From assembly GCF_000003815.2 (NCBI RefSeq), contig NC_049990.1, positions 21,725,797 through 21,789,796 on the forward strand: 64,000 nt of DNA, read 5' to 3'. Below the pieces are notes generated by a model. It did no database searches and was not told the DNA's origin. It saw only the letters and a program-made list of their open reading frames with translations. Source of the DNA: Branchiostoma floridae (lineage: Eukaryota > Chordata > Leptocardii > Amphioxiformes > Branchiostomatidae). Position 1 is the stretch's first letter, and each line of letters begins with the position of its first letter. The position numbers and the translations under genes are program-made. This document shows, piece by piece, positions 1-64,000 of this stretch.

Positions 1-3000
1 AATCAAGCCTTGTACGACCTTAAGCTTGTGACGCCTGTTGTGCTGGCCGAGAGTGAAGAAGTGAAAAAGGTTCGCTCACCTGACTGGTAGTACATGTTTG
101 AATTTGAGATGCCAGCTAATTGATTCACATGAATATTATAGTCAACTGGCAAAGAACGTACCGTTATTATTCATGAAGGGAGGAGTTTTGGTTGGAGGCC
201 ATATAATTCAATAGTGTAAACAATGGGGCTATGGTGTTCGGTGTGCTTTCATAGTATTAAAGTACACCGAACCCCAATGCCGCTCATGGGATACACAGGT
301 TATACAACCGTATGGTAGAGAACTGTGAATGAATAGGTGGATGTGACAGCTTTCATATTTGCTTCAAGGTTGGGGATTCAGTTATTCAGGGGACGGGCTA
401 TAATCAAAGGTATACATGTACGAGGGGCGTGCAATAAGTAATGGCCCTGACCCACTTTCAGTCGTCTGATCTAAATGAAATTTTGTATGTGTAATGATTC
501 ATATCTCTATGAGTTATGTTGCAAAAGACAGCTCTGAACTAATTGTGGTTTCTGATTTACTGGTGTTTGAACTTAGTCAGGTGCGAAATGGACCAGGTGT
601 GAAATGGAACCAGTTGAGTGTCGCGCAGTGATCCGGTTTTTGTATTTGAAAGGACGCACACCAAAGAAGACTTTTGATGAAATAAATGAAACTTATGGTG
701 ATGATGCCACATCATATGACCTTGTAAAACGCTGGCATCCTGAATTCAAACGTGGCCGGAAGTCTGTGGAAACAGCTCCCAGACCTGGTCGTCCCTCTTG
801 TGCCATTGATGAGGCATCTGTTGGAGGACCAACCTGGGGTGTCCTACAAAATCGGTGTCCAGAGCTGCATCAAACGATGGGAGAAATGCATAACTCTGGG
901 TGATTCCTATGAAGAGAAAGACTAATAACTGTGCCAAGTTTCATTAATCTCCTGCTATGGGAAATGGGTCAGGGCCATTACTTATTGCACGCCCCTCGTA
1001 CCTCCATACCTATCAGTAACAAGCCGTTTAACTTAAACACATCAATCGCTGATCACTCTTATCAGTCCTAATTCCATCCTCTACTGTGCAACGATATAGG
1101 TTTATACAGAGTCCGGTACAAAGGGCCGCCTTCCTGCCAACAGAACCAACGTCCTGTTCCTCGGTGACAAACGTGCCGGGAAAACCAGTCTAAAGCGCCA
1201 CCTGTCAGAAAGCGGGTTTGATCCAGAGGAGACCAGCACGGTAGGCATCGAGCGTGAGTTGGTACAAACCGAAGAGGTGGATCAACACTGGGCTGAGGTG
1301 AAAGAAACGGAGCATAATGAATTCCAAAAGGGATCCGCCTTATACACGGCCATACATGTCAATGAGGAGGGTATATCTCAACAGCCATATGCAGATAGCA
1401 CAAATCATGAGAAGGAGAACGAGAAAGAAACCTCTTCGACTTCAAAGTGGTCTTTCTACGTTAGGTTATTGATTGCCTTATTCCTTCCCCTTTCTTTCTC
1501 TTCTCTGTATTTTGATAAGTTTGGTCCCATCTTGTTGATGTCTATTGTTTTCTTCTGGATTATCTTATTCAAACAGGTTCACTTTAGGGGGTTCTCTATA
1601 GGTACGGGTGCTGTCATTGTAGCCACATTCATCAGATATTTTCACACATGTGTGCCTTTGCCTGATTCAAGTCTTGGTGTTATTGGCGTAGGCTTGCTCG
1701 CTGCTGCATGGTTCTCAGTGCTAGGAGCTTGTTTGGGGCTTGGGATGGGTATAGGGATGGCGTTAGCTTTGTGTTGTATGCAAATATCCACGGTGGATAC
1801 ACTGAAATTTAGAAGGCCAGTGTTCTATGAATCAATCTTTGAATCCATGTGCTTCATTATAGGAATGTTGATTTCGTCACGGCTGAAATCACCATTTTTC
1901 AAGATGATTGCTTTCGTCGTACCTATCGCTGGAATCCTTATTAGTGAATATGTTTCTCTAAGTTTTGCAACAAATGGTATCTCTGGCTTAGTATTTGCCA
2001 TGTCCCTGGTAATGGGTATGGACTTTGAGCGCCTTCTGTCCAGAAAATATTACTCTGAATATGTACGCAAGAACAAAGTACTTATTGATGTGGCTGGATT
2101 TATTTTGGCAATATTTTTTGGAAAGTTGATAAGTTTAAATTTCGTCTTTGATTTTGTCAATGTCAGCTTTGCTTCCATATATCTGGGACTTATCATCTAC
2201 TTTGAGGTAGAATTTAGAATGAGGCAGACGAAATATCCTTACAGATTCGTCGGGACAACTATTTCTCAGTACAGGTCCAAGGATGATCTACCAAAGAAAA
2301 TGCTGCTGTTAGATTTTGCAGGAGACCGCCTATACTATGCCACTCACCCTCTATTCATTTCTAGCCACGCTATCTTTTTGGTGGTCTTCAGTCTGGCTAA
2401 ATTTGCACAAAATGAAAGTTATCATATGCGACGTTTGACATTCTGGCTACATTCAATCGCCGCCCATGCGAAAAACCCAGAATGCAAAGTATTTCTTGTG
2501 GGTACCCACAGAGATCTAGTGCAACGCAAAAGAAGAAAACAAATCACAAAAAGAATAACAAAGAAACTTGGTCAGTACCCTCGACTTGTTGAGATGATAG
2601 TGTTGAATATGGTTAATGTGTTCGACAATAGCACACACCACACATTTGTGTTTTGTGTCGAAAATTCGGCACAAATCAAAAACGATTTGGAAGGGCTCCG
2701 CCTCCGGGAAACATTGTTGTATGAAGTGAATAGAGCGGAGCACGTCAGACATGAAATTCCCCTCAGGTGGTTGAACTTTTACGACCTAACAAACAGAAGG
2801 AAAGGGCGCAGAGGTAGGAAGGACTACCCTAAGAACTGCACTTCTTCAACGGAAGCAGTTTGGAGCATGATGCAAAAAGAGGGCATTTTCAAACCAGACG
2901 AAAAAGACGATTTTGATCTGATGCTAGATTTTTATAACCGAGTTGGGGAAATCAAGCTCATGGAAGGGTTCGTGGTTTTTGACCCACAACTTGTAGTTGA

Positions 3001-4650
3001 TCTACTTACCAACCTGCTCAGGATGCCAGTTCAAGATGGCGCCTTGGTGCCCCTGAAACTCATGGAAAAGCTTTGCAAGAATCTCAACGCCCCTTGCGAA
3101 GAGGTGATTACCATTCTTAGGCAGTATGATATCATTTGTCCCATTCTGTGCTTACCTAAAGAAGAAGACATAACCTATTCTGTACATTACATTATTCCAC
3201 TCAAGCTCGGACGACTCGACCGAAAACGCAAAGTCGTTGAGGCTGAAGAAGATATCTTAAGCTCGGATCCAGAAGACGATGACAAAGCATGGTTGCCGTT
3301 TTGGCAGAACAGGGGGACAGATGTCTGTTTCTTCTTTAACTTCAAAGAGTTCAATCCAGATGCCATATTCATCCGTCTTTTGGCCAGGTGCTTGTACATT
3401 TCTCAGCGATCTCACGACATGTTGAACAGACGAAACGTGTACAGCGATGCAGGGAGGTTCTATCAGTCCAACGACTTCTACTATAAAATTGAACTCCGCT
3501 CACCCTCAGATGACCAGAACTTGGTACAGGTCACCATTGGCAGAGCACCAGAGTCGGGGGTTCGTGAACTCCTGTGCCGCATACACCGTGACATCAAGGA
3601 CATCTGTGACAGAGACTTTCCCTACGTGAGCTACACGTTTGGGATACAGTGTGAGGCGTGTATACGTGTGAAAAGTTCTGATGACCAACCAGACCAGAGG
3701 GAGCACCCACGGCACATACTGAACATCTCAACACACGAGGAAGACTTCCCATCAGATGGCGTGACAAGATTGCTGTGTGAGAGGCAGGTGCACGAAGTTG
3801 ACTTTCGACGTTGGGTAAGTAGTACTCCTTACTACCAGACTTCAATCTTCAATGATATTTGCTTGTTCAGGACAAACCGACGATATACAGATTTGCACAT
3901 ACATGATTGTTACATGCTTTAATATCGTTCAAAAAAGCAAACACAATACACGCATTGCTTACTATGACACACGCAAGCAGGAAAAGTGTAGTGACCATTT
4001 CTTGTTTTCTCCCAATAGCCGGACACCATTCGAGTGATAGAAGACAGCAAATCGGTCAGTCAGGCAGATATTGAACGTGGCCGCAGTAAGTACATTCAAG
4101 TTATTCCCTTGGCATTGTCATGAATGCTCTTGTCATCAGATTTAACCACCTACATTAGGCGAGATTCAATTTCACTCCCTTCCAGGGCTCTTACACTCCC
4201 TACCCTAAGAGAACGAGTACGGGAACCTGGAAGCAACTCGAATTTCACCCAGGCTACATCTACATGGCCATCTTCTGACATATCTTAGTGATCCTTAGTG
4301 CACGTATTGAATATTAGTAGACCCATTGAATATTTGGGTTTGGTTATACATGCTCAATGACTGATCCTACAGGTGTCGAAATGACGGAGCCACACTGCAA
4401 ACTTCTCACCAAGAACCGGCTGCAGCTGCTGCGTAACGTCGACCCAGATGATGTCATCAACTGCCTTGTCCAAGATGACGTCATAAGTACCAGATATGCT
4501 GAGGAGATTCGCGGCCAGCAAACAACTCGCGGCCGTGTTGGGATGGTGTTGGACTATCTACCCCGCAGGAGTGATGCGGCATTTCACTTCTTCAAACGTG
4601 CACTTCTGACGACAAATCAAAATCATGTAGCCAATCTTCTGGAGGAATGA
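1..4650 (+). CDS. Roco-family GTPase with multi-pass membrane insert and C-terminal CARD (5' partial)
   Basis: Coding exons read as <1-69 (probable), 1100-3814, 4019-4085 and 4373-4650, joining in frame to about 1042 residues with the N-terminus missing. The large exon starts after an in-frame TAG/acceptor and encodes a P-loop (GDKRAGKTS, about 1163-1189), a switch-type STVGIE, then an acidic linker and about ten hydrophobic segments (about 1448-2215). The GTPase core then resumes with DFAGD (2312-2326), a GTHRD motif in the G4 place (about 2500-2515) and CVENSA near G5. A COR-like region follows (RWLNFYDL, then VGEIKLMEGFVVFDPQLVVDLL and the FNFKEFNP part). Donor TGG|GTAAGT at 3814 is strong. 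The last exon is a CARD. Roc-COR proteins are GTP-controlled signalling switches; CARDs recruit CARD partners in innate immunity or cell death. Membrane location is inferred. The first exon and its weak donor (AAG|GTTCGC) are the least certain part. Confidence 0.85.
421..998 (+). mobile_element. Internally deleted mariner-type element with perfect 34-bp TIRs
   Basis: The 34 bases at 421-454 (starting CGAGGGGCGTGCAATAAGTA) are a perfect inverted copy of 965-998. TA dinucleotides flank both ends (419-420 and 999-1000), as expected of Tc1/mariner insertion. Only 578 bp remain. The inside keeps the transposase N-terminal helix-turn-helix and the last ~30 codons, but the catalytic DDE/D core is gone, so the element could move only in trans. 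It lies in the intron upstream of the 1100-3814 exon of the Roco gene. The perfect TIRs suggest a recent arrival. Confidence 0.93.
604..931 (+). pseudogene. Mariner transposase remnant (HTH plus C-terminal tail)
   Basis: From ATG 604 the frame gives about 73 residues of the Mos1-type DNA-binding domain (VIRFLYLKGRTPKKTFDEI, YGDDA, VKRWHPEFKRGR, RPGRPS). After about 823 the frame loses similarity. In another frame, 838-931 encodes the typical mariner C-terminus (IGVQSCIKRWEKCITLGDSY) and a stop. The catalytic middle is deleted and the two ends are out of frame with each other, so no active enzyme is made. Confidence 0.85.
1448..2215 (+). other. Multi-pass membrane segment inserted in the Roc GTPase domain
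   Basis: About 255 residues, between the P-loop/switch I and the DFAGD switch II of the same open exon, are strongly hydrophobic. About ten stretches of 17-24 residues can be counted, starting with SFYVRLLIALFLPLSF and ending near ASIYLGLIIYFEV, with short charged loops (KFRRP, RLLSRKYYSEYVRKNK). The reading frame stays open throughout without stops, and charge is placed as in a polytopic membrane protein, so it is coding and not a retained intron. I do not recognise the segment as a known transporter or channel family. Confidence 0.75.
4373..4650 (+). CDS. Terminal exon encoding a CARD domain
   Basis: This exon follows acceptor CCTACAG at 4372 and completes a split serine codon from the exon at 4019-4085. 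It encodes 91 further residues and ends with TGA at 4648-4650. The pattern LLTKNRLQLLRNVD, then DDVISTRYAEEI, then TTRGRVGMVLDYLPRR, AAFHFFKRAL, fits the six-helix CARD fold: a first helix ending in a hydrophobic patch, the 'D.V.S....E.I' second and third helices, and the 'R...LLD.LPRRG..AF..F..AL' signature of helices 4-5. It is the only recognisable domain after COR, so CARD-CARD recruitment is the likely output. Confidence 0.88.
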
Positions 4651-6778
4651 GAGCTTGGGACCATCCACAAAATTCCAGATATTTCAAAACCTTGCAAAAA
4701 CAATGTCTACAAGTAGCAGCTTGTCAGTTTTAATTTAATTCAATTGGTGGCTGTTTCTTCACTGGAACAAATTTCAGGATGTTTTCATAATATAGAGCAA
4801 TGTATGACTATGAGCTTCATATTTTAGATCAGCCCAGAATACACAGACTTAGTATATTAGTTATTTGTGACCAACACTTTCAGCATGTAATGGATTGAAA
4901 AAACTTTAACTTAAGGTTTCATATGTCACAGCATCTGCATTTAGGAAGTGTGTAAAGCTTGCTAAATGAACTACCACAAACATGAGACTCACGAAATATA
5001 TTTCACCATGTAAAAGCTTTAATGCACTGCGTCATTAAAGTGTTTTCCAGCTTGTGCCATGCCATAACTTACATTATGCATTGTAACATTGATATCACAT
5101 CATTTCGTGGTTGGTGTTAACCACATATCAACGCATCATCTGATGCCTTAGCCTATATTTTGTATCAAACCATTTCGAAATACATGTATTCTACTAGACT
5201 ACTAGCTCACATTCTTACGACAAAATCAAACCCATTTATTGTCTGGATAAAATACTTAATGTTAAGACAGCTCCCAAGTAGAATTCATATTTCTAGAAAG
5301 GAAAGACTTGGTGTTGATACTTAACTTTTCACACCAAGGATTACTAGTAAAATGCATGCAACATTTCTCCCCTGTAAAGTCATGCACTAACATCTGTACA
5401 TGCAGCTGTGATTGAACAAGGGTACTGACATATTTTTGTGTTTTCATTCTTCATTTTTCTTTTCATTTATATGATATTTTTCAAGTATATTGCTAGCTTG
5501 CTCTTTAACTCTCAATCAATATTTTGTACATACATGATAGCATATAATACAATGGAATGAGCTTGAAAGCAACAAGTATTATTCTCCTAGAATTCCAACA
5601 ACAGGTACTGTAAGACATTTCTGTATGATTCAACTGTATAAGTTGAATGTTTTAATTCCCTACCCACAGTGTTTTACTAAACAATCAAATTGTGAGCATT
5701 GAAGATAAACCAAAATCACGTCAATAAACTCTGAGCGGAAGTTTTACCCCTTATTCCCACATTACCCTGGACCTATTTCCACATGCATATAATACTGTAT
5801 TAAGCAACAAAGCAAGCTTATGTGTAATGCCTACTTTGTCTATTTACAAATACATTTTTCACCCTTTACTTACAAGAGTAACTATGGTGTTCTTATTTCT
5901 GACAGATAAAATTTGACATAACGTAACCCATTTTTGCTTACTGCTGAAATGCATCTAAAAGGCATCTACATACTTTTACTTTTGAAATACAAAGCCTTGC
6001 AGAGAAGTACACATTGTACTATCTACAATCAAAAAGAGCTGCAATGACAATGTACAACTGTATTTTGAACATGATTGTTTAACATGTTAACAGTTCTACC
6101 ATCTTGAGTACTTGGAATAGGAAATTTTTCTGCCTTGTAGAGCTAGAGTCTAGAGAGCATTTGATAGCGTCAGGTTGAGGGCGACAAGTGCTTTGATATT
6201 TCCTATTGGTTTTAGCTCACTGTAGCTGATAAAAAGTAAAGATTTGAAATGTAGTGATTGAAAGAATGCAATATTTCTGGTGACTGCTAATAAATGTTGA
6301 AGTGAATACTAGCAGAAGCAAGCGACTGGTAATGTGTGCTACTGCACAACACACAATGGCCATGGATAGTCTGAAAATAAACAGTCAGGTAAAGCATTAG
6401 ACAGAAAGGTAAAATAAGTATGCATAACTTGCAGAAAACAAAACTTATGGCAAGCATTTGACATATCAATATATCTATCATAAATTTCAGCCAGTAGTAT
6501 ATATATATTTGGAGCCTCTTATTTACAGATAGAGATTTTGTCATAATTTGTATTCTTATGTATATAGACCTATATATGATGTGAACCAATCACATATCCT
6601 GTTACAAAGGCTGTGTTGGAATAGATGTGTTATCCACCAATCAACAGTGATAGCACAAACTTCTCCAGTAGTCAACCAATCATGCCAAACCTTACAACTA
6701 GCTAGTCAGGACATTGACTCTTTAACCAATCAGGAGTAAGACATAGTTAGTGATGAGCCAATCAGGTTAGATGTGCCT
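4651..6778. other. 3' UTR and intergenic spacer between Roco gene and PLEKHB
   Basis: AT-rich, with no convincing coding frame. It holds the 3' UTR of the Roco gene, with candidate poly(A) signals at 5034-5039 (ATTAAA) and 5723-5728 (AATAAA), and the 3' UTR of the converging PLEKHB gene. The poly(A) site in use cannot be decided from sequence. Confidence 0.5.
5723..5728 (+). terminator. Candidate poly(A) signal AATAAA for the Roco gene
   Basis: First canonical AATAAA on the + strand after the stop at 4650. ATTAAA at 5034-5039 is a nearer alternative that would give a 3' UTR of only about 400 bases. Confidence 0.35.
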
Positions 6779-9700
6779 TCACCACCACCAACACAAGGGA
6801 GCGAACATGAGAGAGCCGACGGCAGCGCCTGCCAACATCCCCATGGCCATGTTTGTACCGTCGTCACGGTGACGCCGGCGCTCGTCGATGATGATCGTCT
6901 GACCATTGGGCTGTGTGTACACTGTTAAAGGTAGGGATAAGATTATATACATATAACGCACAGTCTGAAAAGTAAACTTACTAAAACGTATCCCGAAGAT
7001 GCTGAATATTCCACAACATATATTCTACAAGTTAACAAGGAGAATACCAAAACAGGCGCCTAAACATTTGCAGAAACCTGAAATTCCTTATGTGATACCT
7101 GCAAATCACTTTACAAAGACAAACCTTTATGCTTATGTGATATGCACAAATTACTATGTGACACATACAAACCTTATGTGACACACCGGTTTGCAAAAGG
7201 TTTGTGCGAATCACATAAGATTTGTGTTGTATAGTGATTTGTGCATATCACATAAGGTTTGTACATTGTCGCAAAGTGATTTGTGCGATTTTCATAAGAT
7301 TCGTGTGTTTTTGCATAGTAATTCCTGTGTAACGCATAAGATTCATACGAATTTTATAAGATTCGTGCAAATGCTTAGGCACCTCTGTAAAAGATAACTT
7401 TGAAATAAAATCTTGCATAATGGCCTATCTCTACCTATGCAAGTATAAAAAGATTTCAAGAACTTACTGTATTGACCATTCTCTATGAGATAGACTTGTC
7501 CAGGTTGTGCGTATGCATATGGAGGTGGGTTATAGAGTGGCTGTCCACCATAGAGTGGCTGTCCACCCATGCCATCATCATACACCATCTCTGTGTAAGG
7601 TGGGGGAGCACTGGACGGTCTGGAATCCTGCTGGAAAATACAAAGAATAAAAATCTGATGTTCAAATAATCGAACAGTCTACTTGACCATATGAATGCGA
7701 ATCTACATGACTTATAATATAAGTTATACATGAATGTATATATCTATTGAATCTATGATTCATTTTAAGTCTTGTTATGTATCTGGGGACACCTGAAAAA
7801 CGGAACGAACCTGAGCTGTGATCTACTAGTAAAACAAATAAATGCATGAATCCACAACATAACATCTTCTATTCTTTGGATTGTTTGATTTGCCCTCAGG
7901 GAATTCTAACCTTCGTCTACTATCATGGATTTTGACACATAAAAAACATCAATTTCACAGTATCAAGAACCTTACGTTTTCAACAATCTTTGCCTCCTCA
8001 AGAGCAAACTTCCACACAGCGGCATCGTCAGCGTTGTCCGCACACACAAACATGGCGGTGGTTCTCGTCACGATGGCGAGCAGCGCGTCCCTCGATCTCC
8101 CGTCTGGCACGGTTACATCGTTCACCATGCCGCCCAGTTTGATGCCCAGACATTCTTTTCTCATGCTGATCATTCCTTTGACCTCTAGTTTTCTCTCATC
8201 TTCATAGTGGGCCAGCTGGCCATCGACATACAGGACGAAGAACTCACGCTTCCATCTCTTCAGCACAGTGGCTGCAAGGTGCATGAACAAAAGTAGTAAG
8301 GAACTACATCTATGGTAAGTTTTAAAAGATAAAAAACATAGGACTAGGAGACAATGATTCATATGGCACCATAGCAGCTAAATCTTTGCAAACTGCATTG
8401 AAAATAAGTGATTTCAAGTCAGTGTGACATCACTGACACAGTGGTAGGGGTGCTTGGCCCAGAACCTGATGTGATTTGATGCTGTGATATTGGAAAGGCA
8501 CTTCCTCACTTCACTTTGATGAAAATGAGGTCCTAACTTCGGTATGGGACATCCCTCGGATAGGACGATAAATGGAGGTCCCGCATTTGAAGAGAGCCAC
8601 ATCTCGAGCATGACAAACTTATCAAAAAAACTAGAGTTCAGGGACCTCATGCCTCCATGAAACATTTAGTGCTTTGTTGTGGATGGTATGTATGTTTATA
8701 GTCGGCTGTATTTGAGAGTAATGGTTATAAATGTTATGGGAAAGTAGTGGTGTATTTATTTAATGACACAGAGGANNNNNNNNNNNNNNNNNNNNNNNNN
8801 NNNNNNNNNNNNNNNNNNNNNNNNNNNNNNNNNNNNNNNNNNNNNNNNNNNNNNNNNNNNNNNNNNNNNNNNNNNNNNNNNNNNNNNNNNNNNNNNNNNN
8901 NNNNNNNNNNNNNNNNNNNNNNNNNNNNNNNNNNNNNNNNNNNNNNNNNNNNNNNNNNNNNNNNNNNNNNNNNNNNNNNNNNNNNNNNAGAAGGGATGTG
9001 GCCAACTTTAGTCAGATGGTGATTTGATTTTCCACCAATATGTCATAACATCAGCTGTTCACACGGTACAAAAACGAGATGCACACTTTCCTCTGATAGC
9101 CCTACACCAACTGTAAGATGAATACTTGGCGCCAACCCCGTCTGCTAAAAAACAAGTACCATTGGCTACGAAAGAGACAACTAACAACTGTCCCTTATCG
9201 TAACAAAATCAGAACATCTGTATTGCCCATAAAACTTCTGACACCCAACCCATCTAAGATGAGAGGACCTAATGGCATTTTAATCACCATGTCACTCAAA
9301 TCAGCAGTACAGTATGTGAGACATCCATACCTGTTAAGCATTACCGTTAAATGTACCTCAACTTCTTACAACTATACTTACGCTTCACATCTCCATGATA
9401 TCCTAAGCAGACATAAATAAAACTAATTATCATATTCAAAAAACTCGGGGTTCGTCTGTCATACAAATCACCTCACTATCTGCTTGGAGCTAAGCCCATT
9501 AACAAACACTTAAAGTTAAAGCACGATGCCTGTTCCAATATATCGCAGATATAGGGGTGATTTCTGATATTATTACATGAATTATAACAACAGATACGGC
9601 GCCCAAAATATCATCGATTTGAGCTTTCATCACACCCCACCAACACAACAAGTATGAAACCAATCCATCCAGCCGTTCTTGAGTAATCTTGTACACAGAC

Positions 9701-9933
9701 AGAGACACATAACAGAAAATATAACCTCCATGACATTTCATGGAGGTAATTACAGGTCATCCCTGTGTGAGCAGATCAAATAAATCTGAGGCTGTTTATC
9801 GGGTATGCAAAACAAACTGACAGACATCTGTTTCAAGTCCCTGCCCAACATAATTTCTAAATTGGATGCCGGAATAGACAAACTTACTCTGTCTTAGCAA
9901 CCAACCACTCTTGGCGATCACCTCAGACGACAT
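6779..9933 (-). CDS. PLEKHB: PLEKHB/evectin (PH domain-containing family B) protein, complete
   Basis: Four coding exons on the minus strand: 9933-9888 (ATG at 9933), 8271-7976, 7630-7468 and 6921-6779 (stop at 6781-6779), 215 residues; human evectin-2 has about 222. The product begins MSSEVIAKSGWLLRQ and joins across a phase-1 intron to TVLKRWKREFFVLYVDG, the opening strands of the evectin PH domain. The PH domain ends around WKFALEEAKIVEN. A proline-rich linker follows with APPPYTE and two GGQPLY repeats, then a basic patch (DERRRHRD) and a Gly/Ala-rich hydrophobic tail (GMLAGAAVGSLMF) ending in WWW. In the family, the PH domain binds phosphatidylserine or phosphoinositides and the tail anchors the protein in recycling endosome or Golgi membranes. 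PPPY is a WW-domain/Nedd4 ligand. An N gap lies in the first intron. One amphioxus gene corresponds to vertebrate PLEKHB1 and PLEKHB2. Confidence 0.93.
7055..7383. repeat. Fold-back element made of repeated units, in a PLEKHB intron
   Basis: The two ends are inverted copies (GGCGCCTAAACATTTGCA on the left, the complement of TGCAAATGCTTAGGCACC on the right). Nearly the whole 329 bp is an imperfect palindrome. Each half is a chain of roughly 35-45 bp units carrying TTATGTGA and CACAAATCAC in one orientation, or their complements in the other. No coding potential. Confidence 0.8.
8440..8625 (+). repeat. tRNA-derived SINE-like copy
   Basis: Shares with 33497-33745 the ordered blocks GAAAGGCACTT, CTCACTTCACTT, GGATAGGACG, AAATGGAGGTCCC and GAGAGCCACATCTCGAGCA. 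The 5' tRNA-like head is degraded here. It lies in the first intron of PLEKHB. Confidence 0.65.
8776..8988. other. Assembly gap (213 N)
   Basis: A run of N inside the first PLEKHB intron. No known PLEKHB coding sequence is missing, as the exons on both sides join in frame. Confidence 1.
9622..9752 (-). repeat. Copy of the CCTCCATGA-hairpin interspersed repeat
   Basis: In reverse orientation it carries the hairpin CCTCCATGA/TCATGGAGG (arms 9725-9733 and 9738-9746), then the run AAGAACGGCTGGATGGATTG, TTTCATACTTG and a GTTGGTGGGGTGTG block. The same order is found at 36970 and 44236. It is a 5' fragment of the family. Confidence 0.75.
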
Positions 9934-10676
9934 GGCTGGGTCAGTTGGCACCCTGGCTCTGATGCAATACCTGTTCAACACAAATTATGTTTCAGGAACA
10001 GGTAATATGGTTTTGAAGCAAATTATCATAATATTTCAAGGTATGATCAATAATTACTGCATGGAGTTGGACATTGTGCCATTTCAAAACTGTTGCATGA
10101 TCTACCTTAAACAACATTTCACATTAGAGAAATCAAGGATAAGGACTTAAACTTGGGGACTACCTCAAGACAAACCCAAGAACATATTTTTTACAGAATA
10201 TAAATTCGTCAAGATGCAACCTGACTATGATCATGAGTATGACGTAATGTTGAATAGCTTTCAAAACATTGGCAAAACTTCCCCAAAATTTGCATTTCTT
10301 GAAACTTCAGCATCCAGCAATGTCTTAAGACGTTATAAGACTCACTAAACACCAGTAAAAACAGTTGTCTCACCTGTATTGGGTGATAATTTGCCCCCAA
10401 TCACACAAGAACTGTAAACACAACCTGGTTTTTCGATTTCTCCAATCTTACTGTTCGAAGTAAAGCTAGCACGTCATTCAGATTCTGATACTGTTACTTT
10501 AAAGGTGAGCAATTTCGCGTATAAATGTCTTATTTTGTGCAACAAATTAAAGAAAATTTGTATTAAGATGTCAATTCATTGTTTTAGTTTGCCATAATTA
10601 TGAATTTGCTCGTTTTAATACTCAAATCGCCGAGCAAATCTATGGGGCTCAAATAATGTACTATTTATAGCTTAAT

Positions 10677-10690
10677 TTGCGCATGCGCAA
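10677..10690. promoter_or_regulatory. NRF-1-type palindrome in probable bidirectional promoter
   Basis: A perfect 14-bp palindrome, TTGCGCATGCGCAA, contains the NRF-1 consensus core GCGCATGCGC. Further TGCGCA-type half sites occur within 60 bases (10700-10735) and an ETS-like CTTCCGG at about 10751. It lies 744 bp upstream of the PLEKHB ATG and on the same side as the FAM168 5' end. Promoter function is inferred. Confidence 0.55.
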
Positions 10691-12236
10691 CGTAAAACCT
10701 GCGCAAGGACGTCCTATCTGTGCGTGATCTGCGCAGAAAAGCCATTAGTCCTTCCGGCGGTGCCGTTCAACTCATGTAAGTCCCGCTTTTCCCGTTCTCA
10801 TTCAGCCTTTCCTCGCTTGTTTCAGCCACACAATTTCCTTTCGTGGGAAATTCGAAATGCCTGGAAGGAAAGAGGCTTGTTGGACCCGTATTCTATCGGC
10901 CAGAACCTCTGGAATAGCTCTTAGAAAAGTGAAAGTTGGGGCACGCCAAGAAAAATGGCCGCAGATAGAATTTCAGCGGGTGATTTTTTGGGTCCTATTC
11001 ACCTAAAATTTGATACCCATTTTCCAGTTGGTGTTTTAGTCTCCCTGCCACCTGAGCCGCCACTATTTGTTGATCCTATAGCTGCGTTTTCTGAGAATGT
11101 TGGACAAAATGGGGCCGATTCCCAGTGAGGCATTGTAGTAAAGCCATGCCGAGAATTATGTGATTTTCTGAAAGCTTTGGTGATCGTTGAACATTTTTGG
11201 GTGTTGGCAGCTGTACGATGTTATTACCCGCACATCCATGCGCACCGATCGAGCCACAAATTACCACTCATACCCGTACATCTTGCAAAAAATTGCCACA
11301 CCAACGTTTCTGAGCGTTTTGCTACAATATTCTGCCATGCAACAATTCGCAAGGAAATATTTTGGTACACCTTATAATTGTATGCAAACGGAATCCTCTG
11401 TGACTAATGGTAGCTTCTTTTGTTGTGTAAAAACTTGGATCATTTTTGCACTCAGTTAGCCATTTTGTGGTCGAAACCCGAGGTATTCTTTGTTTTTGTA
11501 TTGCTCATATAACAATTCATATAACCTTATCATAGGTAAAACCCTCTTAGGCATGTTGGAGAATTTATATGCTTCCTATTGACTTCATAATCAATAGTAT
11601 AGTGGCGATTTTACCACCAATTTATATTCTATGGAGATAAATTTCTCACCTTGGCGTGTTGGTTTGCCAAATGGCTAGATGCTCCAGAAAAGGTGTGAAA
11701 ACTCCCCAGGGACCTTTATTAGTTGCTAATGGGTTATAGAAAAGAATTAGCACCTTTCTAAGGATTCGTTTATGGTCGTTTCTGTGTGCCTCTCGGTTGT
11801 ACCTTTACAAGTCATTGTTTGTTCTGTAATCTAGTGATCAAACAAAGGTTACATATCAACAAACTCCCATGGCCACTGTTTATTGACTTCTGTAAATAGA
11901 ATATAGAGTTATATATGGAACGTCCACTATATAACCATGTCCTCGTTAGTTACAATGGAGGAATTTCGGAGACTGTAATCTCATAGACATCTAAATTTGA
12001 CCGTAAATCTAATGTCCGCTGACCGGGGGCGTTGACCCCGCATCTCTTTGCCTTGTCGCAAACATGTCTCCGGTATTGATTTGATTATTTTAAGGTCACC
12101 CAGCAGCAAATCCAGGCCACTATCTCTGGTTAGGCAATTAAGTCCCTGATGGTTTGATTAGGCCCCAGTGTCTGCAGGTATTTCATGACTGTGACAGGAA
12201 TCACTAGTGCCATGAATCATGCTCCTATGACAGGGA

Positions 12237-12583
12237 CAGGGCTCGAAATACCACCAGCATATGCAGGTTAGTGCAGGTAAAATTGGAGCTGTGCAGGTAT
12301 TTCTGGTGTCTAGGTGCACCTAACCTGCACTGGTCCATGTACAGTAGGATTGCATACATTAATGTCCTATGATGTAGGTGTATATGGTTTGTTATAAGCT
12401 GCATTGACTGTTACAACCTATATAAAGTATAAAAGAATAAAAAGCAAAGGTTCCTGAAGAATTTTAGTATGATCCATACTTCCTAAACTCAGATTGGTGC
12501 AGGTAGAATTTGTCTGGTGCACGTATTACTCAATGGTACCTATACCAGTGCAGTTGTGACGAAAAAAAGTATTTGGAGCCCTG
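12237..12583. mobile_element. hAT-like MITE, CAGGGCTCGAAATAC family
   Basis: Begins CAGGGCTCGAAATACC and ends in the imperfect inverse GTATTTGGAGCCCTG. The interior carries repeated GTGCAGGT/ACCTGCAC words facing each other. No ORF. A target-site duplication is not clear for this copy. Confidence 0.65.
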
Positions 12584-15055
12584 CAGAGAGCTGTAGTTAA
12601 TTATTCACACTGAAGATGAAAGATGTGTTGTACCTGGTTTCAGGTGATAACATTTCCCCCAAAGCTGTACAGCGTAGGGAAAGTAATCAGTGCCTACTGA
12701 TAAATGAATGGAAGACCTTTATTGTACATTTATGCTCAAACAAGCGAAGTACAGGTCGTAGCGATAAGGCACAATTTGATATAAGAAAAGTGGTATCTTT
12801 CTACATCTACAGAGATTTATGATATCACTTATTTGTAAAGTCTGTGTGATGTTGTGAAGAGGGGGGTCACACAGTACAATAAGAATAGATATGGGATATT
12901 ACTCATAGTTTGAATTTGTACTTTCACATCTGGATAGATGGGGAGCCACATAGTTAAGTGCAAAAATAAATCTGGGTGGCTCCTGTCTGAATGTTGTACA
13001 GAATGTGATGTACAGTACATAGATTTGTGGGATGTTTTGTACCTGACACATACTAGGGTGGGACTTTTTCGTCATTGTTGAAGTCAGTTGAAATGGATAA
13101 GAAATAACTATGACATTGCTCTAGGCCATGATAGTAGGTGCAAAGTTGCCACAGGAAAAATCATAGATATTAGTATTCATTATTCAGTTCAGTGTATAAA
13201 TTGTTTGTTGAAAAATACAGCACCATTAATTTAAAACAGTCACCAGTGCATGACTCTGAGAACACAATGATGCATGTTTCTATTAGCATAAAAATGCTGA
13301 ATTTTCAATAAAAAGGTACTGGTTTGGAAGTGTGGGCTTGTTCATAAGAGGTTTAGAATTGTGATTGTGTAGAGGAAGGAGCTTAAAAGCAACATTTCTC
13401 CCATCTGTTAGCATTCTGTATGTAACAGCTCTTTTTAGTATAATGGGGTACTGATAAAGACCCAAAATACCACCACATTGTTCTAATATCAGTACACATA
13501 AAGAAGTCTTATTTCCTTTTTTTTGTTGGGACCTCATACTATTGAGTATGTAAGTTCATTTATGCACTGTCCAGCACCACACACCTGTTTGGCATGGTAG
13601 GGCTCTCATTTTCAGACCTCCCATCTAGAGAATGGTTTAAATGAGGGGAGTGTGTCGTTTCGTCCTTGTTTAGGACTCTCCATAAAGAATGGAATAATGG
13701 TCATAACATCATCGTAGTCATAACAAAGTACTACCATGCTGGTTTATAGAATTCAAAATGTATACACAAGGTTTCATTTTTATTTGACGATAATATCTTA
13801 GGCCTCTATCTTTTCCATTTATTTTTGCCATAGCCATACTTTTTGCTGGTTGGTCTTTTCTAGTAGGTATTCTCTCTAAGAAAACAAACTCTAATTTTCG
13901 TGAGAAGGCAGTTAACATTCAGCCAAAGGCCCAGAGAAATTGTTCTCTGGGCGAATGTTAAAACCCTAGCGTATGGCCGCCAGCAGGCATTTCTATTGTA
14001 ATTTCTGACCACCATCTGTTAGCTGTATGCACGCAGGTACAAGTATTGGTATTGCGTATCTCTCACAGGATGCAATATACAATCATGAACTCCTAAATTC
14101 TTTCCCAATATCGGGCGATTCCACATAGCTTGTAATGTCACAGCAGGAAGCGTAGAATAGATTGGCCTGATATCGACCAAGTGTCTGCAATTGCTGGTTA
14201 TTATGCTACCAGGGATAAGTATTGATCCTGATTCCATCTACTGGCCACGGTTAGAGTATACGACGTCCACAAATAACAATAAAAATTCATCTTTTGGTAT
14301 ACTGCATATAAAGGTTTTGATTTTAAGTATCACCAAAATCAGACCCTGCAGGCTAGGAAAAAAGTATTGTATTCATAAAATATTGCCTTGCTTAACGACT
14401 ATCAAATGGTATAGATTTTGGCCCGGGAGTGGGGGGTGGGTGGGTGCTAATTGGAAGTACAAAAAAATGCAGCAATGTGGCTGCAGTGTAAGTCTTCATT
14501 TTTGGTAAAAAAAAAAACTTCAGCTTGTCATGTTTACGGTGTTAGAAAGATCCTAAAACTGGTTTATCGAAGGAATTATTTGCCCAGTTGTAGAGACAAA
14601 ATGTGGCAACTATAAATTACGTTCTGTATGTTTCTTTGTTCAAATTTTCCACTCTGAATGGTTCCATTCTTTCCCGATAAAAACAGTTGAGATCGCTGTA
14701 GAAATCGCCGCCTACAAAACGTTTTGCCCTCGAGCTATACTGGTGATACCTGTTAGGTAGGTACTGGGTACCCACACCTAGCAGCCAAGTAAACCTGGAT
14801 TAAGAAGAGGATTTGGGGCTCTTATATTGTCCCACTTGGGAGGTGAAAAGCACTCCAGAGATTTTACACTTCTGAATCATGAGATTATGGGTTTAGGCAG
14901 AAGTTAAAAATCACTTCTGTAGGCAATATTGAAACTGCTTTTATGGTTATACTGCCACTGTGGTGAGGATTGGGAAGTTGAAGTATTTGAGGCAGAATAT
15001 TTGAGGATGAAAAATGACTTGAATGTGATTGTGAATTGCTTGCAGGAAATATATA

Positions 15056-16009
15056 CTGTAAATGTATTTCAGTTTGCGGGGATTGAATTTGGTACTAGTG
15101 GGAAAAAGGACTGTTCGCGGTAGCACCATACAATGTATACTATAGTCTATTACTGCCACGGAAAAATGTTCGCCGTGGTTTTAAGTTCACGGTGTAGTGG
15201 CCACCGCGAAAACCATGAACATACAGGGCTCGAAATACACTTTTCAGTGAACTTGCACTGGTGCAAGTTAAGCCAAAGGTAACTTGCACCAAAAGAAACT
15301 AACTTGCACCACCCAAAATAGTGAACTGTTAACCCTTTACCTCCTCTTCTGAAAATTTGCAAATGTATGTGAGTAAATAAGGATACATAAAGACCACATG
15401 TTTGGATATTTGTTTTTCCATGGCGCATTTTATTTTTGGTTTTAAATTGTACAAACAATTTTTAACAAAATGGTGAATTTAGGCTTGATTAAAGACAATC
15501 CAATGTCTTCAACTAGATAAGATCCATAGATTTCTTCTGGACGCATCGAGTGACATACATCACAGTGACTATTTTTAAGCATCGCTAGAATGAAGTGGTA
15601 GAACAACTCAATACAAGTACATCTAACTGGAAAAACCAGTTGAACATATCAAAGTCACTAAGTTGTATGCAAATATAACTTATATGCAAATCAAGGTAAG
15701 ACAACACCATAGGAATTATTAGCATTGTAGAAATAGATTGTCTTTAGATATTGTTTAATTGGATGTCTAACCTCCATGAACAAATTTATTAGACTTTGTT
15801 TTATTCAGTGTTATTTTCTTTTATCTTTCAATGACAGACATGAATGTTTTTTCTAATGTCAGGTATTAGAGGACAAAAGTAACTTGCACTGGTGCAAGTT
15901 TGGTCTAAACTTACTTGCACCACACCAATTTTACATGCACAAACTTGCATATGCATGTGGTATTTCGAGCCCTGACATAGAACCACTGCGAACATTTCTG
16001 CATTTACAG
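15056..16009. mobile_element. MITE carrying a second, nested element
   Basis: The outer ends CTGTAAATGTATTTCAG and the inverse CAGAAATG...CATTTACAG are flanked by TA on both sides. Inner sequence such as GTTCGCCGTGGTTTTAAGTTC recurs at about 28264-28315. The element is interrupted by the 15224-15974 insertion, and the outer sequence resumes after it (AGAACCACTGCGAACATTTC). Confidence 0.65.
15224..15974. mobile_element. hAT-like MITE nested in an older MITE
   Basis: Perfect 15-bp terminal inverted repeats: CAGGGCTCGAAATAC at 15224-15238, with the inverse ending at 15974 (written ATTTCGAGCCCTG, preceded by GT). Direct ACATA repeats abut both ends. Internal GGTGCAAGTT/AACTTGCACC words are repeated in both orientations near each end. 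No transposase. Confidence 0.75.
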
Positions 16010-17090
16010 TAACTAGTACAGTACCAAAATGTGCTTTTTGACAGAAATTCTTTAATTCTAGGGTGCTACGTTCAGAAATATGAGTGCTTTGCAGTTGTTA
16101 AAGTATAAAATATTGTTTAATGAAAAAATATTGATATGATTTCTTTCTATCCTTCCTTTGGCTTCCTCTGTGTAGCTATGATATGGTTGATATTAAAGTG
16201 GAGAAACAAGAGACTAGTTTTAGCCTTTCCATTTGCATGAGGAAAAGGTCACACATAAGGAAAGATCAACAAGATCATATTATCGGGAGTTGGCCAGAAT
16301 GTCAAACTAATATTCTTTCCACGAGTTACATAATTCATGTGACAGATAATTTCATGTGACCTTTCAGTCATTATTACAAGATCTGAGTATTGAAATTACA
16401 ACTTACTTGCCTCACACAAAAAAGGAATCTTTTATTTCATGCATGACTTAAATATACAAATATATAGCTATAGCCTTGGTAGCAATTCCAGGGTTGTTGA
16501 GAATAAGATACATTCACCGTGCATGTGTTTGGAATTAGGTGCTTTGATGACTTGAACATGAAACATGTAAAATTATTTTAAGTTGATATAACTCAATAGA
16601 AATGGAATAAGAGAGCCTACCACAAATTTAATCCATAAATGCATAGTTTGGTTGTAATGTTTACACCCAAAAAATTCTACAACCACAGATTGGTAAGGAC
16701 ATGTGGGCACCCAGAAATGTCCAGTTTGGTGTGATATGTTGACCGGTTCATGGACATCCTTGGTCAGACATGTGGTTCATGGTCAACAGCCCGGTCAGTG
16801 GTAGGGCCTACGTGACCAGATATTACCAAAGCATTTACTAGAAAGACTTGTACTAGATTCTGCTGTATTTTTTTTAAACATACGTTGAACATGTAATGCA
16901 CACGAGATTTAGATAGTTACCTTTAAAGAATAACAAAATTACCATTGGCTAGCAGTATTTTGGTGATTGCATTTATGTTAAGTAGTAATGGAATCCAATG
17001 TTTGCATGCACATAACAATCATATAATTAGTATGTTTGACAGTGAGATTACAGTCCAACTGAGCGACCACATTACAGCAAGTATCTCAGG

Positions 17091-17511
17091 TAGGGCTGGG
17101 TATCGGTACAGCGTACCGGTACAAAACCGGTTTTTCGTATTGGACCGGTCCAGAAAAACCGGACCTTAAAAAATTAGGTGGACCGGATGTTGGACCGATT
17201 AAAAAATTAACGTATCATTTTATCAGAAATTCACACGTTTTGGCGCTTGCAGGTGGAAGAAAATGACAAGAGTGAAGTAGAGTAGAGATTATAGTAATTT
17301 CTACAAAGGTTTACATTCAATCGTACAGGTACAGTTAGCGTTGTAGTATTTTAAAACTCCAGTGTAAGTCTAATACTCCACCAAACAGATTTCTTTGTAG
17401 TGAAATGGACCATTGGTATGAGTCATACTGAATCAGGTCCAGACCTGGACCTGATCCTTTGGACCTGAACCGGACCTGGACCTGAATTTTCTGTACCGGT
17501 ACCCACCCCTA
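17091..17511. mobile_element. Non-autonomous hAT element, copy 1, 8-bp TSD
   Basis: Starts TAGGGCTGGGTATCGGTACA and ends in the imperfect inverse GTACCGGTACCCACCCCTA. Flanked by identical 8-mers ATCTCAGG at 17083-17090 and 17512-17519, diagnostic of hAT insertion. Internal sequence matches 59220-59652 closely over its whole length. Confidence 0.9.
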
Positions 17512-18337
17512 ATCTCAGGCAGTTTAACCAAACAATGTGATGTAGTCAGACTTTATTGTATATTATGTATTTTGTGATATATGAGACATTGATTGACAAG
17601 TCTAAAACTTGAGCAGTGCAGCAACCGGCACTATCTTGATCTCCGACTACTTGTTGGCAGTTTGAGTGAGATAAGAGTTTAAGCTGGTCCATTTGGTGTT
17701 GATAAGGCTATTGCTGGGAGAATGCCAAGGTCATATTAGGTGCAGGTCATTCAACTATCATCTCTTCCGAACATGTGCGTATGGGAGATACCAACCTCCC
17801 TTTCTGGTTTGCTAGATGAAATTTTTTTACTGTGTTAAGGAATTTTCACTGTTCCATAAAAAAAGGACGGAAAAAACTAAAAGCAAAAAAGCTACAAGTC
17901 TTTGGTGTGTAACAGTGGGGTTCAAGTGTTCTTACATTTGGTTCCCATGCCAACCCTGTGAGTAATAGGCTAGACGAAGGAAGAGTAGTGTGGGGTTCAA
18001 GTGCTGCCAAACTGACCATGCCAAATGGGTTGGACCCTTTTGGCATAACAGTTTAGGTTTGTCATGTGGCGGCCCAGGTTCAGTGCGGATTTGAATCCCA
18101 GGAGCCAGGAGACTGTTCCTACTAGCTTCTTACAATTTTCCTTATCTGGTTGCAGTCTCTATACTTATATTGGAATAAAGATAACCTTTTATTTGGTAAT
18201 GCTGAGTGTGTGGTACAGACCTCTACTCACCTGGCATTACGTACTTTTTAGACAATCATTCGTAACATGCTTAGAAAAATAATGTCAATGTTTCAAGATC
18301 TAACATTTTCTATGTTACTCTCTGTTCCAGATTGCCC

Positions 18338-18352
18338 ATGCTAGCCGTGTGA
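18338..18352 (+). CDS. Four-codon upstream ORF overlapping the FAM168 start
   Basis: ATG CTA GCC GTG TGA begins eight bases into the exon. Its stop overlaps the main start as TGATG (18350-18354). Such a layout can permit termination-reinitiation or simply dampen translation. Whether it is translated is unknown. Confidence 0.5.
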   Translation: MLAV

Positions 18353-21300
18353 TGAATACCCCCACCTATGACAAGATGTACATGAATTCCATGGGCCACA
18401 TGGGCCCCCCACCCCCTCCCCAGGGTGCCATGCTGTACCCCACCCCAGCACGTGAGTTCACCCCCCAACAGTGGAGCGCAGGGCTTCATCTGTCTGGGTT
18501 AATTATGTTACACAAAGCAAGGCCTTCCTTCTAACACCACAAGAACATGGGACTTCTCAAACATTTTTGTCCATCACTCCGGAGCTCCATTTACATCCTA
18601 AACCATTAGTTGGATTTCATGCCAATAGAATATAAGTTACTACAGTATTTTCACTATGAACGATTGAGTGATAGCCAAAAATTGTGAGTTCCATTTTCTT
18701 GTCATGTTGGAAGAACGTTTGGGCCTTGTAGTTGTACAATGAACATTTTTTGTGTGTATTATGTTCCAAGTATTATTATCAACCCTGGCGGAAATGGTGT
18801 TATATCTTGTTGTATTCCACTTTTGAGAGGTTTGGTGCATAGAATTTTTGGGTGTGCAATTTGGTTACAGAGATACAACAACATATTACTATAGTAGTGA
18901 TATGGTATGTTATGAGACAATACCAAAACAAACTAGACAACGTGGACAACAATATGTGGTTTGTTTTAACACGTTTGAACTCTTTGAGACCCCAAGACGT
19001 ATCTTTGTTTCTCAGCTAAGTCTTTTTAGCCATTCCGAAAATCATTTTTTCATGGGGATCGGAGTTTCTTCAAAACTGTTCAATTTTTGCCACAGTTATA
19101 GCTAGAAGTAGGTAGATAGAGGGGAAAGCTCTGACTGAGAGGTTAGTGGGAGAACTCAACATTTTCTCCATGTCTCACAATACAGAAGATGAGACCAGTA
19201 GATGGAATTACGTGCCAATCTACTACTACTACAATGACAAAGGACAAGGTGAACTGAATTCTTGAACCCTCTCTAGTTAGGGCGTGAGGCGCATCAGCTT
19301 TGCAATTCTGCCGGTCACCACTGCATGGCTGCTAAAGGTGGTGATAGCCTTCTCGCCAGATAGGCCCCCTAGCAACTCTAAGAAAAACTGCAGGCCATTT
19401 GCTGTGCCAAGCACATAGAACTTGTCTCAACAATTACTTTCCAGAGTGTTGTTGTTAGGAAATCTCAAAAATGTTGCCCAAAGTTTGAAGACAGTTTTTG
19501 CAATGAATAGTTAAATCTGAGGGTTTAGCGTAACGCCGTTATAGTTAGAAAAAACTTAGATGCAAACACGTCCCGTATGCTCTATCTCATTCTTGTGAGG
19601 AAGACTGCTATCCCCAGAAAAACTGAATGACTGTCATGTATAATTAGTACAACATGAAAATGACAAGTTTGTCACAAAACTGAGCTGCATTACTATGGGA
19701 TAGATCCAGTCTTATACCATGAATAGAACTGCCCCAGACAGTTGGGTCCATGTACATACCGTAGGACTACTAGGAGATGGTACGGTCCAATTCATGAAGA
19801 AGCCCCTCTGGCGGGAATGCTCCTGATAGTTAGACTGTAGTTAGCCTGGTGTGCTTCTGTTGCATCGCACTTGCACTAGGAAAGAAACACAGCATTTTGC
19901 TTGCCATAAAAAAAGTCTAAGGATGCAGTGTGAAAGGCACTTAACACCAGTTTAGATTAATATAATACATGTAGATATCCATTTTCCCGAAATATATTTG
20001 CCTGAGGCAATGATGACAATGTCAAATGTGTTTTTCTGATACTTTCAAGTTCAACAGGCATGCACTTAGTTTGCAATGTGAAGACAGCCATTTTAGTGAT
20101 GAACTGGGTTTATGCACTACCGGTATTCTTCTTAGTGTTAGCATATCATCCGTTTTTGTAATGGGTGCAGTTTTTTTCCCATGCATATTTGCACTTGCAC
20201 TGTTTGCCTTACTCACAGTATGAAGCCATTGAGCTTTGCTCCCTTGCTTTTAACAGTTGTTTGTACTCTTGTACTTTATGATAAGGGATTGAAGTGTATA
20301 GTTACTACAGATTTTAACGTTGCTGTTGGTATATTGTAGGTTGGAAAGGACAAAACATATGAAGCTTCAATGTAACAGTTTTTCTGTTTTCGTGGATGAT
20401 ATTTAGCAAAACTTTACCCATGCTGACCTTAGCCCGTGATATCAGTATGATTTCTGGCTGTACAGTGATACAAAAGTCGGACTAAACGTACCAGTTGTAA
20501 GAACAGGCAGAGTTGTATGCAAATGATTAATAACTTAGCCATAACCACACCTGGAAAGGAACTTGTAGTAGATTCCTGCTATACAAATGATACTTTGTAT
20601 GTAAAGTGTATGTGTACATATAATTGTGGTACTGGATGTCAAACACAGGCAGGTTTACTCAGCTGATTCTGGTAAAGCCTGTTGCATCATAGACCTGTCT
20701 ATGAGTGTATTGTAGCTAAAACCAACATTTTTACTCAAACACAAATAAGAAGCATGAAGAAATTTGTTGAAAAAAGGGGAGTTAGAACCGTAATGTTGGA
20801 AAGTTTCGTCTTCCCTATAGACAGATTATTACTGATTTCAACTGAATTGCTAAAACGTTCTCCAGATATTGTTGCATTGAAACATATCAATGAATTAATC
20901 AATACACAAATATTCAATTTCTGTCCATAAACATTTCAAATGTATTTGTCTGAATTGGTTTTATAGAAAATGGGAGATAGAAGTAAGGGTAGTTGTTACA
21001 TACAACAAACATATAACTGCCATGTGTTGATGTGTATAGCTTGTTGTGTAAATTGCAATGGTTGTGTTCCTCTGTGTTGTACCAGCGATGATGTACCCCC
21101 CCATCAGTACCCAGCCGTCCTACGTGCCCAGGCCTAATGCATACGGCAGTCCCATGATGCCATCAGCATACTACTCTGCCTCCAGCGGTAAGTACCAGTA
21201 CACTGGAAACTCTTTTATGATGATAATAACTCTGCTTATTTCATTACACCAACAATGCAATACAATTTGAAATATAGTGAGGGAATAATGTCTCGCAGCC

Positions 21301-24300
21301 ATAGGCTGAATTGCATGTTAGCCACTTTTACTGTGGTAAATGTTATGTCCACAAAGGTTGGACAACCGGTTAATAAGATATAGTATGTAAAAATTACTCA
21401 AGCAACTGGATAAGTTCTGTTAATTTACAGTCCAACCTTTCAGATATCTTCCGCTATTTTTCGTCATGGATTCTGGTCAGGTATCATGAATTGGCTGAAA
21501 TTAATTTCCTTTTTTGGCTAAGCTTATTAATGGGTTATCTTCTGATTAACCCTCTACCTCCTGAGGTAATGTTTGGCACCAAATCTGTAATGATTACAGT
21601 GTTAGGTTTTAGGAAAAGGGTTAAAATTGTTGGGTTTTTTTGCTTCAAAACTAATGTGTACATATCTTCTGTGCTATTTTTGTTTATTTGTTGTTTCTGC
21701 CCTCCCAGCATACACCACAGCTGGTGCTGTGTACAAGCCAGCCCCCATGGTCCCCACCCCCACAGGGTCGACAGGGCCTCCGACTGGCTACCCAACCCCC
21801 AATCCTACCCCAACCCCTACCCCCACTGCCACCCCCACCCCCTCCTTAAACCCTGCCCCAGCCCCGAGCCCTTACGCCAGTCCAGGCAATGCCATGACAG
21901 GATTTGCTCCAACGCACCAGCCCTCCTATCAACATATGCAGGTGAGGAACATTACTGTTATCTTAGAAATCAGTATAGGAGTCAAGTATTAACTCATGTA
22001 TGAAAATGCCATGATTAAGTTTTCACTCACTCAGTCATTCATGCAGTCATCTGAGACTTGTTTGCAAGACTTTTGCAATGTCATTTTATTACCTTCATCA
22101 AAACTGCCCAAAACATCACTTTGAGGACCAAAGACATCTGGTTTATGTGACAGATGGTCACTATAGACAGAGTTTTCGATACTTATGTTAAAAGGGAAAC
22201 ATATCTAAGGACCCACCACAAAGGGTCACATTGACGTGGTGGTCCTTATGTAAAAGAGGTCACTTGTAGTTGTACAGGTTTGATTGTATTTAATATGGGC
22301 CACACACCAATAGCCAAGTGCATCATTGGAATAGTGGATCAGACGTGCCAGTTAGCTTGTGGCGCCGCCCGTCTCTGGTCTGTAATGGATTGATTGATGT
22401 CATGTGTCCCCTCAGCCGACGATGCACTCCTACCCATCAGCAGACTTTCTTGTAGGTTCCTATAGTTGTTGGCAGTACAAGCTCCCTCTCCACGAGTGCC
22501 AGAGCTGCTCTCCTCTTAATTTTGTTTTTGTCATGTATCTCCCCAGCCGACGATGCACTCCTACCCGTCAGCAGCGCACCTGTACGGCCAGCAGGTGGTG
22601 CACAACACCACAGTGGTGCAGCAGCCGCAGAGGACGGTCTACGTCGTGCCTTCTCAGGTGGGGCCGCAAGGGGGCGCTTCTTCCTGGGGCAGGGTTTCAA
22701 CAATGCTACTCATTTACAAATTTGTATCAAAACAACACATATACACTATTTTTCAGCATGGAGCATCAGGAAATAGAAGACATTTCTTTCGAAAATAGTG
22801 ACTAAACAACATGATTTTCATCATGTACCAGACTGAATTTGCAAATCTGTAGGCAAAAAAAACAAACGCTTTTTTTTCAGCGTGAAGTAAAATAGCAGAC
22901 ATTTCTTTTGAAAATTGAACCTTATTTCCACTTCTGTGAATGAACAATATGTTATTCATCATGCCCCAAATGTGAAGAAAAAAGCATAAAGAAAGATGCA
23001 ATTTTATGCAAATGAAACAAATATTTGATACAAAACTCAGATTGCTGTCACTATACCATTTTGAAAATTGTACCATTTTGCTATGTACCAGAAGTGCTAC
23101 TGTTGAAACCCTGTGCCCAGTTCAGCCTGTGGCTTGTTTGCGGGTGTGTTGCTTTGAAGGAGAGTGTCTGTGGTTAAGTGGAGTCCTACATTACACATTA
23201 GACAAGATAAAGATCCATGTAGCTTAAGAGGAGTCTTACACTTTCAGTCATACACCTCCCCCCATGTCTATCTGTATGTATAAACTTCAACCCCTAAAAC
23301 AGTAAAAGTAGAACTTTTTGTTACCGCACACAAGTTTTGAATGAATCCCCTTCTGTGTTTGACTTGTGTGTGGATGAAAGACTGGTGCTATAGTATGCTA
23401 ACATGTGGATGACTGTGTGTGTATAGCACTTCTTTTTTTCTTAAAGTAGAGCTCAGCCTTTCCTTTACACAGTTCCCCAGCCACAGTTGTGATTTCTCCT
23501 CCTGTTTGTCCATGTCTAACAACAGTCCAGCTCCTATCCTCCTGTCTGTCACATGACCACAATTATAGCCACCACATTGTGATTTCAGCAGAAATCGGGC
23601 ACCCAGGCGTGGGGTGGAGGGCCGACTTACAGAAGCAGCTACAAGGTGATCCGCTCAACCACAGGGACTGTCCCGCATTAAGGATTTTGTCTGCAAAGAG
23701 AAATTTATTCAGTTGTAGGCCGTGATCATTTCTTTCCAATATCATTACTTGATCAGCCTTTCATTCATTCACAATTGTACAAATTCAAGGGTACATTTTT
23801 GTTTTGGAACTTTAGAATTCTGGACATAAATTAATTCTTCTATCAACTTTGAAGTAAACATCAATCCTTAATGTTGGACAGTCATCCATAAACAGTTTCA
23901 CAGCTTGGAGTTTTGTTCTTCCTTGTTCATTTTGTAGTCAGTAGCAAATGTCCAGGTTGCCAGAAAGGTTGCCACCTTTGCGTGCAGGTTTCTGTGCCTA
24001 CAAATATTGGGGTGAATTGCTGTGAAAGTTGCGTTAAGTATTTGAATGAAGTGTAATTTTATTGGTGAGGTAACGCACATGTACTTACACAAAAGGTAAG
24101 TTTGCTAACCAACTTTACGTCTAATTAACGGTAAGATACTCGTAGAGTTCACAAAACACCTATTGCCATGTAAAGACTAATACGGTTTCCACTAGGGCTG
24201 CGAACACTAAACAAGATTTGACAGATCAATTTGTTTGTATTTTATGGTGTCTTCTAAATCATACTTTTACATCTTGTATGATATCCCAATTATGAAATCA

Positions 24301-26333
24301 AAAGATACACAAATCCAATCGTGATCCCTGTCTAGTGGAAAGAAGGCCTAACAGCATCCATTGTGATGCTTCTACATGACATTTACGTTTTGTGTGAACA
24401 AAAGTCCAGAGTCCCTGTATATAAAACTACATCAGAAGTTGGTATTTTCTGATTTGGCATACTTTTCACTATGTACTGTAGAAAGTCGTCAGAAACCATG
24501 CAATGAGAAGGAATGCGTACATTTTCATTTACTGGTAACAGATTTGCTGTGTGGTTGTTCCCTTTTGTTTTGAATCTGAAGATCTCGAACAGAAGTGTTC
24601 TTATTTTCAGAATAGCAAAATATTACATTTGGGTGCCGTATGCAGTAAAACTACACGTTTTTCTTTCTGCTTTTTTGGTTGTACAAATCCCATTTTCTGT
24701 CATTTCTTGATAGCTACCTGCTTTCTTTGGCTTATTTGTATTTTTGTTGTTCACCTCTACCACGTTACAGGCTGGCAGGCATCATGACATTGCAACATCT
24801 ATCCTTTTTTTCTTACAATTTTTAATCATGTGCCCAGTCGTATCCATTCTACAACTTCTCTGTAGGTAGCTAAAGAAGGGTATGCCATTATTTGTGTTTG
24901 GAGGTGTAGAATCTATGTTTTGTTTGCTTCAGACCTCTCCTACAGTCTTTGGTTCTTGCATCTTTTCCTTATACACAGTTCATCCCATGTTACAACTTTT
25001 TAACCAACAACACAGATTAAACTTATGTCCAGGACAATTTTGCAGATGTACATCCAGATTTTCAACCTAAACTTAGGCCCTCTTCATTAAAACTGACCCA
25101 TTTACTTCCCATAGAATGATGTTGTCAGTAAGATAGTAGAGCTTTCTTTTACACAAACAGTTAATATTACATGTACCTGCTGACATTTCCATGCCTATCA
25201 GACATCTTCCTAGGAGCTTCTAACTGCGTTTTCCTCGCAAAAGTGCCACCTACATATAGTGGTGAGAAGCAGAACTCCAGTTTGAAGCTCTGAGGAAGAT
25301 GTCTGATATGCATCAAAATGTCAGCAGGTAATATTGAAAGGTTGTGTTAGTAAAAGAAAACTCTACTATCTTTCACCCTCACACTCAGGGTTGACAATCG
25401 CGGCAAAGCCTAACGATATCACCCCTGACAACTCAGCCACAGAATTCGGTTATAAGGGGCGTGGCTTCTAACCAACTGTCAGCCCATCGGAGAGATGGCT
25501 TGTTGTCGAAAGCTTGGAATGGCACCATATAAGGCGACTCATTAATATTCAAGAGCAAGATAACAGTACCGGCATAACGTTTCACAGTACTTTCAGCGTC
25601 CAGACGTCTTTATCAGGTACCAAATTTAACAGTTGTCGGTTCTGTGGGTATAGGTAACCACGGCATCAACGTATACTGGTACCGACCTAGCATTATAAAT
25701 TTTTTATGAATTAAAAAAAAAACATTACCGTCTCGCAAAGATAAACAGATTGTGCACGCCACGCCGTACCATGCGTACGCTGTTTGTTCGAAACTTGCAA
25801 TCCGGTCGCTGATTGGCCTGCGGCAAATCAGGCAAGCTCATTAATATTCATAAGCCAGGTACCCCTAATACCCGAATACTGTGGCTGAGTTGTCAGGGGT
25901 GATATTGTTAGGCTTTGCCGCGATTGTCAACCCTGAGTGTGAGGGTGCTATCTTTTGACCTAACAACCTGATGAAATTATTTTTGGATGGTGTCAGTAGT
26001 TGGTCAAAGGTCATGTGTCAAAAGTGGTTTAGTTTGAAGCATTTTTTAAAAATTTGTAATTGATTGATTTGGATAACCTACAACCAATACCAATCAGCCA
26101 AAGGCTATGATGCAGGGAGTTCTGTACATCCATAGTTAGTAATCAATCCATAACCGTATCCTCTTATCCCCCTGCAGCAGCCTCCAGCTCCGAACGCTGA
26201 CTTCGGAACAGGCATGATCGCCGGGGCGGCCGCTGGGGTGATGGCAGGGGCTCTGCTGGGGGCGACGTCACGGCCGCCCAGGCATCCTGGTTACCATGGC
26301 TACAGGTCACACCCACCTGGCCCCCACTGGTAG
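18352..26333 (+). CDS. FAM168: FAM168 family (MANI-like) proline-rich membrane protein, complete
   Basis: Coding exons 18352-18451, 21086-21187, 21709-21941, 22547-22657, 23589-23645 and 26178-26333 join in frame to 252 residues (human FAM168A 244, FAM168B 195). The product starts MN, as the family does, has a Tyr/Pro-rich body with a PTPNPTPTPTPT stretch, then VVHNTTVVQQ (vertebrate form: VIHHTTVVQP), then GTGMIAGAAAGVMAGALLG (vertebrate form: GMVAGTTMAMSAGTLL), and ends PPGPHW, like PPHW. Vertebrate FAM168B/MANI is a membrane-associated inhibitor of neurite outgrowth; the biochemical role here is unknown. Donors are good (GTGAGT, GTAAGT, GTGAGG) except GTGGGG after 22657 and GTGATC after 23645. 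The gene is divergent to PLEKHB. A small in-frame exon copy lies at 22416-22451, and a possible 3' UTR intron at 26348-26854. The start was chosen as the first ATG in the conserved frame. Confidence 0.9.
18452..21085 (+). other. FAM168 intron 1 (of the coding part)
   Basis: AT-rich, with no recognised gene, RNA or well-bounded transposon. Bounded by GTGAGT and a CCAG acceptor. Confidence 0.7.
22416..22451 (+). other. Tandem 36-nt copy of the start of FAM168 exon 4
   Basis: The acceptor and first 26 or so coding bases (encoding PTMHSYPSA) recur 131 bp upstream of the real exon at 22547. The copy is followed by a usable donor, CTT|GTAGGT, at 22452. If spliced, it would add 12 residues in frame (PTMHSYPSADFL). 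It could be a cassette or alternative exon, or a non-functional decoy. Confidence 0.6.
25132..25370. repeat. 240-bp hairpin with ~90-bp arms
   Basis: The left arm from GATAGTAGAG (25132) to about 25222 matches the complement of 25280-25370, including CAGACATCTTCCT, ATATTACCTGCTGACATTT and TCTTTTAC words. The loop is about 57 bp. No coding potential. Its right end abuts the next element. Confidence 0.8.
25374..25947. mobile_element. Long-TIR DNA transposon derivative with 8-bp TSD
   Basis: The first ~72 bases (CACCCTCACACTCAGGGTTG onward) are inverted at 25876-25947 with about one to three mismatches. Identical 8-mers CTATCTTT flank it (25366-25373, 25948-25955). The inside holds short GC-rich words but no transposase. 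It inserted into the end of the 25132-25370 hairpin, since the left TSD overlaps that hairpin's arm. Confidence 0.88.
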
Positions 26334-26347
26334 ACTGGTGCTTCCAG

Positions 26348-26854
26348 GTAACTCGTTTGTTTGTTTGTTTACATACATAATTCATATGAATGAATGAATA
26401 GCATCATGGGGTGTTTTTGTTGCAGACTTTAAAACAGGATGGTTCAAGAAGGTATCAATGTATCTTCATTATGGTGCACTCTCACTGCACTTGTGTCAAG
26501 CTTGTGGCATTGCGGGGTTCGAAAGATACAGAATAAATTATAAGTCGTGCTTTTACGTATTACACAATATCTAAATTATAAACAATCAGAGAAAATAACA
26601 AAACAGCAACGCCTCAGTGACGCAAGCTTGATGCAAGTGCAGTGAGAGGGCACCTTTATCTTCCACAAGGCTATGTTTTGGGGTACATGTGTATGCAAAT
26701 CTGTGTGTGAACACTGTAAACCGAGAATGCTTGGATGGATTGTCTTGATACCTGGTATGTGGGTAGGTATCAATGCGACGTCAAGATTTGGGGCCCCCTT
26801 GTGACTTGTTTTCTATATTCTGTTTTTAAATTGTGTCTGTGTTTTCCTCTACAG
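26348..26854 (+). other. Possible 3' UTR intron of FAM168
   Basis: CAG|GTAACT 14 bases after the stop and CTCTACAG|GG at 26854 could form an intron just downstream of the coding end. It contains a diverged copy of the CCTCCATGA-type repeat body (about 26695-26815: GGATGGATTG, GGGGCCCCCTTG). Alternatively this is plain 3' UTR. Confidence 0.35.
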
Positions 26855-29309
26855 GGCCGAGGGTGTTGAGAGTTAGTCAAGGGAGATGAACTGACCCACA
26901 TTGGGTTTCCTGTTGCCATGGCAACAAACCTGTGCACAACATCGTGCGGTGCTACTAATCATGTCCTCCAGTTCACCTTGGGAAAAACTACCGAGCAGAA
27001 CTCTCAAACCAGGCGCCTGTACCGTGGACACGCACGAGAGGCAACACAACGCTAAGGCTTCCACAGAGCACAGTTCAAAAGTTAACGTCGTAGATGTAAA
27101 AGGAAGTGGAACGCGGAAAAAAAGGGGTTACTTCTAGAACGTGAAGAATCACGCGTTGAGCAAGGCTCTTCTAGACAATAGCAAAATCATGTAGTGAATT
27201 TAGAGTGACTAAGGGCACTACTATTAGTTCTCCAGCATTCCCCGGGATACAATCGAGGTTTTAGGCGAGTTCTGTAAGTAGCGCTATGCATTTTTACGAT
27301 TTACTCACTCGTTCACAAGAACATAAGTATTAGGCAACTATTTCTCAGAGAGGTCGGCAAGCAATACACTGTTGGAGCAGTATTAAGACCTTTTTTTAAG
27401 CTATGTTTTTTATTCTTAACAGAGAAGAGTTGTATTTAGAGTTCTTTGTTGCTATTTTTCTGAATATTTTGTCAGAGGAAACACTATGAAATGTGCAAGG
27501 ATGTTTTATGGAATAATGATTTGATGAATTGGACATTTTTAAAGGCAATGAATTGAGCTGTAGTTTGATTATTAGTGGCAGATGGTCTTCTGTTCCTTGG
27601 GATGAGGTTTCGCCATATTTGGAACAGTGAAATGAGAACTGTAGAAGGCAATGAACTTAAGGATTAAAATTGAACACGTTTCAATAGTCTGTGTGTTGTT
27701 TCGATGGTGTCTCTTCCATATAGCACATTAAAACATACTGTATACATAGTTGTAAGCACACTTGGAGATATTTTCAGCCAATACTGAAGATCATCTTGGA
27801 AACACAAGGCTAATGATAACCAGATATATTTTAAATCTAAAACTTGCTATGAAGGTATGGTGGTATCCAGCTCAGTATTTCTGACTGTAACTTATGAAGA
27901 GTTAAGGACAGATGCTGGTCATTCAATATACAGTCTCTGAATGGTTTCCTATACAACAAGAATGGCAATAAAAACTTTATTGAAATGGAGACGATTGTCT
28001 CTTACAGTCTTACTAAAGGTGAACATATACTGAGCCTGGGAAGGAATAGACTGGGTGTTTAGTCTGGTGTGGTTAAACAGCATTATTTTTTTTGCTTGAT
28101 TTATTTTTTGCCCTCGCACAATAGTTTCGGGGTCTCCAGACGACGACGACGACAGAGGTTGTCATCCATAAGATTATGTCAGTGTGGCCTAAGGAGAGAA
28201 AACGATTGCAATGGTTGTCTTGTTGAACCACGTGTAGGCGGGCAGAAGATGACAAATATGTTCGCAATGGTCTTAAGTTCGCAGTGAAGGGGACACCGCA
28301 AAAACAGTGAAACCACTTATATAAAACGTTATAATTTCCCGTTTATAGTACTTCACAAGGAATTAAGGAGGCCATCTGAATTAGGGTACTCCTTGATTAA
28401 TAAGACAAATAAAGCAGGCAACTATAAGCCAACGGCCGAAGTATAAGTAAGATAAAAACATTTTTAGTATCACGTATTGAATACACTATGTATAACATGC
28501 ATATTGGTCCATTCTATCTTCATGTTTTGGTTCAATTAGACATTTTTGATATAATGTGATAGATGTCTTGACATACGTATTACCAAATTCTTGATTCCAC
28601 ATTCTCCTACGAAGAGGAACCACAGTCGTGTCAAAACTTACTGTGTTTACCTCTGCTACCTTGTGCACTCAGACCAGTTAGGGACTGCCCTACTTATACA
28701 TATTAATGAGCTTGCCCTTATATGGGCAGCCAGCCGTTGGGGATCGGGCGTAGGAGGATGGAGCCATGTAATACGTAACATGATTGGCTGATAGCTTCCC
28801 AGCGGCCTTTGCGAGACAGCTTGCGACAACAACAAGCCCAAGAAAGGCCTATTCTCTGATTGGTTGACAGCTTGTTTGTGGCGACAATCATAATAACCAC
28901 TGATAGGGCATGAGATAGCAGGGCCCCATAGGCTAATGCCGTTGGGGACCAAGCGTTAGGAGGATGTGATTCCATTGTTATCGTTTAACAAATAATGGAA
29001 TAGTTTATGTCAAACATTGATATCTTGCACAAATGTCAATAGCACAACATACAGTGGTTGCAAACGGCGACAACTAATTTAAAACCACCATCCGTCGACT
29101 TGACATTGATAACTATTATGACTACCCTCTTTTTTAAAAACTAACCTAAAGGCTCTACACGCATTTACAGGGCCAGCCATGGGACGCATGGGTTACAATT
29201 TCAGGCACAGGTTACAATCATCAATGACTGTATTAAGAAAGATCTAAAAGGCCCTGTACACTGCTATCTAGCTAGGGAATGCAGTAAAAGAAGCATTGTG
29301 TACTTTATC
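26855..29309. other. FAM168 3' UTR and spacer to the convergent 3-beta-HSD gene
   Basis: No coding signal. AATAAA at 27967-27972 is a good poly(A) candidate for FAM168. About 28255-28315 is a fragment of the 15056-16009 MITE family. At 28733 and 28938 a diverged direct repeat (GCCGTTGGGGA, then GCGT, then AGGAGGATG) is spaced 205 bp, with CCAAT-type boxes between. Confidence 0.5.
27967..27972 (+). terminator. Candidate poly(A) signal AATAAA for FAM168
   Basis: AATAAA in an AT-rich context about 1.6 kb after the FAM168 stop. No closer canonical AATAAA was noticed on the + strand apart from GAATAAATTATA near 26531. Confidence 0.35.
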
Positions 29310-32300
29310 TTATGAGAACTCTCTAGCTTTCCATTTTACCAGCCAGTCAGATGTTCTCTGTTTAGATTCTGCCCACTTGAACAGTGGTTTGTAGCCGAGA
29401 AGCTGTGTGGCTTTGTTATAGTTAACGTAGAACGTAGTGTTTTGGATAGTCAGTATTTCCGAATTTAACAGGGGGACAAAGGTGTAAAAAGGCTTCACAA
29501 GGAAACGAACTAAGGCTAAGACATGAGCGATGAAGTACAGCAGCCACAGAGGGAGGACCAAATTGTCGTCATAACGGATCCCGATAGGGGCGCACAGCTC
29601 GGCATACAGCGTATCGTCGTCTTTTAGGGGCGTATCGTCGGATATGTAGAACGCCTCGCCTCCAGCCGTCTCCGGTGACGTCACTAGCGTCTGGGCGGCC
29701 AGCAGGTGGGCCCAGGCCACGTTCCCGACGTACAGGCGGCTGACTTTGACCGTGGGGGGACAGATGCGTTTCATGGGCCGCGTGAAAATGCCAACACCAC
29801 GTTTCTTATAGAACCCTAGTACTGGCATTTCGCCATCTCCGTATATACCTGCAATGATAATGATAGATTAGTAGTAACTAGAGTTCCATTTTATGAGCCG
29901 ATGGTAAGGCTATTGATGAATTGTAACAAACTGGCCGCACACTGGACATTTTGAGGAGCTACATACTCTAATGTCTTGTCTCCAGGATTCTTTAATAGCA
30001 CCAGAATGAGGTAACAGGACTAGTCTACTTCTAAAATAGGGGGATTTGAGTAGGAGTGATCACATGGTTCACAGTGGGTTCATAACATTCCTCCCCTTAC
30101 CGGAGAAGATTGACAAGATCAATCTGAATAATCATGAAAATATGAAACCTACTACCTGTAATGGAAGTATTTTTCGACACCCACTTGGGAAATGGTTAGC
30201 ACCATCAATACAAGACTTTGGATACAAAAAGTAAAGTCGTACCTCAAAATAAACCCCCCACCACCTGCAATTCAAATTTGACGCCATTGGGGCCCATGAT
30301 ATGCACATTTGTGAAATAAGGCTTTTTCCTAGTAGTATATAATAGATTTGGTTGCCATGTAAGATATTATGTCTTTCTAATATCGGAAGGGTGATTTTTT
30401 TCTGCTTCCCTATCGGCCTCAAATGACACATTTCCTCCCAAATTGCACGTCGTGCCAAAATCCGAATATTGTGATTTTCCCAGAAACATGTACATGTGAT
30501 TTGCATCAAAAGCTTTTTATCCTTAAGTTTGAACAAATTAATCCACAGTAAAACTGCTAGTATAGTAAGGTACTTAATCTGGCTACCATCACTGTCAATT
30601 GTGTGCCTGAACTCTTATGTACTAGTAACAATGGATGAAAGGTCTTACTAGGAAATTTTTTGCACATTTCTGATTTGAAAGGAAAGCAATAAGTCACGAT
30701 GATGTATAAGATTACAGCTTGTCCAGGCCTAGGCTTTGCTGAAATGTGTCATGTATAGTCCAGAGTCTAGTCTTGTATCTAGTCAACCCCACCTCCCATA
30801 CTTTCTCCAGGGCTTGCTGTCACTCAGGTTCCACTGCGTATATCTGAAAGAGTTAACTATTCTCTCATTGTATGTGGGTTCTCTTTCTCTGTCTGTCATG
30901 GTTGTGCTCATGGATAGTGTATCATTGCAATAATTGGCATAAATGTAGATCTCCTTTGACACCTCTCATACGTCTATGTCAGCAGTCACTTTCTCAACAT
31001 AAACTACCTCAACTCCGAATGGTACTCGATCACTGATATCACACTCTACACTATAGTATTGCCAGTTTTGTAGGTAGTTGGAAGTATTTAGATGGAGGTA
31101 AGACCTCATAATTACCGGCATCAAACAATTTAGCCTCAGATCTGCTTTGAGTACTAGTTGCCATTCAGATGTACTTCTAGTTGCCATGCTGTAACTGAAA
31201 GCTAATTTACATACATTCTCTGATTGTTCTACAACTGTCACTCTCCCTAACATGTTGAAAGTGCACAAAATTTATGGTATTAATCTGCTGCAATGGTAAT
31301 GTATCTGATATCCAAGTGCCTATTGTTATTTTTCAGAGGGTAGAAATGAAAGATTGAACTTTGCTACTAAGCCCCCCTTTCCACTAGACGGTGACTGTGC
31401 TGAGCTCTCACAGCGTCCTAAACGGATTTCAGTTACCCTCGAGTTCATCTTGGGTATATCATACAGAATGTAAAAGTGTAACTGAATAGACAATAAAACA
31501 GACATTTCGCCCCCCTCCTCATAAACTCCAAACGGCTTGCTGTACAATCACCAAATATGTAAGTCACTCCTTTAATTTTGGTGTATTGATAACACTGTAT
31601 GTCACTCTACTACTATGCCATAATATGAGGTAAGTATGACACCATTAAGGTGATGTTATTGGCAATAACCGTCTAAACAGAGGATTTTGTATCAAACAAA
31701 AGGTTAACAAAAATGGGTGTCTATAAGTCTACTAAGGTAGGTAAGACTTTTGTTGTCAACGACAGTCGGATTGACTTTGATGCATCGGCAGAAAATGAAG
31801 TCAAATTTATCTTAGCTGGCTTTGAGAACGTTGTTGTTGTTGTTGTCTCTCTAACTACTTCAATTCGTCGTTATATGGTCACATGTACCTTTCTTCTCTT
31901 CCATCTCTCTTTGTGCTTCCAACACATGTGTTTTCCGGCCCACTCGCTGCTGTTTCCACTTGGTCGACTTTTGCACACTTTTGTAGGTGGTTGCAATTTA
32001 ACTTCAGCTTCCTCAACTTCCTATCACTTTTATCGTCAGCTCTCATTTGAGAACCTTCAGCTTGGATTGTCAATCTTAATGTTTTAAACTGCATTATTTT
32101 CGAAACGGACAACAACTATCCATGGAAGTGATTTAGTAAAAACAATATAAAGAACTAGCGAAATTCGAGTGATAATAACCTAATTTGCTATCTCGCTTAT
32201 GACATGGTCAGCCATCTTGGATTTTGACCAATTACGTCATCAAATTAGCATAGATCATTTATACTTAATCATGAATTTTACATTATATTACATATGATGT

Positions 32301-32753
32301 CAATGCTATAGGAAATAAGTGTGTTTACCAAGAAAACCATGAAACCGCAATGTTTCAGCCGAAATTAGAGAATTTTGTAAAATATGCCTGTTAGCAACCT
32401 GTTGTCATAGCAACACGAAATATCACAAACTTACTTTATTCTTTTAAAATTGTTGCCAACTAAACTTTAAGACAAGTCAACAAGTTTGGTAGTCCTAGAA
32501 CACAGCGTTCGGCAGTTATATGACGGCAAGCATTCCTCTGAATAACTACATGGCTGCAGCCCTACTGCATATAATGCGCATTCGGTTTTTTGGCCATGGT
32601 GGGTTTATTTCATGCTAGATGCCAATTTTTATGCAAAATGTCTCTCAAATGACCCAATGCATCACCCCTGAAGTGGGCGTGATCATATTTCAAAATTTCG
32701 ATTTTTGACCAATTTAAGGACCCTCCCTATCTTGTGGTCACGCACACGCACAA

Positions 32754-32799
<46 letters not shown>

Positions 32800-34915
32800 N
32801 NNNNNNNNNNNNNNNNNNNNNNNNNNNNNNNNNNNNNNNNNNNNNNNNNNNNNNNNNNNNNNNNNNNNNNNNNNNNNNNNNNNNNNNNNNNNNNNNNNNN
32901 NNNNNNNNNNNNNNNNNNNNNNNNNNNNNNNNNNNNNNNNNNNNNNNNNNNNNNNNNNNNNNNNNNNNNNNNNNNNNNNNNNNNNNNNNNNNNAACCATG
33001 GCCTCTGCAGCTGCTTTGGTCCGACCGTACGGCAGCGCTAGGCAGGAGCTGTCGTACGGCGTGCTCTCGTCCCCATCCACCAGCGGGTCGCCCCGCCTGT
33101 TGGGCCCCACAACCTCGATAGTGCTCGTGTAGACAAAGGATGGAATGTCCTCATTCACACAGCATCGCAGAAGGTTCTCGGTCCCTGGTTGTTAACGTTT
33201 GGAAAATGGAAATAATCAAAAGTCATATTCTTCTTGGAAATTGGATGCGACCAGAGGAGCGAACCGTTAGGTAGAATAGGATGGATTCCGAGCTACTCTC
33301 AACCAAGCGCTCGTTGACCTTGTTTGGGGAGTGATCGGGAGAAAAGTCTTGCAATGGGGAAAGTCTTCCATATGTGAGACAGACTTTACTTGCGGATGCT
33401 GGTATGATAGGAAGATCCAAATTGTTTGCTTTCTGCATACAGTTGAGTATCACATGATTTTTTATTTTGCTTATAAGATTTTCTTGTGGCATCTCACAGC
33501 GAAATGGTTGGGTGTTTGGCCCCAAACTAAGAGGCCTTTGGTTCGAATCCTCTGACATGTCCCGACGTGTGCCCTTGGGAAAGGCACTTTGCTTAAAATT
33601 GCTCACTTCACTTCAGGTGGAAATAATTACCTATCATCGGATAGGGACGTCCCTAGGATAGGACGTCAAATGGAGGTCCCAAACGTTTGAGGAGAGCCAC
33701 ATCTCGAGCACGTTAAAGAACTGACCACACTTATCGAATCATCGAAAACGGCAATGGTCCTTTCCAGTGTGAGTCAATCAAATAGGTCTGTCCGGATATG
33801 TGTCTTGTAATGTACTCTTCAGTACAAACCCTCTTACGTCATGAGGTGGTTTACTGGGTAAGCAATGTAAACCAAAACAAAAACAAGATCATTAAAATCT
33901 TTTTAAGAAGTTATAAAAGATGTATATGTAATTCTCTTAATCCGTACTATAATACAAGCGCGAAACTCAGTGGTAAATATCATAGCTATGACCTTGGAAA
34001 CACACCTTTCACATTCACGTGCCACAAGGTCGCGTCGCTGACCAATCCCAGGACGTCAATCAGTGACGCTGTGTGGATGACCACGTCTGCGCCTGCGCAC
34101 GCCTCCGTCATCTGCGCCATGTCCGTGACGTCACCGTGGATAAGGGAGACTTCAACCCCTACACGTCATGACGTAGTCAATTATGAAGTTTTCATTCTCA
34201 TGTTTCTTTACCTTTGGCCCTTACAAATCATGACCTGGCGTGTAAACTGTGATACCTATACGTCACAAATTGATGTAAATGCATTTAAAGCCCCTTCACA
34301 CGAGAGCAAGAATGAGTCGGAATGCCATCAGAATGAAAATTATTTTCTATTCCTGACAATTCCTGGCAATTCTTAGTGTATTCCATAAATTTTCACTGCA
34401 TTCCAGCTATTTGTTCCCGTTCTTTTGGCTAGCCCGAAAGTTTTTGACATATCAAAAACTGTCGAGGTGCATTCGAAGTTGAGAAATATCGAATGGCATT
34501 CAAAGTGGATTCTAAGTGTATTTTAACTATTCTATGGCATTCCAACATTATTCGAAAATTATTATCTTATTCGGTGGAGAACCGAAAAGGCAACCTGTCC
34601 CTATATATCCAACACTGGTAATCCAGAAGTCTCTTTTTTGCAACAATGATAATCACTGCGCATCATCATAAGTACATGTATGTCCCCCACGTTTCTACGT
34701 ACTTGTTTAATTAGCCACGAAACGTACAAATACAAGGCTTCCATTTTCATCGTACAATTACCTGCCCTATCCGCTGTTGACGGTCGGCTGCGAAGGTTTG
34801 TGTCCACCACACGGATTTCAGAGATGTTCTTCTCTCTCTCCACCAACATGTCGACGATACGGGAGCCGAGAAACCCACACCCTCCAGTTACCACATACGT
34901 CAGGCCTGGTGCCAT
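29310..34915 (-). CDS. HSD3B: 3-beta-hydroxysteroid dehydrogenase/isomerase-like enzyme, one exon broken by a gap
   Basis: Minus-strand exons: 34915-34762 (ATG at 34915), 34158-34006, 33184 to the gap edge 32994, and 29848-29310 (stop TAA at 29312-29310). The N-terminus has the Rossmann NAD motif TGGCGFLG (residues 10-17) and RVVDTN; exon 2 has HGDVTD and VVIHTAS; exon 3 has the catalytic YxxxK as LPYGRTK; the last exon starts IYGDGE and carries the membrane-anchoring hydrophobic stretch LPLWLLYFIAHVLALV, then NYNKATQLLGYKPLFKW near the end. About 345 residues are visible; family members have about 370, so roughly 25-30 residues fall in the N gap or nearby. The family oxidises 3-beta-hydroxy-delta5 steroids with NAD in ER or mitochondrial membranes. 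The paralogue class (HSD3B1/2 versus HSD3B7) and substrate cannot be assigned here. Confidence 0.9.
29849..32799 (-). other. HSD3B last intron (gap side), low complexity at the gap
   Basis: No further HSD3B exon was recognised here. 32755-32799 is a (CA)n microsatellite running into the gap. Otherwise AT-rich unique sequence. Confidence 0.55.
32755..32799. repeat. (CA)n microsatellite at gap edge
   Basis: About 20 CA dinucleotides ending directly in N. Probably the cause of the assembly break. Confidence 0.97.
32800..32993. other. Assembly gap (194 N) inside HSD3B
   Basis: The third visible HSD3B exon runs into this gap right after the YxxxK region (GCC ATG GTT on the coding strand). Confidence 1.
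33497..33745 (+). repeat. tRNA-derived SINE
   Basis: The head resembles a tRNA gene with a B box GGTTCGAATCC at 33540-33550 and an A-box-like GGTTGGGTGTTTGG about 30 bases before. The body (GAAAGGCACTT, CACTTCACTT, GGATAGGACG, AAATGGAGGTCCC, CCACATCTCGAGCA) is shared with 8440-8625. It lies in an HSD3B intron. Confidence 0.78.
34263..34600. repeat. GAATG/CATTC-rich repeat
   Basis: The words GAATG, GCATTC and ATTCC recur about twenty times over 330 bp in both orientations, giving a loosely periodic sequence in the first HSD3B intron. Not coding. Could be a degraded MITE or satellite-like expansion. Confidence 0.5.
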
Positions 34916-35400
34916 GGTCGGTGTGCGGCTAGAATGGTCAAATCCGAATTGATATGAGCCCTAGACTAGAGCTTCGGCTATGGCTAAATAGTCCTATACA
35001 AGAATGACAGTCCCTGCCACATAGGGCACATCTGTAAACTGGCTTAGTTTTTTTTTTTTTACAAAATTCTTGCCATGAATATTTGTGCATTGGCTGTAAC
35101 TGCCACGTCAATGTCATGGGACAAACTATTTAAAACATTCGCGACCTGCATTGCCGCGAATCAGGAGCATATCGCATACCGCTCACCACGACAGGTCTTT
35201 TGTGTCTCGCAATGTTTACAGAAATGAGAACTGTACCGACCATGATGGGGTGATGGTAAAGAAGGGAAGGGTCAAATACCTTGTTTATCAAGACTCTCCG
35301 GCTGTATTTGCAAATGGTGGTGCAAGGCCTTTTGTTTTACACGTTAGCAACACATTTCCATCACCTTTGTACTCGCTTTGGGACAGCTCAACATGTTTAA
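34916..35400. other. Upstream region of HSD3B
   Basis: Should hold the HSD3B promoter. No TATA or other clear site was recognised. A poly(T) run lies at about 35048-35060. Confidence 0.4.
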
Positions 35401-35419
35401 CCAAAGCTTGAGCACTAAC

Positions 35420-35670
35420 AGGATCCCCAAGATTTGGAGGAAATCTAGAGTGATCACCTTGCTAAAACCTGGCAAAGACCCTTCCATACTCAAGAACTGC
35501 CAGCCAATCTGTTTATACCACACAAACTAACTCTTTGAAAAGCTACAACTCAACCGCATCGCACCATTTGTGGATGAGCTCCTCATTCCTGAGCCGTGAG
35601 GCAGGCTTCAGACCTGGACAGTCCTCGTACTGGTCAACTTCTGAACCTAACACAGTACATCGAGGATGGC
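35420..35670 (+). pseudogene. Non-LTR retrotransposon reverse transcriptase fragment
   Basis: Frame from 35420 reads RIPKIWRKSRVITLLKPGKD, then NCQPICL (from the canonical NYRPISL), an in-frame TAA at 35528, LFEKLQLNRIAPFVDELLIPE, then a frameshift before AGFRPGQS. These are reverse-transcriptase blocks 0-2 of a CR1/RTE-like LINE. Stop, frameshift and both ends missing show a dead fragment. Confidence 0.8.
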
Positions 35671-35684
35671 AACGTATTTCTGTT

Positions 35685-35732
35685 CAAGCACACAGACAGA
35701 CAGACACACAGACAGACACACACACAGACAGA
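35685..35732. repeat. (CAGA)n/(CACA)n microsatellite
   Basis: Interleaved CAGA and CACA units followed by a CCCGAAACCATGGCTTTCTC segment that looks like the body of an interspersed repeat. Confidence 0.8.
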
Positions 35733-36969
35733 CCCGAAACCATGGCTTTCTCGGCAAAGGTAAAAACGGAATTTAAACCGTATCATGGGCTCTTGGGCAG
35801 ATCGGGGACGAGGTACGACAAAACCCTTATCTGCGGAGTCATGATTTCGTCGTTGAAAGATCAGCGCAAAAACCGGGAAAACAAAACCGCAGCGAACATG
35901 TCAAAATTTACAGGGAGAGTATATACCTTATATTTACAACACATGTACAAGGTGACTCAAATGAGACAAACAGTCCTTTTAAATCTCTAAAATAAAGGAA
36001 CAATATAATTTCATCGGCATATCATCGGCAGCGCACAGCACTGCACAAATTTCGATCATTTTGTAAATGCTCCGGTTGGACAGTAATTCATGAATCCTGA
36101 ATTTCAAGTAAAACTCATCGATATCGATGCAAAGTCACATAAATCGAAGGTGACGCTACTTCCGTCTCTTTGGAGAACGCGCGCGCCCAGGCAACTTCAC
36201 AAACGTTCAAGGTGTCCACTGAATGTTTCCGTGCTGTAAAACCTTTTAAAGTTTCCTTTTAGGGTAAAAATTCACAGCCATTTGAAAACCAGAAGAATTC
36301 CATGATGACAAGGTTTTACGACCTTTTTACGTATAGCTGTAGGACGAAACATCAGAAAATAATGCTTTCTAAAATACTAACTACGTATATACGCGTGATA
36401 ACTTGCTATGTAGCTTTTCACAGCAACTAGGGACAGCTTCATTCTTTCACATAATATCTGTACAGAATATAGAATCTGTACAGTAAACATGTTCCCACCT
36501 GTGAGGCAAATTGGCGACAGGTAGAGATCTTCAAGCTTGCCGTGCCGACCTGCCAGTGTCACATTCCGTCTGTAAAGGCTGCCTAACCGGTTCACCTATC
36601 TCTCGAGGTGAAAAGTCGAAGTTCAACCACTGACTTGGGAGACAAAGATACTCATTGTGCAAATCAGGCACTAACTTGCATAATGGATGTCAAGGCGCCA
36701 TATTCCATGAAAGGACTCTCAAACATGTGGCATCTGTAACCGAGAGAGAGTTCTATCGTTAGGTATCGATAACTAGTGTACAAATGTATGACTGATTTAC
36801 ATAATTACAAGTGATGAGGAAATACTATAATTCGTAGTGATGAAATAGATTTTTAAGCAGTGTCCCTTACTTACACACTTGATTGTGTTTTTTTTTCGGC
36901 TATGAGAGAGGGTTAATTCCCTGTAAGTGTGATGGCTGGGTTTCTGTGTGGTGACTGTGTTTTGGTTTT

Positions 36970-38350
36970 AATTACCTCCATGAAATGTCATGGAGGTTAT
37001 ATTTTCAGTAGCGTTTGTGTGTGTGAGTGTGTGTGTGTGTCTGTCTGTGAACAAGATAACTCAAGAACGGCTGGATGGATTGGTTTCATACTTGGTGTGT
37101 TGGTGGGGTGTGATGAAAGCTAGAAGTGATTAGATTTTGGGCCCCCTAGCGGCTTCCCTTGGTACTGCAGCGCAACTTCCGGTTTTGCTATCTCGTGTTC
37201 TGAACAAGCTATGGTCACGAATTTTGAGGCGTTAGGTAGCTCTTGTGCTCAGGAATAAGTGACATAAGTTTGGGCCCCCTAGCAACTAGGTTTGGGATAG
37301 CAGGGGCATTTCTGTCAAAAACTTCTGAAGCGCATAACTCAAGAAGGGAACAACGGATTTTCATGATTTTTGGTATGTAGGTACCTTAGACAATGTTGTA
37401 CAAGATGAAATACTAATTATGCAAACTTAGATTACATTTGCATAATTAATGAGAATATTCTACCATAGCAGTTTTTTCAATGTATCTCTTGTACCGGACA
37501 TGATATGGTTTTGATCTTTGGGTGGTAGATAGCTTTCAACGTCATGACAAAGTGGGACAAGTTTCAGGATAAGGANNNNNNNNNNNNNNNNNNNNNNNNN
37601 NNNNNNNNNNNNNNNNNNNNNNNNNNNNNNNNNNNNNNNNNNNNNNNNNNNNNNNNNNNNNNNNNNNNNNNNNNNNNNNNNNNNNNNNNNNNNNNNNNNN
37701 NNNNNNNNNNNNNNNNNNNNNNNNNNNNNNNNNNNNNNNNNNNNNNNNNNNNNNNNNNNNNNNNNNNNNNNNNNNNNNNNNNNNNNNNNNNNNNNNNNNN
37801 NNNNNNNNNNNNNNNNNNNNNNNNNNNNNNNNNNNNNNNNNNNNNNNNNNNNNNNNNNNNNNNNNNNNNNNNNNNNNNNNNNNNNNNNNNNNNNNNNNNN
37901 NNNNNNNNNNNNNNNNNNNNNNNNNNNNNNNNNNNNNNNNNNNNNNNNNNNNNNNNNNNNNNNNNNNNNNNNNNNNNNNNNNNNNNNNNNNNNNNNNNNN
38001 NNNNNNNNNNNNNNNNNNNNNNNNNNNNNNNNNNNNNNNNNNNNNNNNNNNNNNNNNNNNNNNNNNNNNNNNNNNNNNNNNNNNNNNNNNNNNNNNNNNN
38101 NNNNNNNNNNNNNNNNNNNNNNNNNNNNNNNNNNNNNNNNNNNNNNNNNNNNNNNNNNNNNNNNNNNNNNNNNNNNNNNNNNNNNNNNNNNNNNNNNNNN
38201 NNNNNNNNNNNNNNNNNNNNNNNNNNNNNNNNNNNNNNNNNNNNNNNNNTGTGTATGTTAGTCAATGATGAACATCACCATGCATGAATCATGAAAATGT
38301 GCAAGTCCTTTGCATATAATTTACAAAAGCTTGAATATTTCATGGAGGTA
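36970..38350 (+). mobile_element. Longest copy of the CCTCCATGA-hairpin repeat, gapped
   Basis: The left end has the hairpin CCTCCATGA/TCATGGAGG at 36975-36996, then a GT-rich stretch, AACTCAAGAACGGCTGGATG, TTTCATACTTGGTGTGTTGG and two GGGCCCCCTAGC blocks. A TTTCATGGAGGTATGAG segment at about 38337-38353 could be the other end. A 674-N gap lies inside. No transposase recognised on either side of the gap. Confidence 0.65.
37576..38249. other. Assembly gap (674 N)
   Basis: A run of N inside an interspersed repeat. Open frames crossing it have no meaning. Confidence 1.
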
Positions 38351-39540
38351 TGAGGTCGCCAAACTCTAGTTCAATTCTACTTTGCTAAGCACTCCTTTTT
38401 CCTCTATGTTAGTATTTTTGTCCTGTTATAGAAACTATTTGTCTCTGATGCGGGCTATGTCTTCATGGACAGTGCTGTTCATATTTAAACCACCTTCGAC
38501 CACCAGCAATTTGTATGGCGGATGGGTGGCAGATCCCCTAAAATACCTGAATGTGGAGTTTTCCGTTCCAGCTTAATAATTATGATAAAATAAGACGAAA
38601 TCACTTGGGTTTTCCTTTAATTTCCCCACATCAATTGTTTGCATTATTTCATACGGTGTCAATAATATCTTGATGCCATGAGAAGAATACTGCAAAACAT
38701 AGAATGAAACCTATCAATGCTAACCTACAGTTTAAAACCATTGTATTCAGAGATCTCTTTTCCAATCCAATTCCTATCTCTTGTACTCATAAAACCTTCA
38801 TATACAATCTCCTTTCTTGCCGTCTACATTCATAGAACCTTCCTTGTATCTTTGTCTCCCCCAGTCCTACTCCCAACAATCATTTGCAATACTGCTTCAC
38901 TAAAAAAGAAAATACTCTTTGGAAGTGATGACAACAAATGGACGGTAACACCTGCATTGAAATGGCATTGAAGTTGCGTTGAATAAAGTATTTCACAAAC
39001 TTGTCATAATCCCATGCACATTATCACTATATACATGAACAGCATAGATTTTTTGTCCTTCCTAGGTCTGTCTTTCTTTGCTAACATAGGAGAGATTGTA
39101 GAGTTTGTTCTCTGTAAGACAATGTTTGGTGAAAGTCCTGAGTATCAATCTAAAATCTGATTTAAGTACTGTGTCTCAGTAGTAATGGAATTCTTGTTCA
39201 AGCCAGCGTCCAGCAAAACCAAATACAACTACTTAGTAATACTTAGTACTTTGCTTTGATAGGCACACATTTTTTTCTAAAACTTATAGAGGTCCTCTTT
39301 AAAATAACACCTTGTGCACTCAAACCTTTATACAATCTCACTAGGTACACAAGTTTATCTGTCCAGAAGTATTCTTATGTAGAAGCAAGGGCTTTATATA
39401 ATGTCCTTGGTAGAAGTTAAAACAAGCCTTTTTGATACGGGCTAAAGCAGCAGACAACACCACCTATGTACATTTTTCCTGTTCCTGTTCTTAGTCTTGT
39501 GACATTTTACTTTGAGAGATAAAATATGTAGTATGGATAG
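38351..39540. other. Spacer downstream of ACADVL
   Basis: AT-rich, with no coding signal. Contains the 3' end of the ACADVL transcript or spacer. No clear poly(A) signal on the minus strand was fixed. Confidence 0.45.
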
Positions 39541-39544
39541 GGTT

Positions 39545-39710
39545 GTTTCTAAAACAGTTAAATTTAATATCCAAAGACAATTGTCACCAATTAAACTAAA
39601 GGACTCCCATGGGATAAGCTATGATCATGTGACCTAGAGATGGCCTCCTATTGGTCTGTTTAAAAGCCCAGAGGGTGGTCCTGAACCACCTGTTTTTCTG
39701 TATGACCTCT
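39545..39710. repeat. Tandem duplicate of ACADVL 3' end (pseudo-exon tail)
   Basis: This stretch matches 39732-39892 about 186 bp to the right over nearly its full length. The shared part includes ATATCCAAAGACAATTGTCA, GATAAGCTATGATCATGTGA and CCCAGAGGGTGGTCCTG. The match covers about 48 bases of the last coding exon (39661-39710) and its 3' UTR. In the copy, one base is missing in the AAACCAGGTG region, so the frame is broken and the NPLGF-type C-terminus is lost. Confidence 0.85.
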
Positions 39711-39850
39711 GTCATGTAGTATAGATATGACTGCATCTAAAACAGTGAAATTTGATATCCAAAGACAATTGTCAACTAACAAATAAAAGGACTCCCATTG
39801 GATAAGCTATGATCATGTGACCTAGAGATAGCCTCCTATTGGTCAGATGT

Positions 39851-50517
<10,667 letters not shown>

Positions 50518-50613
50518 TTTGATGGGAAATCTTCTGTTTGGTGTCCGTATGACCTACACACAGGTTAATACGTCACTGTCTGCAGGCAAAGGTTACGAAA
50601 TGCCACATTTTTG

Positions 50614-50674
50614 TGACGTCATATCCGCTTAAAGTGACTTCCGGTGCGATGTGGTCGCACCCGTCGTGACGTCA
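50614..50674 (-). promoter_or_regulatory. Probable ACADVL promoter: two CREs and an ETS site
   Basis: Two perfect TGACGTCA palindromes (50614-50621 and 50667-50674) bracket ACTTCCGGTG (about 50637-50646), an ETS/GABP-type site. All lie 97-157 bases upstream of the ATG. CREB/ATF and GABP control of mitochondrial genes is well known in animals; use here is inferred. Confidence 0.6.
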
Positions 50675-53237
50675 TGTAATTACCAAGTAGATATTGGAAG
50701 GGAAAAATCTTGTCATTTTCCTGACAGCCAAAGGTAGTTTTGATACCACAGTTCATGTATTACTACTGAAAAGAAACCACGATTTTTTCAGGGCAGTGAG
50801 AAATGACCACTAATTTATTTGAAAAGAACTTGGTGGCTTTTTGCCTAACTCCCGAAGGCCGAATGCTCATGTAGGCCTACATTGTACCGCTAGAGGGCGT
50901 TGCTGCAACAAAGCATTGCGCAACCAAGCCCATACCATTCATGAGCATTATGAAATTAAGATTAATCTTCATTTAAAGAACTCAGACATTAAGCCCATTG
51001 ATGCATTTCCTTCCTCTGGGCTCTGTTCTTCAATTTGTTTAATACAAAGATTTCGCATCTGAGTTTGCAGGAAGTTCATGTATTTCCCCTTTCATTGGGA
51101 AGGGCGCTTATTGACATAACATTTTGATAGCAAAGCTTCACAAAGATTTTACCACAAAATAGTACCTATCTGTCCACTCAGAGTTTAACGTTTTTTTTCT
51201 TAAGCGTCTTGCAGAGGGTTCTTTGAAAACCTCTCAACTTTAAATAGCTTATCAATATCTATTAATCTCCCCAAGGAATTGGAATGGATTTAATTCTTTG
51301 TTTACCTTAGCAATATGAGCATACATTAGCAATATGAGATCCTCTTGTAATCAACTATTTAAAGCTTGTATTGTCAACAGATGTTTTCAATTTGGGTAAT
51401 TGGCCATTTAGATGTCAAAGACAAAAAGCTGCAATGCAGCCGATTTTCAGTTTCATGTATAAAGTTATGTTTTGCAACAAAGATGTGTACAATTTAGCGG
51501 ACATTTAACAATATTCGGAAGGCCTATTATCTATGATGATTTCGAAGATGAAGCAGATTGAAGTCAACTTGACAGAAAATAAACATTCGTGCTTTTAGAA
51601 GGAGCTTTTATACAGAATGTATAAGAATAATGATAATAATATCGGGTGTATTTTGCAGCCAGTAGGTACCAGAAGTGTGGGCATAAAAGCTCCTTACTTT
51701 TTAGTAACTATTTAATAGGGATATGTGATCTCCACACTTTTAATAGCTTTGTAGCTATGTCAAGTCTCCAAGTTAAGTTCCTATCACACATGCATAAAAA
51801 AACTGCGAAAGCGGATCATGATAGATCATTGATAGAAACCTTTCAAGCTGTAGCGGAAGTTGCGCTATAAACTTTGAAATTGACAGGTTCGCGAAAATCC
51901 CCCTGCATAGCCCAATATTTCCCACTACGCTTTGCGCGCCACATGTTCGCCATTTTGTTTTCAAGAACAACTGTCTACGTCTTTGGGCGAGTTTTTCAGC
52001 AGGAAATTCAGCCTTGTTCTGGTCAGAATTTCACCGGAGAAGGATTGAAGGCCAACATGATGTGGTATTCAGGTGAGATTAAGTCCCATTCTTTACAGAA
52101 CAGTATATTCTGGTGTTAAAAACGGCATTTTCGGTAGCCACTGCTGGATTTTGAAAGGTACGATGGGGTCCTGGGTTGTTCAGTATCACTCACTCGCGCT
52201 CGTGCGATGTGACGGGGCAGATTTTCCCCGATTTTTCACCTACCCGTCAAGGTTTCGTCATCCCTTTGCCACATTCTACGTGGTTAGTGTGTTCTCTAAC
52301 GCTGGGTATTGTTGGAGAGCGATGATTTAGTACAGTAGGCCACGTAGACGGCCTGGAAACTGGAGACAGACGGCGAGGTTGGACGTTGCATGTTGGGCGG
52401 CCGATTGAATGAAAACAAGGAGTCCAGGCGTGTATCTATGACTTTCCTGGCTTCTCTACCTCTTAATTTTCCATCACCAATGCCCCGTTGTCGATTATGA
52501 GTACCAACGACTCCCTTCTGCATATGGAACCCGACAAATATCGTCGGTCGGTTGATTTAGTGTATTTGAAGTTGTGAACAAGCGACAGGAATTACGTAGC
52601 GAGGCCCTTCAAAAATGAATGAAAACGTTTCAGCACTTGTGTGTGTTTTGTTGAGGGCAACTACGGTTCGTCTTTCTAGCAGGCTTTGTTTATCTCCTGA
52701 TCTAAACCAGGCATCGGTGTGGCCCAATTATGTCTTTTTTCTGTGATAAGTGTGCAAACGAAAGCTCCGTTTTGCCGTTAGATTGCTTGTAAGTGTACAA
52801 GCAATCGTACATCATAGTACATGTATTGTTTGTTAAAGGCAAAACAAAGTAAGAAAGGTTACGAACGTTAGTTACGTTACATACACAGGGTGAGTCATTT
52901 TTTTGTCCACCACAATTTTAGATGGTTACATATGAATCATATTTATAGTGAAGCAGTATATGGTCTTTTGTCATTTTTAAGTGTTGATTATGTAGTGTAT
53001 TCCTATCAGTTATGTTTCTGGAAGGACATGATTATGTATATAAGTATGCTGTGTCCGTACCTCTGTGACTCAGTGTGAGCAAGGAGGTTGAAAGAGGGAC
53101 CTCCTTGGTGTGAGTGATAGGGGTTTGTTTAGCAGGCGGGTATTGTTTGTGCTGTACTTTGTGTCCGTCAAGCCTTGTATGATGAGCTTAGCTAACTTTT
53201 AAAGGTGTGAACTGCTAACATATGTCATTCTCTACAG
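50675..53237. other. Spacer and putative promoter/first exon region of the TSC22D gene
   Basis: No protein-coding frame recognised. 51.88-52.1 kb is CpG-richer and holds CGCCATTTTG (YY1-like) at about 51949 and a donor CAG|GTGAGA at 52072, so a non-coding first exon may end there. The 50.8-51.7 kb part is AT-rich unique sequence. Confidence 0.35.
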
Positions 53238-53434
53238 GAAGTTTAGCAAACATTCCTGAAACGGGTTCCTTGAAGCAAAACAAACTAATTATTCCGAATC
53301 TCCTGGAGGCACGAGGTGATTTGCACCTGTGACAAAGAAGTAAAAGTTGTCAGGACATTCTGTTTCTAGTGTTGTCAAAGATCTTTTATCAAACCTTGTT
53401 CCTGATGACGTATGTTGTATCCCCTTCAAATTTG
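53238..53434 (+). other. Candidate 5' UTR exon of the TSC22D gene
   Basis: Acceptor CATTCTCTACAG at 53237 and donor TTTG|GTGAGT at 53435 bound a 197-base segment with stops in all useful frames, as expected of a leader exon. It lies 0.6 kb before the first coding exon. Not tested by transcript data. Confidence 0.35.
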
Positions 53435-54083
53435 GTGAGTAAACTTGCCCACAGTAGAGAGCGGGTTAACTCAAATACTAGAACTAGTTGGTCATTATGA
53501 TATGGCTTGTCCAAATGAGCACTAGCCGATTGAGTGGGCCTTCATTGTATGTCAGTTGCACAGGTATGGCTTCAATTGGCTTGTAGTACTAGAAGGTAGC
53601 ATCAGGCGTTTTAACTAGTCCTTTAAGATTTTCGCCATTCAATCTCAACAAACACATTGCAACTGACAGGCACGTAGTAAGTAGAAAGAACTGTAAACTT
53701 TTTGGATACAGATTTAAGAGATTTTTTCGTTACTGCCAATTGAATATTGTACTTGTAGGTTAATCGCAAGTATGAAAACGACATGTTGTATGTGTCCCAA
53801 CCATTTATAGTTTATGACATGTCTTCATCAAGTTGTTTTGGACATACTCATCTTCGAAAATTATGGGGATACTCCCTTCCGTGTTATGCTCTTGGTGTTT
53901 ATGTAGATACTTCTGACGGAAGTCCTTCCATTGAGAGGACATAGTGAAGATTACTTGAAGTCAAAAGTGACAACGTGATAACCATAAACATCCGCTGCCG
54001 TACCGCGTTCATGTGAGTAATTCAAACTAACCCCATTATGTCTCCCAGTCACAGGTCCCAAGCGGTGACCCTGAAGAGGAGAT

Positions 54084-55267
54084 ATGAGTGACCCGTCCTC
54101 CAGTCCGAACACTCCCGGCCGTCACTCCAACATGGCGCACAAGTTCTCCAAAAAGCTCCCGAGCGTGGAGAGAGACTCGGAACCCAGCCCTACCCCTGCG
54201 GCTTCCCACGATGCACCTGAGAACGCTAACATGGCGAACAGTCAGGCGGCTTCCACGGCCAAGAAGAAGAGTTGTTTCCAGATCACCAGTGTGAAAGGCC
54301 CGGGGAGCGAAGGAGAATCTCTCGCGGACGGGTACGAAAGTACGGATGAGCTTGACGATACGTCGCGCACAGAAGACCTTTCGTCTGACATGTTAGATTC
54401 GTCCATGAAGACGTCGGATATGGAAGTAGACGGAGCGTCGTCAGGATCGGAAGATACCCTGAACCAGTCAGATACTGAAAGCCAGACTGGGTCGGTTTAT
54501 ACCAATGGAGTGTCCCGTTTTAGGGTCGTCAAAATAGAACCAAGCGTGCCCACAAAACGAGGGAGGTGGGTTTGTACAGATTTCACGGACCAACAGTTGA
54601 ATAAGGAAAATGTCGGGATCAAGGCAGATTTTTCGGACCTGAGAGTCAATGAGGACAAAGAGGGAGGCGGTTCGGGAAGCTCCAGTGCGGCTAGTTCGGT
54701 ACATTACATCCCCGGACAGGATCCCAATGCTGAGAACCCAATCGGAATGCCGTTGGAGAGTGTAATATCACAGGGGGGTATGATGGGGGGTCAGGGCCAG
54801 CCTGGGATGTCCCAAGTGCAGCCCAATGTCTCCCAAATCCAACCCACCCATCCCCAAGGACAGCCAAACGTTTCTACTCAACAGCCACAGTCGGTCACCC
54901 CCATGGCTCCATCCAAAGGGAAGCCCGAGTTCACCAGCCAAAATAGCATGGAGGGTTTCTCGAAGGACGTTGCCGCCAGTCTTCAGCCAATTCCAAACTC
55001 GGCCAACCTTTCCACGGCCAGGACACTGCCAGGGTCATCCCAGAGTGCTGCTATGGACTCCGGTAAAGTCTACAATTATCACGACAGATGGAATTACAGC
55101 GCAGCCTCGCAGGCAGACTTATCCGCTAGCAACCCCGCGGCGATGCTATTGGCCGCGGCGATGGGTTCACCAAGATTAGAGAACCCGCTAGATTCTGGAG
55201 AGTTTCCTATTGGCTCAGCGACAATACACGCAGGATCGCAAGGGATGGCAGATAACAGTGAAGAAGG
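54084..55267 (+). CDS. TSC22D: TSC22-domain family protein, long form, first coding exon (3' partial)
   Basis: One 1184-base coding exon: ATG at 54084, donor GG|GTGAGT at 55268, phase 2, preceded by acceptors at 54048 or 54054. It encodes 394 residues of low-complexity, Ser/Gln/Pro-rich sequence with the two conserved N-terminal blocks of long TSC22D1/2/4 proteins: KKKSCFQITSV (about 60-70) and SRFRVVKIE (144-152) followed by RGRWVCTDF (159-167). The acidic stretch between (STDELDDTSRTEDLSSDMLD) also fits the family. The C-terminal TSC box and leucine zipper must lie in exons beyond 64000. Vertebrate members dimerise through the zipper and act in transcription and, through RFxV-type docking motifs, in WNK/NRBP1 signalling and cell-volume control. 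RFRV at 145-148 is such a motif. One gene here may correspond to several vertebrate paralogues. Confidence 0.87.
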
Positions 55268-58200
55268 GTGAGTACATTTGCCTTACCTGTTACCAACAAC
55301 AACAAATAACAACGTTACCTGAAAATTTACCATACATACTTCTGTATAAAAATGTAAGGTAGGTGTTGAACCCATCAAGAGTGTCGCTTGCTTTGAAAGC
55401 AAATGGGTAGAATGTACAAAGTTTTACACTCAGTATTCACAAATTGCAAAGAACAGTCTGAAAAAGTTTGGGGAGAAGAGCATGTTTTTTGAGTTTGATG
55501 TCCCGACTTTGTCAGTTTGTGCCCTACGATTGAACTCTAAAACTTCAAGGAGATTTTCTGTTATCAAACAATCGTCGTGTGACTCAAAGTCTTTTTTTAG
55601 AAACAGTACTAGAGTCACAATGGTTATATCTGTCATGTTTTCCAAATCAATATTAAACTTTGTTCTCGACAGTGATTGCATCAGTTGATATGAAGCCTCT
55701 TTTAGTCTTTGTATCCTGTTTGCCATGTATGTGTTCCCCCCAAGTCCATGTGATGTAGGATGCCATTTGGGGAACTACAGTCATATGTGCATGGCTCTCT
55801 AAGCAGCTAAAAGGCTTGAACAAGTTTTGAATAGTCTGTTGCCAGACTAGGAAGAATTGCAAGCTTTTGGCATTACAGTCCTAAGCACAGTTGTCAGTAA
55901 CAGGGTAGTTACATGCAAACAGTGCTATTTTCGTCTAAGTGAGCTTACATCACACATGTAATATTTGCTGAACAATAGTTATCCAATTAGCCTGAGGGAC
56001 ACTGGTACAAAACTGTGTCAAGTTTCCTGATCAGCAAAACGCTTGCCAAATGTGGAGGTTGAGGGTAGTCATCATGACATCATACTCATAGTCATAGCTA
56101 CTGCAGTGACAGCTGTTCGGAGCGTACCACGTTGTGGCAATGGAAGGGGTGGCATGGAGTTTACAATACAGGATGGTGGATGCCATAAATTCTGCAAAGA
56201 CTCCATATCACATTGTTTCCTGTGGCTGGATTGCTTTTCAAAAGTATGGTGTAGTCCCTCTAACAATAACATGTCCTGTTGTCCTGCCTATACTGAAGTA
56301 GCACCGACACGGGTGCAATAAAGCCAGATAAATCGCTCAATTTGTTTGGCGTTTAACACAAAGCAGGACAATAAAGTAGTGTTGACTTCAGATTGCCGTG
56401 ATAGACATTTCTAGAAGGTAAAATTAGTGATTTAAGAGAAATGTTTCAAAGCTAGTAAGCTAGTCGGTGTGGTAAAGTATGCTATGTAAATACATTTTTA
56501 TATTATACAATGTGGTATAAATAGCCAGCATTGTAAATGCTTTACACTAGTAACTATGATCCCCTAGAGCCCCTATTTACATAGATATTTGAACATATAC
56601 AGTTCAAACTTTGTAATACCAGGCACCTTGGGAGAGATTTATTTTTCCACCTTCTTATCATCGTGAGATTGATATTAGTACAGCCCCTTGCCACTAATAC
56701 TGCCACAAGATGAAAGGCTGACTGACATGGAGCGCTGGAAAAGGCGGCATATATGAAACAAGGGTAAATATTAGCTAGTGGGTTAATGATTGCCTCGGCT
56801 CAAGTTGACATTATCGGGGCTTGGCGGATATGTGAGAACTTGCCTTGCATCACAGCTGCTTGAGTTAGGTCGTTATGGAATCAGTGACGGGTTACGTGAA
56901 CTATGGCACGGCCACATTGTTAGGAAATGGGGCAATTATATAGAATATTACAATCAGATTAATACAGAAGAGATAGTTTATTTTCACGTGACGAAATGAC
57001 CGGTTAGTTGCATTTACTAGTACTTCCAAGAACTTTGGTAACTTAAAATATTCCGACCCAGCTTTTTATACCAATAGTGATACAAGAGTTTTGCTATAAA
57101 CAGTTTGCTGATTTATTTGGTTTAAAAAACATGGTTGCTGCATTACCCTTCTCCAAGTTCACTCATGTATTAACTATGAATGTGAAATACACTGGCATCA
57201 CCCTTTTATTACTTGTAATACTCGCAATCACACACACCATTTAATCCTGAGCACACTTCATGTGTTAAATTGAGGAAGCCATTATATATCATATGATAAA
57301 CCATTCATCAGAGACAAGCTAACTCCCTGTAATACACCCACATAAGCTGTAACCTTGACTTCAGTCAGTCCCATATGGTTTGAACTCAAGTCTTTCCCTG
57401 GTAAAGGTAATCTATCCCTGGCCTTGTAGCTACTGTAATGGAGATGCCAGACTTCACCATATCTAGAGACAAAGAAATACATTTGGATTCTTGGAAGATT
57501 TAGCTGGTGGGTAAAAACCTGTTTAGTGAGAGTTGCAGACAGAAATAGCTGACCTCCGACCTCCCTTTGCTGCTAACCTATGATTAAAAACATTCCCTGA
57601 GTCTGACTATTTTGGCAACTCTTGTGCACCTGTCAAAGGAAATGACAAGTTGCATGAATGTCCCAGTAAGGGCATAGAATTCCTAGTAATGCTCAAAGTT
57701 TTTGGACAAACCGTATTCATCTACATACCATAGTCTCCTAAACAATTAATGCTTGGGGAAGTTGGTATGAATTTTAATATTTGCATAGATTAAGCCTTAA
57801 GATCCATGGACAAAACGATCAATAAACCTTGTTTAAACACCACAACTTTGGAACCTATGACCTTTATCCTTTGACCTATTGGAAGCAGATTTTCTGTAGC
57901 AGCTGTTATCTTGTGATCTGTGTGATGACCTGTAACAATCTGTGGTGAATACAGAATTTTTCACAGGTGAATAGATATACGGTTTCTACTTATGTTCACC
58001 TTCATGGGTCATGAAGAAGGATCATTGCCTTGAGAATGAGTAATTGATAACACATGGTTGTTGGAACGTTTTACTAAGCTTATTTTCCAGTATAATCATA
58101 TCAACTTTACTGAGATCATGCTCTTTAACCTCGTAATTCGGTAGAGAATTCAGCTGTGCCATATTGGGAGAATGTACCCCTCTGGCTGTATTCTGTGTGC

Positions 58201-59075
58201 TTCACCTGTTTCACAAAATGACAAAGTGGTTCAGACACTTTGGGAAGGATGCGTCCTTGGTCATTCCTCTGCACTCAATTAGCTAAGATGTAATCTCTTT
58301 TGTAAGTGGCAAGTCACGTTTTTCTGTACCAGTCATTAAAAGTCACGTTTTTCTACCAGTCGTTAACATGTACATGACTGCGACGCCTGCTTTGTTAAAA
58401 GTGATGTCTATAGCTAGCTACTGGAAGTCTGGAAATATGTAGTGCTCCTGGGCTTATCTTGTTGTTATATGGCATGTAGAAGTCTATTACAGTGGTCAGA
58501 TGTTGAATTTATGTTGAAAAGATGTTGTTATTCTTCACTACAGGGAGATCACAACTCTACTCAACTCTACTTTGCTAGATACATAATTCAACTAGTTTGA
58601 GACAGGTTGCAATTGATGCATGGCAACTTTAGCTTTAGCTATAGCAATTGGATGTAAATGATGTTCAGTAACTTAATGCTGGCCGAAATCCAGATCATCT
58701 TGAGAAAAACTGTCCAAGTCACCTTAGCCTTAAGGGGGTTTTGTGTTATGGGTCAGTTACTTAAGTCAAAAGGATGCATTTATATATATCCTGGTGCCCA
58801 TGGGCTATATCAGTTGCCTACAGTAGTCTGTGTATCTGTACCTAAGATCTCCTTTAGTATGTAAGGAATGTATTGGATGTCACCAGCCTACATCCTAGAG
58901 CATATTTTAGAGGTTTACCTGGGCTTGACACATCCCTGGCTGGGAATAAATGAACTGAGGCAGGAACCTGCACATGATGTCTAAATATGCAGCTGCCTAA
59001 CTAGCGAAATAATGTGCAATATGGAAAATGTCTGGATCAATCTTTCCATAGAATAACCTTTGCTGTTTCTCTATA

Positions 59076-59870
59076 CAGGGCTAGAAATACTGGGTGCATG
59101 TGCACCCAGGTGCACCCAAAATTGGAACTGTGCACCCAATTTTTTTCAGTGGGTGCACAGGGTGCACCCAAATATTTTCTTAGGTTTATGTATGTAAAGA
59201 TATCAAAGTGTACTAGTATTAGGGCTGGGTATCGGTACAGCGTACCGGTACAAAACCGTTTTTTCTTATTGGACCGGTCCAGAAAAACCGGACCTGAAAA
59301 AATTGGGTGGACCGAATGTTGGACCGATTGGAAATTTAACAGATTATTTCATAAGGCATTCAAACGTTTTGGCGCTTGCAGGTGGAAAAAAATAACAAGA
59401 GTGAAGTAGAGTAGAGTTTGTAATAATTTCTACCAAGTTTTACAGCCAATCGTACAGGTGCAGCTAGCGTTGTAGGATTTTAAAACGCCAGTGTAAGTCT
59501 AATACACCACCAAACAGATTTCTTTCTAGTGAAATGGACCATTGGTATGAGTCATACTGAAACAGGTCCAGGTTCAGGTCCGGACCTGGACCTGATCCTT
59601 TGGACCTGAACCGGACCTGGAGCTGAATTTTCTGTACCGATACCCAGCCCTAACTAGTATACATCATATTCTTGACATCTAAGTGTTAAAAAGATAATAA
59701 AAATGTCTGTCATAGTACTTCTTTAAGAATTTGATAGCTAAGTAAGTTTTATTATTAGGTTATCACTTAAGTTTAACTTTAAGTGGTGCAGCCAACATTT
59801 TTTTGGTGCACCCAATTCTTTAAGCTGGGTGCACCAGTGCACCTAATCCCAAAAATGAATTTCGAGCTAT
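59076..59870. mobile_element. hAT-like MITE of the CAGGGCT.GAAATAC family, interrupted
   Basis: Begins CAGGGCTAGAAATACTGG and ends with a decayed TGAATTTCGAGCT. It carries facing GGTGCACC words at both sides (about 59092-59170 and 59790-59840), as do the 12237 and 15224 copies with their own core words. It is split by the 59220-59652 element. Confidence 0.65.
59220..59652. mobile_element. Non-autonomous hAT element, copy 2, nested, 8-bp TSD
   Basis: TIRs TAGGGCTGGGTATCGGTACA and its exact inverse at the right end. Perfect 8-bp TSD ACTAGTAT at 59212-59219 and 59653-59660. Interior matches 17091-17511, including the GGACCTG/CAGGTCC-rich 3' part. Confidence 0.95.
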
Positions 59871-60436
59871 AACTACTGTAGATGATAGAGAAATCTTATG
59901 TATTAGGAGAAGGTACAAATTCCCCACTCACTGGGGTAATGATTACAAATGTCACTTGTCACATTTCTGTTGTTAGAGGTACATTAAACTTCTGATTATT
60001 ATATCTGTAGTCATGGCATAAAGAACAAACATCTAGTCCCTTGACGTCACACTGCCTGATCAACTCATAAAATATCAAGGGAAGCCCTTGAGGTACTGCC
60101 ATTTAAATGAATGTCTTCATGTTTTCTGTACGTAGTAACACAGAGGACTCTCACTTGGCACAACATCTTACACCTAGTTGTCGAGCATTCTCCAGGCTTG
60201 GTCTCACATACAAGTTCACATGCCTTCACTGATAAAGGGGTACACTCGGGTATGGTAATCCCAGATGGAGTTTGGACTGCCTGGGCCTTTCCAAATGTGG
60301 AGTGATGCTCGGTGTGCTGACTTGTTACATAACTCTGGCTGCAAGTCAACATAGTGCTATCTAGAACTTACAAGTAAACAAATGGCTGGCAAGGATGGTT
60401 AGACGAAGGCAAGGATGGTAAGACGAAAATGGAGAA

Positions 60437-60800
60437 ATAATTACTTCCATGAAAAATGGAGTTACACTTATAGTTTTTGTGCGTCTGCCCATACATGTGT
60501 CTCTGTATGTGCGTGTGTCTGTCTGTGTGTTTGTGTTTCCGGATATTTGTGGTCAGCATAACTTTAAAACCTCAGAATGGATTGTAATGGCACTTGGTAT
60601 GTAGAGAGGGATAGGAAAGACAAAGGTCAAGGTGGATTTTGGGACCCCTGGTGTGTGGCCTTCGTACTGCAGCAGAACAGAACAATTTTTTGTACCTTTT
60701 GACATGGAGATGCCATGGTCTTGATTTTCAGGTGGCATCATGTGATGTAAAGAAGAAGTGGTGTATGTTTAGGCCACCTAGCAGCTTGTGGTGTGTTTTG
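60437..60800 (+). repeat. Diverged copy of the CCTCCATGA-hairpin repeat
   Basis: AATTACTTCCATGAAAAATGGAG hairpin, GTCTGTCTGTGTG run, GGATTGTAATGGCACTTGGTATG and GGGACCCCTGGTGTG appear in the family order but with much divergence. Confidence 0.5.
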
Positions 60801-60853
60801 ATATCATCATACATGTGAAAATCTTCAAGGAGCAACCAAGCATCTATAAAAAC

Positions 60854-61793
60854 TAGGGCTGGATACCGGTTCGGCCGGACCGGTTTTTACCGGTACAATA
60901 TCCGGGAACCGAGTCCAAAAAACCGAAAGTCGTGAACCGGTTTTTTTGGACCGGAAGGCTGAACAAATTATTTCAAGAAATCTATTGTACTTAGAAATCC
61001 TAGTACTCCGGCCATGGAATGGCAAAATAGCCATGAATCAAACTAAATTAGCCTACAATAATTCATATTCATCAATTTGTGTACCTGTCAGCTCAATTTT
61101 AGGTCAACATTGACAATGTGCTACGAAAAATCATCAAATTTTACCATGGCATGAGGCCGACCGACGAGGAATTATCGAGTGGAAAATTCCTCAATTCTTG
61201 CGGTAAATTTTCACTCAAAATGAAGAATCCGCATCCAGAAAAAATTACCATGGGAAAAACAACATTTCTTTCTTCTTCTGTACGTGTATTCAATCCATTT
61301 TTCCAGCTTTGAGGCGATTTGTGCGGTCTTGGAGGAAAAAATTTTAGCGCTCGGCGACAAACAGGCAGCCATCTTGGATTCTCTACTCAAAACATAGCGA
61401 GTTCTCGCCAGTTCTCGCCTCAACTCTCGCGAGAGTGCAGTTTAACCTTGCTCGCTAGATGGCGTTGTTTTAATTTGCATGTAACATTATAGCCTTGTGT
61501 GCAGTGAATTACGTGTAGGATGTTCTCTGAATAAATATAAAACTGCTTTTAATCTCCTCTCTGCTTGGTAGTCACTGACAAAAAGGCATAAAAAGTACAC
61601 TAATCTGAATATTGGTTTAATAAACTTTATTTAATATAAGAATATGATACTATATGATAATATAAGATTACAAAGTTATATATCGACAACTACTATAGAG
61701 GATCAGGTTTAGGTTCAGGTCCGGACCTGAACCTAAACCTCTGGACTCGGACCTGAACCTGAACCTGATCAAGCCAAAAGGTATCCAGCCCTA
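60854..61793. mobile_element. Non-autonomous hAT element, copy 3, 940 bp, 8-bp TSD
   Basis: Starts TAGGGCTGGATACCGGTT and ends GGTATCCAGCCCTA. Perfect 8-bp TSD ATAAAAAC at 60846-60853 and 61794-61801. Terminal parts share ACCGGTTTTT and GGACCTGAACCTGA words with the 420-430-bp copies, but the middle is unrelated and twice as long. No transposase frame recognised. Confidence 0.92.
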
Positions 61794-63951
61794 ATAAAAA
61801 CTATATACTAAATCAATGCATCAGCACTTCACCGACGTTCACCCTACACAGATTGGCCAACATGAAACATGGAGGAATTTGAGTGCAGTTGGAAGCTCTG
61901 CAGTATCATACTATAGGAAAAAGACGCTACAAAGAAGGCAATCTGTGCCTTCTAAATTGGGCTATCGATTTATAAGTCAGAATTCCTCGCCCCAATATCG
62001 CAGGCTGTAATGAGTGATCCTTCATCCGCTGTTATAAGATTTTGACTGAATTATTTTTGCGATAACGCCCAGTTTCTATCGGCAAAACAGTATTTTCCTC
62101 ATCCAGTCCAATACAACCTTAAATTTAAACAATCTCAGTATGGTAGTTATTTGTGTGAATTTGGATAGCATTATGGAAATCGTATGGTGGAAAGTATATC
62201 ACACAGTTATGTATGTATATGACTAGTAAGTTGGCAAAGGATCTACAGTTAGTCATTGTCATCAATAAAAAATCAATGGTTTTGACAGTGAAGAATTAGT
62301 TTTAATGGTCATGATAAATGATGGCAGTAGAACTAGAACTTAAAATGTACAATGCTACTTTTAGATTATTTTCTTTGTAAACTCTATTGATGTCAGTTGT
62401 TGTCAGTTGGAAATGTAATGTTCCAGACATATGGTCCACATGGATGAATGATGTAGTCTAGTAAGAGCTATAGTAACTGCCCCTAAGCTAGCCTGAACAT
62501 GTGCGATTCTGTCTTATCGGTATTCTAGTTAATGACATGTTACGCATAGGTAGGCACTCTGAAAAGTGCTTTTAAAAACCATATCTCAGAAACCATTCTG
62601 GCTTCATGTTGGTTTTAACCAAAAAGTGTTTCCCCCCTAAGATTCCATTAAGAAATGAATTAGCTGTCTGCTCCCCTGGTCCCAAGTCCCTTATTTATTT
62701 TCCATCTTAATGCCCAACTGAAGACAGCCAGACTGTCTAAACACAGTATTCAGGGATGAGTTACATACAGGAGGCTGGTGTCACATGCAACATTACCTGT
62801 AGGCACATGGTCAAAAGTGTGCAGAATGCATACAATTTCAGTGTATGCTCCTGATGATACGTTTATGTTTGAACGCAGAAATACGGTCTAGTGGCTTCTA
62901 TTCATATTACGTCATATTACGTCATATCCACATGGTGTATAGTATCTACATCTGAAAATGGAAGTATTATTTGTGATTAGAAGTCTTCCATTTTCAATGT
63001 TTGTTTTTGTGATTGTCATGAAATGATTTACATGTTCACGGAATCATGTTTGTTTTGGCAAGCCTCTGGACTGAAGCAGAAGACAACTGTATAATAATTT
63101 ATTTGTTAAAATGTTGACTGTTCCTTGTGTAGTTAGAGAAGTGTGAAAATAATGTAAAAGCTATTCCGTCTCACCAGAAAGTAATGTCTATACAATTGAA
63201 CTGTGTTATTAAAGTTTTGCAAAGGGGAGAGAGGGGATAGTTACAGCATAAAGCCTTACGAGAAAAGGTCTTTGTTGTGAAACTAAAAAAAGAATAACAC
63301 AAGTTGGCTGTTTGGCAGGGTGGTTTTGTCCTCCTTGGTCCTCTTATGTGATTAGCCTTTGTAGAAAGCAAGGCATAGTCCCCCATAGCCTGGGATTTAA
63401 AACGCAAGCAATAACAGAAACCGGAGATGGTCGCCACCCTCATAGGTTTGTCTGGACAAAGCTGGTGGGCGGCTTTACGGTAGTCATCGCATTGTGTTAC
63501 TAAGAAGTTCGAACATTTAAGACAGTAGAATACTGTGTCTGTGAGTGTCTTCTGTTATCCACACAGTGTACATGTGCAAAGTGACATTGTTTTAACACAT
63601 ACATGAGACTACATATACTAGTCTATAGAACAGCCTGTCTCCCTGCCTTTTGAAGTAGTCTGTTCACTTCCTTCTTATATATACACAATTGAGTCTCAAC
63701 AAAAGGTCTTTCAGATGGTGTTTCGTGTCTTTTAGGCCATACGTAATCAGGGTTCCTAACAAGTGTTTGTTGTTACGTAGTTCACAGGGACTAGACAGGT
63801 GGGTTTAACAGGTTGGTGTCTTGGAAGAACGAAGGAAGCCATTTCAAGAGTTTAAATGGGTTGTGTGAAGTCACTGTAGCATATGGTCTATTCCGGCACA
63901 AAGTTGCTTGGCTAGACTTCAGTGGGTTTTGTACAGGATGATTTGTGTTAT

Positions 63952-63980
63952 CCAATCAATCAATCAATCAATCAATGGAT
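63952..63980. repeat. (CAAT)n microsatellite
   Basis: About seven CAAT units in a row near the right edge. Confidence 0.95.
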
Positions 63981-64000
63981 CAATCCATAACTTTTAGTCA

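Follow-up and report, generated by a model that had tools for sequence, protein, structure and literature searches.

The stretch of Branchiostoma floridae DNA analyzed here (hereafter the window; 64,000 nucleotides) begins with a plus-strand gene whose predicted product reads, in order, P-loop, switch I, a hydrophobic insert, switch II, G4, COR, and CARD; all features below lie on this strand. A 940-codon open reading frame spans positions 1100-3922, within which the main exon (1100..3814; 905 codons of open frame) encodes Roc, the insert, the remainder of Roc, and COR. This exon is bordered by an acceptor, ATATAG, placed by eye before 1100, and by a GTAAGT donor at 3815. It is followed by a 67-nt linker exon with good splice sites, entered in phase 0 and left in phase 1 (4019..4085), and by a terminal exon carrying the CARD and the stop codon (4373..4650). 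In-phase joining of 1100-3814, 4019-4085, and 4373 onward yields 1,019 residues counted from 1100. A possible upstream coding exon at 1..69, comprising its final 23 codons (ending in AESEEVKK), was recognized by eye from its phase-0 donor at 70 and its phase only; whatever precedes it falls in a run of Ns immediately 5' of the window (L020:3915-5797).

The Pfam Roc model matches the protein (E 5.5e-14) in two separate stretches, the better of which covers residues 392-472. The nucleotide-binding motifs G1, G3, and G4 are all retained in this copy: the P-loop GDKRAGKTS (1163..1189; residue 22), the switch II motif DFAGD (2312..2326; residue 405), which falls inside the better Roc stretch, and THRD (2504..2515; residue 469), which aligns to THLD of LRRK2. 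Switch I and strand beta2 (STVGIERELVQTEEVDQHW) are placed at 1235..1291 by an alignment to LRRK2 Roc that reaches TVGI. The LRRK2 match over this stretch alone amounts to only 1.9 bits, and the stretch also aligns to the P-loop region of the Roco structure 4wnr (E 7.2e-6); from these alignments, we infer that it contains strand beta2.

Measured by motif, 383 residues lie between the P-loop and DxxG, as opposed to 47, 51, 48, 47, and 47 residues in five contiguous Roco open reading frames of the same genome. The gap between the two aligned stretches is 348 residues long, compared to 16 in LRRK2 Roc. When the insert is removed, a single Roc match of 64.1 bits results, covering model positions 2-119 of 119, whereas with the insert in place the match scores 53 bits and comes in two pieces. 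The usual contiguous Roc of about 200 residues, which is not strictly defining for Roco proteins, is therefore not found here. These results bear out the preliminary description of this DNA, which had a P-loop separated from switch II, G4, and COR by polar and hydrophobic residues within one open exon, and whose residue figures were correct to within a few residues. The alignments position the insert between strands beta2 and beta3, that is, in the interswitch of Roc. Insertion into the beta2-beta3 loop should be tolerable for a Ras-like fold, so a break at this point does not imply an abnormal nucleotide site. Of the earlier suggestion of a nucleotide site built from two parts, the division of Roc by a predicted polytopic segment is supported, and an unusual site need not follow from it.

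The COR region (2753..3814), starting at EIPLRW, was delineated by matching a family profile to LRRK2 Roc-COR (E 1.5e-21; profile positions 351-636). For the window protein alone, Pfam reports no COR at E up to 1. Across 14 family rows at the same limit, Roc is found in all 14, COR-A in 10, and COR-B in 7, with neither COR part reported for the window row. By the profile match, the window protein appears to combine a Roc domain with a directly following COR, as is characteristic of Roco proteins.

The C terminus is very probably a CARD, as had been proposed: the frame at 4330-4650 matches the Pfam CARD model with E 1.5e-12 (47.8 bits against a cut-off of 23.9), and its sequence weakly matches the CARDs of RAIDD, CED-3, NOD1, and APAF1 (E 0.007-0.03). 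With 558 bases separating the CARD exon from the main exon, the CARD could instead belong to a separate small gene, leaving the Roco without a death-fold domain. This is very improbable, given that the 67-nt exon is phase-matched and has good splice sites, and that a candidate exon identical to it in length and phase precedes the Death domain exon in three relatives (C1, C8, and C15b), where it shifts the phase from 0 to 1 as it does in the window gene. The equivalent 67-nt candidate exon in C15a has a GC donor. A Death domain is found in ten relatives, with Pfam Death matches in all six pieces tried, which had been chosen by tblastn or by eye; the four remaining C15 copies gave tblastn matches. 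Caspase exons with QACRG lie downstream of the C18 copy, which possibly ends in a caspase. The output domain thus seems to be exchanged like a module across the family, as a CARD, a Death domain, and perhaps, in one member, a caspase.

Switch I and strand beta2 are followed by a polar linker of 54 residues, defined by hydropathy (1292..1453), and then by the insert, a predicted polytopic membrane domain of about 250 hydrophobic residues (1454..2203; residues 119-368). This domain holds approximately ten candidate segments of 17-18 residues each, with favorable apparent insertion energies, in agreement with the previous proposal of a Roc interrupted by a polytopic segment. Segments were counted with a simple script that uses a scale of apparent insertion energies and an ad hoc cut-off, and that also marks stretches of the soluble Roc and COR. 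The same script returns 0, 3, 0, 1, and 0 segments for the five contiguous-Roc control frames (524-1468 aa). It counts 10 segments in the window copy, C8, C15a, C15b, and C15d, 9 in C1 and C15c, and 8 in C15e; given this variation, the parity of the crossings is insecure. Segment five is short in several copies. The positive-inside rule is of little help, with 9 versus 4 lysines and arginines in the supposed inside and outside loops of the window protein and 4 versus 4 in C15a.

Pfam gives no match over the insert in the window protein or the family rows, and a comparison with the PDB returned four chance-level matches (E 2 and above), all to one enzyme and none convincing. An NCBIfam match of the C15b insert to glpT (E 7e-5) scores 22 bits, where the cut-off is 633, and was dismissed as chance hydrophobic similarity. 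This lack of convincing Pfam, PDB, or NCBIfam matches would also suit a hydrophobic soluble domain, a reading that we regard as improbable in view of the approximately ten favorable segments, the hydropathy profile common to distant relatives, and the scarcity of such segments in the controls. In a weak search of the genome with single inserts, no other genomic source of the membrane domain was found: all 10 matches of the C15b insert fell within family loci and did not include the inserts of the window gene, C17, or C18, and the window insert matched itself only.

The split Roc layout is not singular to the window gene, as it occurs at no fewer than 11 further loci of the same genome, giving at least 12 on seven contigs. 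N-terminal leucine-rich repeats were not seen by eye in the upstream open reading frames of C1, C8, C15c, C17, and C18, and neither LRRs nor a kinase were seen in the window protein. The paralogue inserts occupy the same position and have the same hydropathy as that of the window protein; hydropathy correlates between the window insert and those of its relatives with r = 0.58, a value reached by none of the circular shifts tried; identity per segment is 7-37%. Single-insert searches do not link the three insert subgroups (the window; C17 and C18; the rest), and the case for a common origin is built on position, flanks, and hydropathy. C15d ends early within COR.

A frame break inside the insert of C2 could point to intron retention as the source of the hydrophobic segment, or to a read-through of two neighboring genes, with a true product that has a normal Roc. 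However, the insert frame is open in the window gene and seven paralogues at an overall identity of 30-31%, the insert dN/dS is below 1 in all 21 pairs among seven close paralogues (0.24-0.92), and in C17 the hydrophobic segments flank an apparent intron within the insert, with six candidate segments before it and four after. This explanation is thus extremely improbable, and the same three observations led us to reject both intron retention and a chance frame. The data support an insert that is coding and common to the relatives.

Purifying selection acts on Roc and COR (dN/dS 0.10-0.43). The insert is evolving faster: in 18 of the 21 pairs, its dN is two or more times the value for the remainder of Roc plus COR; the exceptions are C15a-d, C15b-d, and C15c-e. 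Positive selection on the insert was considered, but because dS is also raised in most of these pairs and gene conversion is likely (C15c versus C15e), our claim is limited to its faster evolution. In the Death-domain group, membrane segments 3-8 are 29-59% identical, versus 92% at switch II, a pattern that relaxed constraint would fit as well. This pattern raises the possibility that the membrane domain serves only as an anchor, or else as a pore or transporter-like effector, and that Roc is a structural scaffold, with death-fold signaling set by abundance or localization and not by a GTP switch. The loss of the G4 aspartate at 8 of the 12 loci also points in this direction. On the other hand, all 12 loci keep the P-loop and DxxG, the window copy has G4 as well, and the purifying selection on Roc and COR speaks against this reading. 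We consider the anchor or scaffold explanation plausible but less likely than a GTP switch.

In a COR tree, the rows with a membrane insert form one group (support 97/95), whose nearest neighbors are L022-L026, Rocos from this genome in which the interswitch insert is polar. Their Roc motifs lie in separate frames, and the break comes after beta2, as in the membrane-insert genes. Unlike in those genes, it is a polar stretch that separates the Roc halves. L025 terminates in a trypsin-like peptidase.

The best explanation of these sequences is that a Roco GTPase gained a polytopic membrane domain in its beta2-beta3 interswitch and, in the window gene, carries a CARD at its C terminus. We assign a probability of roughly one half to the functional reading that this is a membrane-embedded Roco GTPase, in which a signal at the membrane would act through the interswitch and COR on death-fold signaling. 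An even number of crossings would allow both Roc halves to meet in the cytosol; with ten, they could fold there into a single GTPase that the interswitch holds at the membrane. The membrane domain might respond to a ligand or lipid, to a product of a pathogen, or to damage of the membrane. A change in this domain would travel via both linkers to strands beta2 and beta3, and from there to switch I and switch II, altering the nucleotide state. COR pairing would then gather the C-terminal tails, and once clustered, the CARDs, or in relatives the Death domains and the one possible caspase, could start caspase or inflammatory signaling. More tentatively, the protein may be a one-chain receptor-GTPase, whose fast-changing ten-segment membrane sensor in the interswitch lets a bilayer signal directly set the nucleotide state, with an exchangeable output cassette. 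The preliminary description had suggested an immune or cell-death switch, and such a role would fit the Death domains, and perhaps the caspase, of the relatives; its interpretation as a whole is partly supported. The one-chain receptor-GTPase, if real, would define a kind of innate or cell-death receptor that works with no separate exchange factor or adaptor. The layout would represent an unusual wiring of a membrane sensor to a death switch, connecting Roco proteins to death-fold and perhaps caspase output. A polytopic domain at this position would also probe the tolerance of the fold to insertion, as well as membrane-driven movement of beta2-beta3.

Ras-like switches are normally soluble or lipid-anchored, their coupling to receptors usually needs exchange factors, and the activation of Roco proteins is poorly understood. 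The window protein shares the succession of Roc and COR with LRRK1/LRRK2, MFHAS1, and bacterial Rocos, and matches of the family profile run in LRRK2 from beta3 through COR and also take in the P-loop regions of prokaryotic Rocos. In contrast to the split Roc described here, that of LRRK2 is contiguous by alignment and has no membrane insert, and Roc is likewise contiguous in MFHAS1 and bacterial Rocos. FeoB, a prokaryotic iron transporter, has a contiguous G domain ahead of its membrane domain. It resembles the window protein in joining a GTPase domain to a polytopic membrane protein (PMC3153494), and no FeoB match was obtained in the window protein or the family rows at E up to 1. In the Arf family, the strand before DxxG shifts in an interswitch toggle that relays signals between the nucleotide site and the opposite side of the protein (PMC3012027); Arf proteins do so without a membrane insert, and a toggle in the present family is a proposal. 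Searches of open-licence papers for Roco and Roc-COR proteins turned up no description of a membrane insert in Roc, and no paper on split GTPases was found in the open-licence literature. Among brown-algal Rocos, one named member has additional sequence within Roc, and some Ectocarpus Rocos have C-terminal domains similar to transmembrane proteins; the available portions of these reports do not describe a polytopic domain lying between the two switches (PMC11378527, PMC4104024). For Trichoplax, the available text mentions no membrane insert in Roc, but it does report Rocos in which Roc-COR is linked to CARD or death domains, as in the amphioxus gene (PMC4104024).

The window gene carries a single open frame of 940 codons on the + strand (1100-3922), in which the P-loop GDKRAGKTS lies at residue 22, the switch II motif DFAGD at residue 405, and THRD at residue 469. 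Pfam matches Roc to the predicted protein in two separate stretches (E 5.5e-14), and the two halves are parted by a polar linker of ~54 residues and ~250 hydrophobic residues. Within the latter, a simple script that applies a hydrophobicity scale with a cut-off set ad hoc identifies ten candidate membrane segments, at residues 119-136, 141-157, 165-181, 192-208, 212-229, 246-262, 266-282, 293-309, 328-344, and 352-368. The same script flags a Roc stretch (418-435) and, in most relatives, parts of Roc or COR, all of which we discounted as buried strands or helices; on five Roco open reading frames of the same genome with contiguous Roc it returns 0, 3, 0, 1, and 0 segments. The intron 5' of the main exon holds a Mariner-like element (401-1018), whose inverted ends of 83 nt show 78% complementarity; a Mos1-type HTH fragment lies at 577-903. 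Neighboring genes on the minus strand include one with a weak PH-domain match under Pfam's cut-off (7955-8377) and one with a 3-beta-hydroxysteroid dehydrogenase stretch (29310-29867).

The distance from P-loop to DxxG, measured by motif, is 383 residues in the window protein versus 47-51 in the five contiguous Rocos, one of which (the fetched piece L028) was also checked for Roc in Pfam. In a phmmer alignment, the stretch ending in TVGI and the stretch beginning just before DFAG are separated by 16 residues in LRRK2 Roc and by 348 in the window protein; taken by itself, the former stretch reaches just 1.9 bits with LRRK2, but this region also aligns to a further Roco, 4wnr, at E 7.2e-6. These alignments place the insert between the predicted strands beta2 and beta3. 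Once the insert is removed and the halves are joined, a single match covers the whole Roc model at 64.1 bits, versus 53 bits in two stretches. A profile of the family matches LRRK2 at positions 351-636 (E 1.5e-21) and Roco P-loops at positions 9-53 or 14-52, and the insert is the best-matching stretch in none of the 55 chains listed for it.

This split-Roc layout recurs at at least 12 loci on seven contigs of the genome (513 Mb, 431 contigs): the window copy on contig C12, single loci on C1, C2, C8, C17, and C18, and six consecutive copies on C15 (C15a-f, 12.97-13.01 Mb). About 90 kb from this cluster of six, G000:C15:13099635-13107823 contains two CARD matches. Besides the window copy, seven loci (C1, C8, and C15a-e) are open from the P-loop through the insert to COR, with the COR of C15d cut short following a local frame change, and the window protein shares 30-31% identity with them. 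The remaining loci are interrupted: C15f contains an N run, the insert of C2 a frame break, and that of C18 an N gap of 100 bases, while the two parts of C17 are separated by nearly 10 kb, which we read as an intron within the insert. By reading, P-loop and DxxG are retained at 12/12 loci and the G4 Asp at 4/12 (window, C15e, C17, and C18). Pfam (E up to 1) finds Roc in all 14 family rows, COR-A in 10, and COR-B in 7, each row being a sequence or a piece of one, drawn from the 11 loci other than the masked C15f.

The script counts ten candidate segments for the window copy, C8, C15a, C15b, and C15d, nine for C1 and C15c, and eight for C15e; C17 has six on one side of its break and four on the other, and the C18 insert is gapped. 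An even count of ten would place both Roc halves on the same side of the membrane. The positive charges of the supposed inside and outside loops (9 versus 4 in the window copy, 4 versus 4 in C15a) are of little help for topology. The fifth segment, short or missing in several copies, could be re-entrant.

Judged from its substitution pattern and hydropathy, the insert is coding. Among seven genes of the Death-domain group, its dN/dS is 0.24-0.92 in all 21 pairs, compared with 0.10-0.31 for the first Roc part and 0.19-0.43 for COR together with the remaining part of Roc; in pairs including the window copy, dS of the insert is saturated and allows no ratio. The hydropathy of the window insert correlates with that of this group across residues 119-368 at r = 0.58, against 0.44 for the best circular shift, a match that the alignment itself may favor. 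Within the group, identity is 29-59% in TM3-TM8 and 56-78% in TM1, TM2, TM9, and TM10, versus 92% in switch II and 78% in COR, which makes the membrane part the fastest-changing one, with selection and relaxed constraint both candidate causes.

Downstream of COR, the main exon has a phase-0 GTAAGT donor at 3815, and a 67-nt exon (4019-4085) changes the phase to 1 and joins in frame to an exon starting at 4373, within the frame 4330-4650 that matches CARD (E 1.5e-12). Joined and counted from 1100, these exons predict a product of 1,019 residues; 23 further codons at positions 1-69, with an N run immediately 5', are phase-compatible as a candidate upstream coding exon. In C1, C8, and C15b, a phase-0 donor is followed at the same position by a candidate exon whose length is likewise exactly 67 nt, chosen among two to three candidates per gene for a similar peptide in all three, and then by a Death domain exon; the exon is present in C15a too, there with a GC donor. 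Because this exon recurs in relatives at the same place, the CARD is likely part of the window gene, and CARD and Death domain likely fill one common slot.

Pfam finds a Death domain in all six pieces submitted (C1, C2, C8, C15a, C15f, and a 50-aa piece of C17), and tblastn finds one in the four other C15 copies. A tblastn search with the window CARD gave no convincing match at the other loci, and the CARD appears confined to the window copy within the family. Second Death-domain-like fragments lie 3' of some copies (L015:8090-8218, L010:1230-1337, and L017:1153-1260), one with a stop within the match. Directly 3' of the C18 Roco lie caspase exons (L014:7532-9000 and L021): ~590 bases beyond the COR-end exon is a methionine-free open exon (L014 7532-7798), and after it come exons matching caspase at E 4.4e-9 and 5.1e-18, the latter with SHG and QACRG, and farther on a p10-like stretch. 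These exons, phase-compatible by eye, possibly form a Roco-caspase fusion, or they may be a separate caspase gene.

The nearest fetched Rocos without the membrane insert are five with a polar interswitch stretch (L022-L026). In the four whose Roc halves were read (L022, L023, L025, and L026), P-loop and DxxG lie in separate frames, with the break past beta2 and a polar stretch ahead of beta3; for L023 and L025, the two submitted to Pfam, each Roc half matches Roc, and each of the two also has a COR-A match. L025 also has a trypsin-like peptidase match at its end. In a midpoint-rooted COR tree of 20 rows, for which the program warns of long branches meeting, all 11 rows with the membrane insert cluster together (97/95), adjoining the five soluble-insert rows, and four contiguous Rocos fall outside (C15f was omitted, and the fifth contiguous frame, on C6, was dropped for want of a COR match). 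In a simple history, an enlarged, intron-bearing interswitch would have acquired the membrane domain a single time. The inserts of the window copy, of C17/C18, and of the remaining loci could instead be separate in origin, and searches with a single insert do not recover those of other subgroups. Such searches found no other carrier of the membrane domain in the genome, which says little because they miss even sister inserts.

At the level of sequence, we establish the order of the parts, a coding insert, a family, and differing death-fold tails. Under the mechanism we propose, the insert would integrate into the membrane, the two chain halves would assemble into one GTPase, and the membrane domain would be coupled to switch I and switch II via beta2 and beta3; COR dimerization and then CARD clustering would follow. 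Clustering of CARDs is an established trigger in the CARD family.

In the open-licence Roco papers searched, we found no description of a Roc split by membrane segments. Trichoplax is reported to have Rocos that carry CARD or death domains (PMC4104024), brown algae a case with extra sequence inside Roc (PMC11378527), some Ectocarpus Rocos C-terminal domains resembling transmembrane proteins (PMC4104024), and Aplysia Roco domains joined to TLR and MyD88-like proteins (PMC9334734); a paper on death-like domains whose coverage includes Branchiostoma mentions Roco in its reference list only (PMC8195603). Term searches of papers on amphioxus immune and caspase novelties returned no "Roc" or "GTPase" in PMC2575513 and no "GTPase" or "transmembrane" in PMC3196919. 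The proposed coupling via beta2 and beta3 may be compared with the interswitch toggle of Arf (PMC3012027). FeoB likewise combines a GTPase domain with a polytopic membrane part (PMC3153494), an arrangement that is predicted for the window protein.
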